This document shows positions 1-64,000 of a stretch of DNA of 64,000 nt, piece by piece. Each line of letters starts with the position of its first letter. Position 1 is the stretch's first letter. The notes under the pieces were generated by a model that had not been told where the DNA came from, did no database searches, and saw only the letters and a program-made list of their open reading frames with translations. A program made the translations under genes and the position numbers. The stretch is from Collinsella tanakaei (lineage in GTDB: Bacteria > Actinomycetota > Coriobacteriia > Coriobacteriales > Coriobacteriaceae), in the NCBI RefSeq assembly GCF_030373545.1, contig NZ_JAUDCO010000005.1, positions 124,001 to 188,000 on the forward strand, read 5' to 3'.

Positions 1-70
1 TATCGAAATGCTGTTTTCGGAAACTTCTGAGCGCGTTACTCCGCATATGGTCGAAAAGGGTATGGCATGA
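1..70 (+). CDS. C-terminal end of an upstream gene (partial)
   Basis: An open frame enters from the left edge and ends at a TGA at 68-70, giving only 22 residues that finish in ...MVEKGMA. The stop overlaps the ATG of the next gene in an ATGA arrangement, so the two are translationally coupled and belong to the same polysaccharide operon. Too little is present to name the product; a glycosyltransferase is a reasonable guess from context only. Confidence 0.6.
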   Translation, partial: IEMLFSETSERVTPHMVEKGMA

Positions 71-1668
71 GAGCGTCCTTACTCTTATATGCTCGTACCA
101 TCCGGCGCATGAAGCCGAGCATGGTAATCGCGCGTCTTCGCAGGCGCCGCCGCGTATCCAAGGATGTTGTTAAACGGATAGGTGCTTTTCGGCATTTGGA
201 TATTGCTGTTCCGCAGCTCGATCTCGAAGAGGGATATGTGTCCCGTTTCGATGTCGACGCTCTGCTGCGAGATGAATTCCTACTGATCAATGAGCGTCAT
301 CATGTTGACCTCGAGGTCTGGAACGTTTCCGATGCATCGCATCTCTGGAACTTCAACCTTCACTACTTTGAGTATTGTGTTGCCCTCGCCGCTGCTTGGC
401 GGCGTGCCGGCGATGCTAAGTATCTCGAGTGCTTTAAGAGGCTTGTGCGGTCCTGGCTGCACGCATGTCCTTATGCCGATGGGGATGCGTGGCATCCGTA
501 TACTATTTCGCTTCGCCTTGTAAACTGGCTGATCTGCATCGATTTGTTCGGTTCTGCGCTGAGCGAAGACGATGCCTTTATGGATGCCCTTACAAAGAGC
601 ATGTATGTTCAGTACAGGCATCTACTAATCAATCAGGAGACGCATCTTCGCGCTAACCATTACTGGGAGAATCTTAAAACGTTGCTCATCTGTGCGGCGG
701 CATTCGATGAGCAAGATGTGTATCGACGCGTTATGCGTGGTTTTGAGCGTCAACTCGACGAGCAGATTCTTCCAGATGGGGTTCACTTCGAGCGAAGCCT
801 TATGTACCACAAGCTCGTACTTGAGGGCATGCTGCGCGTTTGGCTTACTGCGAAACAGACTGGGTACCCGCTACCGAAGATCTTTTTGCCAAAGGTCCAG
901 GCAATGCTCAATGCCATGGCATCTTTGGAAAAGGGGATGGGGAAAACCCCGTTTTTCAACGACGCGGCAGATGGCGTTGCGAAGACCTGCGGTCAGCTTG
1001 TCGTTGCTTGCAAACGTCTCCTTGGGATGAATGCAGATGATTCAATAACTGCCTTTCCTAATGCGGGCTACTACAAGCTGTACGATGGCGATATTGCCGT
1101 GATGTTTGACGCGGGGGAGCCGGGTCCGAGTTACATGCTTGGCCATGCACACTGCGACTGCCTATCCTTTGAGCTTTCCTACAAAGGCGAACCGGTGATT
1201 GTCAACTCGGGTACCTATGCGTACCAAAGCGAGCTGCGCCCTTACTTTCGCTCGACCGCTGCGCATAACACTGTGGTGGTTGACGGTGAAGAGCAGATGG
1301 AGTGCTGGGGAGAGCATCGGGTGGGAACGGCATACCGACATTCGAGCGCTAGGCGGCTCTCAGACAATTGCTTGATTGGCGAGATGGTTCTTCATGATGG
1401 CAAGAGTATACGCAGGAGCATATCTCTAAAAGAAGACGTGGTTACGATATCGGACGCTCTGCTCAGCGATGGGAAAGACGCCGTTACTGTCCTGTTCCAC
1501 CTCTTTCCGGGCATCAACACCGTTGCCCTTTCAACTGATGGTGACCTGTCGACGGATGAATACCTCTATTCACCAGAATTTGGAGTTCTAAACAGTGCGC
1601 AGGTTTTCAAGGTTGCCGCGTTTGGAACCGTTACATCAAGGCTTGAGATCGGGCAGCTTGATGAATAG
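67..1668 (+). CDS. Heparinase II/III family protein
   Basis: A 533-residue protein resembling the alginate lyase/heparinase II/III superfamily: an N-terminal alpha/alpha toroid (about residues 90-330, rich in W, Y and H, with LWNFNLHYFEY and NHYWENLKT) and a C-terminal beta-sandwich. The latter contains GHAHCDCLSFEL and a conserved-type RSTAAHNTVVVDG segment typical of the family. Such proteins are often encoded in exopolysaccharide clusters, where they cleave or edit uronic-acid-containing polymer. No clear signal peptide is visible, so export is unproven. The start overlaps the previous stop (ATGA) and the end overlaps the next start by 8 nt. Confidence 0.85.
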   Translation: MRASLLLYARTIRRMKPSMVIARLRRRRRVSKDVVKRIGAFRHLDIAVPQLDLEEGYVSRFDVDALLRDEFLLINERHHVDLEVWNVSDASHLWNFNLHYFEYCVALAAAWRRAGDAKYLECFKRLVRSWLHACPYADGDAWHPYTISLRLVNWLICIDLFGSALSEDDAFMDALTKSMYVQYRHLLINQETHLRANHYWENLKTLLICAAAFDEQDVYRRVMRGFERQLDEQILPDGVHFERSLMYHKLVLEGMLRVWLTAKQTGYPLPKIFLPKVQAMLNAMASLEKGMGKTPFFNDAADGVAKTCGQLVVACKRLLGMNADDSITAFPNAGYYKLYDGDIAVMFDAGEPGPSYMLGHAHCDCLSFELSYKGEPVIVNSGTYAYQSELRPYFRSTAAHNTVVVDGEEQMECWGEHRVGTAYRHSSARRLSDNCLIGEMVLHDGKSIRRSISLKEDVVTISDALLSDGKDAVTVLFHLFPGINTVALSTDGDLSTDEYLYSPEFGVLNSAQVFKVAAFGTVTSRLEIGQLDE

Positions 1669-2656
1669 GTTGGCGTACATTGGTAGCTTCCCTCCGCCAT
1701 ATGGAGGCGTTACCGTGAAAAATTCCCTCTTATTTGACAGCATTTCTTCCAGGATGGGGATTACAAGAGTCGATCTTTCGATGGTGAAGCGCTTTCGGCT
1801 CGTCGATCTTTCTCGTTTCATAAAAGAGATGGCAAGCCCTTCAGGGGGTCTTGTTATCGGTACATCTGATTCGTGGCGCCGTCGAATCACGATGGCTCTT
1901 AACCGGACTAATCGTGGCAAAATGCGTCGGTCTGTCGTGTTCGTAATGGGCGGGTCAAGCTTGGATGATCCACGTTATGCTCATGCGCTTTCGAACTATA
2001 AGGCAGTTTATGTAGAGACGGAAGGCATGAAGCGCAACTACGAAGCCATGGGGCTGCTCAATGTACGCGTTTTTCCAAATTGTAGGAAGCGCCGAGAGGC
2101 AGATATTGTCATCGGTGGTCATCAAGGCAGGCTTTCCTGTGTCTACTTCTCTCTTATCAGTGAGGAAAAAGGTGCCCCGCTGATTCTCGATGTTGCGAGC
2201 ATGCTGCCCAGCGTCGATTTCCATATGTACGGGAGAATCGACCCTGCAATCGAAGATGGCTTCCTGAAGTGTTGCGATGAGCTTGATAACGTGCATTATC
2301 ACGGGGTTTTTGACTCCGTCGAAGGTTATGCCATCGCGGAGCTTTCTCAGTACGACATCCATCTATTCCCTTCGCTATGTCCTAACGAGGGAGTCCCAGG
2401 CGTTCTCGTGGAAACGAAAATGGCAGGCGTGCCGACAATCGCGTCTGATAGGTGTTTCAACGGTGAGCTCGTTCAAGATGGCGAGACGGGATTTGTTCTT
2501 ACCGACATCTCAGCCGAATCATTTGCTTCTGCAATCCGCAAGTTTGATTCCGATAGGCAAATGCTTATGGGCATGAAATACGCCTCGCTGAGGTCTGCTG
2601 AACGGTTTTATATCGAAAAGTACATCGATGACATCGTAAGTACTCTTGCGGACTAA
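1661..2656 (+). CDS. Glycosyltransferase (GT-B fold, family 1/4-like)
   Basis: A 331-residue protein beginning MNRLAYIGSFPPPYGG, the glycine-rich N-terminal loop typical of GT-B glycosyltransferases. The C-terminal half carries FPSLCPNEGVPGVLVETKMAGVP, corresponding to the E-x7-E nucleotide-sugar binding region of GT4 enzymes. I chose the ATG at 1661, which overlaps the upstream stop, rather than longer in-frame starts. It probably adds one sugar to the lipid-linked repeat unit; donor and acceptor cannot be told from sequence. It is followed by about 70 nt and then the wecC-like gene. Confidence 0.8.
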   Translation: MNRLAYIGSFPPPYGGVTVKNSLLFDSISSRMGITRVDLSMVKRFRLVDLSRFIKEMASPSGGLVIGTSDSWRRRITMALNRTNRGKMRRSVVFVMGGSSLDDPRYAHALSNYKAVYVETEGMKRNYEAMGLLNVRVFPNCRKRREADIVIGGHQGRLSCVYFSLISEEKGAPLILDVASMLPSVDFHMYGRIDPAIEDGFLKCCDELDNVHYHGVFDSVEGYAIAELSQYDIHLFPSLCPNEGVPGVLVETKMAGVPTIASDRCFNGELVQDGETGFVLTDISAESFASAIRKFDSDRQMLMGMKYASLRSAERFYIEKYIDDIVSTLAD

Positions 2657-2728
2657 GCATGCGGAAGCTGTTGAATGCTGTGACGACATCACGATCCTAG
2701 ATTAGCTTTGCGATAGTTTGGAGTATTG

Positions 2729-3946
2729 ATGGTTAACGTAATCGGTCTTGGTTATATCGGTCTCCCCACCGCGCTCATGATGGCGTCCCATGGTGTGGAG
2801 GTGGTCGGTACCGACTATAACAAGGAACTCGTCGCCACGCTCAATGCTGGTAAGACGACGTTCAAAGAGGACGGTCTTGACGAGTTATTTGCTTCGGCGG
2901 TGGAAGCCGGCATTGTCTTTACCAGCGAGTACCAGGTCTGTGACACCTATATCGTGAGCGTTCCGACACCTTACGACAAGATTGATAAGAAGATCGATCC
3001 CTCCTACGTGGTTGCAGCATGCAAGACCGTGCTCGACATTGCTCCTCAAGACGCAACGCTCGTCGTTGAGTCGACGATTTCGCCGAATACGATCGACCGC
3101 TTTGTGAGGCCTTTGCTTGAAGAGGCGGGACGTCAGGATATCGCGCTCGTTCATGCTCCCGAGCGCATCATTCCTGGCAACATGGTTTACGAGTTGGTGC
3201 ATAACAATCGCACCATTGGTGCCGATGATGCCGAAGTGGGGAAGCGCGTTGCCTCGCTTTATGCAAGCTTCTGCGAGGGAGAGATTTCGGTTACCGATAT
3301 TCGTACGGCTGAGATGACCAAGGTTGTCGAGAATACGTTTCGTGCCGTGAATATCGCCTTTGCGAACGAGCTTGCGAAAGTTTGTCGCATCGGCGGTATG
3401 GATGTTTACGAGGTCATCCGCATCGCGAATAAGCATCCGCGTGTGAACATCCTGCAGCCCGGGCCTGGTGTCGGTGGACACTGCATTCCTGTCGATCCAT
3501 GGTTCTTGGTGGGTGATTATCCCGAGACGGCGAACTTCATCCGCCTTGCTCTTCAGACAAACTTCTCGATGCCCGAGTATGTACTGCAGCGGGCTTATGG
3601 GGCGATGAAGGAGCACGGCATTACCGATACCGTTAAGGTGGGCATCTACGGTCTCACGTACAAGGAGGACGTCGACGACGTTCGCGAATCTCCGACTCTG
3701 CAGATGCTCGAAGCCCAGGCAGAGCATTTGGGCGGTGCCCAGATGAAGGTCTATGATCCGTGGGTCGAGGCCGATGTGGCCCCGAATCAGGTTCACTCCA
3801 TGGAGGAGTTTCTTGAGGGGCTGGAGATGGTCATCGTGATGGTTGGCCATTCGCAGGTGAAGGGAAAGCCGGAGCTTTTTGGCAATCGGATCCTTATCGA
3901 TCCTCGAAATGTCATGGGCGAGGGCAATAGCGTATATAAGCTGTAG
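2729..3946 (+). CDS. wecC: UDP-N-acetyl-D-mannosaminuronate (UDP-ManNAc) dehydrogenase
   Basis: A 405-residue NAD-dependent nucleotide-sugar dehydrogenase. The N-terminal Rossmann motif is VIGLGYIGLP, followed by VPTPYDK and VVESTISPNT. The catalytic cysteine lies in GPGVGGHCIPVDPWFL, the form seen in WecC-type enzymes rather than UDP-glucose dehydrogenases. KEDVDDVRESP marks the C-terminal domain. It oxidises UDP-ManNAc to UDP-ManNAcA, pairing with the UDP-GlcNAc 2-epimerase encoded at 16.7 kb. The ATG at 2729 follows a TTTGGAG ribosome site; a TTG three bases upstream is less likely. Confidence 0.9.
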   Translation: MVNVIGLGYIGLPTALMMASHGVEVVGTDYNKELVATLNAGKTTFKEDGLDELFASAVEAGIVFTSEYQVCDTYIVSVPTPYDKIDKKIDPSYVVAACKTVLDIAPQDATLVVESTISPNTIDRFVRPLLEEAGRQDIALVHAPERIIPGNMVYELVHNNRTIGADDAEVGKRVASLYASFCEGEISVTDIRTAEMTKVVENTFRAVNIAFANELAKVCRIGGMDVYEVIRIANKHPRVNILQPGPGVGGHCIPVDPWFLVGDYPETANFIRLALQTNFSMPEYVLQRAYGAMKEHGITDTVKVGIYGLTYKEDVDDVRESPTLQMLEAQAEHLGGAQMKVYDPWVEADVAPNQVHSMEEFLEGLEMVIVMVGHSQVKGKPELFGNRILIDPRNVMGEGNSVYKL

Positions 3947-3987
3947 AACGAGCCGAGAATCGCATGATATAAAGAAAGTACGCAAAT

Positions 3988-5160
3988 ATGGATGCACAGT
4001 ATAACGACGGTTCCGCAGCGCATTGCTTACCTGAATGTAATAGCGTTTTACCAGCACACAATCGAATCAGGGTGGCCATCGTTCTGATGTATTTCGGAAA
4101 CGGCGGTGCGGAGCGTATGGTTTCAGAACTTGTTTCCCACCTTGATTTGTCACGTTTTGAAGTAAGAGCGTTTTGTATATTTGGTGACCCGCTAAATAAT
4201 AATATGGAGCAGGCAGTTCTTCGCCACGGAGTTCCAATCACCTTTATTCGTAAAAGACTTGGTTTTTCGCTGAGGCATTTTTTGAGGCTTTGGCGGGAGC
4301 TGTCGGCGTTTAAACCAGATGTAGTTCATACTCATCTGAACGCTTGCATGTATTGCGCCCCTTGGATACTAGCGCATAACGTTCCGATGCTACATACGAT
4401 TCATGCGGAGCCAGCGTTCGAAGCCAAGTCAACGCTTCGAAGACATGTTATGGCGTTTTTGTACAGATCTGCCAAGGCGCTGCCGGTTGCCATCAGCGAG
4501 CTAAATCGTGAACTTATTTCCTCCTTTTATAAGATTCCAGCTAATGAAGTAGAGGTGATTGTAAATCCTGTTGATATTGATGCGTTTCGCATGGAATGTC
4601 CAACGCCCCTTCGTGAACGCGTCTATGACTATATTTGTGTTGCGAGGTTTGAGGAAGAAAAAAATCATCGTGTGCTGCTTTCAGCGTTTTCTAAAATCGT
4701 GCATGAGCAGCCCCATTCAGATCTCAGGCTTGCTCTTGTTGGAACGGGGTCTCTTCTCGATACGATAAAGGCGCAGTCTGCTGAATCTGGAATAACAGAC
4801 AACGTTGTTTTTCTTGGCTGGAGGGACGACATTTCCGAACTCTTGCACAGGGCAAAGAGTTTCGTCCTGCCAAGCAACTACGAAGGCCTGCCGATGTCTG
4901 TACTTGAGGCAATGGCTGCTGGTTTGCCCGTAGTTGCTACCGATGTCGGGGGTATTCCTGAACTCATTGACGGCAACGGTATTCTGATCAAGCGTGGAAG
5001 TGTTGATGAGCTAAAACACGCCATGGAGACAGTGCTGCAAAGCGATCAAGTTTGGAGGGAAATGTCAAACCGCTCACTTGAACTGGTTCAAACATATGAT
5101 GTTAAAACCGTTGCGAGAACATATGAGGCTTTATATGAGAGGGCTGCAAGCATAGCTTAG
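3988..5160 (+). CDS. Glycosyltransferase family 4 protein
   Basis: A 390-residue GT-B glycosyltransferase. The N-terminus (VAIVLMYFGNGGAERMVSEL) is the acceptor-domain motif of GT4 enzymes, HTHLNACMYCA follows, and the C-terminal domain carries LPSNYEGLPMSVLEAMAAGL with the E-x7-E donor-binding residues. It is cytoplasmic or membrane-associated and extends the polysaccharide repeat unit. Base composition is clearly more AT-rich than the neighbouring wecC and downstream core genes, as is common for serotype-specific genes. Sugar specificity is unknown. Confidence 0.88.
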   Translation: MDAQYNDGSAAHCLPECNSVLPAHNRIRVAIVLMYFGNGGAERMVSELVSHLDLSRFEVRAFCIFGDPLNNNMEQAVLRHGVPITFIRKRLGFSLRHFLRLWRELSAFKPDVVHTHLNACMYCAPWILAHNVPMLHTIHAEPAFEAKSTLRRHVMAFLYRSAKALPVAISELNRELISSFYKIPANEVEVIVNPVDIDAFRMECPTPLRERVYDYICVARFEEEKNHRVLLSAFSKIVHEQPHSDLRLALVGTGSLLDTIKAQSAESGITDNVVFLGWRDDISELLHRAKSFVLPSNYEGLPMSVLEAMAAGLPVVATDVGGIPELIDGNGILIKRGSVDELKHAMETVLQSDQVWREMSNRSLELVQTYDVKTVARTYEALYERAASIA

Positions 5161-5209
5161 ACGATTTGCAATCGCGCCCAACAACTACGGTCTTTCGGCG
5201 TAGGGGGAA

Positions 5210-6589
5210 ATGACAATGCCATTTAAGGAGTGCTCAAGTGGGGCATCCGCCAGTCGGCTTGCATCGGTTGAGAGTTTTGAGTTTGGCGGTACGGGAAATA
5301 CGGACATCATGCAGCGATTACTGCTCAAGGTGGTTCCAGTCTTTGTTTTCCTTAACCTATTGTTTGGAGACTATTGCGATTATTTCGACCGGATATACAA
5401 TCCGTTTCCCGTTCCATTTGAGTTGTTAGCACCTGTGTTACTGGGGCTAAAGATCGTGATAGCAATTTGCCTGGCGATCTGTCTGACTCGAAGGGGGATG
5501 CGACAGGCGAAGATGCCTGCGTTCCTGATCCTATTCCTATCTTTCGCCGTCGTCCTATCAGTTGTCCATAGCCTGTATCCCGAACGGCTTATCGAGGGAA
5601 GCTATGTAGAGTTTGGTGCTCAGGGAATGGGAAATCAGGGGGTATTGCTGCATCCAAGCAATCTAGTCAATTATGTTTCTAGAAATGTTGATCTTTTAGT
5701 ACTAGTGGCTGCGGGATCAGTTGTTTTCGATAGGGCAAATATGTTGCGTGCTGTTTGCTTAGCTACGTTATTTACGCTGCCCTTCCATCTGATTAACGGG
5801 GCGCTTCAATTCTCGGGATTCTTCATTACAAGTCTGGAAAGCAGCAAGGCGGTTTTCTTTTCTACCTCATCTGAATATGTTTCGATCGGTCAGAGAGTGA
5901 CCGGGCTATTTGTCAGTCCGTTCTATTTTTCCATCTATCTAGCTCTTGTTCAGTATCTTTTATATCTAACTGATTTTAGATATAAGCACTATCTATCAGT
6001 CCTATTGCTTGTTTTCCATGTGATGAGCCTTACAAGAACGGGCATCGTATTATGGTTCGTTGTCGAATGCTTTTGTCTCACGGACTATTGGGAGCAACGG
6101 GATTGGCGATACATAGCGCTGTTCAGCTGTCTGGGAGCAATGATTCTGCTCTTTGTTTTTGCATTCTTTGATGTAAGGACGGGAATATTCCAGCGCCTCT
6201 TCCAGCCCCTCAATGCTGAACAAAACTTTTCTTTTTTATCTCGAACGACCGTTCCGTTCATAAATCTTGGGGAAATGCTGTTCCATGAGCCGCTTCTTCT
6301 GCTATTTGGCGTAGGGAATGTCACAACCATTGGTGCGGACAGCAATTTGGTCTCCAGCCTGTATCAAGAAGGTGCTCTGTATACCATCTCCTATTATGGG
6401 ATGCTGATCGTTATGGCTAGGCGCTGCCCCAAACGTTCAAATCCGATATTAGCGATACTCATTATTTCTGCAGTCCTGTTTTCTGGGAGCAACCAAACCA
6501 TCACCTTTGTAGCATACTTCCTTCTTTCGCTTTTCTTTTACGATGATTGCGAGCAGCCGGGTGTGAGCGTTGCGGCAGCACGGAGATAG
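5210..6589 (+). CDS. Oligosaccharide repeat-unit polymerase (Wzy-like membrane protein)
   Basis: A 459-residue polytopic membrane protein with about ten hydrophobic segments and a larger loop in the second half (about residues 320-390), the usual layout of Wzy/O-antigen-ligase-like proteins. These have little sequence conservation, so the call rests on topology and on placement between glycosyltransferases and a Wzx-type flippase. A hydrophilic N-terminal stretch of about 30 residues precedes the first helix; internal starts such as the ATG at 5310 cannot be excluded. The AT-rich composition matches the adjacent transferases. Expected role: polymerising lipid-linked repeat units on the outer face of the membrane. 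Confidence 0.7.
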   Translation: MTMPFKECSSGASASRLASVESFEFGGTGNTDIMQRLLLKVVPVFVFLNLLFGDYCDYFDRIYNPFPVPFELLAPVLLGLKIVIAICLAICLTRRGMRQAKMPAFLILFLSFAVVLSVVHSLYPERLIEGSYVEFGAQGMGNQGVLLHPSNLVNYVSRNVDLLVLVAAGSVVFDRANMLRAVCLATLFTLPFHLINGALQFSGFFITSLESSKAVFFSTSSEYVSIGQRVTGLFVSPFYFSIYLALVQYLLYLTDFRYKHYLSVLLLVFHVMSLTRTGIVLWFVVECFCLTDYWEQRDWRYIALFSCLGAMILLFVFAFFDVRTGIFQRLFQPLNAEQNFSFLSRTTVPFINLGEMLFHEPLLLLFGVGNVTTIGADSNLVSSLYQEGALYTISYYGMLIVMARRCPKRSNPILAILIISAVLFSGSNQTITFVAYFLLSLFFYDDCEQPGVSVAAARR

Positions 6590-6606
6590 GCTGCGGTGAG
6601 ATTCAT

Positions 6607-7719
6607 ATGGAGCATGATATGAGGATAATAGTGTTAGTTGATGCCCCAACAGGAGGGGCAGGAAATATAGCCCAGCTATTAGCGGGGGAGCTTGCAAAGG
6701 AAGGTAATGAAGTAACCCTGTTGTTTACATCGCAGCATACGATGGATAAACGATACAGTATGCCAAATGTGACATGCGGTATTGTAAATCTGAGTGTCTC
6801 TGGTTTCGGGAAGCTTCGAAGAACCAAGATTCAGGTGGATAAGCTCAGAAAGTCTCTTCAAGAGTATCGACCAGAACTAGTTATTTGTTTTCTTGGCCAG
6901 CTTGTTGCCTTTGCCGGCATGGCGTCTATCGGCGCGCCATGGAGACTGATTGCTTGCGAAAGGAATGATCCGAAACGTGAACCTCTCCGTCTTTCTGCGA
7001 ACATAATGCGTTTTATAGGATATTGCAGGTCGGATAGTGTTAGCGTCCAATTCAAGCACTACGGGGAAATATACGGCTCTCTGTTCAAGAAAAAGTGTTG
7101 CGTAACCCCAAATTACATCAACACGCCAACGCGTACAAAAAGCTATGAACCTAAAGAGTCATCGAGAAAGATTCGCTTTATCTCATTAGGGCGAATCGTT
7201 CCACAGAAGAATTTTGAGTCGATGGTTGATTTGTTCCAGAGGGTTCATTCCCTTAGGCGGGAAACAGAGCTCCATATTTATGGGGATGGATCACTTGGCG
7301 GCTCTACTGAGCGGAAGCTTGTCGATCTGATTAAGAAAAAGGCTATAGATGATGCAGTCGTTCTCCACGGTCCAACTAAGGCACCGTACGACGTGCTTGC
7401 AGATTCGGATATTTACCTTATGACTTCAAAGTATGAAGGTTTTCCGAATGCGCTTTGCGAGGCAATGGCCGTTGGTCTTCCTTGTGTCGCGTTTGAATGC
7501 CATAAGGGGTTACATGAGATTGTCGATAATCGAGTCAATGGGTTCCTAATTGATCGGAATGATCAGGAGGCGTTCGTCAACTGTTGTATCGAACTGATTG
7601 ATGATGCGACGCTGCGGAAGACCATGGGCGAGCAGGCGAAGAATCTGCCCAATCGCTTTTCGAAGTCCGCTGTCACGCAAAGTTGGAAAGACTGCATCAG
7701 ACATGCAATGGGCTATTGA
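6607..7719 (+). CDS. Glycosyltransferase family 4 protein
   Basis: A 370-residue GT-B glycosyltransferase: VDAPTGGAGNIAQLLAGEL at the N-terminus, ISLGRIVPQKNFESMVDLF at the linker and the donor site TSKYEGFPNALCEAMAVGLP in the C-terminal half. The chosen ATG at 6607 lies 17 nt after the polymerase stop; the longer frame overlaps that gene and is unlikely. It is probably translationally linked to the polymerase. Donor and acceptor are unknown. Confidence 0.87.
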   Translation: MEHDMRIIVLVDAPTGGAGNIAQLLAGELAKEGNEVTLLFTSQHTMDKRYSMPNVTCGIVNLSVSGFGKLRRTKIQVDKLRKSLQEYRPELVICFLGQLVAFAGMASIGAPWRLIACERNDPKREPLRLSANIMRFIGYCRSDSVSVQFKHYGEIYGSLFKKKCCVTPNYINTPTRTKSYEPKESSRKIRFISLGRIVPQKNFESMVDLFQRVHSLRRETELHIYGDGSLGGSTERKLVDLIKKKAIDDAVVLHGPTKAPYDVLADSDIYLMTSKYEGFPNALCEAMAVGLPCVAFECHKGLHEIVDNRVNGFLIDRNDQEAFVNCCIELIDDATLRKTMGEQAKNLPNRFSKSAVTQSWKDCIRHAMGY

Positions 7720-7731
7720 CGGGCGGATACC

Positions 7732-8622
7732 ATGACGTTATTAGAGCGAGTTTACCTGGCGCTTTCTAGGCGAGGGCTATGCCATCTGGTTCCAGATAAG
7801 ATTCACCTATCCATCAAGTATCATGCCCTTCTCGGGCAGAAACTAAATTGGAATAACCCAATTGGCTTTAATGAAAAGCTTCAGTGGCTTAAAGTCCACG
7901 ATCGAAATCCCCTTTATAACGTGCTTGTTGATAAGTATGCGGTAAAGGAGTGGGTTGCCGAGCGAATCGGCTCTGAGTACGTAACTAAAACGTATGCTCG
8001 TTGGGATCAAGTTGATGATATCAACTTCGACCAGTTACCTGAGAAGTTTGTACTAAAAACTAACCATGATTGCGGTGGAATTGTAATCTGCCGCGATCGG
8101 ACAACTTTCGATATGGATGCAGCAAAAGCGAAATTAGCCCATCATCTAAAGCGGAATTATTTCTGGGAGGGGCGGGAGTGGCCGTATAAAGCGGTGAAAC
8201 CTTGCATTTTTGCAGAGGAGTACCTCGACTCTGGCGCATCGGGGTTGACTGATTATAAGTTTATGTGTTTTGACGGCAAGGCCCGCTGCGTATTTACGTG
8301 TACAGGCCGCAGCGATAATGATCTTCGGGTGGATTTCTTTGATCTTGAGTGGAAGCATCTGCCGTTTACGCGGCATTATCCAAACGCTGAAGTACCGCCC
8401 TCTGTTCCAGAGAAATTCAAGGAGATGGTCTTGCTTTCCGAGCGTCTGGCACAGGCGATTCCGTTTGTTCGTGTTGACTTCTATGAAATTGCGGGCAGCC
8501 TATACTTTGGTGAGCTGACGTTCTACCCCGGTTCCGGTTTTGAAGAGTTCGATCCGCGGGTATGGGATACGACGCTCGGCTCTTGGATTGAGCTTCCTCG
8601 GGGGCTTGCTTCTCGTGAATAG
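7732..8622 (+). CDS. TupA-like ATP-grasp family protein
   Basis: A 296-residue protein of the TupA-like ATP-grasp family found in capsule and teichuronopeptide loci. Typical elements are NPIGFNEKLQWLKVHDRNPLY near residue 45, LPEKFVLKTNHDCGG in the middle, DYKFMCFDGKA and a C-terminal VDFYEIAGSLYFGELTFYPGSG. Family members are thought to join an amino acid or other carboxylate to the polymer, but the substrate here is unknown. It starts 12 nt after the upstream glycosyltransferase. A damaged second copy of the same family follows directly. Confidence 0.8.
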   Translation: MTLLERVYLALSRRGLCHLVPDKIHLSIKYHALLGQKLNWNNPIGFNEKLQWLKVHDRNPLYNVLVDKYAVKEWVAERIGSEYVTKTYARWDQVDDINFDQLPEKFVLKTNHDCGGIVICRDRTTFDMDAAKAKLAHHLKRNYFWEGREWPYKAVKPCIFAEEYLDSGASGLTDYKFMCFDGKARCVFTCTGRSDNDLRVDFFDLEWKHLPFTRHYPNAEVPPSVPEKFKEMVLLSERLAQAIPFVRVDFYEIAGSLYFGELTFYPGSGFEEFDPRVWDTTLGSWIELPRGLASRE

Positions 8623-8627
8623 TTCTT

Positions 8628-9078
8628 GGGTAATCTGGGCGCATGAGCTCGAAAGACAGGCTGCTTCTACAGAGCTTATAGACTACAAGTTTCATTGTTT
8701 TAACGGGGAGTTTCGCTTCCTGTACGTCTCCCAGGGACTTGAGAATCACGACGCTGCTCGCATTAGCTTCCTAACTCTCGATTGGGAATTTGTTCCGTTT
8801 GCTCGTGATGATCACCCCGCATCGATGAGCTTCCGGAAAAGCCTGCAAGCTTTGAGAAAATGATCGATTTTGCGCGCAGCATATCTGAGGGCATACCGTT
8901 TGTACGGGTTGATTTCTATGACGTCGAAGGCAAGCCGCAGTTTTCTGAGATGACGCTTCATCCTTGTTTCGGCTTTATGCCATTTAATCCTAAGGAGTGG
9001 AATCGGTACGTTGGGGAGATGCTTTCTCTCAAAGGCATGTCTGCATCACGAAGGGGAGGGAAATGCCGAACAGCTTAA
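8628..9078 (+). pseudogene. 5'-truncated, frameshifted TupA-like ATP-grasp remnant
   Basis: The sequence encodes ELIDYKFHCFNGEFRFLY and, in another frame, IPFVRVDFYDVEGKPQFSEM, which match in order the C-terminal half of the intact TupA-like protein just upstream. The reading frame breaks near base 8820. Reading through in frame 2 gives a stop near 8861, while from 8821 frame 1 reads IDELPEKPASFEKMIDFA, so one net base has been lost. The N-terminal half of the family is absent. It is best read as the decayed remainder of a tandem paralogue. Its 3' end overlaps the flippase start. Confidence 0.75.
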
Positions 9079-10511
9079 ATCGTCGCGCAGCATCGGCTGC
9101 CAAGTGGTCTATTGCCACTGAAGTTCTTGTTAAAGTAGTTTCGCCGATAACGCAGCTTGTCCTCGCACGCATTCTTGCGCCCGAGGCATTCGGTATGGTT
9201 GCCACCGTCACCATGGTAACGAGCTTTGCTGACATGTTCTCTGATTCCGGTTTTCAGAAATATCTAGTCCAACACGAATTTGAAAACAATGATGATCTAT
9301 ACCATAGCGCTGATGTGGCTTTTTGGACTAACATCGGTATTTCTTTCGGTTTGTGGGCGGGTTTCGCTTTGTTTCGCGATGAAATCGCCGCTCTTGTGGG
9401 GAGTCCGGGTCTTGGTTTTCCTATAGCAGTGGCATGTGCATCTCTTCCGCTCACTTCGTTCTCTAGCATACAACTTGCGCTATATCGTCGTCGGCTTGAT
9501 TTCAAGACCATCATGCCTGTTCGTGTGGCGACGGCGTTGGTGCCGTTTATCGTTACCGTGCCACTCGCTCTAGCGGGCGCTGGGTTTTGGTCGCTCATCT
9601 GCGGTACGATTGCGGGTAATGTTGTTACTGCGCTTGCATTAACCGCTTTGTCACCCTGGAAGCCTCGCTCATATTACTCCCGTGCTCTCTTGCAGGAGAT
9701 GTTTGCTTTCAGTGGATGGTCGCTGCTTGAAGCGATAGCAATTTGGGCGACCTCTTGGGCTGGTACATTTGTCGTTGGAAACTTGCTAGACGCTTACCAT
9801 TTAGGGCTATATCGACAGCCTATGACGCTTGTCAATTCGGCTTTTAATTTGATTACGAACGCCACGACACCTGTGCTTTTTTCATCGCTGTCGCGGCTTC
9901 AGGATTCTATGGAGGAGTTTCGATCGTTCTTTTATCGCTTCCAGTTTAACGTTGCCATGTTCGTTCTCCCTCTCGGTTTCGGAATATACTGTTTCAGAGA
10001 TTTCTTAATCGACTTGCTGCTTGGTAGCCAATGGCATGATGCAGCCCTCATGCTTGGATGTTGGGGGCTGTCTACAGGTATTATGGTGGTGTTCGGGCAT
10101 TATTGCAGCGAAGTATTTCGCGCTGTTGGCAAGCCTAGGACGTCTCTGCTGTGCCAGTGCGTTTATATGTGCGCCATGGTTCCGACCTTATATGTTTCTG
10201 CATCCGCTGGTTTTAACCAATTGGTCGTTGCTAATTCTGCGGTTAGGTTTGTGGGCGTATTGGTTGATCAAATCATGGTGGGGCGTATTGCAGATATTCG
10301 ATTCAGCCGGATTCTCTTGGGCGTTCGCACTCCTTTGATTGGGTCGTTCATAATGGGTGCTGTCGGTCTTTTGTTTGTTGCGTGGGCGGGTGGTTCTTGG
10401 CTCTTCAATTCGATGGCGATTATCGCTTGCGTCATTGTTTACGTTTTGGTGACCCTGCTTTTTCCGGAGGGAAGGGCTTTCTTGAAAAAAAACGTACTGG
10501 GTAGGCTATAA
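9063..10511 (+). CDS. Lipopolysaccharide/oligosaccharide flippase (Wzx-like, MATE/MOP superfamily)
   Basis: A 482-residue membrane protein with 12-14 hydrophobic segments. The N-terminus (KWSIATEVLVKVVSPITQLV, then LARILAPEAFGMVATV) is characteristic of the polysaccharide transport proteins WzxC/PST. The ATG at 9063 follows a strong GGGAGGG ribosome site; the longer frame runs into the pseudogene. Expected role: flipping undecaprenyl-linked repeat units across the membrane for the Wzy-type polymerase encoded upstream. Confidence 0.87.
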   Translation: MPNSLNRRAASAAKWSIATEVLVKVVSPITQLVLARILAPEAFGMVATVTMVTSFADMFSDSGFQKYLVQHEFENNDDLYHSADVAFWTNIGISFGLWAGFALFRDEIAALVGSPGLGFPIAVACASLPLTSFSSIQLALYRRRLDFKTIMPVRVATALVPFIVTVPLALAGAGFWSLICGTIAGNVVTALALTALSPWKPRSYYSRALLQEMFAFSGWSLLEAIAIWATSWAGTFVVGNLLDAYHLGLYRQPMTLVNSAFNLITNATTPVLFSSLSRLQDSMEEFRSFFYRFQFNVAMFVLPLGFGIYCFRDFLIDLLLGSQWHDAALMLGCWGLSTGIMVVFGHYCSEVFRAVGKPRTSLLCQCVYMCAMVPTLYVSASAGFNQLVVANSAVRFVGVLVDQIMVGRIADIRFSRILLGVRTPLIGSFIMGAVGLLFVAWAGGSWLFNSMAIIACVIVYVLVTLLFPEGRAFLKKNVLGRL

Positions 10512-10553
10512 CGGCTTTTGTCCTGCGCAACCTAGGCTTTGTGGGAGATATAT

Positions 10554-11057
10554 ATGAACGATGAGGAAGCTGTTGCAATGTATTTTGATGCCCGGGAGGT
10601 TCTTTTGGCATCCGGAAGTGGCTTGATAGCGAGGCTTTCCGCACGCGTGCGAATGAGATGGGTTTTAAATAAATATCCCTGTTGCAGCATTCCTTTGTCT
10701 GTGTCTATCTCTCCGTTTACAGCGCCGCATGGGTTTCACGGTGTCTTTATTTCTTCCGGTGCCTCAGTTGGAGGGAGGTGCGTTATTTTTCAGGATGTAA
10801 CCATCGGTTCCGTAACGACGAATGGAAGCCGTCATCCCGGTGCGCCTCGTATAGGCGATAACTGCGTGATTGGTTCAGGAGCAAGGGTTATCGGCGGCAT
10901 TACTGTTGGAGACGGATGCAGAATTGGTGCTAACTGCGTTGTGTGCGAGGACGTGCCTCCTAATTCGACAGTCGTTCTCGAAAAGCCACGGGTTTTAGTC
11001 CGAAATAATCCGATGCGAAACGGACACTCAAGTTGGAGTGAGTATGAATCTCGGTAA
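10554..11057 (+). CDS. Hexapeptide-repeat acyltransferase (serine acetyltransferase-like)
   Basis: A 167-residue protein whose second half is a left-handed beta-helix of hexapeptide repeats (IFQDVTIGSV, IGDNCVIGSGARVIGG, VGDGCRIGANCVV) with the His of the SRHPGAPRIGD segment in a catalytic-type position. This matches the SAT/WcaF-like acetyltransferases of capsule clusters, which O- or N-acetylate sugars with acetyl-CoA. The ATG at 10554 follows GTGGGAG. It overlaps a small downstream ORF by 14 nt. Confidence 0.8.
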   Translation: MNDEEAVAMYFDAREVLLASGSGLIARLSARVRMRWVLNKYPCCSIPLSVSISPFTAPHGFHGVFISSGASVGGRCVIFQDVTIGSVTTNGSRHPGAPRIGDNCVIGSGARVIGGITVGDGCRIGANCVVCEDVPPNSTVVLEKPRVLVRNNPMRNGHSSWSEYESR

Positions 11058-11190
11058 TCAGTTTGCGCGACGGATAAATCGACTTCTTCGTTTTTCTGTC
11101 GATAAGCCATCGGCCCGCGTTTTTGCAGGTCGAAGTTCAATACTAATGCAATGGATCAATAATGAATTGTTGAAGGGAAGCCATGTATAA
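11044..11190 (+). CDS. Small ORF, 48 aa, unknown
   Basis: An ATG at 11044 preceded by GGAGTGAGT opens a 48-codon frame (MNLGNQFARRINRLLRFSVD...) ending TAA at 11188-11190. It overlaps the acetyltransferase by 14 nt and the epimerase start by 8 nt, a layout typical of coupled operon genes. It is basic, with no recognised domain. It could equally be a remnant of a longer transferase or chance. The good ribosome site is the main support. Confidence 0.35.
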   Translation: MNLGNQFARRINRLLRFSVDKPSARVFAGRSSILMQWINNELLKGSHV

Positions 11191-12208
11191 GAACGTCCTT
11201 GTGACTGGGGCTGCGGGTTTCATCGGAGCGTTTCTGTCACAAAAACTAGCTTGCGAAGGCGTTTGCGTTGTTGGGCTTGATAACTTGAATGCTTACTATG
11301 ACCCCGATATCAAAGAGAATCGGTTGCATATGCTCGGTGAGGCTGATGCGTGTGGACATTTCAAATTTGTTCGAGGCGACCTTACTGATGCTGCTCTCGT
11401 CGAGCGCCTCTTTGCGGAGAACGAGTTTGATGTTGTTGTAAATCTTGCCGCTCAGGCGGGCGTGCGCTACTCGATCGACAACCCCAAGGCGTACATCGAC
11501 TCCAATCTCATCGGCTTCTACAACATTCTCGAAGCATGCCGCCACCATCCGGTGAAGCATCTTGTTTTTGCCTCGTCTTCTTCGGTCTACGGTGGCAACG
11601 AGAAGGTTCCGTTTTCGGAGGCAGATCAGGTAGACCACCCCGTGTCGTTGTACGCTGCTACTAAGAAGGCTAACGAGCTCATGGCCCATGCATACTCCAA
11701 GCTCTACGGCATACCTTGTACGGGTTTGCGCTTCTTCACGGTTTACGGCCCTATGGGCCGTCCTGACATGGCTTATTTCAAGTTTGCCAACACGCTTCGT
11801 GCGGGAGGAACAATCCAGATCTACAACATGGGCGATTGTCGGCGCGACTTTACCTACATAGACGATATCGTCGAGGGCGTCGCGCGCGTCATGGACCGCG
11901 CTCCTGAGGATTGCGGTACGGGCGCGAGGTACAAGGTCTATAACATCGGCAATTCAGAGCCGGTGCAGCTTCTCGAGTTCGTTGATACGCTTCAGCATGT
12001 GCTCGTGGAGGAGGGCATTCTTCCGGAGGACTATAACTTTGACGCCCATAAGGAGCTCGTTCCCATGCAGCCGGGCGATGTGGTGGAGACATACGCTGAC
12101 TGCTCAGTACTTCAGCGAGATTTTGGATACAAGCCTGCTACAAAGCTCGAGGATGGCCTCCGCGCCTTTGCCAAGTGGTATCGGGAGTATTACCTCGCTA
12201 GGCTGTAG
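11183..12208 (+). CDS. UDP-glucuronate 4-epimerase (NAD-dependent epimerase, CapI-like)
   Basis: A 341-residue extended short-chain dehydrogenase. It shows the NAD motif VTGAAGFIGAFLS, DNLNAYYDPDIKENR (a hallmark of UDP-glucuronate 4-epimerases), AAQAGVRYSIDNP, a catalytic YAATKKANE preceded by SSSSVYGG, and RRDFTYIDDIV. It would interconvert UDP-GlcA and UDP-GalA. Its substrate is made by the UDP-glucose dehydrogenase at 15.4 kb. The ATG at 11183 has a GAAGGGAAG ribosome site. Confidence 0.9.
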   Translation: MYKNVLVTGAAGFIGAFLSQKLACEGVCVVGLDNLNAYYDPDIKENRLHMLGEADACGHFKFVRGDLTDAALVERLFAENEFDVVVNLAAQAGVRYSIDNPKAYIDSNLIGFYNILEACRHHPVKHLVFASSSSVYGGNEKVPFSEADQVDHPVSLYAATKKANELMAHAYSKLYGIPCTGLRFFTVYGPMGRPDMAYFKFANTLRAGGTIQIYNMGDCRRDFTYIDDIVEGVARVMDRAPEDCGTGARYKVYNIGNSEPVQLLEFVDTLQHVLVEEGILPEDYNFDAHKELVPMQPGDVVETYADCSVLQRDFGYKPATKLEDGLRAFAKWYREYYLARL

Positions 12209-12248
12209 GGGTTTGTAGAAGCATTTGCCCGCAAGGGAGGAGGGACGC

Positions 12249-15200
12249 TTGAAGTCGGTTTTCAGCATATTACATATTACTGATTTCCACATTTCCGATC
12301 AGCTGCCCAACAGTTACGAGCAAAGAATAGTACACGCTGTTGAAGCCGCGATGACAGCGGTCGATAGTGGGCTATTATTCATCGTCGTCTCTGGGGATAT
12401 CGCATTTTCTGGCGCTGCAGCAGAATACGATGAGGCGGCAAAACTCTTCTCATGTCTCCGCGATACCATCGGAGGTCAATATAAGGGCAGCGTTGAGCTA
12501 GTCATAGTCCCTGGGAATCACGACGTTGACAATCCTCCTGAGTCCATTCCTACAAAGCGGGGGGCGGCAGGGTGGGAGGAGCAGCTCTCGAAGATGGATA
12601 GCTTCTTCTGCTTTGCCTGCTGTATGGATATGGACTGGGAGGATAGGGGCGCTCTGGCCGTCAGATTCTCTCTTCCGACTGAATCCGGCTTTTCTGGAGT
12701 CCGCTTTTGTTGCCTGAATACCGCCCCCTTCTCAACTAGGACTTTTGACAAGGGTATTCATATCCTTTCACAAAGCGCGTTTTCATCACTGAGGAAGGAC
12801 TCTCCCTTGGAACTGTCCGTCGTAGTTGCGCACCACGGACCAGAGTGGCTCGATGACGCACCAAGACTTGAGTTTATTGCCGAAGCATCAAAATCCACTG
12901 ATTTGCTTTTGTTCGGCCACGAGCACCGTGGCGATACGATTGTTGAGTGCGGACTTTCTGGGAACAAACTGCCCATGTTCAAAGGCGGTACGTTTTCGCT
13001 TGGTGAGGAGGGGGAATGCACGTTCACTGTGCTCAATGTGGGCCGTTTGAAAAATGGGAAATACCCGGTCGACGAAACCAGGTTCCAGTGGGACTCCTCC
13101 TCTCGGAGCTTTAATAAGCGTTTGAGCGGGAGTTTGAACGCTAGGCTAAAGACACAGGTTCCGAGGCCAAAGGAGGAGTATCTAGAAGGTCTTTCCAACG
13201 ATATGGAAAGAGGAGATTTCTTTAATGAGTCGTTCTCGTTTCCGAGGCTCAGGAGCGAGGGACTGTTATTACCGGAGGGTGACGGCCTGGCAGCGAGCCG
13301 GTCCGTTGAGATACAGTCTGCAGAGGACTTCTTCTCCTATCTTGAAGAGTGGGATTTCGTGGAGGTTGCTGGTCCTGCCGGGTCGGGAAAGAGCTGCCTT
13401 GCGAAGGACATCTATATCGAATGTACGCGTCGTGGTCTCATCCCCGTGCTGATTCATCCGAACAATTCAACTCATGCATTTAAGACGACTCTCACCGCCT
13501 TGGTGGCAGAACAATATGGCGAGGAGCCAACGACAGTCGCAGCGTTTCGGCAGGCGCCCAGGGAGAAGCGGATTATAATCGCGGACGATTTCCATAGGAT
13601 AAAAAAGCAAAAACAAAACAATCCTGAACGACTTGTATTGGAGATGCTCGAATCGTTTGGCAAGGTTGTCATCACGGTGCCTGATGATAACGATACGGTC
13701 GTGCGAGCTTTGCTGGAAGGTGATGCGAGCGAATACGTGGCATGCGGAAGGGTCCGACTTTGCGCATGCACCAAGCAGGTACGCGAGCCGTTAGTGACGA
13801 GGCTCTGTCACGCCGCTGGGCTCGATGGTAAGGATACAAAGAGGATGATTAAGGCCGTGGACAGGGCCGTCAGCGCTCACGCTGGACTTTTTATGCTTAC
13901 TCCTGCTTTTGTGACGCAATACGTGAACTATTTCTTGGCGCATCGGATTGAGATGCTCTCGCAGGAGGAGCTTCCCTTCAAATATATCTTTGATGCCAAT
14001 ATTCGCGAGGAGATGGGCAGGAAGGCAAAATCTAGCAGCAAAAAGCGTTGGGACGCTCAAACTATTGACGCTGCGATTGCGGCGCTTCAGGACGTTGCGC
14101 TGCGGATGCATCGCGGTCGAAGGTCCGTGATGGATGTCAATGAGTTGAGTGCTGCGATAGTCTCCTATGCGGAATCGCACGAAGTCAATATCGTGCCCCG
14201 CGATGTCATCGAAGCGGCCAAGGAGGCAAGAATCCTGACGCTTCTCGAGGACGGTAGCAGCTATATGTTCTCGAGCCTGTACATGCACGCGTACTTCGTT
14301 GCTAAGCGCATCGATGACGCCCTCGATTTGGGCGAGCCTGATACTGATGGTCAAATCGATCGACTGCTGGATGAAATCTGTTTCCCAGTAAATCGGGAAA
14401 TAATCGTATTCCTTGCCCATCTTAGGCTGAGTTCTGATTTTCCGACGAGGCTTATTGAACGTGCACGGCGTATTGTGGGGGATGGGGCGCCACAGGATTT
14501 GCTCGATCCCGGAAAGCATCTATCCCTGCAACCGCTCCTTGGATTAAAGGTTTCCATGATGAACAGGGAGAGATCGCAGAAGGTAGCCCTGTTCGAGGAT
14601 TGCATCGAGGATGATGGGAACGCGAGGATTGGGAGCATTGAGTACGCTGATTACTACGACAACGACCTTAGGGAGCTGAAGATACCAATTGTGCGCGCGC
14701 TCATGGCGGTGAAGTATGCCGAATTGGCAGCTGGATACTTGGTCAAGCATTTTGCGCGGATGCCGGGGGAGGCGAAGAGGGAAATCAGGAAAGCCGTTTT
14801 TCAGATTCCTCAGGGTGCTGCCGCTCTCGCAATTACGGATATAGATGATCGATTTGATGGATTGGTCAGTGGCATCAATAAATCTATATCGGACGGAATA
14901 AAGAGTCGTTCGGATGCAATGACGCGGTCCCGTAGATTTGTCTCTGCTGTTTCGATAAGTATAATATACGGCTTCATGGGCTCTGTTGTCTCGCATGCCG
15001 CTGATGGTCGGGCAACCGTGGATTATCTATTTGGTATCGAGGACGAATCGTTCGGATGCTGCTTGGGCGAGTTGTTTGCCCTGCTCGCTATTGGTGAGTC
15101 TGAAAGTTTCGTCGATCTTGCGGTCAAACTGGCTGGTCGAGAGCGCAGGGCAAATCATCAAATAGAGCTCATTTTGATTAAGGTACTGGTAAATCAATAT

Positions 15201-15311
15201 CTACATGAGAATGATAGTATTGGCGTGGGTGCCAAACACAGGCTATTGCGCGAGGTCTTTGGCTTGCCTGGAGACTCATCGAATGCGCTCCTGGGTCTTC
15301 GGAGTCCCTAG
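12249..15311 (+). CDS. Metallophosphoesterase-STAND NTPase fusion, probable immune/conflict protein
   Basis: A 1020-residue two-part protein. Residues 1-260 are a calcineurin-like phosphoesterase with the full metal set: D12 and H14 in HITDFH, GD at 49-50, GNHD at 89-92, H195 in AHHGPEW and GHEH at 223-226. A linker leads to a P-loop NTPase with GPAGSGKS at 375-382 and a Walker B-like IIIADDFH near 441-448, then about 550 mostly helical residues. A nucleolytic/hydrolytic effector N-terminal to a STAND NTPase and a long helical sensor is the build of Avs-like antiphage proteins; that function is inferred. The TTG at 12249 follows AGGAGGG. It interrupts the polysaccharide operon and reads like an insertion. 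Confidence 0.75.
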   Translation: MKSVFSILHITDFHISDQLPNSYEQRIVHAVEAAMTAVDSGLLFIVVSGDIAFSGAAAEYDEAAKLFSCLRDTIGGQYKGSVELVIVPGNHDVDNPPESIPTKRGAAGWEEQLSKMDSFFCFACCMDMDWEDRGALAVRFSLPTESGFSGVRFCCLNTAPFSTRTFDKGIHILSQSAFSSLRKDSPLELSVVVAHHGPEWLDDAPRLEFIAEASKSTDLLLFGHEHRGDTIVECGLSGNKLPMFKGGTFSLGEEGECTFTVLNVGRLKNGKYPVDETRFQWDSSSRSFNKRLSGSLNARLKTQVPRPKEEYLEGLSNDMERGDFFNESFSFPRLRSEGLLLPEGDGLAASRSVEIQSAEDFFSYLEEWDFVEVAGPAGSGKSCLAKDIYIECTRRGLIPVLIHPNNSTHAFKTTLTALVAEQYGEEPTTVAAFRQAPREKRIIIADDFHRIKKQKQNNPERLVLEMLESFGKVVITVPDDNDTVVRALLEGDASEYVACGRVRLCACTKQVREPLVTRLCHAAGLDGKDTKRMIKAVDRAVSAHAGLFMLTPAFVTQYVNYFLAHRIEMLSQEELPFKYIFDANIREEMGRKAKSSSKKRWDAQTIDAAIAALQDVALRMHRGRRSVMDVNELSAAIVSYAESHEVNIVPRDVIEAAKEARILTLLEDGSSYMFSSLYMHAYFVAKRIDDALDLGEPDTDGQIDRLLDEICFPVNREIIVFLAHLRLSSDFPTRLIERARRIVGDGAPQDLLDPGKHLSLQPLLGLKVSMMNRERSQKVALFEDCIEDDGNARIGSIEYADYYDNDLRELKIPIVRALMAVKYAELAAGYLVKHFARMPGEAKREIRKAVFQIPQGAAALAITDIDDRFDGLVSGINKSISDGIKSRSDAMTRSRRFVSAVSISIIYGFMGSVVSHAADGRATVDYLFGIEDESFGCCLGELFALLAIGESESFVDLAVKLAGRERRANHQIELILIKVLVNQYLHENDSIGVGAKHRLLREVFGLPGDSSNALLGLRSP

Positions 15312-15380
15312 TTGAGTTGGTGCGCATTCAGCGAACATCAGGAGAGATAGATTCAAGTTCTTTGAAAATTGGAGACTGAG

Positions 15381-16640
15381 ATGAAGATTGCCGTTGCCGG
15401 AACTGGTTATGTAGGTCTTTCGCTTGCTGTTCTGCTTGCGCAGCATAACGAAGTGCACGCGTTGGATATTGTGCCTGAAAAAGTTGAGATGCTCAACCGT
15501 TTTGTGTCACCTATTCGCGACGCAGAAATTGAGCGTTTTTTTGCAGAAACCAAGGCGGGTGACCGGACGCTTGATATTAAGGCAACAACTGATGTGGCAA
15601 CGACATATGCCGATGCGGAATTCGTTGTGGTTGCAACGCCGACCAATTACGATTCCGCGCGGAACTTTTTCGATACCTCTTCCGTTGAGTCGGCAATCGA
15701 TGCGGTCCGTTCTGTGAATCTCCATGCATGGGTGGTGATCAAGTCGACCATCCCTGTAGGATACACTTCGCGTCTCCGCGAGGAGAGGGGAGATGGTAGA
15801 ATCATCTTCTCGCCGGAGTTCTTACGCGAGGGACATGCGCTCTATGACAATCTTCATCCTAGCCGTATAGTAGTGGGGGCCCCCACGGATGACGACGAGG
15901 CTCGCGCTGCCGCGGAGCGCTTCGCGGCTCTGCTTGCCGAGGGTGCCGATCCTGCAGAGCATGATCGCGTGAACGAGGATGGTTCGACTGGTATTCCCAA
16001 GCTCGTACTCGGTCTCACGGAGGCCGAGGCGGTCAAGCTCTTCGCTAACACTTATCTGGCGCTGCGCGTCTCCTACTTCAACGAGCTCGATACCTATTGC
16101 GAGGTGCGTGGACTTTCCACCACTGATGTCATCCGCGGCGTGTGCCTCGAACCGCGTATTGGGTCGTTCTACAACAATCCGTCCTTCGGCTACGGTGGCT
16201 ACTGCTTGCCCAAGGACACCAAGCAGCTACTCGCCAACTACAAGGACGTGCCCCAGAACCTCATCGAGGCGATTGTGGACTCCAACCGTACGCGCAAAGA
16301 CCACGTGGCAGACGAGGTGCTCACGCGTGTGAACGAGCTTGTGTACGCGGGCGTTTCCGCGCCGACCGTGGGTGTGTACCGTCTCACCATGAAGAGCGGA
16401 TCGGACAACTTCCGTGCGTCTTCTGTCCAGGGCATTATGAAGCGCGTGAAGGCCAAGGGCGTTCCCGTGGTGGTCTATGAACCGACGCTGGACGATGCGA
16501 CGTTCTTTGGTTCTGAGGTGATGCACGATCTCGCAAAGTTTAAGGAGCGCTGCGACTTGATTATCGCTAACCGCTGGAGCGATGAGCTTTCGGACGTGGC
16601 GGAGAAGGTGTATACCCGCGATCTGTTCCGTAGGGACTGA
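15381..16640 (+). CDS. ugd: UDP-glucose 6-dehydrogenase
   Basis: A 419-residue nucleotide-sugar dehydrogenase. The Rossmann motif is [13 protein letters not shown], with [28 protein letters not shown] and the catalytic cysteine in [15 protein letters not shown], the signature of UDP-glucose (not UDP-ManNAc) dehydrogenase. It converts UDP-glucose to UDP-glucuronate for the 4-epimerase at 11.2 kb. The ATG at 15381 has GGAG 7 nt upstream. GC content rises along the gene, the 3' two-thirds looking more like the host average. Confidence 0.92.
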
Positions 16641-16669
16641 GTTAGTTTGATCGTGCGAATGGAGAGCCG

Positions 16670-17770
16670 ATGTCTGTTATGAAAATACTGCTTGTCTTTG
16701 GCACTCGCCCAGAGGCAATCAAGATGTGCCCACTTGTAAACGAGCTCAAGCGGCGTCCTGAGCAGTTCGAAACTGTCGTTTGCGTAACCGGTCAGCATCG
16801 CGAGATGCTCGATCAGGTGCTTCGCGTCTTTGACGTTAAACCGGATCATGATCTCGCGATTATGAAGCCCGGCCAGACGCTTTTTGATGTGACGAGCGAT
16901 GTATTGCTCAAGATCAAAGAGGTCTTAGAACTTGAGAAGCCCGATCTAGTGCTGGTTCACGGCGATACGACGACCTCGTTTGCGGCGGCGTTGGCAGCGT
17001 TTTATTTGCAGATCCCTGTCGGCCATGTCGAAGCTGGCTTGCGTACAAACAACCTGTATTCACCTTGGCCGGAGGAGTTTAACCGTCAGGCCGTGGACGT
17101 CATCTCGCATTGGTACTTTGCTCCGACGGATACTGCCAAGGAAAACTTGTTGTCCGAGGGCAAAGACGCTGCGCGTATTTTTGTGACGGGTAACACGGGT
17201 ATCGATGCGCTTGGTACTACGGTCGATGAGGGTTATCAGAATCCGGAACTCGATTGGGCGGGAGATTCCCGTCTGATCCTTATCACCGCCCATCGCCGTG
17301 AGAATCTGGGTGAGCCCATGCACCGGATGTTCCGGGCGATCCGTCGCGTTATGGAGGAGCATCCGGACACAAAGGCGATCTATCCCATTCACATGAATCC
17401 CCAGGTTAGGAAAGCTGCACACGAGGAGCTTGATGGTTTTGACCGTTTGCGCATCATCGATCCTCTTGAAGTCGTAGATTTTCACAACTTCATGGCTGTG
17501 TCCCATCTTATTCTCACCGATTCCGGCGGTATCCAAGAGGAGGCACCCTCGCTGGGAAAGCCCGTACTGGTGATGCGTGATACGACCGAGCGCCCCGAGG
17601 GCGTGGCTGCCGGAACGCTTAGACTTGTGGGGACCGAAGAAGAGACGATTTATCGCGAATTCACGCGCTTGCTCGACGACCCGGCTGAGTACGAGGCGAT
17701 GTCGCATGCGTCCAATCCGTACGGTGACGGCCACGCAAGCGAGCGGATCGCGGACGTGTTGGCTCAGTAA
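16670..17770 (+). CDS. wecB: UDP-N-acetylglucosamine 2-epimerase (non-hydrolysing)
   Basis: A 366-residue GT-B-fold epimerase: FGTRPEAIKMCPLV at the N-terminus, VHGDTTTSFAAALAAFY, HVEAGLRTNNLYSPWPEE, TAHRRENLG and a C-terminal DSGGIQEEAPSLGKPVLVMR. All are standard for WecB/MnaA. It makes UDP-ManNAc from UDP-GlcNAc, feeding the WecC-type dehydrogenase at 2.7 kb; ManNAcA is therefore a likely component of the polymer. The ATG at 16670 follows GGAGAG. A terminator hairpin follows within 40 nt. Confidence 0.93.
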   Translation: MSVMKILLVFGTRPEAIKMCPLVNELKRRPEQFETVVCVTGQHREMLDQVLRVFDVKPDHDLAIMKPGQTLFDVTSDVLLKIKEVLELEKPDLVLVHGDTTTSFAAALAAFYLQIPVGHVEAGLRTNNLYSPWPEEFNRQAVDVISHWYFAPTDTAKENLLSEGKDAARIFVTGNTGIDALGTTVDEGYQNPELDWAGDSRLILITAHRRENLGEPMHRMFRAIRRVMEEHPDTKAIYPIHMNPQVRKAAHEELDGFDRLRIIDPLEVVDFHNFMAVSHLILTDSGGIQEEAPSLGKPVLVMRDTTERPEGVAAGTLRLVGTEEETIYREFTRLLDDPAEYEAMSHASNPYGDGHASERIADVLAQ

Positions 17771-17799
17771 TTTGACTGACTCATTTCGCCGGTTTGACA

Positions 17800-17834
17800 A
17801 AGCCCACGTCTCCGATGGACGTGGGCTTATTCTT
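17800..17834. terminator. Bidirectional intrinsic terminator between wecB and the AbiH-like gene
   Basis: An 11-bp perfect stem (AAGCCCACGTC pairing with GACGTGGGCTT) with a 6-nt loop and T-rich flanks on both strands lies between two convergent genes, overlapping the end of the minus-strand one. Confidence 0.75.
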
Positions 17835-18984
17835 GACTACGACGTCCGTGATCAAGGTGCCACCAGGAATTGCTGTCGGAATCCTTGGAATTCTCCGAAA
17901 GATCTATGCCAAGATCGAAAACCTTAGAGTTCCTAGAAATGGCGATTCGCGACTCAAGGCGCGACCTTATATCGTTGTCGGAAATGCCAGCTCCGTTAAA
18001 GAAGCGAGCAAGTGCGGCGGCGTTCGCCCGTTGATTGTCACGAGGCAGGATGTCCGCATTGTTGCCCCATGCGTTAATCGCGAGGATGCGCTCCTCCTTG
18101 TCACTGTCGAGCCATTCCGCAATTGCCTTCCACCACGTAGCATCTGTTTTGCCCATTGCCATGCCGTAGATGCAAATGATGTCCGATTGAGCGATGAGCT
18201 GCAGCGTCTCGTTTTCAACGAGATCCCCACGTTCCAAGTTGAGGCGTGGCTTCACAATCGTATCGAGCGCCTCGGGGTTATCTCGGTATTCCGGAACAAC
18301 AATTTGCGATGCATCGTCAACGCCGGTGATGATGCCATGGCTATCGGCTAAATTGCCGTGAATATGCAGAACGCTGGAATCCAGTCTGCGCCCAAAGCTG
18401 CTGTATCCGAATGAAACAGAGTGCGAAAACTTGCCTGACTTGGATGCAGCAAGGAGCGCGCGATCGAGCAGTGTGGTGTAGTTGAAATTGACATAGCGTA
18501 TAGACCAATTGTCCTTGGCGTGGGCGGCAAGAACCTTCTGCATCTTTGCGCGCTGATCGCCGCGCATGCCATCTCGCATGCAGTTGATGGCCGAACGGTA
18601 GAATCGCTCTTCAAGCGCTGGCGTGATTTGAAGTGCGTCGATACGCTGGTTGATCTTAGTGATATATACGTGTAAATGGCGCGTGAAGTGCTCAATGGCC
18701 CACGCATACTGCTCAGAGTCGATGCCTGCGTTCGCACAAGCTTCTGCGAGTTTGCTGCCAAGCGCTGTCTCGAAATCGCCCCATGACTCGTAATCACTCG
18801 TGATGGCGGACTGAATGGTCGAGAGAAGTTTTGCCAAAACAGAATTGGGACCATTTTTGAGCGTTTCGGCCGACAGCTCTTTACTGACTTCCTGTAGGTA
18901 GCTATCAATAATGCTAAGCGGTTTTGTTGGGAGTTTGGCTTGCAGGTCAAAACCGTTGCCAACAAGATAAGTGATTCTAAGCAT
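17827..18984 (-). CDS. AbiH-like abortive infection family protein
   Basis: A 385-residue protein beginning MLRITYLVGNGFDLQ, the GNGFDL motif that opens AbiH family proteins. A central YVNFNYTTLLDRAL and HIHGNLAD, then a late IICIYGMAMGKTDATWW, match the family pattern, which resembles a SIR2-like Rossmann core. AbiH was first described in lactococci as an abortive phage resistance protein; its activity is poorly understood. I prefer the ATG at 18984 by homology; an upstream in-frame ATG at 19002 is possible. It is convergent with wecB. Confidence 0.75.
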   Translation of the reverse strand: MLRITYLVGNGFDLQAKLPTKPLSIIDSYLQEVSKELSAETLKNGPNSVLAKLLSTIQSAITSDYESWGDFETALGSKLAEACANAGIDSEQYAWAIEHFTRHLHVYITKINQRIDALQITPALEERFYRSAINCMRDGMRGDQRAKMQKVLAAHAKDNWSIRYVNFNYTTLLDRALLAASKSGKFSHSVSFGYSSFGRRLDSSVLHIHGNLADSHGIITGVDDASQIVVPEYRDNPEALDTIVKPRLNLERGDLVENETLQLIAQSDIICIYGMAMGKTDATWWKAIAEWLDSDKEERILAINAWGNNADILPRDNQRANAAALARFFNGAGISDNDIRSRLESRIAISRNSKVFDLGIDLSENSKDSDSNSWWHLDHGRRSQE

Positions 18985-19002
18985 ACAGACATCACGCTCC
19001 AT

Positions 19003-20929
<1,927 letters not shown>

Positions 20930-21035
20930 AGCATATGTCTCTCTGCGTTTGCTGCGCATGTTGAAAGAGAGGGGAATAGCCGGCCGGCACCGGGTATACT
21001 CGAATCACTATTGAGCGAAGATGGGGAGGGGCGAA

Positions 21036-21548
21036 ATGGTCAAGTCATTTGATGTAGCATATGCTTTCATTATTTGTCATGGCGATCTCGCCTTGACAAA
21101 TCTAAAACTCAACAAGCTGGTTTACTTCGCACAGGTCGAGTCGCTCCGGCAAAGAGGCGTTGAGCTTTTCGACGATACGGTTGAGGCGTGGGAATACGGC
21201 CCTGTCGAGCCTGCGGTCTATCACGAGTTCAAGCGCTTTGGAAAAAGCGTGATTCGCGACTGCGGGCGTGGGGCACAGCTCACTGATGAGGAGATGCAGG
21301 TCGTCGACTATGTTGCCCGGAGCTACGGCACGATGACCGCATTCGATCTCGTCTCCCTGTCCCATCGTGACGGCGGCGCCTGGAGCCGGGTGTTCGATCC
21401 TCATGCCGACCGGATAATTAGCTCGAAGGACATCATCGATTCTGTTGACTTTAAGGGCATCGGCGGGGTATCCGGGACATTCGAGGCCGGAATGAGGGGC
21501 GTGATGCGGGCGATACCGAACGCGCTCAAGATGCTGGAGAACTCGTGA
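21036..21548 (+). CDS. Panacea (DUF4065/SocA-like) antitoxin
   Basis: A 170-residue protein with the Panacea fold signature: LTNLKLNKLVYFAQ (residues about 19-32), EAWEYGPVEPAVYHEFKRFG near 50-70 and a C-terminal helical region. Panacea domains neutralise many unrelated toxins, and SocA was the first member. It overlaps the downstream Doc-like gene by 4 nt (GTGA), the classic antitoxin-first arrangement. The ATG at 21036 follows GGGGAGGGG; TATACT near 20994 may be the -10. Confidence 0.85.
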   Translation: MVKSFDVAYAFIICHGDLALTNLKLNKLVYFAQVESLRQRGVELFDDTVEAWEYGPVEPAVYHEFKRFGKSVIRDCGRGAQLTDEEMQVVDYVARSYGTMTAFDLVSLSHRDGGAWSRVFDPHADRIISSKDIIDSVDFKGIGGVSGTFEAGMRGVMRAIPNALKMLENS

Positions 21549-22072
21549 CAGAGGAAGAGGCGCGGTCGCTCGGTTGCATCACACTTGGCGGTGAAGACAT
21601 CATCGCCGCCATGGCGGAAACCATCTTCGTCACCCATAAGGTGGTTGCCGGGATGAGCAAGTGCTTCGACCCGCCTTCCAACGCTTCTCAGGAGACGGTG
21701 GATGTTGCTATCGGGAGGATTGCGAGTGCCGTCAATGCCTGTTTCGGCGTAATCTTTGGCGTCGGCCCCAGCGAGCGATACGAAGGAGATCTTTTTCTTC
21801 AGGTCACTTCGTTTTGTGAAATGCTGGCGCGGGACCACATATTCCCCGATGGGAACAAGCGCACCGCTTTGGTCGTATCGCTTGCGATCATGAACACGAA
21901 AGGGGTTGTCGTCGAGCTTCCCGACCCGAGAGATCCATCCAAAAACGAAGCGTACCGATGGATTCAGGATGTTGTTTCGGGAAAAAGGGGGAGGAATGAG
22001 ATGGCCGTCGCCCTGAGAGCGATGGCGTCGTTTGGTTCGTACGAGCTTCGTTCCAATGCTCCGGATGAATAG
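21545..22072 (+). CDS. Doc-like Fic-fold toxin
   Basis: A 175-residue Fic/Doc protein. The catalytic loop at residues 98-106 reads HIFPDGNKR, followed by TALV. Lys in place of the second Gly of canonical Fic (HPFxxGNGR) is the Doc form, whose founder phosphorylates EF-Tu; retention of Gly after Asp is Fic-like. No inhibitory (S/T)xxxE(G/N) motif is evident, consistent with control by a separate antitoxin. The GTG start overlaps the antitoxin stop. A terminator follows 5 nt after the stop. Confidence 0.83.
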   Translation: MTEEEARSLGCITLGGEDIIAAMAETIFVTHKVVAGMSKCFDPPSNASQETVDVAIGRIASAVNACFGVIFGVGPSERYEGDLFLQVTSFCEMLARDHIFPDGNKRTALVVSLAIMNTKGVVVELPDPRDPSKNEAYRWIQDVVSGKRGRNEMAVALRAMASFGSYELRSNAPDE

Positions 22073-22076
22073 ATGT

Positions 22077-22112
22077 ACGGCGAGCCCCGGTTTTACCTGG
22101 GCTCGCCGTTTT
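22077..22112 (+). terminator. Intrinsic terminator after the Panacea-Doc operon
   Basis: An 11-bp stem ACGGCGAGCCC/GGGCTCGCCGT with an 11-nt loop, then TTTT. It directly follows the toxin gene. Confidence 0.8.
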
Positions 22113-22117
22113 GGGAT

Positions 22118-22376
<259 letters not shown>

Positions 22377-22500
22377 GCTGTTTCTGGGAATTCATTCGGC
22401 TTAATTCGACAATAGGCAATGAGTGCCTACCGGTATGAAGGGCCTCCATTCCGCGTTCGCTGTTAAGGGCCTGCTTGCAGGGCGATGCCCTTGACGGTAC

Positions 22501-22554
22501 TTCATGCGCAAAGATGTTGCGCATGAAGTAAAAGCGCAATAATAGTGCGCTTTT
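22501..22554. terminator. Two adjacent hairpins, possible terminators
   Basis: TTCATGCGCAA/TTGCGCATGAA (22501-22527) is followed at once by AAAAGCGC/GCGCTTTT (22530-22554). The second has flanking A and T runs and could stop transcription in both directions. Confidence 0.5.
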
Positions 22555-22799
22555 GCGTGAGGTGCATGCGATGCGAATCGAACGATTCAGGCGTTCTCAG
22601 TACAGTGTGTGTGACCGTCCATCGAACGCCCGCCGCCCCGAGGAATGCCCCGGCAAATAGGGACGCCATAGGGGTATATTCAGCACAAGCAGAAGGTTTA
22701 TACCCCTCCTGTGGATATGCTGAAGTGGGCAACGCCCACATCGAACAGTCGTCTCCCCAAAGGCGGCTGTTCTCCTATGCAGGCATTACCCGCCGTATA

Positions 22800-22880
22800 T
22801 TAGCCGATTACGAGAATCAGAATAACGGCGAACGCGAGAAGCGTTGCTGCTGCAAGAAGCAGCGCGGTGAGCCTGGCCAT
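22800..22880 (-). CDS. 26-aa hydrophobic peptide under an SOS-type promoter (TisB-like by analogy)
   Basis: On the minus strand an ATG at 22880, with AGGAGGG six bases upstream, opens a 26-codon frame. It encodes MARLTALLLAAATLLAFAVI then LILVIG and stops at TAA. Residues 5-26 form one uninterrupted transmembrane helix with a single Arg near the N-terminus. Size and layout match type I toxin peptides and other small membrane proteins; no homology can be claimed. A LexA-like box lies about 75 bp upstream (22954-22967). It is below usual gene-finder length limits. Alternative: a regulated small membrane protein that is not toxic. Confidence 0.6.
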   Translation of the reverse strand: MARLTALLLAAATLLAFAVILILVIG

Positions 22881-22953
22881 GAGATCCCTCCTGTTCTCTC
22901 TGTTGGACTCGGAGGGCACCGCCCGCTCGCTAGAGATATCGTAGCATAGTATA

Positions 22954-22967
22954 GGAACATATGTTCG
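22954..22967 (-). promoter_or_regulatory. LexA/SOS box
   Basis: The minus strand reads TCGAACATATGTTCCT across the site, matching the actinobacterial/Gram-positive box CGAAC-N4-GTTCG at 14 of the 16 positions of the mycobacterial form. TATACT (22953-22948) and TATGCT lie immediately downstream, so LexA bound here would cover the core promoter of the 26-aa peptide gene. Confidence 0.7.
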
Positions 22968-23022
22968 ATATAGAATCATCAGAAATGATCCTCTTTCTTG
23001 CGTAGGAAGCTTCGTTCAGGTT

Positions 23023-24069
23023 CTACTGCTTTCGTCTATATCGCGTTGCCCGGGCTGCTCCTAGTTTTTCGATATAGTCTTCTATCTGCAGCTTCAGTAA
23101 AACGCGTTCTACGGTTTTCTGGCTTAATGTCGGGTTTGCGTCCATGATGTCTCGCTTGCTCGCCCCGCCGATCAAGGAGTCAAAGTAGCTCTTGAGGACA
23201 TCTTCGCTCGAGGTGCCGGACAGGAGGGCGGAGGCTCTTTCGTCCAGCGTTTTGTAGCAAGCTTCAATTACTCCGAGCATATAGGTTACAAACGGCGCAT
23301 AGTCGTTCAGTCCGTCCACCCAGCCAGCTGAGCTCGCACGAAGCGCTTCGTAGTACGTTCGTTTCGTTCTCTCAATTTCCGCTTCAATGGACACGTATTT
23401 TCCGACTGTATAGCCGTTGCGATAAAGCAAGAGAAGGGTTATGAGTCGGCTCATTCTGCCGTTTCCATCGTTGAAGGGATGGATGCTCACGAAGTCAAAG
23501 ACGAAAACAAGGCTTATGAGCAGGGGGTCATGCACACCGCTTTCGATTTCGCGGTTATATTCCTCACAGATCCGTTGCATGGCATCGGGCGCCAACGCGG
23601 CTGGCGTCGGTTTGAATCGGGTGACAAGCTCACCGGAAGGCAGCCTTTCCGCAATCGTGTTGTCGGCATCTTTCCACTTGCCAGCAAATGAAGTGTCAAG
23701 ATAACGATAGAGGTCTCGATGAAGCTGGAGTATGACTCCAGGGGTCACGGGTATGTCATCGTGTCGTTCGTGGATCATATCGAGCACAAAGCGATATCCG
23801 GCGATTTCGCGCTCATTGCGGTTTCTGGGCTCAGCATCTTGTTCTACGAGCTCGCGAAGGCGCTTGTCGGAGGTCGAAATGTTCTCGATGCGATTGGACG
23901 CACCCGTACTTTGGATTTTTGCCACTTCGCAGAGCTTGTTGAAGACATCGGGTTTTGTGGCGGTATAAAGCGATTGCCGTCCCTTATGCTCGCGCACGCC
24001 GCCCAACGCGGATACGATTTCCGGTTTCATGAGACCGTTGAGTTTTGTGCGGTAGTCGAGCGGAATCAT
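23023..24069 (-). CDS. Fic family protein, class II (self-inhibited)
   Basis: A 348-residue Fic protein with the canonical HPFNDGNGR loop (His197), hence a likely AMP-transferase. The N-terminal inhibitory motif SNRIEN (residues 58-63) fits (S/T)xxxE(G/N), so activity should be autoinhibited. A C-terminal winged-helix-like segment (SLIGGASKRDIMDANPTLSQ) may bind DNA, as in many Fic-HTH proteins. The ATG at 24069 has GGAG 7 nt upstream. A dyad operator covers the promoter. Its target protein is unknown. Confidence 0.87.
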   Translation of the reverse strand: MIPLDYRTKLNGLMKPEIVSALGGVREHKGRQSLYTATKPDVFNKLCEVAKIQSTGASNRIENISTSDKRLRELVEQDAEPRNRNEREIAGYRFVLDMIHERHDDIPVTPGVILQLHRDLYRYLDTSFAGKWKDADNTIAERLPSGELVTRFKPTPAALAPDAMQRICEEYNREIESGVHDPLLISLVFVFDFVSIHPFNDGNGRMSRLITLLLLYRNGYTVGKYVSIEAEIERTKRTYYEALRASSAGWVDGLNDYAPFVTYMLGVIEACYKTLDERASALLSGTSSEDVLKSYFDSLIGGASKRDIMDANPTLSQKTVERVLLKLQIEDYIEKLGAARATRYRRKQ

Positions 24070-24086
24070 GGACGTCTCCAAGGTAT

Positions 24087-24114
24087 CTTAGTCATTTGCC
24101 GAATAATGACTAAG
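24087..24114. promoter_or_regulatory. Dyad operator before the Fic gene
   Basis: CTTAGTCAT and ATGACTAAG form a perfect 9-bp inverted repeat with a 10-nt spacer, ending 18 bases upstream of the Fic start codon. The centre-to-centre spacing suits a dimeric repressor; the Fic protein's own C-terminal HTH is a candidate. Confidence 0.6.
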
Positions 24115-24516
24115 ATGCTATCAAAGTGACTAGGATACGCAAGTAATTGCGATGGCTGCATGATGGAACAAGCAGTGCGCGCATTCGATAGGACGGTGCC
24201 TTAACGGCTGCTGCAACGAGAAGGTCTCGATGCTTTTCAGGCAGATGTCCTGGCATGGCTTTTCGATCGGTGCATATGCGCTATCATCCCAATACAACGA
24301 AAAACGGCTTGCCGTTTTGCAAAGGGGGGTCTCTCAAAGAGGGAAACCCCTTATTTTTTGATTGTCTGCGCGCCGCCCCCCAATTGCACGGATACTGTCC
24401 CTTTTTGATGCCCTGCGCCCCTAGAAGGTACAATAGTGCTCGCCGGCTGGCGCAGACCAGCCCGCGGGGGCGGCAGGGGGCCGCCCGGGGTGCAAACTGT
24501 GTCCGAAAGGATTCCC
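24115..24516. other. Intergenic region before glmM
   Basis: About 400 bases. A short + strand frame from 24160 (MMEQAVRAFDRTVP) and a following open stretch could be gene debris but carry no recognisable domain. It also contains AAAACGGCTTGCCGTTTT (24300-24317) and a terminator at 24324-24360. The last 60 bases are very GC-rich; the glmM promoter is probably near 24410-24440 (GGTACAATAG). Confidence 0.5.
24324..24360 (+). terminator. Intrinsic terminator upstream of glmM
   Basis: A GGGG-CTC/GAG-CCCC hairpin is followed by TTATTTTTTG. No gene clearly ends just before it, which suggests either a lost gene or an unannotated RNA. Confidence 0.6.
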
Positions 24517-25857
24517 ATGAAATACTTTGGTACCGACGGCTTCCGTGGCGAGGCGAACAAGGGCCTTACCGTCGACCACGCCTTCAAGATCGGCCGCTAC
24601 GTGGGCTGGTACTACGGCGCGCGTCAGGACCGCAAGGCGCGCGTGGTGGTGGGCAAGGACACCCGCCGCTCCAGCTACATGTTCGAGTCCGCGCTCGTGG
24701 CGGGTCTCGTCGCTTCCGGCGCCGATGCCTACATGCTGCACGTCATCCCCACGCCGGGCGTTGCCTACGAGACGGTTGACGGCCGCTTCGACTGCGGCAT
24801 CATGATCTCCGCCTCGCACAACCCGTACACCGACAACGGCATCAAGCTTGTCAACAGCGAGGGCTACAAGATGGACGAGGACGTCCTCGAGCTCATCGAG
24901 GCCTATATCGACGGTGAGGTCGAGGTGCCGCTGGCCACGGGCGACCATATCGGTGCCACGGTGGACTACATGCAGGGCCGCAATCGCTACATCGCCCACC
25001 TGATCGCCAGCGCCAACTTCTCGCTGCAGGGAGTGAAGGTCGGCCTGGACTGCGCTAACGGATCCGCGTCGTCAGTTGCCAAGCCGGTGTTCGATGCGCT
25101 GGGCGCCGACGTCCGCGTTATCAACAATGCGCCCGACGGCTTTAACATCAATGTGGACTGCGGCTCCACCCACCTCGACCGACTGCGCCGCCATGTGGTG
25201 GAGCAGGGCCTGGACGTGGGCTTTGCCTACGACGGCGATGCGGATCGCTGCCTTGCCGTGGACGAGCGCGGCAACGTGGTCGACGGCGACCTGATCCTGT
25301 ACGTGTGCGGCGTGTACCTCAACAAGCACGGCCGTCTGACCGGCGGCACCGTGGTGCCCACCGTCATGAGCAACTACGGCCTGTTCAAGGCCTTCGACGA
25401 GGCGAGCCTGTCCTACGAGACCACCGCGGTGGGCGACAAGAACGTCTACGCCTGCATGCGCGCCAACGGCTACAGCCTGGGCGGCGAGCAGTCCGGCCAC
25501 ATCATCTTCGGCGATATCGAGTGCACCGGCGACGGCATCATGACCTCCCTGCGCATCATGGAGGTGCTGCGCGCCGAGCGCGAGACGCTCTCCCAGCTGT
25601 GCGCTCCGGTGAAGCTGTACCCGCAGCTGCTGACCAACGTGCGCGTGACCGATCGCGACGCCGCCATGGCCGACGAGGCCGTGCTCGCCTCCGTGAAGGA
25701 GGCCGAGGAGTTCCTAGGCGACCGCGGCCGCGTGCTCGTGCGCGCGAGCGGCACCGAGCCGCTGGTTCGCGTGCTTGCCGAGGCTCCGACCGACGAGCTG
25801 TGCCGCGAGGCGAGCGAGTTTACCCTGAAGGCGCTGGAGCCGTTCCGCGTGGAGTAG
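24517..25857 (+). CDS. glmM: Phosphoglucosamine mutase
   Basis: A 446-residue alpha-D-phosphohexomutase starting MKYFGTDGFRGEANKGL. The phosphoserine is Ser100 in ISASHNPY, the metal loop DGDADR is at residues 239-244, the sugar-binding GGEQSGHI follows, and the phosphate loop is RASGTEPLVRV near the C-terminus. These identify GlmM, which makes glucosamine-1-phosphate for UDP-GlcNAc, the precursor of peptidoglycan and of the WecB substrate here. ATG at 24517 with AAAGGA. Confidence 0.95.
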   Translation: MKYFGTDGFRGEANKGLTVDHAFKIGRYVGWYYGARQDRKARVVVGKDTRRSSYMFESALVAGLVASGADAYMLHVIPTPGVAYETVDGRFDCGIMISASHNPYTDNGIKLVNSEGYKMDEDVLELIEAYIDGEVEVPLATGDHIGATVDYMQGRNRYIAHLIASANFSLQGVKVGLDCANGSASSVAKPVFDALGADVRVINNAPDGFNINVDCGSTHLDRLRRHVVEQGLDVGFAYDGDADRCLAVDERGNVVDGDLILYVCGVYLNKHGRLTGGTVVPTVMSNYGLFKAFDEASLSYETTAVGDKNVYACMRANGYSLGGEQSGHIIFGDIECTGDGIMTSLRIMEVLRAERETLSQLCAPVKLYPQLLTNVRVTDRDAAMADEAVLASVKEAEEFLGDRGRVLVRASGTEPLVRVLAEAPTDELCREASEFTLKALEPFRVE

Positions 25858-25900
25858 GGTGGTTGCCCGCCGGCGACCGGCGGTTTTACCTGCGGTGTGT

Positions 25901-25937
25901 GCGCCCCGACCGGTCTGGTGCCGGTCGGGGTGCTTTG
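25901..25937 (+). terminator. Hairpin after glmM
   Basis: GCCCCGACCGG/CCGGTCGGGGT stem with a 7-nt loop; the following T-run is weak (GCTTTG). Confidence 0.5.
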
Positions 25938-26010
25938 CGCTGGAGGCGGGCGCGGGGATGCGCTGCCGTGAAGGCGCGCGTGGGCACGCTGCCGTGAGGG
26001 CCTGATAAGA

Positions 26011-26055
26011 CTGCGCCCCCTGTGCCGTGGATGGCACAGGGGGCGCAGCGCTTTT
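26011..26055. terminator. Bidirectional terminator between glmM and the M32 peptidase gene
   Basis: A 16-bp perfect stem (CTGCGCCCCCTGTGCC with its complement) around a 6-nt loop, followed by CGCTTTT on the + strand. It sits between convergent genes. Confidence 0.75.
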
Positions 26056-26070
26056 GCTGTTGGATGCAGG

Positions 26071-27603
26071 TTACAACGCGTAGAGGGCGCCGAACTTCTT
26101 GGCGAGGTAGCTGCAGTAGTACGTGGCGTCAAACGGCTCACCGCACGCGCCTTCGATCAGCTCGGGCGCATCCTTGGAGCGGCCCCAGCGCCAGATCTTG
26201 TCGCCCAGCCAAGCGCGCACCGGTGCGAGGTCGCCCGAGGCGCATGCCTCGCCGAAGTCGACCCTTTCTGCCACCATGGCACGAAGCAGCTGCGAACCGT
26301 AGGCGCTGCCGAGCGCGTAGGTGGGGAAGTAGCCGAAGTCGCCGCCCGACCAGTGCGTATCCTGCAGGCAGCCGTGCGTGTCATCAGGTACCTCGATGCC
26401 CAGGTACTTGGCCGTGAGGTCGCTCCACATGCCCGGGATGTCGTGCGCGGTCGCCTCGCCGGCGAACAGGGCGCGCTCGATCTCGTAGCGAATCATGACG
26501 TGCAGCGGGTAGGTGAGCTCGTCGGCCTCCGTGCGGATGAGCGAGGGCTGCGCGATGTTGACGGCGCGGTACAGCTCGTCTTCTGAGACGTCGCCGTACA
26601 CGCCGGGCACGCGGCGACGCAGCACCTTGAGCAGCGGACCCATGAACGGACGGCTGCGGCCGACGATGTTTTCGAAGAAGCGCGACTGGCTCTCGTGGAT
26701 GCCCATGGAGGTGCCGCCGGCAAGGCAGGTGTAGGCATACGCCGGGTCGACGCCAAGCTCGTAGATGGCATGGCCCGCCTCGTGGATGATCGAGTACACG
26801 TTGGAGATCAGGTTGTCCTCGTAGATGTGCGTGGCGATGCGCGCGTCACCGGGCGCGAAGCCCTCCGAGAACGGGTGCTCGGTGAAGGCGAGCGTGGTGT
26901 CGGCGCGGTCGATGCCCACGAGGTCGATCAGGTCAAACGACAGCTGCTTCTGCACGTGCTCGGGAACGCGCTCGGCCAGGAAGGGGGCGTCGGGCTGGTA
27001 GCCGCGCTGCACGATGCCGTGGACGAGCGGCACGACGGTCTCGCGGACCTGGTCGCAGAAGGCGTCGAAATCGGCCATGGTGAGGCCGCGCTCGTACTGG
27101 TCGAGCAGTACGTCGTAGGGGTCCTTCGTGCTGTCCAGGCAGGTGGCGCGTCGCTTGCAAGCCTCGACGATGCGATCTACGTAGGGCTCGAAGGACGCCC
27201 AGTCGTTTGCCGCCTTGGCCTTGTGCCACACGGCGTCTGCCTCGCAGGTCAGGCGCGTCCAGGCCTCTTCCTCCTCGGCGGGGATGGCGCTTGCCTCGCG
27301 CTGGTCGCGTGCGAGCACGCGGACCTCGGCGGCGAGCTGTTTGTCGCCGATCTTGCCCTTGGCCGCGGCCTTGTGCAGGTCGTGCACGAGCTCGACGGCG
27401 TCGTCGCTCGTCAGCAGGCGATGGTAGCCGCCCGCGAGCGCCGCCAGGGCCTCGCCGCGCGCTGCGGCGCCGTTCTCGGGCGCGATGGTCGCGCCGTCGA
27501 ACTGGGTGACTTTCATCAGGTAGTCATAGGTGCTCAGCTTGCGCTCGAGCCCGCGCAGCTTTTTGCCGAGCTTCTTGGCGCCGGCGTCCTTCTTCTTGCC
27601 CAC
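26071..27603 (-). CDS. Metallocarboxypeptidase, family M32 (Taq/Pfu-type)
   Basis: A 510-residue cytoplasmic protein with the zinc motif HEAGH in SIIHEAGHAIYELG, the M32-specific GIHESQSRFFENIVGRS and a C-terminal AYGSQL. It removes C-terminal amino acids and probably helps peptide recycling. The GTG start at 27603 (VGKKKDAGAKK) has GGAGGAG 5 nt upstream; the longer in-frame extension is Arg/Pro-rich and unlike the family. It stands alone on the minus strand. Confidence 0.92.
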   Translation of the reverse strand: MGKKKDAGAKKLGKKLRGLERKLSTYDYLMKVTQFDGATIAPENGAAARGEALAALAGGYHRLLTSDDAVELVHDLHKAAAKGKIGDKQLAAEVRVLARDQREASAIPAEEEEAWTRLTCEADAVWHKAKAANDWASFEPYVDRIVEACKRRATCLDSTKDPYDVLLDQYERGLTMADFDAFCDQVRETVVPLVHGIVQRGYQPDAPFLAERVPEHVQKQLSFDLIDLVGIDRADTTLAFTEHPFSEGFAPGDARIATHIYEDNLISNVYSIIHEAGHAIYELGVDPAYAYTCLAGGTSMGIHESQSRFFENIVGRSRPFMGPLLKVLRRRVPGVYGDVSEDELYRAVNIAQPSLIRTEADELTYPLHVMIRYEIERALFAGEATAHDIPGMWSDLTAKYLGIEVPDDTHGCLQDTHWSGGDFGYFPTYALGSAYGSQLLRAMVAERVDFGEACASGDLAPVRAWLGDKIWRWGRSKDAPELIEGACGEPFDATYYCSYLAKKFGALYAL

Positions 27604-27747
27604 GGTCTCCTCCTTGGGGTGAATCGTCTTGCGCCTTCCAGTGTAGCGGGTCGGGCGGATGCGGCGCGGCAAAACCGACAAGATGCGTCGGGTTCTCCGC
27701 GGTAGGCGCGGCGCGGGGTTCGGGTGGAGCGGGGCGGTCGCCGTTGT

Positions 27748-27865
27748 CCCCATCGGCCCGTTGTCCGGCCCATCCTGCCCGGTCCATCTTCACCATCCCC
27801 ATCGGCCCGCCCTGTCCGGTCCATCTTCACCATCCCCATCGGCCGTCCTGTCCGGCCCGCCCTTG
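27748..27865. repeat. 37-bp tandem repeat, about three copies
   Basis: TCCATCTTCACCATCCCCAT begins at 27783 and again at 27820, followed each time by CGGCC...TGTCCGG; a degenerate copy precedes and a partial one follows. The repeats lie in the divergent gap between the M32 gene and the pheS leader and code for nothing recognisable. Confidence 0.8.
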
Positions 27866-27964
27866 CCGTCTGCGCGAGGTTGCTGCCCACCCTCTCCATC
27901 TTGCCAATACCATGGACACCCTTGCTGCAGCATGCATGCGTCAGCCCGGTGTGCTATCCTAGCT

Positions 27965-28259
27965 CGCAACGCGTTGACGGAGAGGGTTGTGTCCGCCGCG
28001 TCCCGGCAAGAGAGGGAAGGTCACCGGCTGTAAGCCTTCCTGCGTGGACAAGGGCACAGCGTTCACTCCCGAGCAGCGACCTGAACGGCGCCGCGTGCAG
28101 CACAAGCTGCCCGCGCTCAGTAGGGAAGCCGTCCGCCCGAGCGACAGAGGGCAAAAGAGGGCATGCCGGGCCTGACATCCGGCAGCCAAACAAGGTGGTA
28201 CCGCGGATTTATCCGTCCTTGGCGCGAGGGACAGCCCCGAGCGCGAAGGACGGTTTTTT
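27965..28259 (+). promoter_or_regulatory. T-box riboswitch (tRNA-Phe responsive) before pheST
   Basis: A roughly 295-nt leader with the T-box core AAACAAGGTGGTACCGCGG at 28188-28206. It is followed by a strong terminator (CCGTCCTT...AAGGACGG, 28212-28253) with a T6 run. The upstream part folds into a long stem I; a TTC at 28072-28074 is a candidate Phe specifier. Uncharged tRNA-Phe should stabilise the antiterminator and allow pheST transcription. Confidence 0.9.
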
Positions 28260-28278
28260 GTTAGAGAAGGGATGATTC

Positions 28279-29355
28279 ATGAGTCTGATCGAAGACCTTG
28301 AGCAGCTTGAAGCCAAGGCCAAGGAGATGATCGAGGGCGCGAGCACGCCTGAGGCGCTCGAGCAGGCGCGCGTGGCGCTGCTCGGCCGCAAGGGAGAGAT
28401 CACCTCGGTGATGCACATGATGGGCAAGGTCGCCCCCGAGGAGCGCCCCGTGCTGGGCAAGCGCGCCAACGAGCTGCGTCGCCTGGCCGAGAGCCTCGTC
28501 GAGCACCGCGGCAGCGCCCTCAAGCGCGCGGCTATGCGCGACCTCATGGCCACCGAGGCCGTGGACGTCACCCTGCCGGGCGCTCGCCCCAAGATCGGCC
28601 ATCAGCACCTCATCAACCAGATCATCGAGGAGATGGAGGACGTCTTCTGCGGCATCGGCTATACGGTCGAGGACGGTCCGCACGTGGAGACGACCTACTA
28701 CAACTTCACCGCGCTGAACGCCCCCATGGATCATCCGAGCCGCAGCGCGCGCGACACGTTCTACGTCGTGGACAACGCGCCGGGCACCTGCGCCCACTCC
28801 GAGGCGCACGCGCACGGCGAGTCCGACGTCCTGCTGCGCACCCAGACCTCCGGCGTGCAGGTGCACATCATGGAGAGCCAGAAGCCGCCCATCTACATGA
28901 TCGCGCCGGGCACGGTGTACCGTCCCGACACCCCCGATGCCTGCCATCTGCCCCAGTTCAATCAGGTCGAGGGCCTCGTGGTCGACGAGGGCATCACCTT
29001 CGGCGACCTCAAGGGCACGCTCGACTACTTCGTCAAGTGCATGTTCGGCTCCGAGCGCAAGACGCGCTACCGTCCGCACTTCTTCCCGTTCACCGAGCCC
29101 TCCTGCGAGGTCGACGTGAGCTGCGGCGTGTGCCACGGCGAGGGCTGCAGCTTCTGCAAGCATTCCGGTTGGATCGAGATTCTGGGCTGCGGCATGGTCG
29201 ACCCCAACGTGCTCGTCAACTGCGGCATCGACCCCGAGCGCTACAGCGGCTTCGCCTTCGGCATCGGCGTCGAGCGCGTGGCGGCCCTGCGCTACGACCT
29301 GCCCGATCTGAGGACGCTGATGACGGGAGACATGCGCTTCCTCAATCAGTTCTAG
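28279..29355 (+). CDS. pheS: Phenylalanyl-tRNA synthetase alpha subunit
   Basis: A 358-residue class II aminoacyl-tRNA synthetase subunit: N-terminal coiled coil (residues about 1-85), then motif 2-type RTQTSGVQVHIM and motif 3 GFAFGIGVERVAALRYDLPD. Between FTEPSCEVDV and GWIEILGCGMVDPNV it carries CGVCHGEGCSFC, a four-cysteine zinc-ribbon-like insert known in PheS of some Gram-positives. It charges tRNA-Phe with PheT. ATG at 28279 after AGAGAAGGGATG. Confidence 0.96.
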   Translation: MSLIEDLEQLEAKAKEMIEGASTPEALEQARVALLGRKGEITSVMHMMGKVAPEERPVLGKRANELRRLAESLVEHRGSALKRAAMRDLMATEAVDVTLPGARPKIGHQHLINQIIEEMEDVFCGIGYTVEDGPHVETTYYNFTALNAPMDHPSRSARDTFYVVDNAPGTCAHSEAHAHGESDVLLRTQTSGVQVHIMESQKPPIYMIAPGTVYRPDTPDACHLPQFNQVEGLVVDEGITFGDLKGTLDYFVKCMFGSERKTRYRPHFFPFTEPSCEVDVSCGVCHGEGCSFCKHSGWIEILGCGMVDPNVLVNCGIDPERYSGFAFGIGVERVAALRYDLPDLRTLMTGDMRFLNQF

Positions 29356-29525
29356 TCCCTGCGGCTTTCCCGGGCACCCGACCTTGAGGTTCAATCGTCG
29401 GGCACCGCACGCTAGGCGTGCGCCCTCCTCTTTCACCCCAATCTCGGGCACCTGGAAAAGCCGGCTCCGTTGCAGATGTAAGAAAACCCCTAGGGTTATT
29501 TCACATATCGAGAGGAGAAGACGCG

Positions 29526-31982
29526 ATGCGCGTTCCGTATAGTTGGCTCGGCGAGATGATCGAGCTGCCGAGCGACCCGGCTGAGCTGGTCGCAGAGTTC
29601 ATTCGCACGGGCACCGAGGTGGAGTCCGTCGACACCGTGGGCGAGTCGTTCGACCATGTGGTCACCGCTCAGGTGCTGTCCAAGGAGCCCCATCCCGATT
29701 CCGACCACATGTGGGTCACCAAGGTCGATGTGGGCCAGTTCAACGTGGGCGAGGACGGCGAGCCCGAGCCGCTGCAGATCGTCTGCGGCGCCCAGAACTT
29801 CAACGAGGGCGACCACATCGTGACCGCCATGATCGGCGCCGAGCTGCCCGGCGGCATCAAGATCAAGAAGTCCAAGCTGCGCGGCGTGTTGTCCTGCGGC
29901 ATGAACTGCTCCGCGCGCGAGCTGGGGCTTTCCGGCGATCACTCGGGCATCATGATCCTGCCGCCCGACGCGCCGGTGGGCGTGCCGTTCGCGCAGTATC
30001 AGGGTACCTCCGAGACCGTTCTCGACTGCGAGATCACGCCCAACCGTCCCGACTGCCTGTCCATGGTGGGTATCGCCCGCGAGGTCGGCGCCATCTACGA
30101 CCGCGATTACCATGTGGACTATCCCCAGATCAAGGAGGAGAAGGGCACCCCGACCGCCGATGAGCTCACGGTCGCCTTCGACGGCGAGGGCATGTGTGAC
30201 CGCTACGTGGCGCGCATCGTGCGCAACGTGAAGGTCGGCTCGAGCCCCGACTGGATGGTCCAGCGCCTGACCGCGCTCGGCATCCGCCCGCACAACAACA
30301 TCGTCGACATCACCAACTACGTGATGATGCTCACCGGTCAGCCGCTGCACGCCTTTGACCTCTCCACCTTCGCTGCGCGCGACGGTAAGCGTTCCGTCGT
30401 GGTCCGCGCCGCGCAGGAGGGCGAGACCTTCACGACCCTCGACGGCGTCGAGCGTACGCTTTCTGCGGGCATGACGCTCATCACCGACGGCGAGCGCCCC
30501 GTGGCGCTGGCCGGCGTCATGGGCGGCATGGATTCCGAGATCGAGGACGACACCGTCGACGTCATGGTCGAGAGCGCCTGCTTCGATGCCGGCCGCACCT
30601 CGCACACGAGCCGCGACCTGTCGCTCATCTCCGACGCCTCCATCCGCTTCGAGCGCCAGGTCGACGAGACCGGCTGCGTGGACGTCGCCAACATCACCTG
30701 CGCCCTGATCGAGGAGCTCGCCGGCGGCGAGGTCGCGCCCGGCTACGTGGACCTGTACCCCGCGCCCAAGCAGCAGCCTGAGCTGACGCTGCGCCTGTCG
30801 CGCGTGCACGCCATCTGCGGCGCCGACATCGAGGCCGATTTCGTCGAGCGCGCGCTGACGCGCCTCGGCTGCACGGTCTCGCGCATCGACGACGACACCT
30901 TCCATGTCGTGACCCCGAGCTTCCGCCCCGACCTTCCGCGCGAGATCGACCTCATCGAGGAGATCCTGCGCCTGTGGGGCATGGATCGCGTCGAGGCGAC
31001 GATCCCCGCTGCGCGTAACCACATCGGTGGCCTCACGCGCGAGCAGCACCTCACGCGCAAGATCGGCCAGATCCTGCGCGCCTGCGGGCTCAACGAGACG
31101 ACGACCTTTGGTTTTGCCGCCGCTGACGACCTCAAGAAGATCGGCATGTCCGAGGAGGGCCGCGGCTGTCCCGTGGTCCTCATGGATCCGCTGATCGCCG
31201 ACCAGACCGAGATGCGCCGCTCGCTCATTCCGGGCCTGCTGCGCTCCGTTGCGTACAACGAGGCCCACGGCACCGCCAACGTGCAGCTGTACGAGATCGG
31301 CCGTCTGTTCCACGGCCGCGAGAACGCGAGCAAGCCCAAGGAGCGCATGAGCCTCGCCGGCGTCCTGTCCGGCGCCATGGACGACGTGACCTGGCTGCAG
31401 AAGTACCGTCCGCTGCGCTTCTTCGACGGCAAGGGCGTCGTGGAGGAGCTGCTGGCCCAGCTGCGTATCGAGAAGGTGCGCTTCCGTCCCGCCGAGGGCG
31501 AGGGCTACGCCTTCCTGCAGCCCGGCCGCGGTGCCGAGGTCCTTTCGGGCGGCACGGTGCTCGGTTGGGTCGGCGAGATCCATCCCGATGCGCGCGAGGC
31601 CATGGACATCGACCTGCCGGTCGTGGCGTTCGAGCTCAACTTCGATGCGCTGCTCTCCGGCGCACGCGGCCAGGAGGCCTATCACGAGTTCTCGAGCTTC
31701 CCGAGCGTCGAGCACGACCTGGCCATCGTGGTCGACGAGAGCGTGACCTGCGAGGATCTGGAGCGTCGCATCACGAGCGCGGGTGGCAAGCTGCTCTCCG
31801 GCGTGCGCCTGTTCGACGTGTACCGCGATCCGGTGCGCGTGGGCGAGGGCAAGAAGTCGATGGCGTTCGCGCTGACGTATCGCTCGGACGACCACACGCT
31901 GACCTCGGAAGAGGTCGAGCGCGCCCACTCCAAGCTGGTGACCAAGGTGTGCAAGGCCACGGGCGGCGAGGTGCGTTCGTAG
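29526..31982 (+). CDS. pheT: Phenylalanyl-tRNA synthetase beta subunit
   Basis: An 818-residue protein with the full domain order: tRNA-binding EMAP-like domain (about 40-150), B3/4 editing domain (about 200-390), B5 domain, core synthetase-like domain, and a C-terminal ferredoxin-like anticodon-binding domain (FSSFPSVEHDLAIVVDE). The ATG at 29526 follows GAGAGGAGA; the longer frame runs back into the 170-nt gap after pheS. The gap is unusual for pheST but has only a short GCACGC/GCGTGC hairpin. Confidence 0.95.
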   Translation: MRVPYSWLGEMIELPSDPAELVAEFIRTGTEVESVDTVGESFDHVVTAQVLSKEPHPDSDHMWVTKVDVGQFNVGEDGEPEPLQIVCGAQNFNEGDHIVTAMIGAELPGGIKIKKSKLRGVLSCGMNCSARELGLSGDHSGIMILPPDAPVGVPFAQYQGTSETVLDCEITPNRPDCLSMVGIAREVGAIYDRDYHVDYPQIKEEKGTPTADELTVAFDGEGMCDRYVARIVRNVKVGSSPDWMVQRLTALGIRPHNNIVDITNYVMMLTGQPLHAFDLSTFAARDGKRSVVVRAAQEGETFTTLDGVERTLSAGMTLITDGERPVALAGVMGGMDSEIEDDTVDVMVESACFDAGRTSHTSRDLSLISDASIRFERQVDETGCVDVANITCALIEELAGGEVAPGYVDLYPAPKQQPELTLRLSRVHAICGADIEADFVERALTRLGCTVSRIDDDTFHVVTPSFRPDLPREIDLIEEILRLWGMDRVEATIPAARNHIGGLTREQHLTRKIGQILRACGLNETTTFGFAAADDLKKIGMSEEGRGCPVVLMDPLIADQTEMRRSLIPGLLRSVAYNEAHGTANVQLYEIGRLFHGRENASKPKERMSLAGVLSGAMDDVTWLQKYRPLRFFDGKGVVEELLAQLRIEKVRFRPAEGEGYAFLQPGRGAEVLSGGTVLGWVGEIHPDAREAMDIDLPVVAFELNFDALLSGARGQEAYHEFSSFPSVEHDLAIVVDESVTCEDLERRITSAGGKLLSGVRLFDVYRDPVRVGEGKKSMAFALTYRSDDHTLTSEEVERAHSKLVTKVCKATGGEVRS

Positions 31983-32087
31983 CGTTTCCGGGCGCTATCG
32001 TTTACCTGCGGCTTACCGACTGAGTCGTATACTTGTGGGGGTCTGCGCGCTGCGCGGACCCCCATCGTGTTGGAAGGGATGTGGCGG

Positions 32088-32909
32088 ATGCCCAGCTGGA
32101 ACATACATATCGCCCAAACCGAGCGCCTGCTTGCGCGCGGCGGTGCAGTTGCGCATACGGTGCGCGATGCCAATGCGTTTCTGTTCGGCAACCTCGTGCC
32201 CGATATCCAGGTCGGCTATATGGTGCCTGGGATCGAGGAGCCCATCCCGTACCGCATCACGCACTGCGCCGAGCCCGCGCCCATCCCCAAGCCGCGCGAG
32301 CGCGAGTTTTGGGATGAATTCGTGGCTCCGTTGGCTGCTCAGATGGGTGAAGCCGACCGTACCTGCACGGTTGTCGAGCCCGGAGATATCCGCCGCGAGA
32401 TCGATCGCGTGAATCGCATTCACTTCGCGCATCGGTATCGCGACCAGGAACCCGTCGCTGCGGACGAGTGCGGTGCGAGCGGGGATGCGCCCGCGCCGCG
32501 GGACGAGCGCTCCCGGTTTGATCTGGTCCTTGGAGCATGGGCGCATCTCATGGCCGATAACCTGTGGAACACCCGTGTCAACGAGTTTCTGGACGCGCAC
32601 GGCGGAAAACCGAGCGAGCAGTTTCGCATCAAGAAGCAAAACGACTTTGACGGGTTCGGTAAGACGCTCGAGATCCATGCGCTCCCGCGTGAGACGAGCG
32701 CCCTGGTGGCGGCCGCTGCGGAGTTTCCGCAGTATGCCATAGGCCGCATGCAGGTGCATGACGCACTGGTCGTTGCGCACGAGATTGTGCGCACCAACGG
32801 CGTGGCGGAGCATGCGCCGTATATGCTACTGACCGAGGAGTTCTTTACGTCGGTGTTCGAGGAAGTGCTCGACGTGACCGAGCAGGCCCTCGAAGAGCGT
32901 TTGGGCTAG
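32088..32909 (+). CDS. Zinc-dependent phospholipase C-like protein, function uncertain
   Basis: A 273-residue protein starting MPSWNIHIAQTERLL. The pattern W-x2-H near the N-terminus, FGNLVPDIQVGYMVPG, then LGAWAHLMADNLWN resembles the metal-ligand layout of the zinc-dependent phospholipase C/S1-P1 nuclease superfamily (PF00882-like). No signal peptide is present, so it is probably cytoplasmic and the substrate is unknown. The start at 32088 is favoured because the ATG at 32079 abuts its ribosome site. It ends at a strong terminator. Confidence 0.6.
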   Translation: MPSWNIHIAQTERLLARGGAVAHTVRDANAFLFGNLVPDIQVGYMVPGIEEPIPYRITHCAEPAPIPKPREREFWDEFVAPLAAQMGEADRTCTVVEPGDIRREIDRVNRIHFAHRYRDQEPVAADECGASGDAPAPRDERSRFDLVLGAWAHLMADNLWNTRVNEFLDAHGGKPSEQFRIKKQNDFDGFGKTLEIHALPRETSALVAAAAEFPQYAIGRMQVHDALVVAHEIVRTNGVAEHAPYMLLTEEFFTSVFEEVLDVTEQALEERLG

Positions 32910-32930
32910 GCGCGGGCTCGCGATCATTCT

Positions 32931-32968
32931 CACAGCTCCGGCGCTTACGCGCCGGAGCTGTGATTTTT
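32931..32968 (+). terminator. Intrinsic terminator
   Basis: CACAGCTCCGGCGC pairs perfectly with GCGCCGGAGCTGTG around a TTAC loop, followed by ATTTTT. Confidence 0.85.
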
Positions 32969-33379
32969 CTCGGGCGTGCCGCGCGCCCTGTGCAAAGGAA
33001 TCGAGAGGGCTCGTCGTCCTTGCCGCGTCGTCAATGGATGCCGATGGCGTGGTGGAGCCTAATTTAGACGGCTTTGGCAGCTTCGATTACACGTTGCATA
33101 TTTCCGCCGCTTTCCGCCGGGCATTTGCATAGCTTTTCATTCAATGTGCTCGCGTCAAAACCTGTATCGTCCTGGGGCGCGGTTTTTCGGTGACGAACTC
33201 CCATCGTCCGGAGGCCGTCCGCAAAAGCCCAGTTGTTTCCTGCGACGTTATGACGAGGTATCGCCATAGGTTTGAATTCCCACCCGAAAACCGCGCCCCA
33301 GGACGATACAGGTTTCTCCGATGGGGTCATGAGCGCGATTGTATTCATGGGCAAGAAAACTTATCTGCGAGAACGGCGT
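32969..33379. other. Intergenic region with a long inverted repeat
   Basis: Short frames on both strands cross this stretch but consist of read-through of the inverted repeat at 33158-33315 and show no ribosome site or domain. No gene is supported. Confidence 0.6.
33158..33315. repeat. 158-bp element with 32-33-bp inverted arms
   Basis: The left arm (33158-33190) and right arm (33284-33315) are complementary except for one extra T; both contain CCTGTATCGTCCTGGGGCGC or its complement. A 93-bp core separates them. There is no transposase and no T-run, so a MITE-like or structured-RNA element fits best. Confidence 0.8.
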
Positions 33380-34357
33380 TTAGTATACGAACTCTGTTTC
33401 CAGCAGCTTCTTGCGCAATTCAAGCCGCTCATGAGTCGGTCCCATCGTCTTGGGATCGAGCGGGAAACCCACGTGATGTGCGATGCGCTGAACGATTCCC
33501 TCGAATCGCTCAAAGTTCTTGAGGCGACTGGGTGTGACGAACATCACGTGGTAGCCCATCATCTCAAGATCGTCGCGTCGCTCCTCATCCTCGTCGGAAG
33601 TGCCTGCATATTCATGGAACAGGCGACTCTGATATTCAATGATAAGGTGCGCGGATCGGTACACGAGGTCCCCGTAGCGCACGCCTTCTACGCGCCTGCT
33701 TCCCAGGAGCTTAATGACCGGCAGTTCGGCATTGAGCTCGGGGAGCGGAAGCCCGTAACCGCCTGATTTCGTAGGTAGGCAAAGCAGCATGCACAATGCC
33801 GTTTCCATGGGCGAAGCGGATTTGTCGCAGACGTACCGGAGCGCCGAAAGCGCTTTGCCTGAACCCCTGACGCCGCGATTCACCTCTGCGTATTCCCGGA
33901 TGCTCGCCTTTGTGCTGAGGGGCGCGAGACCGTACCGCGTGATTCTATCGTGCTCATTCGGGCCGAGCGCATATGTGCCGCAGAGCTCCATGGCGCATTG
34001 GACATGGTCTGCCAGCTCTCCGCTTTGACATATATATAAGTACGTGAGCTCCGGTATGGTGCAGGCGCATGCGTCGTCAATGCTGACGAAGCTCGGTGCC
34101 GTGAGGCCCTCAGGAAGCACGCGGCATATCGCGTTTTTCGAGGACCGACGCGATCGCTTGTCCGGCACAAGGATGCAGTAGGGCGGCGTGACGAGCAAGG
34201 GGCTGGAGGCCCGCTCGACCTCTTTGATTTGCCGGGCATGTATCGCGGCGTCATCGAGGTCGTTCGTGCCGAGCAGCATGGCCTCGTACGGTCGCGGGAA
34301 GGTGTCGGTCCGCATGAGCTGAAGGGCGCTTTGTCCTGTGAGATATAACTTCGACAT
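33380..34357 (-). CDS. Hypothetical protein with Vsr/DUF559-like nuclease-type C-terminus
   Basis: A 325-residue protein. The C-terminal third contains SAHLIIEYQSRLFHEY, then RRDDLEMMGYHVMFVTPSRL, the pattern of DUF559/Vsr-like endonuclease folds (IEYDG..H...D..R...L...GY.V). The N-terminal part (LTGQSALQLMR, TIPELTYLYICQ) recalls AbiEi-type or HTH-linked N-terminal regions in actinobacterial proteins. It stands alone on the minus strand with an AT-rich promoter region beyond 34358. Function, possibly defence, is not established. Confidence 0.5.
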   Translation of the reverse strand: MSKLYLTGQSALQLMRTDTFPRPYEAMLLGTNDLDDAAIHARQIKEVERASSPLLVTPPYCILVPDKRSRRSSKNAICRVLPEGLTAPSFVSIDDACACTIPELTYLYICQSGELADHVQCAMELCGTYALGPNEHDRITRYGLAPLSTKASIREYAEVNRGVRGSGKALSALRYVCDKSASPMETALCMLLCLPTKSGGYGLPLPELNAELPVIKLLGSRRVEGVRYGDLVYRSAHLIIEYQSRLFHEYAGTSDEDEERRDDLEMMGYHVMFVTPSRLKNFERFEGIVQRIAHHVGFPLDPKTMGPTHERLELRKKLLETEFVY

Positions 34358-34412
34358 ACTGTGAATATATCATAGAAATATAACTAAAATACAAAATGCA
34401 ACTAGCGCAGAA

Positions 34413-34448
34413 TAAAAAAGCACCGCCCGAGGTATCTCGGGCGGTGCT
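34413..34448 (-). terminator. Intrinsic terminator of pyk
   Basis: AGCACCGCCCGAG pairs with CTCGGGCGGTGCT around GTAT; on the minus strand it is followed by TTTTTT. Confidence 0.9.
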
Positions 34449-34478
34449 GATGAGCGCTATGCGGCGCGGACGGTGCGC

Positions 34479-35939
34479 TTAGCGAACCTGGGCGACGTAG
34501 GCCACGTTCGTAGAGGTAGCCTTGCCGTCGAGGTGAATGGACATGCGCGGATCGCCGGCGGTGGCGACGGTGAGCTCACCCTCCTTGACGTAGCCGAGCT
34601 CCTTGGCCGTCTCGATGGCCTTGATGATGGTGCCGTTGACGGTACCCTGGGTGATGGCGGCCAGGTGCGGCTCGACGCCCCAGTACATGATCATCTGCTG
34701 CACGGCCCACTCGTGGCGGGAGAAGGCGCAGATGGGCACGTTGGGACGGAAGTGCGAAATCAGACGCGCGGTGCGGCCGGTGGTCGTGGGCACGGTGATG
34801 CACTTGGCGCCGACGACGGTGGCCATGTTCACGGCGGACATGCCGACGACGTTGTTGATCACGCGGGTGCCGTGCGCGTTCTCGGGCGCGTCGAGCGGCG
34901 CGTGAACGGGCAGGTGCTTCTCGGTCTCGTGCGCGATGTGGGCCTGCATCTTCACAGCCTCGACCGGGTACTGGCCGGCAGCGGTCTCGCCAGAGAGCAT
35001 GACGGCGTCGGTGCCATCGTAGATGGCGTTCGCGACGTCAGCGACCTCGGCGCGCGTCGGGCGCGGGTTGTGCTGCATGGAGTCGAGCATCTGGGTCGCG
35101 GTGATGACGGGCTTGTAGGCCGCGTTGCACTTGGCGATGATGTCCTTCTGGATGTGGGGAACGAGTTCGGGAGCGATCTCGATGCCCAGGTCGCCGCGGG
35201 CGACCATGATGCCGTCGGAGACCTCGAGGATGGCGTCGAAGTTCTGGACGCCCAGCGCGCACTCGATCTTCGGGAAGATCGTGACGTGCTCGCCACCGTT
35301 CAGGCGGCAGAGGTTACGGATCTCCTCGACGGCGGCGGCGTTGCGGATGAAGGAGGCAGCGATGTAGTCGATGTTCTCCTTGATGCCGAACAGGATGTCC
35401 TCGCGGTCGCGGTCGGTGATGGCGGGCAGGGAGATGTCAACGTTGGGGATGTTGACGCCCTTGCGCTCGCCGATCTCGCCGGTGTTCTTGACGATGCAGT
35501 GCATGTCCTGGCCGTCGACGGACTCGACCTCGAGGGCAACCAGGCCGTCGTCGATCAGGATGAGGGAGCCGGCCTCGGCCTCGGAGGGGAGCTCGAGGTA
35601 GTCGAGGGAGATGTGGGTCTCGTCGCCGAGCCAGTCCTCGCTGGTGGGCTGCGCGGTCACGATGATCTTGTCGCCCTCGTGGACGGTGATCTTGGCGTGA
35701 TCCTTGAGCAGGCCGGTGCGGACCTCGGGGCCCTTGGTGTCGAGCAGGATGCCCACGGGGATGCCGAGCTCACGGGAGATGCGGCGGACGCGCTCGATGC
35801 GCTCGTGATGCTCCTCGTAAGAGCCGTGCGAGAAGTTGAAGCGGGCGACGTTCATGCCCGCCTTGATCATCTCGCGGAGGGTATCGTCGCTGTCGCAGGC
35901 GGGACCCATGGTGCATACGATCTTAGTGCGCTTGTACAT
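34479..35939 (-). CDS. pyk: Pyruvate kinase
   Basis: A 486-residue glycolytic enzyme. It starts MYKRTKIVCTMGPACDS and shows NFSHGSYEEH, LLDTKGPEVRTG, the catalytic Lys and metal ligands in TIFPKIECALG and MVARGDLGIEI, and MLSGETAAGQYPVEAV. The C-terminal domain (about 350-486) is complete. It converts PEP and ADP to pyruvate and ATP. Single gene with its own terminator. Confidence 0.95.
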   Translation of the reverse strand: MYKRTKIVCTMGPACDSDDTLREMIKAGMNVARFNFSHGSYEEHHERIERVRRISRELGIPVGILLDTKGPEVRTGLLKDHAKITVHEGDKIIVTAQPTSEDWLGDETHISLDYLELPSEAEAGSLILIDDGLVALEVESVDGQDMHCIVKNTGEIGERKGVNIPNVDISLPAITDRDREDILFGIKENIDYIAASFIRNAAAVEEIRNLCRLNGGEHVTIFPKIECALGVQNFDAILEVSDGIMVARGDLGIEIAPELVPHIQKDIIAKCNAAYKPVITATQMLDSMQHNPRPTRAEVADVANAIYDGTDAVMLSGETAAGQYPVEAVKMQAHIAHETEKHLPVHAPLDAPENAHGTRVINNVVGMSAVNMATVVGAKCITVPTTTGRTARLISHFRPNVPICAFSRHEWAVQQMIMYWGVEPHLAAITQGTVNGTIIKAIETAKELGYVKEGELTVATAGDPRMSIHLDGKATSTNVAYVAQVR

Positions 35940-36491
35940 TCAGACCTCCATCTGACGTCGACTTTGCGCTGATAAAACGATTTGCCAACGCCGTTATTAT
36001 AGGCAATCGGATAACAGGGCAATGTAATGTCGCGATTATTGCTCAGTCTTTTCACAGATTCAGAGCAGATTTACATATCTCATAGGTATGTTGATGCCTG
36101 CGTGCGCGCATGGCAATGGTATCGAGTCCACATCTGGCGGGAGATCGCTTGTGCTCGCCCGACAAGTTGGTGCCAGGTACAAACTTGTCGCCCGACAAGA
36201 TGGTGCCAGGTACAAACTTGTCGGGGCGGGGATGTAAACGTGGCGCACTCCGCCGGCCACACTCCACCGGCGGGGCGGCATCGGACGGTGCTCCCGACAG
36301 CCTCGGGCAAAAGTGTTCTCAAAGTGTTTTCGCACGGTAGCGACGGTGAACGCAGCGTGCGAGCTGCAGGCGCGCGCGGGCGCGAGCAGCGGTGACGTGG
36401 CGTTTCGTGACACGTGTACCACTTTGACCGCCTACGGATATAAAGGGAGATTCTATGTAGATTTACGGTATGATTTTTGCCATTGCAAGCC
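35940..36491. other. Intergenic region between pyk and the first P-type ATPase leader
   Basis: About 550 bases with no supported gene. It contains the pyk promoter side (AT-rich, 35970-36070), a 33-bp direct repeat at 36158-36223, and a GC-rich stretch. TTGACC near 36426 may be a -35 for the downstream leader. Confidence 0.5.
36158..36223. repeat. Two 33-bp direct repeats with internal dyads
   Basis: Each copy runs CCCGACAAG...GGTGCCAGGTACAAAC...TTGTCG and differs at one base. CGACAAG and CTTGTCG at the ends of each copy are complementary. A related copy follows the ATPase at 39285-39315, and fragments recur near 39494 and 43232, so this is a locally dispersed family. Confidence 0.8.
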
Positions 36492-36574
36492 GCTGCCCGG
36501 CGCGTAGCCTCAAGAGGCCCTTGCCCCGCTTGCGGGGAATTAAGATCGGGCAAATCCCCGTGCCGCCGGCCAGC
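36492..36574 (+). promoter_or_regulatory. Structured leader, candidate NiCo (czcD)-type metal riboswitch
   Basis: The leader folds with a closing stem GCTGCCCGGC/GCCGGCCAGC and an inner CCCC/GGGG hairpin, followed by AATTAAGATCGGGCA. The block GCCCTTGCCCCGCT...GGGGAATTA-GATCGGGCA recurs in the leader of the second ATPase, where the closing stem is conserved as pairing but not as sequence. GAUCGGG and GCAGCC/GAGCC elements are reminiscent of the czcD/NiCo riboswitch. The Mn-type yybP-ykoY motif (GGGGAGUAGC) is absent. Confidence 0.5.
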
Positions 36575-36601
36575 ATACATCCCAAAAGGGGGAGGCAAAG
36601 T

Positions 36602-39283
36602 ATGCAGAAGGAATACTTGGCTTCAGCCGAGGAGGTGCTCGAGGACCAATCCTCGAACGCCGAGACAGGCCTTTCTGCCGACGTTGCGCAGCAGCGTCTG
36701 GCCGAGTTCGGCCCCAACAAGCTGGATGAGGAGGAGAAGACCCCGCTGTGGATCCGCTTCTTCCAGCAGATGGCCGACCCGATGGTTATCATGCTCATCT
36801 GCGCGGCCGTCATCTCGGCCGTGACCGGCATGATCCAGGGCGAGTCCGAGTGGGCCGACGTCGTCATCATCATGACGGTCGTCATCATTAACTCCGCGCT
36901 CGGCGTCATCCAGGAGGCGAAGTCCGAGGAGGCGCTCGAGGCGCTGCAGGAGATGAGCGCGGCGCAGTCCAAGGTCATCCGCGACGGCAAGATGGTCTCG
37001 CTCCATTCCTCCGAGCTCGTGCCGGGCGACATCGTCCTGCTCGAGGCCGGTGACTCCGTGCCCGCGGACTGCCGCGTGCTCGAGAGCGCTTCCATGAAGA
37101 TCGAGGAGGCCGCCCTCACCGGCGAGTCCGTCCCCGTCGAGAAGCACACCAACCCGATCTCGCTCGATGGCGCTGACGACGTGCCGCTGGGCGACCGCAA
37201 GAACATGTGCTACATGGGCTCCACCGTGGTCTACGGCCGCGGTCGCGCCGTCGTGGTCGGCACCGGCATGAAGACCGAGATGGGTAAGATCGCCGGCGCT
37301 CTGAATGAGGCGAAAGAGGAGCTCACCCCGCTGCAGATGAAGCTCGCCGAGCTCTCCCGGATCCTGACCATCATGGTCATCGTGATCTGCGTGGTCATCT
37401 TCGCGGTCGACCTGCTGCGCTCCGGCATCGGCAACGTCATGGCCGAGCCGCACATGCTGCTCGACACCTTCATGGTCGCCGTGTCGCTGGCTGTCGCCGC
37501 CATCCCCGAGGGCCTGGTCGCCGTCGTGACGATCGTCCTTTCCATCGGCGTCACCAAGATGGCCAAGCGCCAGGCCATCATTCGCAACCTGTCCGCCGTC
37601 GAGACCCTCGGCTGCACCCAGGTCATCTGCTCCGATAAGACCGGTACCCTCACCCAGAACAAGATGACGGTCGTCAAGCACGAGCTCGCCTCCTCCGAGG
37701 AGAAGCTGCTGGCCGGCATGGCCCTGTGCTCCGACGCCAAGTGGGACGAGCAGGCCGGCGAGGCTGTGGGCGAGCCCACCGAGTGCGCCCTGGTCAACGA
37801 TGCGGGCAAGGCCGGCATGCAGGGTCTGGACGTCGAGCACCCGCGCGTGGGCGAGGCTCCGTTCGACTCCGGCCGCAAGATGATGTCCGTCGTGGTCGAG
37901 GAGGCCGACGGCTCGTTCGAGCAGTACACCAAGGGCGCGCCCGACGTCATCCTGAACCTGTGCACGCAGGTCTACGAGGACGGCAAGATCGTTCCCATGA
38001 CCGACGCCAAGCGCGACGAGCTGCTCGCCGCCAACAAGGCCATGGCCGACGAGGCGCTGCGCGTGCTTGCGCTCGCCAGCCGCACCTATGACACCAAGCC
38101 GACCGACTTCTCCGCCGAGGCGCTCGAGAACAACCTCGTGTTCTGCGGCCTGTCCGGCATGATCGACCCCGAGCGTCCCGAGGTGGCCCCGGCCATCAAG
38201 GAGGCTCACGGCGCCGGCATCCGCACCGTCATGATCACGGGCGACCACATCGACACCGCCGTGGCCATCGCCAAGAACCTCGGTATCGTCGAGAGCCGCG
38301 ACCAGGCCATCACCGGTGCCGAGATCGACAAGATGTCTGACGCCGAGCTCGATCGTCAGATCGAGAAGTACGGCGTGTACGCGCGTGTCCAGCCTGAGCA
38401 CAAGACGCGCATCGTCGAGGCGTGGAAGTCCAAGAACAAGGTCGTCGCCATGACCGGCGACGGTGTGAACGACGCCCCGTCCATCAAGCACGCCAACATC
38501 GGCGTGGGCATGGGCATCACCGGCACCGACGTCACCAAGAACGTCGCCGACATGGTGCTTGCCGACGACAACTTCGCCACCATCATCGGCGCGTGCGAAG
38601 AGGGTCGCCGCATCTACGACAACATCCGCAAGGTCATCCAGTTCCTGCTGTCCGCAAACCTGGCCGAGGTCTTCTCGGTGTTCGCCGCCACGCTCATGGG
38701 CTTCACGCTGTTCCAGCCCATTCAGCTTTTGTGGGTCAACCTCGTCACCGACTGCTTCCCGGCGCTCGCGCTGGGCATGGAGGAGGCCGAGGGCGACATC
38801 ATGAAGCGCAAGCCGCGCAACGCCACCGACGGCGTGTTCGCCAACAACATGGGCCTCGACACCATCATCCAGGGTCTCATCATCACCGTGCTGGTGCTTG
38901 CGAGCTTCTTCTGCGGCGTGTACTACGATCTGGGCACCATCGACCTCTCCCAGCTCGCCACCACCATGGCTGACGAAGAGGGCGTCATGATGGCGTTCAT
39001 CACGCTCAACATGGTCGAGATCTTCCACTGCTTCAACATGCGCAGCCGCCGCGCCTCCATCTTCCACATGAAGAAGCAGAACAAGTGGCTGTGGGGCGCT
39101 GCGATCCTCGCGCTCATCCTGACGCTCATCGTGGTCGAGGTCGACGCCCTGTCCATGATCTTCTTCGGCGTCGAGCATCTCGAGCCCAAGGGCATGATCA
39201 CCGCGCTCGTGCTCGGCTTCCTGATCATCCCGCTGGTGGAGATCTACAAGGCCATCATGCGCGCCGTGGAGAAGGACAAGTAA
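36602..39283 (+). CDS. Cation-transporting P-type ATPase (IIA, Ca2+-ATPase-like), copy 1
   Basis: An 893-residue P-type ATPase. N-terminal actuator with LTGESVPVEK, TM4 motif IPEGLVAVVTIVLSIG, phosphorylated Asp345 in DKTGTLT, hinge MTGDGVNDAPSIK, and TM6 NLVTDCFPALALGME (N and D ligands of Ca2+-type pumps). Ten transmembrane helices and a cytoplasmic C-terminus. Sequence points to Ca2+ (or Mn2+) export; if the leader senses another metal the substrate may differ. The ATG at 36602 follows GGGGGAGG. It is very close to the copy at 43.5 kb. Confidence 0.92.
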   Translation: MQKEYLASAEEVLEDQSSNAETGLSADVAQQRLAEFGPNKLDEEEKTPLWIRFFQQMADPMVIMLICAAVISAVTGMIQGESEWADVVIIMTVVIINSALGVIQEAKSEEALEALQEMSAAQSKVIRDGKMVSLHSSELVPGDIVLLEAGDSVPADCRVLESASMKIEEAALTGESVPVEKHTNPISLDGADDVPLGDRKNMCYMGSTVVYGRGRAVVVGTGMKTEMGKIAGALNEAKEELTPLQMKLAELSRILTIMVIVICVVIFAVDLLRSGIGNVMAEPHMLLDTFMVAVSLAVAAIPEGLVAVVTIVLSIGVTKMAKRQAIIRNLSAVETLGCTQVICSDKTGTLTQNKMTVVKHELASSEEKLLAGMALCSDAKWDEQAGEAVGEPTECALVNDAGKAGMQGLDVEHPRVGEAPFDSGRKMMSVVVEEADGSFEQYTKGAPDVILNLCTQVYEDGKIVPMTDAKRDELLAANKAMADEALRVLALASRTYDTKPTDFSAEALENNLVFCGLSGMIDPERPEVAPAIKEAHGAGIRTVMITGDHIDTAVAIAKNLGIVESRDQAITGAEIDKMSDAELDRQIEKYGVYARVQPEHKTRIVEAWKSKNKVVAMTGDGVNDAPSIKHANIGVGMGITGTDVTKNVADMVLADDNFATIIGACEEGRRIYDNIRKVIQFLLSANLAEVFSVFAATLMGFTLFQPIQLLWVNLVTDCFPALALGMEEAEGDIMKRKPRNATDGVFANNMGLDTIIQGLIITVLVLASFFCGVYYDLGTIDLSQLATTMADEEGVMMAFITLNMVEIFHCFNMRSRRASIFHMKKQNKWLWGAAILALILTLIVVEVDALSMIFFGVEHLEPKGMITALVLGFLIIPLVEIYKAIMRAVEKDK

Positions 39284-39317
39284 CCGACAAGTTGGAGCCA
39301 GGTACAAACCTGTCTCA

Positions 39318-39354
39318 GGGCCCGTCTCGGAGCTGTTCCGGGGCGGGCCCTTTC
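39318..39354 (+). terminator. Intrinsic terminator after P-type ATPase copy 1
   Basis: GGGCCCG...CGGGCCC hairpin followed by TTTCGTT. An almost identical sequence follows the surface-protein gene at 43050. Confidence 0.75.
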
Positions 39355-39382
39355 GTTGTCTGGCCTGGATGCGACCTGTTGC

Positions 39383-39489
39383 GCGGGAGCCCCGGGTTAA
39401 AACACCCTAGGGATTATTTTGCATTGTGTATTCGAAAGAATATACAATGCAAAATAATCCCTAGGGTGTTTTAACCCGGGGGCTCCCGC
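39383..39489. repeat. 107-bp near-perfect palindrome, copy 1
   Basis: Arms of about 51 bases (GCGGGAGCCCC... and its complement), with one gap and one mismatch, close on a 4-nt loop. The inner arm is AT-rich (GGGATTATTTTGCATTGT). It is the same element as at 43117-43218, and both sit about 30 nt after the same terminator. The 475-bp gap 39284-39758 holds nothing else clear except the promoter of the surface protein. Confidence 0.9.
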
Positions 39490-39758
39490 GGAGCGACAGG
39501 ATTGGGCTTGGCGCCAACTTGTCGCGGGCGACACCGGGGAATTGCTTTCGTACCAAGACTGACATTCATTCCCGTGGGGTTGTTCAACATACCCGATGTG
39601 GTTACTTTTAGCGCTTTGACCTTGACTTTTCGTGCAGGGGGGGGTACGCTCAAAAGGCTTTTTTTGTTGGCGACGTGTTGGATGATTCCCCGCATCGGGT
39701 CGGGGTGCACGTCGCTCCGACCCGATGCGCTTGTGTCGGAAGATGGAGGGAGTTCGGT

Positions 39759-42700
39759 ATGGAAACGGTAAGGAGGAGTCCTGCGGCGCTGATTGCCTGT
39801 CTGCTCACGTTTGTGCTGGCGCTTGCCGTAGCGCCTGCCGCGTACGCCTATGATTTGGACGACGGGGTGAACGTTGTCAGCCAGGGGGCGACGGGCGAGA
39901 CTTTCGAGATTGGTGACGGCAAGGCCGTGATGATCTCCGGTCAGCATGCGTCGGCTGACAACCCCATTGTCTTTAAGGACTGCGTGTTCAACCTTGCAGG
40001 TGGGACGGTCAAGATTTCCGGTGCCCAGCAGGATGCTGAAGGCGATTCCATTTCCTATAACAATGGCGAGGTGGTAACCAAGCTGTGGATCAGCGGCAAC
40101 GTTCAGTTTGAGAACTGCAAGTTCGTTACGGCCGAGGGCGCCACAAAGACTACGACCGCTGGCTACGATGCTGCGATTTACTTCTATAGCGGCGACATCG
40201 ACCTTGCGAACTGCAAGCTCAGTGCCACCGGCTACAACGGTCAGTTTCTCGGTCTGTATGGTTCTGACGGCTCGGTGACGTTCGATGGGTGCGACATATC
40301 GACCACGAACAACAAGAACGGCTGGAGCTACGCCATGTACGCAGGCTCCGTGCTGAGGCTCGTGAACCACTCCACGATGAGCGCGACCGGATCGACGACG
40401 GACAGCGGCAACATCAACTGCTTCTACTCCGGCGACAACAAGACGGGCTATGACGCCATCTTCGTTGAAGATTCCACGATCGACTTCCAGGACAACGCCG
40501 CCGGCGGCTTCGCCATCAACAACGTCAACATTCATGTTGCGAACTCCGACATCCTGGTAAACAACAACAAGGGTAACGCGTGCAACTCGGGCTACTGGAT
40601 TGTCAATAATTCGACGATTCAAATGAATGGCAACAAGGGCGGTCACGCGCTTTCGTGCATCGGCTTCGAGATGACCGATACTAAGCTTGAAGTTCTTCAT
40701 AACGGTTATGCCGGCGTCTACATCCAGTCAACGGATTCCTCGCTGACGAACTGCACGGTCGACCTCCGCTGTAATGGCGAGAAACTGCTCTCCTACTCTG
40801 CGGGCGACCTGTGGCTCAACGGTCACAAGCTTACTGTTTCCGGCGGTGCCTCTGAGGCGCAGCCCGGCTCTCCGTGGCTTGGCGGTGTTGGTAGGAAGGG
40901 CACGGTTGAGACGATTGGGGATACGACGGTCGTCGCCTACGATCTCAATTCGAACGCCGCAGATAATCTCAAGAGCAACACGGAGCCCGTGCTCACGAAC
41001 GCGACGCTTGCGCTGAATGAAGATGACCAGGATGGCCACACGCTGTTCCTCAATCCCTTCATGACGTCGGACTACGCGCGCGGCAACGCCGAGAAAGGCA
41101 AGAGCAATAACGACGCCGACCTGTTTGACGACGATAAGGTTGACGGAACTTCGGCGGACCGCAACTACGTCATCGGAGGCGAGACCGCCAAGATTGGCAC
41201 GCTTACTACCGCGCAGCTCTCCCATCACAAGTATGACTGGGAAAACAGCAAGGTGACCGACCCGGCGACGTCTGACACCTATGGTGTGAAGCGTTACGAG
41301 TGCACCGACGTCTGCTCGACCTATACCGATAACCTTGTCGAGCATCCCAACAGCTTCGACTGCGAGGGCACGTACGTCTATGCGCCGCTTGTGGGCGTCA
41401 CGTTCGACAAGAACGTTCCTGAGGACGAGGCGGACCAGGTCACCGGCATGCCCGACGACCAGACCGCGATCGAGTACGAAGGCACCGCCGAGCAGCCCAC
41501 CGCCGACCCGAAGCGCGGATCGACTGACCCTGACACGAAGTGGGTCTTTGCCGGTTGGTTTGCCGACAAGGAGTGCACCGAGCGCTTTGACTTCAGCCAG
41601 TCTCTGACCGCCAACTGGACCGTCGTCTACGCCGGCTGGATCGAGGCAGGCGTCGCCAGCATCCAGCCTGCGGACATCACCATCTACATGGGTGGCGATC
41701 AGGGCTACGAGGGTGTCATCAACGGCGCGGACGGAAGTTACGTCTCTGAGAACTCACTGCCTGACCCCGGCTTCTACTTTACGCTCCCTGACGAGGTGAA
41801 CGATGTTCTCGAGGAGGCCGGAATCGCGAATGCGGATGCCGGCGCCGATCTGAGCGATTGTCTGACGATTTACACGGTAGATGGCCAGTCCACTTGGAAG
41901 GTAACCCGGTACGGCGAGGAGAATTCTTCGGTTGTCGATGGCGGTTCCCGCAAGTTCCTCTATCGCATCGATCCCGATCCGCAGTTCGAGGGAACCAAGC
42001 CGCTTCGCCTGCAGTTCACCGATACCGAGACCGGTGAGACCTATCTTTCCGACGAGTTTGATCCTGCGGCCGAGGACGCTCTGTTCAAGCAGTACAAGAT
42101 GCTTATCTACACCGGTGAGCTCAACCGCGACAACATCATCCTTCAGATTGACGTGCCGGATGTCGCTGAGCCCATTCTCTGCGTGCTGGCCGCTCCTGAA
42201 GAGGGCGCGGGAGGCAATCTTACCGTCCGCTATGTCACCGCTGATAATCCGCAGGATGTCGTGACCGACGCCATCGAGATGGAAGAGGGCATGACGAGCG
42301 ATGACCTCAACAGCGAGCTCGCTGCCATGCGCGCCGACAATCCTGATCTCGGCATTGCCGTGACCCAGCCGGGAACCACGTACTTCGTGAACGAGAGCGG
42401 CATTGATGTGACGGTTGATAACCAGAACGTCAATCCGTCGCTGCTCTTTGACCGCATCGTGAGTGACGAGACGGGCGAGGAGACGTCTGCTTTCGACGAG
42501 CTGCTCCTTGACCAGGCGGTCAATACCATCGCCACCGAGGATGCGTCCTTTACGGTTGACGGTCACGAAGCGCGCTACATCGACCTCGTTGACGCCAACA
42601 ACGGCAACGCGTGGCTGACCACCGACAAGCCCGTTGACGTCTACTGGCCGTATCCCGAGGGCACCGACGAGAACACTGAGTTCCGCCTTGTGCACTTCCA

Positions 42701-43025
42701 GGGTTTGGACCGTGAGATGGCAAACGAGGACATCGAATCTGAGGTCCAGAACTCCACGAAAGAGTACGTGGAGGTAGAGAACACCGAGCATGGAATCCGA
42801 TTTACCGCAGAGAATGGCTTCTCGCCCTTCGTGCTCGTCTGGGGCACCACCGTGTCCGAGCCGGATACCCCGGGCACTCCGGACGAGCCGACGGATACCG
42901 ATAAGCCCGGTGAGTCGATTCCGCAAACCGGCGACGCCACCGTCGCTCTCGTGGGCGGCACCGCGCTCGCTGCGGGTACTGCGATCGGCTACGGTGTCTG
43001 GCTGCGCAAGCGCACGTGTGAGTAG
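39759..43025 (+). CDS. Large sortase-anchored surface protein with beta-helix and InlB-type repeat
   Basis: A 1088-residue cell-wall protein. A signal peptide (METVRRSPAALIACLLTFVL, cleavage near AAYA-YD) is followed by a probable right-handed beta-helix (about 50-330, repeated N-rich turns). A Listeria-Bacteroides (Flg_new/InlB B) repeat lies at about 545-627 (WVFAGWFADKECTERFDF). The C-terminal sorting signal is IPQTGD at 1054, with a hydrophobic stretch and LRKRTCE. It is probably an adhesin or glycan-binding protein. The ATG at 39759 has GGAGGGAG upstream. It is bracketed by two P-type ATPase genes and two copies of a palindrome. Confidence 0.85.
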   Translation: METVRRSPAALIACLLTFVLALAVAPAAYAYDLDDGVNVVSQGATGETFEIGDGKAVMISGQHASADNPIVFKDCVFNLAGGTVKISGAQQDAEGDSISYNNGEVVTKLWISGNVQFENCKFVTAEGATKTTTAGYDAAIYFYSGDIDLANCKLSATGYNGQFLGLYGSDGSVTFDGCDISTTNNKNGWSYAMYAGSVLRLVNHSTMSATGSTTDSGNINCFYSGDNKTGYDAIFVEDSTIDFQDNAAGGFAINNVNIHVANSDILVNNNKGNACNSGYWIVNNSTIQMNGNKGGHALSCIGFEMTDTKLEVLHNGYAGVYIQSTDSSLTNCTVDLRCNGEKLLSYSAGDLWLNGHKLTVSGGASEAQPGSPWLGGVGRKGTVETIGDTTVVAYDLNSNAADNLKSNTEPVLTNATLALNEDDQDGHTLFLNPFMTSDYARGNAEKGKSNNDADLFDDDKVDGTSADRNYVIGGETAKIGTLTTAQLSHHKYDWENSKVTDPATSDTYGVKRYECTDVCSTYTDNLVEHPNSFDCEGTYVYAPLVGVTFDKNVPEDEADQVTGMPDDQTAIEYEGTAEQPTADPKRGSTDPDTKWVFAGWFADKECTERFDFSQSLTANWTVVYAGWIEAGVASIQPADITIYMGGDQGYEGVINGADGSYVSENSLPDPGFYFTLPDEVNDVLEEAGIANADAGADLSDCLTIYTVDGQSTWKVTRYGEENSSVVDGGSRKFLYRIDPDPQFEGTKPLRLQFTDTETGETYLSDEFDPAAEDALFKQYKMLIYTGELNRDNIILQIDVPDVAEPILCVLAAPEEGAGGNLTVRYVTADNPQDVVTDAIEMEEGMTSDDLNSELAAMRADNPDLGIAVTQPGTTYFVNESGIDVTVDNQNVNPSLLFDRIVSDETGEETSAFDELLLDQAVNTIATEDASFTVDGHEARYIDLVDANNGNAWLTTDKPVDVYWPYPEGTDENTEFRLVHFQGLDREMANEDIESEVQNSTKEYVEVENTEHGIRFTAENGFSPFVLVWGTTVSEPDTPGTPDEPTDTDKPGESIPQTGDATVALVGGTALAAGTAIGYGVWLRKRTCE

Positions 43026-43049
43026 CCTTCCAGCAGATAGTTGGCTCAA

Positions 43050-43085
43050 GGGCCCGTCTCGGAGCTGCTCCGGGGCGGGCCCTTT
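43050..43085 (+). terminator. Intrinsic terminator after the surface-protein gene
   Basis: GGGCCCG...CGGGCCC hairpin then TTTCGTT; it differs from the terminator at 39318 at only one base in the stem-loop. Confidence 0.75.
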
Positions 43086-43116
43086 CGTTGTCTGGCCTGG
43101 ATGCGACCCGTTGTGC

Positions 43117-43218
43117 GGGAGCCCCCGTGTTAAAACACCCTAGGGATTATTTTGCATTGTGTATTCAAGAATACACAATGCAAAATAATCCCTAGGGTGT
43201 TTTAACACGGGGGCTCCC
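43117..43218. repeat. 102-bp perfect palindrome, copy 2
   Basis: Two 50-base arms pair at every position around the 2-nt loop AA (43167-43168). Outer ends are GGGAGCCCCCGTG and CACGGGGGCTCCC. The remaining 43219-43398 holds further CGACAAG/CTTGTCG fragments and an AT-rich promoter-like stretch (AAATATGCTTAG near 43350). Confidence 0.92.
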
Positions 43219-43398
43219 AGTGAAGACGGTCAAGCCGACAAGATTGAGCTTGTCGCCAACTTGTCGCCAATGGTCTGCAGCACATCTGGCGTGCGCTCGG
43301 GCGACCGTTTTCCCACGATTTGTAACATAGTGCAAAAGAACACGAACAAATATGCTTAGTAGCGTCGTTATAGGGTACTATTGCAGACATGCAAGACG

Positions 43399-43475
43399 CC
43401 AGCTGACATGGCAGCCTTGATGAGCCCTTGCCCCGCTCCTGGGGAATTATGATCGGGCATCAACCTGTTGGTTGG
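43399..43475 (+). promoter_or_regulatory. Structured leader, second copy of the candidate metal riboswitch
   Basis: Closing stem CCAGCTGAC/GTTGGTTGG, then GGCAGCC, GAGCCC, a CCCC/GGGG hairpin and AATTATGATCGGGCATC. It shares the central block with the leader at 36492 while the flanking sequences differ, which argues for selection on the RNA. It ends 29 nt before the second ATPase start. Confidence 0.5.
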
Positions 43476-43504
43476 TACAAACCCCAGGAGGAGGAAGCGA
43501 AAGT

Positions 43505-46192
<2,688 letters not shown>

Positions 46193-46221
46193 CGCTCCCG
46201 CGCGACACAGCTTGCATCAAG

Positions 46222-46255
46222 GCCCCGAGGCTCATCCCTCGGGGCTTTCTTTTTG
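46222..46255 (+). terminator. Intrinsic terminator after P-type ATPase copy 2
   Basis: GCCCCGAGG/CCTCGGGGC stem, 6-nt loop, then TTTCTTTTTG. Confidence 0.9.
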
Positions 46256-46328
46256 GGAAATTGGGGGCAGGCTCTTTTTTCCCATAGCGGTAGGGCTTGT
46301 GGGAAGACCGGTCCTGCGCGCCCCATAC

Positions 46329-46468
46329 TGCAAAAAGTTCGGACTTTGTACGTCTTGGGAGGCCCGGGTCCAGACAAGCACCCTTCTGACCTCGATGTTC
46401 TTGCAGGTAGAAAAGGCGCTCATGTGGACCCGGTGCTCCGTAGAGATACAAAGTCCCGACTTTTTGCA
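46329..46468. repeat. 140-bp imperfect inverted-repeat element
   Basis: The outer arms TGCAAAAAGTTCGGACTTTG (46329) and its near-complement ending at 46468 pair, then CCGGGTCC (46364-46371) pairs with GGACCCGG (46426-46433), and inner segments pair weakly. The whole element would form one long hairpin. There is no transposase. The rest of the gap up to 46671 shows no gene. Confidence 0.75.
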
Positions 46469-46671
46469 AAAATGAACCCCCTTGGTCACAAACGAGGCCA
46501 AAGACGAGGCGCGTCCGGCCCCATGGGCAACGCGGCGATCCGCGCGCCCGTCGGCCATATGCGGCGGGGGCGGGAGCCGTGGGGAAAGGTGCCCGCCTTA
46601 ATTCCCATGGGAGCGCGTAGGGCGCCTGCTGACGGTGGAGCGCCTCAGGTGATGTATCTTTACAACTTCAA

Positions 46672-46728
46672 AACTGGTAAAGCCGCATTGCCAGTTTCCT
46701 CTCAACTGGTAACGTGACATTACCAGTT
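46672..46728. promoter_or_regulatory. Two AACTGGTAA dyads, 32-bp pitch
   Basis: AACTGGTAA-N6-ATTGCCAGTT-type dyads of 25 bp start at 46672 and 46704, exactly 32 bp apart; the second is perfect (AACTGGTAA/TTACCAGTT). A short frame starts 6 nt later at 46734 (MCRPHERDIWIKPSWEYDE..., 51 aa) with no known domain. Confidence 0.65.
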
Positions 46729-46845
46729 TGGTGATGTGTCGACCCCATGAGCGGGATATCTGGATAAAGCCGTCTTGGGAATACGACGAGGTGGGCCAGG
46801 TGCAATCTTGCCATCTGATACGCGTAGTGGTGGAGTTGTGCAATC

Positions 46846-46927
46846 TGTCGACTATACTCGACAAATACAGGAGAATCTGTCGAGTATAGTCGACAGATTG
46901 ATATAGTACTGTCGACTATACTCGACA
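46846..46927. promoter_or_regulatory. Three TGTCGA-N6-TCGACA operators, 32-bp pitch
   Basis: Eighteen-base dyads at 46846-46863, 46878-46895 and 46910-46927. Copies 1 and 3 are identical (TGTCGACTATACTCGACA) and copy 2 is the exact reverse complement. Spacing is exactly 32 bp, three helical turns, so all lie on one face of the helix. The last ends just before the ATPase start. Confidence 0.85.
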
Positions 46928-46941
46928 GTATGGGGGTCGTC

Positions 46942-48228
46942 ATGAATCACGATGTTCTCAAGCGTGTCATCTTCGATCAGCATGGCATCATCCGTCGGGC
47001 TTCGATCGTACCGCGTCGATACACGATCGACCCCAATGCGAACTACGTGATAACAGGGCTGCGACGTGCTGGAAAATCCACCTTGCTTTACGGGGTGGTG
47101 AGGGATCTTATCGCGCGCGGTGTCGCGTGGAATCAAATCATCTACATCAACTTCGAAGACGAGCGCCTGTCCGGTTTCTCCCTGCAGGACTTTCAGGACA
47201 TCCCCCTTGTGCAAAGCGAGCTCTCCGGCGACGTCGGGTACTACTTTTTCGACGAGATCCAGAACGTCGAGGGGTGGGAGCGGTTTGCGCGCCGCATGGC
47301 GGATGCGGGCGAGCGCGTATACATTACGGGAAGTAATGCCACGATGTTGAGCGACGAGATGTCACAGAGGCTGGGAGCCCGTTATTTCGTCCGACGCATC
47401 ATGCCGTATCGGTTTGACGAGTACCTCGACGCGCAAAACCAGGCGTACGATACGTCCGCTCTTTACACATCCCGTGAGATTGGACGAATTACAGCGCTGT
47501 TCGAGCGGTTCTATCATGACGGCGGTTTTCCCGAAGCGCTGCGGTTTGTGTCTCCACGCGAGTATGTCGAGAACGTGTACCAGAAGGTGCTGTTTGGCGA
47601 TATCGTTGCCCGCTTCGGCGTGAGAAATCCCGATGCGCTGCGCGTGCTCGTGAGAAAGATTGCCGAGACGGTGCGCAGTGAGGTCTCCTACACGGCGTTG
47701 CATCATACGCTCAAGTCGATCGGCTATAAGATTTCGAAAGACAGCGTGATCGAATATATCGGGTATGCGCATGCGGCGTATCTCCTGTTCAAGATCACCA
47801 ATGCCGTCGCGCCGTTTGTCGAGCGGATGGGGAATCCCAAGTACTATTTCGTCGATAACGGCTTGTTGAACCTGTTTCTTATCGATCGCGATACGGCCCT
47901 GCTCGAAAACGAGATCGCCGTGGCGCTGTACGATCTCTTCGGTGAGGGGCTCCAGTACCTCAAGTCGCCAAAACACGGCATAGACATCGATTTCTATATT
48001 CCTGAAGAGAAGCTTGCGGTACAGGTCGCCTATACCATCGAGGGCGCGGCGCGTGAGCGCGAGCTGGAAAACCTGTTGCGCCTCTCCCGCGTGCAGGGCG
48101 AGAAGACGCGTCTTGTCGTGGTGACGAAGGGGGAGGAAGGCGTAATCGAGCGGGATGGGGTCGAGATAGAGATCGTCCCGGCGTGGAAGTTCCTGCTGCA
48201 GCTTGCGGGATGTCCTGCTGCGCAATGA
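46942..48228 (+). CDS. AAA family ATPase with DUF4143 (AAA_14)
   Basis: A 428-residue ATPase of the AAA_14/DUF4143 type: Walker A GLRRAGKST, a YINFEDERL strand, Walker B YYFFDEIQNVEGWERF, sensor ITGSNATML, and a C-terminal DUF4143 domain with FVDNGLLNLFL and a nuclease-like HGIDIDFYI segment. The family is common in bacteria; function is largely unknown and a role in genome conflict has been suggested. ATG at 46942 after GGGGG; ATG 46930 is possible. An operator array covers its promoter. Confidence 0.85.
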   Translation: MNHDVLKRVIFDQHGIIRRASIVPRRYTIDPNANYVITGLRRAGKSTLLYGVVRDLIARGVAWNQIIYINFEDERLSGFSLQDFQDIPLVQSELSGDVGYYFFDEIQNVEGWERFARRMADAGERVYITGSNATMLSDEMSQRLGARYFVRRIMPYRFDEYLDAQNQAYDTSALYTSREIGRITALFERFYHDGGFPEALRFVSPREYVENVYQKVLFGDIVARFGVRNPDALRVLVRKIAETVRSEVSYTALHHTLKSIGYKISKDSVIEYIGYAHAAYLLFKITNAVAPFVERMGNPKYYFVDNGLLNLFLIDRDTALLENEIAVALYDLFGEGLQYLKSPKHGIDIDFYIPEEKLAVQVAYTIEGAARERELENLLRLSRVQGEKTRLVVVTKGEEGVIERDGVEIEIVPAWKFLLQLAGCPAAQ

Positions 48229-48272
48229 CCCCGGGTGCCGCCTCGGTGCCCCGCTGCATTACAGCGTCGCAC

Positions 48273-49421
48273 CTATCGTTTGAGATAGCGCCTCAGCAAA
48301 AACGCCAGGGCGAGCGGTTCGAAGTCGGCAAGGCGGCGCGGGTTGTACCCGGTCTTGTCCGCGATCTTGTTCAGGCGGTTCTGCAGCGTGTTCTTGTGCA
48401 GGAACAATTCCTCGGCGCAGTGCACGATGCTGCCGTTGTGACGTACGTAGGCGTCGAAGACCCGCTGGTACTCATCGATCTCATCCTCGCTGAGGCCGCG
48501 GAACACATGCTCGACCAGCTGCGCCGCGTTATCGTTCGGAACGGAGGAGAGGATAAGCCCCAAGTCCATGTCCTCGTAGCGCATGAGCGATCCGGCCTGG
48601 TCGAATGAGAGCCACTCAAGCGCGCTGCAGGCCTCGTCGTAGCTGCGCCAATAGAGGCTCGAGGACTCTTCCACCCGTCCGGCTCCGAAGATGAGGGGAA
48701 CGCCGAGGATGCGCTTCGCGTCGGCGCTCATCTCATTCACCAGCGCAGGAATGCGCCGTTCGTCTCGGGCGTCGATAAACAGGCAGATGCCGCGTTCCAA
48801 AAACGCGAAGAAACTCGTTTTGAACGACTCGAAGCGCGCGTGGTACATCTCGTACAGGTCGTTGTAATCGAGAGCGCTGTCGTCCTCCGTTTGCGCTCGT
48901 CCCACGAGCATGAGGCGGGGAATATCGAGGTCGACGCGCAGCATCGATGCGTAATACGCAGCGAGGCTTTCGTCGTGGCGGCGCAGCTTGAGGATGCCGG
49001 CGAGGTTCGATACGCGCACGCGCCGGTCGTAGCGCTCCACGTGATCCCAGTTCTCGCGGATGAGGATCTCCGTCATCTTCTTGATGACGTTGCCGAACGG
49101 CTCCACCTCGGAGCGCTTGCCGGTGATACCTATAACCGCCACCGCTGTGTCCTGGAACATGACCGGTACGTTGATGCCGTGTCTTGCCCCCTTGAATTGG
49201 TGTTCGCTGTCGATGGGCACGGGCTGCTGCGTCTCAATGGCAAGGCGTGCCCCCTCATGTGTGGTGCCGATGCGCGTGCGATCGGTGCTCGCGATGATGG
49301 TACCCGTGGTGTCGAACAGGTTTATCTCGTGATTGATCACGTCTTTAAGGTTATCGACGATGGTCTCGGCGATCTTCGGGTCGAGATTCATGAGCGCCTC
49401 CGCGGTCTGCTGCAGTGTCAT
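48273..49421 (-). CDS. cdaR: CdaR/PucR-type sugar diacid regulator
   Basis: A 382-residue transcription factor, close to the 385 of E. coli CdaR. An N-terminal sugar-diacid recognition domain (about 5-135, AETIVDNLKDVINHEINLFD, GARHGINVPVMF) is followed by a GGDEF-like middle and a C-terminal PucR HTH (AEELFLHKNTLQNRLNKIAD). It faces away from the glucarate operon, as expected for its activator. The ATG at 49421 matches the family start; upstream residues in the longer frame are non-homologous. A dyad at 49452 may mediate autoregulation. Confidence 0.85.
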   Translation of the reverse strand: MTLQQTAEALMNLDPKIAETIVDNLKDVINHEINLFDTTGTIIASTDRTRIGTTHEGARLAIETQQPVPIDSEHQFKGARHGINVPVMFQDTAVAVIGITGKRSEVEPFGNVIKKMTEILIRENWDHVERYDRRVRVSNLAGILKLRRHDESLAAYYASMLRVDLDIPRLMLVGRAQTEDDSALDYNDLYEMYHARFESFKTSFFAFLERGICLFIDARDERRIPALVNEMSADAKRILGVPLIFGAGRVEESSSLYWRSYDEACSALEWLSFDQAGSLMRYEDMDLGLILSSVPNDNAAQLVEHVFRGLSEDEIDEYQRVFDAYVRHNGSIVHCAEELFLHKNTLQNRLNKIADKTGYNPRRLADFEPLALAFLLRRYLKR

Positions 49422-50019
49422 CAGTGTATCCAGATTTCCAACCGGCGAGTATGGTACGTGTACCAAGCATGTTCTGAAATTCAGGGCCTGAAGATGGTCA
49501 TGGGGCGTTTCTTGTTGTGCCGTGTGCCCTTTCGGCAAAAGGGGGAGCGACGCCGCCTGCGGAAACGAAATCGTTCTGTGAAGCTTGGAGAGAACGGCCG
49601 TCTGCATACAGGATGCGATTCCGCCGTACTGCCTTTGGTTAATGAAGCGTGTCTATCGAATACGCGGGGCACGGGGTATTCGGCCTGTGCCTTTAATTGT
49701 CGGCAAAGGTAAATCGAACGGGCTCGCTGCCGTGCACGTGGTACGTGAGATAAATCTTGTGAACGGTTGCTAAACATGAGTGAACGGCATTTCCATCCCC
49801 TGTATATCGATAAAACGCACGATTTCCGACTGTTATTATCAATTTCCGCAAAGAGGCGTCGTTGCCGAAAAAAGGAGAAGCCCCCGCAACTGTAGTTTCC
49901 AGACTATAGAACCGCTGAAGGCGCCACGGCATCCTTTGTTGCATCGTAACGGTAACGGTCATCTTAAGCAGGTGGTATGGGTTACCTTTTACCGGTAGCA
50001 ATGGAAAGGAGTGGCGGAT
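49422..50019. other. Divergent regulatory region of the glucarate locus
   Basis: About 600 bases without a convincing gene. It includes the dyad at 49452-49465, a possible promoter TTGTGAACGG...AACAT near 49757-49780, a possible structured leader with AAAAAAGGAGAAGC near 49868, and TGGTATGGGTTACC at 49974-49987 just before the ribosome site of the transporter gene. Confidence 0.5.
49452..49465. promoter_or_regulatory. TGGTAC-GT-GTACCA dyad upstream of cdaR
   Basis: A 14-bp dyad 30 nt upstream of the regulator start. It shares the TTGGTA-N4-TACCA form with the dyad at 55011-55028 before the second glucarate dehydratase, suggesting a common regulator. Confidence 0.5.
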
Positions 50020-51294
50020 ATGGCTCAGAACAACGAGAGCACGGCGACCGCAGCGAAGGGAGGCGGATTCATCGAATTCCTGAAGAAGCTCGGTCCGTCG
50101 ATTATTACGGTGCTGTCTTGGCTGGGTGCAGGCGACATCATTACCTCGGCGGTGTCCGGTTCAAGCTACGGATATGCCCTTATGTGGGTTCTGGTGCTTT
50201 CCTACCTGATTCGCTTCGTGATCGTCAACTGCATGCAGCGCTTCGAGCTCATGAACGTCAACGGCGAGGGCATGATTCATACCTGGGCGAAGATGACCAA
50301 GCTGTTCCCGATCATCTTGTGCCTCGGTTCCCTCATCATCGGCAACATGACGGTTGGTTACATCCTTCTTGGCGCCGCGCAGTGCCTCATGTGGCTTCTC
50401 GGTTTCGGCGACCAGATCGTCTACGCTCTTATCCTTGCGGTGCTGATGTTCGTGCTGCTCGGCGGTAGCGTCTTCTCTAAGCTGGAGAACGTCTTCAAGG
50501 TGCTCATCGCCGCAGTCGTTCTCATCCTCATCGTTCTTGCGGTCACCTGCACGCCCAACCCCGTTGACATCGCGCAGGGCCTGCTCTTCTCGATTCCCTC
50601 CAACGACGGTGCGTATGACGTCATGATCGTTATCCTCGGCATGGTCGGCGCCGTTGCTGGCTCCATGGGCAACCTGTTCCAGGGCATCAACCTTGCCGAG
50701 GGCGGCGTGCGCGATGCCTCCGCGTACAAGGGACAGACCAAGAGTCTGCTCTTCTCGGTCGTCATGGGTGCCATCCTCATCCTCTGCGTCTGGGTCGTCG
50801 GCGCCGAGATTCTTCGCCCCAACGGTATCGAGGTCAACACGCTTCAGGACATCGGCCTTGCGCTCGAGATGTACCTCGGTGTCTTCGGTGCGAAGCTGTT
50901 CTACCTCGGCATCGGCGGAACTCTGTTCTGTGCTGGCGCGAGCTGCGCGCTTGGCTACACCAAGCTCTTCGTGGCGAACTTCAACGAGCTCTTCCCCAAC
51001 CGTCAGAGCCGCGCCGAGTTCATCCAGCAGGATAAGCTCTACACCGTCCTGCTCGCGATCATGATCGCGGTGGCCTTCCTGTGGTCGCTGCCCATGATGC
51101 CCAGCCAGGTGTACATGACCCTGCTCACCAACGCGCTCCAGGTCTTCGTTGTTCCGTTCATCGCCGTGGGCGTCCTTCTCGTCACGGCAAGCAAGAAGTA
51201 CATGGGCGACCATACGAACAATATCGCCGAGAACATCGTTTTGGTCATCACGACTGTTCTGGCCATCGTATCGGTCGTGCAGACATTCCTGTAA
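50020..51294 (+). CDS. Nramp-superfamily transporter lacking the metal-site motif
   Basis: A 424-residue membrane protein with 11 predicted helices. TM1 (LGPSIITVLSWLGAGDIITS, then AVSGSSYGYALMW) aligns clearly with Nramp, but the metal-binding DPGN is GAGD, and the TM6 MPHN-type motif is GSMGN. Diagnostic Mn2+/Fe2+ ligands are therefore missing. As the first gene of a hexarate catabolic operon it is the only visible transporter, so a sugar-acid substrate is inferred. The ATG at 50020 follows AAAGGAG; GTG at 50011 is less likely. Confidence 0.75.
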   Translation: MAQNNESTATAAKGGGFIEFLKKLGPSIITVLSWLGAGDIITSAVSGSSYGYALMWVLVLSYLIRFVIVNCMQRFELMNVNGEGMIHTWAKMTKLFPIILCLGSLIIGNMTVGYILLGAAQCLMWLLGFGDQIVYALILAVLMFVLLGGSVFSKLENVFKVLIAAVVLILIVLAVTCTPNPVDIAQGLLFSIPSNDGAYDVMIVILGMVGAVAGSMGNLFQGINLAEGGVRDASAYKGQTKSLLFSVVMGAILILCVWVVGAEILRPNGIEVNTLQDIGLALEMYLGVFGAKLFYLGIGGTLFCAGASCALGYTKLFVANFNELFPNRQSRAEFIQQDKLYTVLLAIMIAVAFLWSLPMMPSQVYMTLLTNALQVFVVPFIAVGVLLVTASKKYMGDHTNNIAENIVLVITTVLAIVSVVQTFL

Positions 51295-51380
51295 TGCCCG
51301 GGATTCGATTTCCAACGTGACGTGGCGGGACTCGGGCGTATGTCGCTCGGGTCCTGCTTGGCATAGAGCGGAGGTAACAT

Positions 51381-52424
51381 TTGGACGCTAATTATCCCTT
51401 CGATGTGGTGAAGGACACGATCAAGCGAGCATTCGAGGCTATCGGGATGGATGAGGCCAAGGCCGAGGTCTGCGCGACCGTACATGCGCAGTCAAGCGCC
51501 GACGGTATCGAGAGCCATGGTCTCAACCGTGTGCCGCGTTTCGTGACCTACGTTCGCCAGGGCATGGTCGACCTTGCAGCGGAGCCCGAGCTCGTCGCGT
51601 CACGTGGCGTTGCTGAGAACTACGATGGGCATCGCGGCGTTGGGGTAACGAACGCGCTATTCTGCGCGGATCGCGCGATTGAGCTTGCGCGGGAACACGG
51701 TATCGGAGTCGTGACGCTCAGGAACACGACGCACTGGATGCGCGGCGGGACCTATGCGTGGCATATGGCCGATGCGGGGTTCATGGGTATCTGCTGGACG
51801 AACACGGAAAGCGTCATGCCCGCTTGGGGCAGCGACGAGCAGAGCGTGGGGAACAACCCGTTCTGCATCGCGATTCCTCACGGGGACGCGCCCGTGGTGG
51901 TCGATATGGCCATGAGCCAGTACTCCTATGGCAAGCTCGGCATGCTTAAGCTTGCGGGAAAGAAGCTTCCCTATCCCGGGGGGTTCGATGCGGAGGGGAA
52001 CCTCAGCAGCGATCCCGGGGCGATTCAGGCAAGCAGGCGCTTGCTGCCGACGGGATATTGGAAGGGCAGCAGCTTGGCGCTCGCGCTCGATCTTGCCGCG
52101 GCGATGCTCGCCGACGGGCGCTGCGGCACCGATATCGACGCGAAAACCGAGGGGAGCTGCGGCGGGTGCAGCCAGGTGTTCATGGCGTTCGATCCGAATC
52201 TCTTTGGAGATGAGGGAAGCTCAGCCGTGATGGTCGAGCGGCGGCTCGAAGCGCTCCACAGCGCTCATCCTGAGCACGAGGGCGATACGGTTGCCTATCC
52301 CGGAGAGCACACGCTCGAACGCCGCAAGCGCAGCATGTCCGAAGGCGTGCACGTCGACGGGCGCGTTTGGGACCAGGTCTGCCAGATCGCTCAGGGAGAT
52401 TTCGAAGTATTGGATATCGCGTAG
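51381..52424 (+). CDS. Malate/L-lactate dehydrogenase family oxidoreductase (DlgD/YiaK-like)
   Basis: A 347-residue NAD(P)H-dependent enzyme of the LDH2 family. SHGLNRVPRFVTYVRQG, the catalytic THWMRGGTYAWHMADAGFMG and CWTNTESVMPAWG match the 2,3-diketo-L-gulonate reductase (YiaK) branch. The C-terminus has PTGYWKGSSLALALDL. In this operon it could reduce or oxidise a keto-aldonate/hexarate derivative; the true substrate is uncertain. The TTG start at 51381 has GGAGG upstream. Confidence 0.82.
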   Translation: MDANYPFDVVKDTIKRAFEAIGMDEAKAEVCATVHAQSSADGIESHGLNRVPRFVTYVRQGMVDLAAEPELVASRGVAENYDGHRGVGVTNALFCADRAIELAREHGIGVVTLRNTTHWMRGGTYAWHMADAGFMGICWTNTESVMPAWGSDEQSVGNNPFCIAIPHGDAPVVVDMAMSQYSYGKLGMLKLAGKKLPYPGGFDAEGNLSSDPGAIQASRRLLPTGYWKGSSLALALDLAAAMLADGRCGTDIDAKTEGSCGGCSQVFMAFDPNLFGDEGSSAVMVERRLEALHSAHPEHEGDTVAYPGEHTLERRKRSMSEGVHVDGRVWDQVCQIAQGDFEVLDIA

Positions 52425-52485
52425 GCATGTTGGCCGGTCCCGTGCCGGCAAGCAGGCTGAAAGCGATAACGAAAGGAAGATAAAG

Positions 52486-53436
52486 ATGATGCAAGAGCAG
52501 GGCAACCGCACGATTCTGTGCGTGGTTCCGATGAACGAGGAGCAGCGCTCCCGTCTCGAGGCGGCTACGCCGGGTTGCACGATCGAGTACTCGACAATTA
52601 AGGATGCGACACCCGAGCAAGCGCAGGCTGCGGACATCATTCTAGGCAACGTAGCGTCTGAGAAAATCGCGGGTTCGCCGCGCCTGGCGTTCATGCAGCT
52701 GAACTCCGCCGGTGCCGACCACATCAAGGGCCTTGCCCCCACGACGCTTCTATCCACAGCGAGCGGCGCTTACGGTCAGGCCGTTTCAGAGCACGCGCTC
52801 GCGCTCCTGCTCTGCCTCATGAAGAAGCTCTATCTGTATCGCGATCATCAGGCGTCGTCCGAGTGGGTCGACGAGGGAAGTGCGACTTCGCTGGTCGAGG
52901 CAAACGTTTTGGTCATGGGCTGCGGAAATATCGGCTGCGCCTTCGCGCGCCTCGTCCGCGCTATGGGAGCGCGTGTGATCGGCATGAAACGCAACGCCTC
53001 CGCTATCCCCGACGGGTGCGACGAGGTGTGCACATCGGAGGATCTCGAGCGCGTCCTGCCGGATATGGATGTGGTGGTGTCGTTCCTCCCCTCGGGGCCC
53101 TCGACGGACGGCATGGCCGATGCCGCCTTCTTTGCCCGGATGAAGCGCAGCGCGTACTTCGTGAACGCGGGCCGCGGAAGCTTGGTCGATCAGGAGGCCC
53201 TGCGCCAGGCCCTTGAAAACGGCGAGATCGCCGCAGCGGCAATCGACGTCGCCACACCCGAGCCGCTTCCCGCAGACAGCCCGTTGTGGGGAGTCCGCAA
53301 CCTCGTGATAACCCCGCATGTCGCAGGCGGCTACCACTTGGCGCAGACGCTCGCCAATGTGGTGGATATCTGCATCGAGAACGCCGGTCGCTTCGTGCGC
53401 GGCGAGCAGCCGCGCAACCTTGTTTCCCGCGGGTAA
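52486..53436 (+). CDS. D-2-hydroxyacid dehydrogenase
   Basis: A 316-residue NAD-dependent enzyme. NAD motif VMGCGNIGCAFARLV (about residue 144), catalytic Arg/Glu/His-type segments FVNAGRGSLVDQEALRQAL, DVATPEPLP and ITPHVAGGYHL. It could act on tartronate semialdehyde/hydroxypyruvate or on a sugar-acid keto intermediate. The ATG at 52486 follows AAAGGAAG. It lies between the DlgD-like gene and the first glucarate dehydratase with short gaps, so it is co-transcribed. Confidence 0.85.
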   Translation: MMQEQGNRTILCVVPMNEEQRSRLEAATPGCTIEYSTIKDATPEQAQAADIILGNVASEKIAGSPRLAFMQLNSAGADHIKGLAPTTLLSTASGAYGQAVSEHALALLLCLMKKLYLYRDHQASSEWVDEGSATSLVEANVLVMGCGNIGCAFARLVRAMGARVIGMKRNASAIPDGCDEVCTSEDLERVLPDMDVVVSFLPSGPSTDGMADAAFFARMKRSAYFVNAGRGSLVDQEALRQALENGEIAAAAIDVATPEPLPADSPLWGVRNLVITPHVAGGYHLAQTLANVVDICIENAGRFVRGEQPRNLVSRG

Positions 53437-53483
53437 TCGCGATGCGGAACTTCCCTTATTCTTGCCTCAAATAAGGAGTGGTA

Positions 53484-54824
53484 ATGGTACCGGTAATCGA
53501 ATGTATGGAGGTCATTCCCGTTGCTGGCTATGACAGCATGCTGTTGAACCAGGCGGGAGCGCACGGGCCGTTCTTCACGCGCAATATCGTTGTTATGACC
53601 GATAGCAGCGGATTCACAGGCGTGGGGGAGGTGCCCGGAGGCGAGGTCATCACACGTCGCCTGGAGTCGTGCATCCCCCTCGTCGAGGGGCAGCCGATCG
53701 GGCGCTACAAGGATATTCTGCTCGCCTGCAATGATCACTTGACCGCCTCCCTGCGCGATCAAGGCGCCCTCGGGGCGGAGACGGCCCATGCTCAGATATT
53801 CAAGAAGGTCACGAATGCGCTTGCCGGTATCGAGGCACCGCTTCTCGATCTTCTCGGCAAGCACCTCGAGGTGCCCGTCGCCTCGCTTCTGGGCGATGGC
53901 CAGGTTCGCACCTCGGTGCGGTTCCTGGCTTACCTGTTCTATATCGGCGACCGCACCAAGACCGACCTGCCCTATCTCGCAGGCGATGACGACTCTGACG
54001 CATGGGGTCGCATCCGTCGTGAGCCTGCGCTCACGCCCGATGCAATCGTGCGCGAAGCCGAGGCGGCTCGGGAGCGGTACGGCTTCCACGATTTCAAGCT
54101 CAAAGGCGGTGTATTCCCAGGCGAGGAAGAAGTCGAGGCTGTGCGCGCCCTGAAGGAGCGGTTCCCCCAAGCGCGGATCACGCTCGACCCCAATGGCTGC
54201 TGGTCCCTTGACGAGGCGATTCGCCTCTGCGGCGATCTGGGCGGCGTGCTCGCGTATGCCGAGGATCCCTGCGGCGCCGAGGGTGTGTTCTCCGGACGCG
54301 AGACGATGGCGGAGTTTCACCGCATCACCGGGCTCGCCACGGCGACCAACATGGTCGATACCGACTGGCGCGAGATGAAGGCCGCCATCCGCCTCGACTC
54401 CGTGACGATCCCGCTTGCAGATCCGCATTTCTGGACCATGCAGGGCGCGGTCCGCGTCGCCCAGCTGTGCCACGACATGGATCTCACGTGGGGCGTGCAT
54501 TCGAATAACCACTTCGACATCTCGCTCGCCATGGTCGCGCATTGCGCCGCTGCCGCACCGGGGCGCGTGAACGCCTGCGATACCCACTACATCTGGCAGG
54601 ATGGTCAGCATCTGGGGACAACCGCACCTTGCTTCAAAGACGGTTGCCTGGAGGTTCCCCGCGATTGCGTCGGCTTGGGTATCGAGATCGACCGCGCGAA
54701 GCTCGAGGCGGCCCATCGGCTCTATGTCGAGAACGGTTGCGGTACGCGCGATGATGCGGCGGCCATGCAGTTCATCGTTCCCGGATGGAGGTACGACCCC
54801 AAGCGGCCGGCGCTCGTAAGGTAG
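53484..54824 (+). CDS. gudD: Glucarate dehydratase, copy 1 (enolase superfamily)
   Basis: A 446-residue enolase-superfamily enzyme with the glucarate dehydratase residues: FKLKGG (KxK base), LDPN, AEDP and ATNM metal/active-site segments and the His/Asp dyad in [12 protein letters not shown]. It dehydrates D-glucarate (and/or L-idarate) to 5-keto-4-deoxyglucarate. The ATG at 53484 follows AAGGAG. A second, similar copy follows after 333 nt. Divergence between copies may reflect different hexarate isomers. Confidence 0.9.
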
Positions 54825-55157
54825 CTGAGCCGCCGCGTACCGCGGCGGCTTGCCTTGCGCATGTGCTCGCCTGGTATGCAAAACAGGGGGCGCATCGCCT
54901 CGGTAGGGTAAGCGCTGCAGACGCTGTGGCCGATTCTGCAGCTGTAAATGGCATTTGCCTCAAACCGTTGGTGCGATGTGGGCTACCCGTAGCAAGCGAT
55001 TATCGCCGGTATTGGTATCGGTACCAATTTGGCAAAGGTCAACGAGCCGATATAAGGCTCCTGGAATATAGAAGAACCGCCGTGTGTTCCATAGAGTGGA
55101 ACCACCCGAGCGCGAAGGACTTCGCACGAAGCTGCAAACAAGAAGATGGTGAGGACT
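54825..55157. other. Gap between glucarate dehydratase genes, with dyads
   Basis: No gene. It contains the dyad at 55011-55028 and a second dyad GTTCCATAGAGTGGAAC at 55085-55101, consistent with a separate promoter for the second half of the operon. Confidence 0.5.
55011..55028. promoter_or_regulatory. ATTGGTA-N4-TACCAAT dyad
   Basis: An 18-bp inverted repeat (ATTGGTATCGGTACCAAT), 130 nt upstream of the second glucarate dehydratase. It resembles the dyad before cdaR. A likely operator for CdaR or a catabolite regulator. Confidence 0.55.
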
Positions 55158-56483
55158 ATGGTACCAGTCATTGAGAAGATCGAAGTCTACCCTGTTGCCG
55201 GCTACGACAGCATGCTGTTGAACCTTTCCGGCGCACACGGTCCGTACTTCACGCGCAACATCGTGATCCTGACCGACTCCGATGGCGTCGAGGGCATCTC
55301 CGAGGTTCCCGGTTCCACCAAGATCACCGAGGTCCTGAACGAGATCGACGACCTGGTTGTCGGCCAGCCCATTGGTCAGTACAAGAACATCGTCAAGTCC
55401 ATCCACGACAAGTACTCCGCGCTCGACGCCGGCGGCCGTGGCGACCAGACCTTCGACCTGCGCACCACCGTGCACGTCCAGACCGCCATCGAGACCGCGC
55501 TTCTCGACATCCTGGGCAAGCATCTGAACGTCCCCGTGGCGTCCCTGCTTGGCGACGGCCAGGTCCGCGACTCCGTGCGCTTCCTGGGCTACCTGTTCTA
55601 TGTCGGTGACCGCAACAAGACCGACCTGCCCTACATCCATGACGATGACGACTCCGACGCCTGGGGTCGCATCCGCCGCGACGAGGCCTTGACGCCCGAG
55701 GCGATCGTCGAGCTCGCCAAGGCTGCCTACGAGCGCTACGGCTTCAAGGACTGGAAGCTCAAGGGCGGCGTCTTCTCCTGCCCCGAGGAGCTCGAGGCCA
55801 TCCGCGCCCTCAAGAAGGAGTTCCCCAACGCCCGCATCGACCTCGACCCCAACGGCGCCTGGTCGCTCGCCGAGGCGGTCGAGAACTGCCGCGACATGGT
55901 CGGCATCCTGAGCTACTGTGAGGATCCCTGTGGCGCCGAGGGCCGCTTCTCCGGCCGTGAGACCATGGCCGAGTTCCATCGCCAGACCGGCCTGCCCACC
56001 GCCACCAACATGGTCGCCACCGACTGGCGCGAGATGAAGGCCGCCATCCGTCTGGACTCCGTGTCCATCCCGCTGGCCGACCCGCACTTCTGGACCATGC
56101 AGGGCGCCGTGCGCGTGGCGCAGCTGTGCCACGACATGGACCTCACCTGGGGCGTCCACTCCAACAACCACTTCGACATCTCGCTGGCCATGGTCGCCCA
56201 CTGCGCCGCCGCGGCGCCGGGCTTCTACAACGCCTGCGACACGCACTGGATCTGGCAGGATGGCCAGTTCCTCACCAAGAACCCGCCCAAGATCGAAGGC
56301 GGCGAGGTCAAGGTGCCCTACGACGTGCCCGGCCTCGGCATCGAGATCGACCGCGACGCGCTCGCCAAGGCGCACCAGCTCTACCTGGACAACGACCTCG
56401 GCACGCGCGACGATGCGATCGCCATGCAGTACCTCATTCCCGGATGGAAGTTCGACGCGAAGCGCCCCTGCCTCGTGCGTTAG
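55158..56483 (+). CDS. gudD: Glucarate dehydratase, copy 2
   Basis: A 441-residue paralogue of the preceding dehydratase with the same catalytic set: [32 protein letters not shown] and [16 protein letters not shown]. Both copies keep all residues, so neither looks like a dead GudX-type relative. The ATG at 55158 follows GGTGAGG; an ATG at 55146 is less likely. Codon use is markedly more GC3-rich than copy 1, suggesting higher expression or different origin. Confidence 0.9.
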
Positions 56484-56500
56484 AGATTGGAGAACCAGTC

Positions 56501-57412
56501 ATGTCCAACCCCATCGACATCACGAAGATGCACGGCATCATTCCACCCATCATCACCCCGGTTGACGAGAACGAGAACATTGACATCCCCCGCCTGCGCG
56601 AGCACGTGAACTACATCATCGAACATGGTGTGGACGGCATCCTCGCCTTCGGCAGCAATTCCGAGTTCTACATGTTCAGCGACGACGAGATGCTCGAGGC
56701 GACGGAGGCGATTATCGAGGAGGCCGCGGGTCGCGTGCCGGTCATCTTCGGACTGGGCCACATCAGGACCAAGCACGCCGTCGCCCTGGCGAAGCGGGCG
56801 GCGGAGCTTCCCATCGATGCCATTTCCGTTCTTCACCCCATGTTCATCCAGCCGACCGAGGAGGCCCTCGAGCATCATTTCACCGCGATCGCGAACGCGG
56901 TGCCCGATACGTTCGTCTTCATCTACCACAATCCCGGTCGATGCGGTTACGCCATGTCCAACGCGCTCATCTCGCGCTTGGCGCATCAGGTTCCCAATAT
57001 TCTGGGCATCAAGGACTCCACGGGCGATATCACGCGCCTGCAGGAGCTCGTTCGTCTGTGCTCTGATATCGATTTCGCGATTTTCGCGGGCAAGGACACC
57101 ACCGTGTTCCCCAGTCTGTGCTGCGGCGCCGACGGCGCGGTCTGCTCGACCTCGAACATGTTCCCCGATCTCGTGTGCGGCATCTACGACAAGTTCGTCG
57201 CCGGCGACTATGAGGGCTCGCGCGAGTGCCAGTTCAAGCTGAACCCCATCCGCCTGTCCCAGGATGCCGCGAGCTTCCCGGCCGCAACGAAGGACATGGC
57301 CAACCTCATGGGCATGAACGTGGGCCCCTCCGTGCTGCCCACCGAGGCCTCGAAGGGAGCCGTGCTCGAGGGCATGAAGGCTGCCATGCGGGCCGGCGGC
57401 TATCTCGACTAA
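56501..57412 (+). CDS. Dihydrodipicolinate synthase family aldolase, likely 5-keto-4-deoxyglucarate aldolase
   Basis: A 303-residue class I aldolase. The Schiff-base lysine is in GIKDSTGD and the catalytic tyrosine in FIYHNPGRCGYAM; GIIPPIITPVDENENID opens the barrel. DHDPS relatives include decarboxylating KdgD and true retro-aldolases. Because glycerate kinase and tartronate semialdehyde reductase follow, cleavage of 5-keto-4-deoxyglucarate to pyruvate and tartronate semialdehyde is inferred, replacing the unrelated GarL. ATG 17 nt after the dehydratase, with TTGGAGA. Confidence 0.82.
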   Translation: MSNPIDITKMHGIIPPIITPVDENENIDIPRLREHVNYIIEHGVDGILAFGSNSEFYMFSDDEMLEATEAIIEEAAGRVPVIFGLGHIRTKHAVALAKRAAELPIDAISVLHPMFIQPTEEALEHHFTAIANAVPDTFVFIYHNPGRCGYAMSNALISRLAHQVPNILGIKDSTGDITRLQELVRLCSDIDFAIFAGKDTTVFPSLCCGADGAVCSTSNMFPDLVCGIYDKFVAGDYEGSRECQFKLNPIRLSQDAASFPAATKDMANLMGMNVGPSVLPTEASKGAVLEGMKAAMRAGGYLD

Positions 57413-57575
57413 CGCCTTTCCCTGGCCGATGCCGCCTGCACCGCGGCGTCCGGCTTCAGCTCCCGTGCGCGGAGCGCCTCCCCCCTCGATTTTCCGCTCC
57501 GCGCGCGCAACTTGCTAGCCGACTTCGGCTGTACCGAATACTCCGTTTGCCTGATCTGACCGAAAGGAGGTACTC

Positions 57576-58742
57576 ATGGACACGCTTTCCGTTCTGATCG
57601 CTTCCGATTCCTTCAAGGGCTCCGTTTCCAGCAAGGATATCGCCGACCTGCTGGAGCAGGGCATCCATCGCGTTAGCCCTGGCTGTGAAGTTCGCAAGTT
57701 CGCCATCGCCGATGGGGGCGAGGGCACCGTCGAGGCCGTCATGTCCGCTCTCGGCGGGCAGCTGATGTCCGTCGACGTTCTCGATCCGCTGGGCGGCAAC
57801 GTCACCGCGCATTACGGCATGATCGGCGACGACACGGCCGTCATCGAGATGGCCGAGGCGAGCGGCATCACGCTCATCGAGCAGACCAGCGAAAACGCAG
57901 GCCGCGCCTCCACGTGGGGCGTCGGCCAGGTGATGCTCGACGCCGTCGAGCACGGCGCCAAGCGCATCTACATCGGCCTGGGCGGTTCCGCCACCAGCGA
58001 TGGCGGCGCGGGCATGGCCAAGGCGCTGGGCGTCCGGTTTCTCGACAGCAAGGGCGAGGATATCCCGTGCGGGCTCATCGGCCTGAAGGAACTCGACTCC
58101 ATCGACTGCTCCCAGATGACGCATGCCCTGAACGGTATCGAGATCATCGCCATCACCGATGTCACGAACCCGCTGACCGGTCCGGACGGTGCCGTGTGCG
58201 TCTACGGCCCGCAGAAGGGCATCCCTGCCGACGCCATCGCGCACATGGACGGGATGATGGTCCGCTACGCCAGGATCCTCAAGGATACCGTCGGCCGCGA
58301 CATCGACGCCGTCCCGGGATCGGGTGCCGCGGGAGGCCTGGGTGCGGCGCTCGTCGCGTTCTGCAACGCGAAGATCGCCCGCGGCATCGATACCGTGCTC
58401 GACCTCATCGGGCTCGAAGACGCCATGGTCGGCGTCGACCTGGTCATCACGGGCGAAGGCCGCATGGACGCTCAGTCCGCCTTCGGCAAGGCTCCCGTGG
58501 GCGTCGCGCGCCGCGCCAAGCACCACGGCATCCCCGTGGTCGCTGTGGTCGGCGGCCGTGCCGATGACCTGGGCGGGGTCTACGACGAGGGGATCGACCT
58601 GGTTCTCTCGATCGCTACGGGCCCCATAACGCTCGCTGAGAGCGTCGAGCACGCCGATACCCTCGTTCCCATCGCGGGCGAGAACGTTGTGCGCACCCTG
58701 CTCGTGGGCGCCAAGGCGTGCGCACGCAGGCTCGCGTTCTGA
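57576..58742 (+). CDS. garK: Glycerate kinase (GarK/GlxK family)
   Basis: A 388-residue kinase of the GckA/GarK family: IASDSFKGSVSSKDIADLLE at the N-terminus, IADGGEGTVEAVMSALGG, IGLGGSATSDGGAGMAKALG, GAAGGLGAAL and a C-terminal LVITGEGRMDAQSAFGKAP. It phosphorylates D-glycerate to 2- (or 3-) phosphoglycerate, feeding glycolysis and the pyruvate kinase encoded at 35 kb. ATG at 57576 after AAAGGAGG. Confidence 0.93.
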   Translation: MDTLSVLIASDSFKGSVSSKDIADLLEQGIHRVSPGCEVRKFAIADGGEGTVEAVMSALGGQLMSVDVLDPLGGNVTAHYGMIGDDTAVIEMAEASGITLIEQTSENAGRASTWGVGQVMLDAVEHGAKRIYIGLGGSATSDGGAGMAKALGVRFLDSKGEDIPCGLIGLKELDSIDCSQMTHALNGIEIIAITDVTNPLTGPDGAVCVYGPQKGIPADAIAHMDGMMVRYARILKDTVGRDIDAVPGSGAAGGLGAALVAFCNAKIARGIDTVLDLIGLEDAMVGVDLVITGEGRMDAQSAFGKAPVGVARRAKHHGIPVVAVVGGRADDLGGVYDEGIDLVLSIATGPITLAESVEHADTLVPIAGENVVRTLLVGAKACARRLAF

Positions 58743-58837
58743 GAGGCAACGCCTCATACCCTGGGGTTCCCGCTCGGGTGGAGTCGAGCGTGAACATAGA
58801 TAGAACACTGCACCTATATACGAGAAAGGATCGTGCA

Positions 58838-59722
58838 ATGAACGTAGGTTTCGTCGGTCTGGGCATCATGGGCAAGCCCATGTCCATCAACGTTCAGAAG
58901 GCCGGTCATACGGTCTATGCGTATGACTTCCACATCGAGAACGCCAACGACCTCGTCGAGCTCGGTGGCGTCGCGTGCGCCAGCGGCAAGGAGGTCGCTG
59001 AGAACTCCGACGTCGTCATCACCATGCTCCCCAACTCCCCGCACGTTGAGAGCGCCCTGTTTGGCGAGAACGGCATCGCCGAGGGCCTGACCGCCGGCAA
59101 GTGCGTCATCGACATGAGCTCCATCGCCCCGCTGGCGAGCCGTGACTTCGCCAAGCGCCTCGAGGAGATCGGCGTCGACTTCCTGGACGCCCCCGTCTCC
59201 GGCGGCGAGCCCAAGGCCATCGACGGCACCATCGCCGTCATGGTCGGTGGCAAAGAGGACGTCTTCGCCAAGTACGAGGACCTGCTCAAGACCATGGCTT
59301 CCACCGTCACCCTCGTGGGTGAGGTCGGCGCCGGCAACATCACCAAGCTCGCCAACCAGATGATCGTCGCCATCAACATCGCTGGCGTCTGCGAGGCCTA
59401 CTCCCTTGCCAAGAAGGCCGGCGTCGACCCGGCGCGCGTCTACGAGGCCATCCGCTCCGGTCTGGCCGGCTCCACGGTCATGGACCAGAAGTCCCAGAAG
59501 ATCTTCGACGGCGACTTCACGCCCGGCTTCCGCATCGAGCTCCACATCAAGGACCTTCAGAACGTTATGGACACCTCGCATCAGATCAACGTGTCCTCGC
59601 CGTTCTCCGCGCTCGCCATGGAGATCATGCAGTCCCTCAAGGCCCACGGCCACGAGAAGGACGATCACTCCGGTATCGCCGAGTGGTACGAGATGGTCAA
59701 CGACATGAAGCTGCAGGGCTAA
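58838..59722 (+). CDS. garR: Tartronate semialdehyde reductase (2-hydroxy-3-oxopropionate reductase)
   Basis: A 294-residue beta-hydroxyacid dehydrogenase: NAD motif VGFVGLGIMGKPMSIN, substrate motif LDAPVSGGEPKAIDGTIAVM, catalytic Lys in GAGNITKLANQMIVA. It reduces tartronate semialdehyde to D-glycerate, the step before the kinase. The ATG at 58838 follows GAGAAAGGA. It is the last gene of the operon and is followed by a terminator. Confidence 0.93.
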   Translation: MNVGFVGLGIMGKPMSINVQKAGHTVYAYDFHIENANDLVELGGVACASGKEVAENSDVVITMLPNSPHVESALFGENGIAEGLTAGKCVIDMSSIAPLASRDFAKRLEEIGVDFLDAPVSGGEPKAIDGTIAVMVGGKEDVFAKYEDLLKTMASTVTLVGEVGAGNITKLANQMIVAINIAGVCEAYSLAKKAGVDPARVYEAIRSGLAGSTVMDQKSQKIFDGDFTPGFRIELHIKDLQNVMDTSHQINVSSPFSALAMEIMQSLKAHGHEKDDHSGIAEWYEMVNDMKLQG

Positions 59723-59750
59723 GCGCCAGCAAGCATCGTTCCATTGCGTG

Positions 59751-59785
59751 AAGGCGGCATCCGGCGCTCCGGGTGCCGCCTTTTT
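59751..59785 (+). terminator. Terminator of the glucarate operon
   Basis: AAGGCGGCA...TGCCGCCTTTTT hairpin 28 nt after the last stop codon. Confidence 0.88.
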
Positions 59786-60085
59786 GTATGACGGTGGGCG
59801 CGGTCGTTCCGTTTTCGCTCTGTCGGACCAGTGGTTTGTGCTCAGGGACGCATGTTCGTGCCGACGCGACGCAGCATCGTGGCCTTTGGAACATAGGAGC
59901 GCATCGACGGCGCGCATATAGTCATATCAGGTATACACCACAAGTACACCTAGGCCCGAAATGCGGCTGTTAGCATGAGAAACAATCCGCGAACAGGGCA
60001 GCGCGCAACCGCGAAGATGCGGCGTCGCGCATTCGGGGATGCGGATCGAGCCGGCCGCTTGGCGGTCGGGCGAAAGGAGGGCGGC

Positions 60086-61321
60086 ATGGCCGTTCGTATC
60101 GTTGAGGAAGCAAATAGGTGCCTTCAGTGCAAGCGGCCCCTGTGTCAGAAGGGCTGCCCCATCTCCACCAACATCCCCGAGGTCATCCGCCTGTTCAAGG
60201 AGGGCGAGATCACGGCCGCCGGCGAGATGCTGTTTGACAACAACCCCTTCTCGCTCGTCTGCTCCATGGTCTGCAACCACGAGGGGCAGTGCGAGGGCCA
60301 CTGCATCCGCGGCCGCAAGGAGACCCCGGTCCACTTCAGCGCCATCGAGACCTTCATCTCCGATCTGTACCTCGACCGCATGGTCATCGAGAAGAAGCCT
60401 GCGAACGGCCACAAGGCCGCCGTCATCGGCGCCGGCCCCGCCGGCCTCACCGTCGCCATCAGGCTTGCGCGCGAGGGCTACGGCGTGACCGTCTTTGATT
60501 CCAAGGACCGCATCGGCGGCGTCATGCGCTACGGCATTCCCGAGTTCCGTCTGCCGCGCACCATCCTGGACCGCTACGCCAAGCGCCTCGAGGAGATGGG
60601 CGTGAAGTTCCGCGCCTGCACCACGATTGGCGGCGCGCTCGAGATCGGCGACCTTCTGCGCGACGGCTACGAGACGGTCTTTATCGGCACGGGCGTGTGG
60701 CGTCCGCGCACCCTCGGCCTTGAGGGCGAGTCGCTGCCCAACGTGCACTTCTCCGTGGACTACCTGAGCGATCCGTCCGCGTTCAACCTGGGCGAGAACG
60801 TCGCGATCATCGGCGTGGGCAACTCCGGCATGGACGTGGCCCGCACCGCGCTGCGCCACGGGGCGCGCCACGTGCGCATGTACGCGCGCTCCAAGCACGT
60901 GACGGCAAGCTCCGACGAGCTCGCGTACGCGCAGCTCGAGGGCGCCGAGCTCGTCTACTGCAAAGACGTGGTCAAGATCACCGAGGAGGGCCCGCTGTTC
61001 CGCACGAACATCCTCGACGAGGACGGCAACATCATCGGATGCGAGGACGAGCTCGACCAGGTGCATGTCGACTCGACGATCATCGCCATCAGCCAGGGTC
61101 CCAAGAACAAGCTGCTGCTCACGACGCCGGGTCTCGAGTGCTCCGCGACGGGTCTTCTGCTCACGGACGACAACGGCATGACGACCGTCGACGGCGTGTT
61201 CGCCGCGGGCGACGTGGTGACGGGTTCCAAGAACGTGGTGAGCGCCGTGGCGGTCGCCAAGGACGTTGCGGATGCGATGATGCGCTACATGTCGGGCGAT
61301 CGCACCGCCGAGGAGAAGTAG
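60086..61321 (+). CDS. GltD-like NAD(P)-dependent oxidoreductase (glutamate synthase small subunit-like)
   Basis: A 411-residue flavoprotein. An N-terminal iron-sulphur domain has CLQCKRPLCQKGCP (residues 12-25) and CSMVCNHEGQCEGHC, then FAD site VIGAGPAGLTVAIRLA, NAD site IIGVGNSGMDVARTAL and the terminal GVFAAGDVVTGSK. This is the GltD/PreT/NfnL-type electron-transfer subunit. No large subunit is next to it, so it may work with a distant partner. ATG at 60086 after AAAGGAGG; the longer frame is Arg-rich and unlikely. Confidence 0.88.
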   Translation: MAVRIVEEANRCLQCKRPLCQKGCPISTNIPEVIRLFKEGEITAAGEMLFDNNPFSLVCSMVCNHEGQCEGHCIRGRKETPVHFSAIETFISDLYLDRMVIEKKPANGHKAAVIGAGPAGLTVAIRLAREGYGVTVFDSKDRIGGVMRYGIPEFRLPRTILDRYAKRLEEMGVKFRACTTIGGALEIGDLLRDGYETVFIGTGVWRPRTLGLEGESLPNVHFSVDYLSDPSAFNLGENVAIIGVGNSGMDVARTALRHGARHVRMYARSKHVTASSDELAYAQLEGAELVYCKDVVKITEEGPLFRTNILDEDGNIIGCEDELDQVHVDSTIIAISQGPKNKLLLTTPGLECSATGLLLTDDNGMTTVDGVFAAGDVVTGSKNVVSAVAVAKDVADAMMRYMSGDRTAEEK

Positions 61322-61491
61322 CCCCCTGCGGCGCTCGGGGCGTCCCTTGTGCGCGATGTGGCGTGCGGCTGCAAGATCGCGCTCAGGGGATGCCCCGGGT
61401 GCCTTACCCGAAGCTTCGCCGCAGTGCGATGTGCGCCTTGCGGCGGGGCCTGCCGACGGCCGACGCGCGGTCTGACGGCGCCGTTGTATGG

Positions 61492-61557
61492 GTGGGCGAG
61501 CTTCAGCTTTTTTGCCGGTTTACTCCTTTCACGGTGAAAAGGCTGAAGCTCGCCCAC
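61492..61557. terminator. Long inverted repeat, probable terminator
   Basis: GTGGGCGAGCTTCAGC (61492) pairs with GCTGAAGCTCGCCCAC (61542-61557); the arms extend through T and A runs around a 23-nt loop. It is followed by TTTGTGTTTTT. It may end the GltD-like gene's transcript. The rest of 61322-61716 shows no gene. Confidence 0.55.
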
Positions 61558-61716
61558 TTTGTGTTTTTGCCGATGGTGCGGGCTGCCGCGGTGCTGCTGC
61601 GTGTCGGGTGTCATCGGAGCTTTTCCACACCGGGGCACCGCTGTGTTCGGCGGTGTCCTGCGGTACACTGTGCTGTTGACAACGGTGTGGAAAACCGGAC
61701 GACGAAGGAGGCGCGC

Positions 61717-62880
61717 GTGGGCAAGAGCAGGGCAAAAGGGAAAAAGCGGCGCTGCATGCCGGACGAATCGGCGCTCGTGGCATCGCTGCCCAAGGTCGAC
61801 GCCCTGCACGATGTTCCCTCGTTTGATGACCTGCGCGTCGACGACGCGCAGCGCGCCTCATTCGAGCAGTTCTGCAGCGAGCTTGCCGCCGCCGATGCCG
61901 TGGCCTCATCCGAGATGCGCCTCGGATGGGTCGTGCGGCTCGATCGCGGCTTTCCGCTGATCGCCACCGAGGACGCGACGTTTCGCGCCGAGCACTCCGT
62001 CAACTTCGCGAAGACGCGCGGGGAGGCAGAGCGTCTGCTGCCGGCGATCGGCGACTGCGTTGCGGTGCGCGTCGCCCCCGGGCACGACATGGGCGTGATC
62101 GAGCGCGTGCTGCCGCGCCGCACCGCGTTTGAGCGCTGGCGCGGCAAGAACCGCGGTGAGCGCCAGGTGCTTGCTGCCAACGTGGACACGATCTTCATCG
62201 TGCAGCCGCTCGGCTCCACGCGCGATACCCCGGAGCTTATCCGCGACCGTATCGCCCGCTGTCTCGTCCTGATCAACGACTGCGCGGCGACGCCGGTGGT
62301 GGTGCTCACCAAGGCCGACCGCTGCACGCGCGACGAGCTGGACCGCGTCCGCGCCGATGCGGTGCGCCTTGCCGGGGACGGCGTGCGCGTGGTGACGACC
62401 TCGTCCGCCACGGGCGAGGGGCTTGACGAGGTGCGCTCCTGCGTGCCCGCCGGCACGTGCGCGATGATTCTCGGCGAGTCGGGCGCGGGAAAGTCCACAT
62501 TGCTCAACGCCCTGCTGGGCCATGAGGCGCTCGCCACCGGCGAGGTTCGCGAGCGCGATGATATGGGTCGCCACACGACGGTCGCGCGCGTGATGGTCTC
62601 CCTGCCCGAGCCCTGCGGCATCATCGCCGATGCACCGGGCCTGCGGAGCCTGCCCCTTGTTGGCCACGAACGGGGGCTCGCGCGGACGTTTCCCGAGGTC
62701 GTCGAGGCGTCGCACGCGTGCCGCTTCAACGATTGCACCCATACCCATGAGCCGGGGTGCGCTGTGCGCGCGTCCGTGGAGGACGGCTCGATCGACCCGG
62801 TGCGCCTCGAGGCGTTTCTGTCGCTCGCCGGCGAGATGCGCGTGAGCGCCCAGAGCCTGGACCCTGATGTAAAGCTTTAG
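61717..62880 (+). CDS. rsgA: Ribosome small subunit-dependent GTPase A
   Basis: A 387-residue circularly permuted GTPase: an OB-like domain (about 60-150), G4 LTKAD before G1 GESGAGKST (about 253-261), the TTVARV switch region, G3 DAPGLRSL, and a C-terminal zinc domain with CRFNDCTHTHEPGC. It assists late 30S assembly. The GTG start at 61717 follows GAAGGAGG and gives a Lys/Arg-rich N-terminus (KSRAKGKKRR). Confidence 0.92.
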   Translation: MGKSRAKGKKRRCMPDESALVASLPKVDALHDVPSFDDLRVDDAQRASFEQFCSELAAADAVASSEMRLGWVVRLDRGFPLIATEDATFRAEHSVNFAKTRGEAERLLPAIGDCVAVRVAPGHDMGVIERVLPRRTAFERWRGKNRGERQVLAANVDTIFIVQPLGSTRDTPELIRDRIARCLVLINDCAATPVVVLTKADRCTRDELDRVRADAVRLAGDGVRVVTTSSATGEGLDEVRSCVPAGTCAMILGESGAGKSTLLNALLGHEALATGEVRERDDMGRHTTVARVMVSLPEPCGIIADAPGLRSLPLVGHERGLARTFPEVVEASHACRFNDCTHTHEPGCAVRASVEDGSIDPVRLEAFLSLAGEMRVSAQSLDPDVKL

Positions 62881-62913
62881 CCCGATATGTGATGCAGCCA
62901 TATGGCCGAGATG

Positions 62914-62954
62914 CCGCCCGTCGTCCGATGAGCCCGGACGGCGGGCGGTTTTTT
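62914..62954 (+). terminator. Terminator of rsgA
   Basis: CCGCCCGTCGTCCG pairs (one bulge) with CGGACGGCGGGCGG and is followed by TTTTTT. The rest of 62881-63202 has no supported gene. Confidence 0.85.
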
Positions 62955-63202
62955 CATGCAAGAGACGGGGTTCTCACGGGCGCCCGACATCGGGCATGCC
63001 GACAGCGGGCGTTGTTCCAGGCCCCGTCAAACGGGTGTGTTTGGTTTGAGGGGGACATCCTGTCGGAGCGCGCCGGACTTTTTCAATTTGATGGGCTGCT
63101 GCCACCTGCCGCTCAACACAATGGGACCCACCCCATCGGCTGCGGTGAGCGCGCTGCGGAATCGCGTGGGGGTGAGGGCTGGCATCGGCGAAGGGGTACG
63201 CG

Positions 63203-63856
63203 GTGAAACGTAGGACAAGAATCGCGATCAGCGCGCTTTGCGGGGTCGCGGCAGCAGCACTCGCACTGTCGTATGCCTCGTCGGTGCGGTCCGAAGCGGA
63301 GCGGATGCGCCGCGAGACGCTCGAGAGCTATGGGGGCGACCTGGTCGCCGTGTGCGTGGCGACGCGCGATATCGAGCCGGGGGACACGCTTGACGAGAGC
63401 AACGTCGCGGTCGAGGAGTGGGTCGCGAGCCTGCTTCCTCCCGATGCCGTGACATCGCTGGCCGATGTTGCCGGAAAGGTGGCGACGTCGCGGATTCCCC
63501 AGCGGGCCGTCCTGTGCCCGGCCTATGTGGAGGCTCGTGCCGGGGACCTTGAGGTTCCCGATGGATGCGTGGCGGTGAGCGTGGCGAGCGACGCCGAGCA
63601 CGCGGTGGGCGGTGCGCTCGCGCGCGGCGATGCCGTGGACGTCTATGTATCGAAAGATGCCGTCGCCGACCGGCTCACTTCTGCGCGCGTGCTGGACACG
63701 AGCGCGCTTGCGACCGGCGGGGGCGAGGTGAGCTGGGTGACGCTTGCGGTCGAGCCCTCCTGCGTGCAGGAGCTGCTCGCTGCGATGTCACTCGGCCAGG
63801 TGACGCTGGTCGTTCCCGGGGAGATGCCGAAGACGGGTCAGGAGGATGAATCATGA
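63203..63856 (+). CDS. SAF-domain protein, CpaB/RcpC-like Flp (Tad) pilus assembly
   Basis: A 217-residue protein with an N-terminal membrane anchor (IAISALCGVAAAALALSYA) and a SAF domain starting VAVCVATRDIEPGDTLDESN (about 48-110). This is the layout of CpaB/RcpC pilus assembly proteins, though shorter than most. Inferred role: periplasmic or extracytoplasmic part of a Tad/Flp pilus. GTG at 63203 after GAAGGGG. It overlaps the next gene by 4 nt. Confidence 0.7.
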   Translation: MKRRTRIAISALCGVAAAALALSYASSVRSEAERMRRETLESYGGDLVAVCVATRDIEPGDTLDESNVAVEEWVASLLPPDAVTSLADVAGKVATSRIPQRAVLCPAYVEARAGDLEVPDGCVAVSVASDAEHAVGGALARGDAVDVYVSKDAVADRLTSARVLDTSALATGGGEVSWVTLAVEPSCVQELLAAMSLGQVTLVVPGEMPKTGQEDES

Positions 63857-64000
63857 GTTCGCCGATCTGGTTGATGTGTTGCGCCGCGGACGGCGCCGAG
63901 CCCTTGCGGGACGAGATCTTTCTGCGCGAGCCCGGTGCCCAGCTGCTGCGTTTTGAAGACCCCGAAGCGGTCGACCGCATGGTGCGGGCATCGGATGACC
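63853..64000 (+). CDS. N-terminus of a TadZ/CpaE-like gene (partial)
   Basis: The ATG at 63853 overlaps the preceding stop (ATGA) and the frame stays open to the window edge: MSSPIWLMCCAADGAEPLRD and onwards, 49 residues visible. An N-terminal receiver-like segment before an ATPase domain would fit CpaE/TadZ in this position; that is inferred from context only. Confidence 0.5.
   Translation, partial: MSSPIWLMCCAADGAEPLRDEIFLREPGAQLLRFEDPEAVDRMVRASDD

Follow-up and report, generated by a model that had tools for sequence, protein, structure and literature searches.

A module of about 310 bp, at about 22660-22970 of the 64,000-nt stretch of Collinsella tanakaei DNA that was analysed (the window), is best read as an SOS-induced type I toxin-antitoxin system, which would combine TisB-like control with par/Fst-like geometry and be related in sequence to neither (probability about 0.8). 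One end of the module is a 26-codon frame on the minus strand. By sequence comparison, the module was found to be kept in Coriobacteriaceae and Atopobiaceae, often in several copies per genome, and the comparison establishes a conserved box, a predicted leader hairpin, a selected open reading frame (ORF) and a conserved antisense gene together with its coding strand. Two general features of type I systems are present, a short hydrophobic peptide apparently under selection and a conserved RNA gene predicted to be antisense to the toxin mRNA. The preliminary description had proposed a LexA-controlled hydrophobic peptide with TisB-like logic and an antitoxin RNA nearby, a proposal supported by the comparison with relatives; it had made the conservation of frame, ribosome site and box in related genomes decisive, and that conservation was found by the comparative tests.

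When intact copies were aligned in toxin orientation, a common order of elements was obtained: LexA box, -10, leader, ORF and opposite-strand RNA gene. GAACN4GTTC was present in 15 of the 16 rows of one alignment, the -10 was mostly TG-extended, the leader contained GGGCGGTGCCCTCCGAGTC or a near variant, and the Shine-Dalgarno sequence (SD) was GGAGGG or a near variant. The strongly kept stretch 3' of the ORF corresponds to the RNA gene of the other strand: GGGTATACT, a 5' hairpin with CCCUCCUG, a middle hairpin and a terminator hairpin. The toxin and RNA genes lie on opposite strands and are convergent in all 45 leader matches having a small RNA (sRNA) match (lists compared by hand).

Loci were collected with a covariance model of the antitoxin RNA (R1), trained on 19 copies, the window copy among them, which match R1 by construction. 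Of 94 matches, 82 were carried on and 12 were dropped (each scoring under 31 bits, most of them short hits on the terminator in the other strand); counts out of 70 loci refer to those of the 82 with at least 40 bits. Because the module copies are mutually related, counts are not numbers of independent events.

Putative toxin gene, promoter and leader

The toxin gene comprises the following features:
22955-22966, minus strand: LexA-type box GAACATATGTTC over the toxin promoter (window match, conserved position, same core before recA and lexA)
22938-22946, minus strand: TGC TACGAT, an extended -10 in the toxin promoter (placed by visual alignment to the TGnTATACT-like hexamers that relatives have)
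22881-22931, minus strand: toxin mRNA leader with predicted SD-sequestering hairpin (minimum-energy fold)
22911-22916, minus strand: anti-SD arm CCCTCC of the leader, predicted to pair with GGAGGG at 22886-22891
22886-22894, minus strand: SD ACAGGAGGG, which is at the same time a copy of a 9-nt direct repeat (window sequence, complement to the sRNA 5' region)
22800-22880, minus strand: toxin ORF, 26 aa, one hydrophobic helix (frame, alignment, pN/pS)
22530-22554, minus strand: possible toxin mRNA terminator, beyond the antitoxin gene (candidate in the window copy)

On the plus strand, the box was located at 22953-22968 (AGGAACATATGTTCGA); as described previously, it matches 14 of the 16 positions of the mycobacterial LexA box, taken as the palindrome TCGAACATATGTTCGA. 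It is the only match with three or fewer mismatches in the 64 kb (0.24 expected), and at least one such match occurred in 22 of 100 shuffles; judged from the 64 kb only, the box therefore barely exceeds chance, and the comparative data decide. The toxin promoter is no part of the sRNA model, so a search of the 51-nt stretch where the box was expected is independent of that model. Between -215 and -165 relative to the sRNA gene, 42 of 70 sRNA loci contained GAACN4GTTC with no more than one mismatch (24 exact), compared with 202 of 10361 control windows (1.9%; 35 exact), the controls including true boxes. GAACN4GTTC recurs at equal distance in relatives. In the same genome, recA is preceded by CGAACAGCTGTTCG about 40 nt before its ATG, and lexA by two exact box cores and a third with one mismatch. 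Judged by its position before recA and lexA, GAACN4GTTC is the LexA box of this organism, to which LexA would bind. Six of the 46 ORF loci were without the box. The other exact GAACN4GTTC of the window, at 6243, lies inside a coding frame and was taken as chance.

The promoter had been assigned earlier to a TATACT overlapping the box; the -10 that aligns with those of relatives (by eye) is instead TACGAT with an upstream TG, at 22938-22946, and toxin transcription would start at about 22931. A sigma-70 scan returned no promoter in 22000-24400 (1.6 expected in shuffles), and the promoter claims therefore rest on alignment, the -35 elements and start sites being putative.

In the predicted minimum-energy folds, the SD was at least half paired in 45 of 45 folded leaders (of 49 in all, 4 that lack the leader motif were left out). 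Its partner was the leader's own CCCUCC arm or an equivalent in nearly all of them, L101 being an exception. The leader of the window copy folds at -27.8 kcal/mol (z -1.5; 15 of 200 shuffles fold equally well). Covariation in the leader helix was weak because the helix hardly varies.

The 26-codon minus-strand frame of the preliminary description was confirmed: it runs from ATG at 22880 to TAA at 22800 and encodes MARLTALLLAAATLLAFAVILILVIG, with AGGAGGG 5 nt before the ATG. For the other loci, an ORF was called by a criterion of our own (start codon, SD-like site, 18-40 aa, hydrophobic). Such an ORF was present at 46 of 70 sRNA loci, whereas among 4069 random sites only 9 had one (0.2%); one of the 46, L121, looks like a remnant (by eye). 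In the alignment of 39 of the 46 distinct peptides (near-copies, remnants, the 33-aa peptide of L083 and the distant L113 were left out), the pattern MxKLTxLLLAAA was observed, with lengths of 25-29 aa. The pN/pS ratio was 0.42 (14 disjoint pairs of copies; Fisher p 1e-7), from which the ORF is judged to be under purifying selection; SD and start codon were preserved in the alignment of copies.

The Pfam and NCBIfam libraries contain TisB or Fst models. No toxin family (Pfam, NCBIfam) was matched at E<=1 by the 39 scanned peptides of the 46, in scans whose sensitivity is limited by the shortness of the peptides, and no match of these 39 to Pfam, NCBIfam or PHROG was convincing (best E 0.12, 0.061 and 0.022).

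Distribution, copy number and loss

A DNA search of 58 genomes gave matches in 13, the window's own genome included, all from one genus; several copies were present in some genomes and two in the window's own. A 27-bp match in genome G021 was rejected as a copy, its place not being that of the module, and a weak copy elsewhere in G021 was found later by the RNA model. With R1 at E<=0.1, 17 of the 43 genus genomes gave matches; a search with the 26-aa peptide alone reached fewer (10 of 43 at E<=10). Across the order, R1 matched 55 of 395 genomes at E<=0.01, weak matches included; the strong ones fell in two families (f1 and f5), and weak matches in families f2 and f7 were taken as chance. The leader model R2 gave 46 matches in 34 of the 395 genomes of the order. 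An sRNA match adjoined 45 of the 46 (lists compared by hand), a figure biased by the training of R2, whose loci had been located by means of the sRNA; the lone exception, L182, has a broken ORF.

Searches of 245 class genomes with R1 (E<=1e-3) and of 396 phylum genomes with R2 (E<=0.01) gave no matches outside families f1 and f5, both searches having stricter filters by which weak matches are lost. A scan of 84,980 species genomes for the exact pattern found 22 loci, all in Coriobacteriia or subgroups of it, labelled Collinsella, Enorma, Olsenella, Coriobacteriaceae and Atopobiaceae. A phage or plasmid origin was considered and rejected: no match was found in viral contigs (exact pattern), phages or plasmids.

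Neither ORF nor box was present at 22 of 70 sRNA loci. Fifteen of the 22 score at least 60 bits; the other 7, at 40-53 bits, may be degenerate or false. By this comparison, the antitoxin has been kept where the toxin is gone, which indicates an asymmetric loss. Antitoxin RNA copies were also found in clusters: L080 (3001, 6635, 7062, 7311), L083 (3001, 3219) and L078 (3001, 6741, 7344). These clustered copies, some degenerate and toxin-less, suggest repeated duplication and decay.

The same pattern bears on the idea of an SOS-induced division inhibitor of the SidA or YneA kind, whose peptide would block septum synthesis via the divisome as a normal checkpoint and whose antisense RNA would only tune it. 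A checkpoint gene should be single-copy and steady, whereas the module is patchy (17 of 43 genus genomes by sRNA, E<=0.1), multi-copy in some genomes, and has lost its toxin at loci where the RNA stays. We therefore regard a division inhibitor as unlikely, even though the LexA box and the single-helix peptide would suit it and Caulobacter SidA is, according to the available text of PMC4211646, a 29-aa SOS-induced inner-membrane division inhibitor.

Candidate antitoxin RNA gene and its predicted contacts with the toxin mRNA

The candidate antitoxin is a convergent plus-strand RNA of about 90 nt (about 22686-22776) with three predicted hairpins. Its gene comprises the following features:
22660-22782, plus strand: antitoxin RNA gene as modelled by R1, promoter included (107 bits, E 5.6e-24)
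22675-22680, plus strand: antitoxin -10, TATATT here, most of the 19 aligned copies having TATACT
22689-22712, plus strand: 5' hairpin of the antitoxin RNA, with CCCTCCTGT in its 3' arm (22704-22712), exactly complementary to the SD region
22725-22739, plus strand: middle hairpin of the antitoxin RNA (fold of the window copy)
22743-22772, plus strand: terminator hairpin of the antitoxin RNA (compensatory changes, wobble bias)

In the 19-row alignment of the gene, GGGTAT was invariant and no recognisable -35 was found. A dyad, AGGGGTATA/TATACCCCT (22670-22705), had been suggested to belong to an antitoxin RNA or a structured mRNA; the opposite-strand -10 and the 5' hairpin proved to be conserved, but the dyad as such did not.

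The antitoxin RNA of the window copy folds with a z of -4.0. In the terminator stem, compensatory changes were observed from G-C to A-U in 4 rows and from U-A to C-G in 6 rows; the U-tract is weak in the window copy (UCCUAU) and reads CCCGUUUU in other copies. When covariation in the sRNA model alignment was compared with 500 shuffles, none reached its covariation score or its number of doubly changed cells, two of the five measures were not above shuffles, being reached by 304 and 467 of the 500, and relatedness among rows can lift values over those of shuffles even in a region without structure. No Rfam family reached its gathering score in the window, and the four permissive matches in the region were far below the cut-off.

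The coding strand was assessed from wobble pairs in the terminator stem: G-U on the sRNA strand filled 42 cells, against 3 for A-C (which is G-U on the toxin strand). The cells were counted by stem pattern, 484 in all, corresponding to about 44 of the 55 loci with at least 60 bits, the rest misfitting the pattern. The 19-row alignment agreed (16 G-U cells against 2 A-C), and this excess argues that the stem is kept as an RNA of the plus strand.

It is this preference of 42 to 3, together with the invariant GGGTAT (19 rows) and the persistence of the RNA gene at loci without a toxin, that makes it improbable that the box and peptide are real while the gene on the opposite strand serves chiefly as 3' structure within the toxin mRNA and not as an independent antitoxin; the absence of a clear -35 at the antitoxin promoter and the weak U-tract of some copies would be in keeping with such a structure. 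That the module is a structured RNA, dispersed as a regulatory RNA or a repeat, in which a small ORF occurs by coincidence would fit the 22 of 70 sRNA loci without ORF and box but is very hard to reconcile with a pN/pS of 0.42, a preserved SD and start codon, and ORFs of this kind at 0.2% of random sites.

Contacts of the antitoxin candidate with the toxin mRNA were predicted at two places. At the SD, the longest complement to the sRNA 5' region of the window copy is 9 nt (ACAGGAGGG), a length reached in 0 of 100 shuffles. The antitoxin CCCUCC(U) complements the SD by at least 6 nt in 36 of 46 loci and by only 3-5 nt in 9, including L117:3001 and L131 (4 nt each) and L078:7344 (3 nt). The mean longest complement was 6.1 nt (4.4 in shuffles), single-locus values often being reached by 5-18% of shuffles, and the duplex energies of antitoxin and toxin had a mean z of -1.35 relative to shuffles, with one value of +1.3. 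L101, where the toxin ORF is kept and the sRNA 5' half is degenerate, runs counter to the pattern of antitoxins outlasting their toxins.

The second contact would be a long duplex. A strong toxin-strand terminator was found about 55-60 nt past the modelled antitoxin region at 6 loci of one subgroup, and some candidate terminator of that strand in 14 of 46 loci; in the other 32, the script scan found none past the antitoxin region. With its end at such a terminator, the toxin mRNA would therefore hold the whole complement of the antitoxin. We think that both contacts matter, SD pairing and long duplex, and the long duplex more certainly.

Known systems, proposed mode of action and neighbourhood

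In tisB/istR-1 of E. coli, as outlined in the available parts of PMC4147584 and PMC8309996, a 29-aa hydrophobic peptide is made from a LexA-controlled promoter, the leader blocks translation of the full-length mRNA and the antitoxin is an RNA. The Coriobacteriia module is similar in its short hydrophobic peptide, its LexA-type box at the toxin promoter (at the sequence level), its predicted blocked leader and its RNA antitoxin candidate. In E. coli, however, the two genes are divergent and the pairing of IstR-1 is at a standby site distant from the SD, whereas the antitoxin gene described here is convergent, lies in the 3' part of the toxin mRNA and carries an anti-SD; also, the Pfam/NCBIfam scan of 39 peptides returned no TisB-related peptide at E<=1. 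TisB-like logic with no sequence relation had been anticipated in the preliminary description.

The geometry appears closer to par/Fst than to tisB/istR-1. In par/Fst of the Enterococcus faecalis plasmid pAD1, the promoters converge, direct repeats bring the antitoxin to the initiation site and a 5' stem-loop hides the SD (PMC7472228, available text). The Coriobacteriia module likewise has convergent promoters and an antitoxin that, with the putative start sites and mRNA end, would overlap the 3' part of the toxin mRNA, and its toxin SD is predicted to be sequestered by a 5' stem-loop (all 45 predicted folds, 4 of the 49 leaders having been left out). A possible counterpart of the direct repeats varies among loci: the SD complement is 9 nt long in the window copy and reaches at least 6 nt in 36 of 46 loci, but 9 loci have just 3-5 nt. 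Unlike par/Fst, the 39-peptide alignment lacks the Fst/Ldr signature (tryptophan after the helix, PXXXG, charged C-terminus), tryptophan occurring in three of these peptides, near the N-terminus, and no Fst/Ldr model was matched at E<=1. The module also has a LexA box, 'SOS' being absent from the available text of the par/Fst review (PMC7472228), and as for the terminator, which is shared and bidirectional in par/Fst, the stem favours the sRNA strand and the toxin mRNA of one subgroup appears to end beyond the antitoxin promoter. Because the peptide signatures and, for istR, the gene orientation do not correspond, the module was filed in neither family.

The E. coli pair dinQ/agrB, described in part in PMC4147584 and PMC8309996 as a LexA-regulon membrane peptide of 27 aa together with its RNA antitoxin, is comparable in its short membrane peptide (predicted here), LexA-type control and RNA antitoxin (a candidate here), but belongs to a different phylum, and no toxin family matched the Coriobacteriia peptides. 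Caulobacter SidA (29 aa, SOS-induced) is also a short membrane peptide; an antisense RNA gene and a multi-copy, patchy distribution, as in the Coriobacteriia module, are not mentioned for SidA in the available text of PMC4211646.

In a provisional literature search covering titles and the beginnings of abstracts, with few subscription papers, no type I system was found for Collinsella, Actinobacteria or Actinomycetota, nor, at the same level, for Coriobacteri combined with LexA and SOS. According to the available part of a 2025 paper, no phyla other than Proteobacteria, Firmicutes and Tenericutes were known to have type I systems until that paper added a cyanobacterial case (PMC12390103). The toxin-antitoxin family is apparently new to Coriobacteriia, and a type I family in these gut bacteria would extend the kind to another phylum. 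Since the peptide and gene layout differ from those of the E. coli systems, SOS control of membrane-peptide toxins (tisB and dinQ in E. coli) is suggested to have arisen more than once. The module provides a concrete test for SOS-driven dormancy in Collinsella and Olsenella, and further members can be detected with the two models, of leader and sRNA.

For the preferred reading, an SOS-induced type I system, we infer expression, LexA binding, RNA pairing, toxicity and a physiological role as follows. In undamaged cells, the toxin promoter would be occupied by LexA, and a constitutive antisense RNA from the other strand would mop up leaky toxin mRNA. After DNA damage, LexA would be cleaved and the toxin mRNA would outnumber the antitoxin. 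Because the leader hairpin hides the SD, translation would be slow or processing-dependent, leaving time for the antitoxin to pair. The antitoxin gene, nested antisense in the 3' part of the toxin mRNA, would allow a long perfect duplex, probably a substrate of RNase III; the predicted antitoxin 5' hairpin has the same CCCUCC as the anti-SD arm of the leader, so the antitoxin could also occupy the SD. The peptide would insert in the membrane and slow or depolarise the cell during DNA repair.

A more far-reaching version is offered tentatively, the odds being somewhat against it. The module would represent an undescribed type I family, the first in Actinomycetota, with LexA control and par-like convergent geometry. 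The antitoxin 5' hairpin would mimic the anti-SD arm of the leader, so that one CCCUCC module would serve as self-lock and then as antitoxin contact, and orphan antitoxins would act in trans on toxins elsewhere, as an RNA anti-addiction network.

The toxin gene had been placed just downstream of a Fic gene of the same strand. A Fic gene does lie upstream on that strand; around 26 other copies, however, the closest long frames looked varied (by eye), and a fixed partnership with Fic was rejected. A SoFic-like Fic is encoded at 23023-24081 (PADLOC E 3e-35). On the plus strand, 21021-22072 encodes, in this order, a Panacea protein (SocA-like antitoxin) and a Fic/Doc protein, in frames overlapping by 4 bases (Pfam E 4e-21 and 1.2e-5), likely a protein toxin-antitoxin pair. 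This pair is bracketed by a 188-nt direct repeat (95% identical; 20742-20929 and 22189-22376, plus strand) that duplicates the 3' end of a nucleotide-sugar dehydratase gene, as if the pair had arrived by insertion or recombination at the end of that gene. An AbiH abortive-infection protein is encoded at 17827-19032 on the minus strand (Pfam E 4.5e-27; PADLOC AbiH only E 0.006). AbiH, the Panacea-Fic pair, the SoFic-like Fic and the type I module make a small defence and toxin-antitoxin cluster. Elsewhere, two separate module copies, in L117 (near 9775-11241) and L072 (near 1553-3019), adjoin a gene with a similar N-terminus, EAK.CA..LSKDVWE, which may be Schlafen/AlbA-like.
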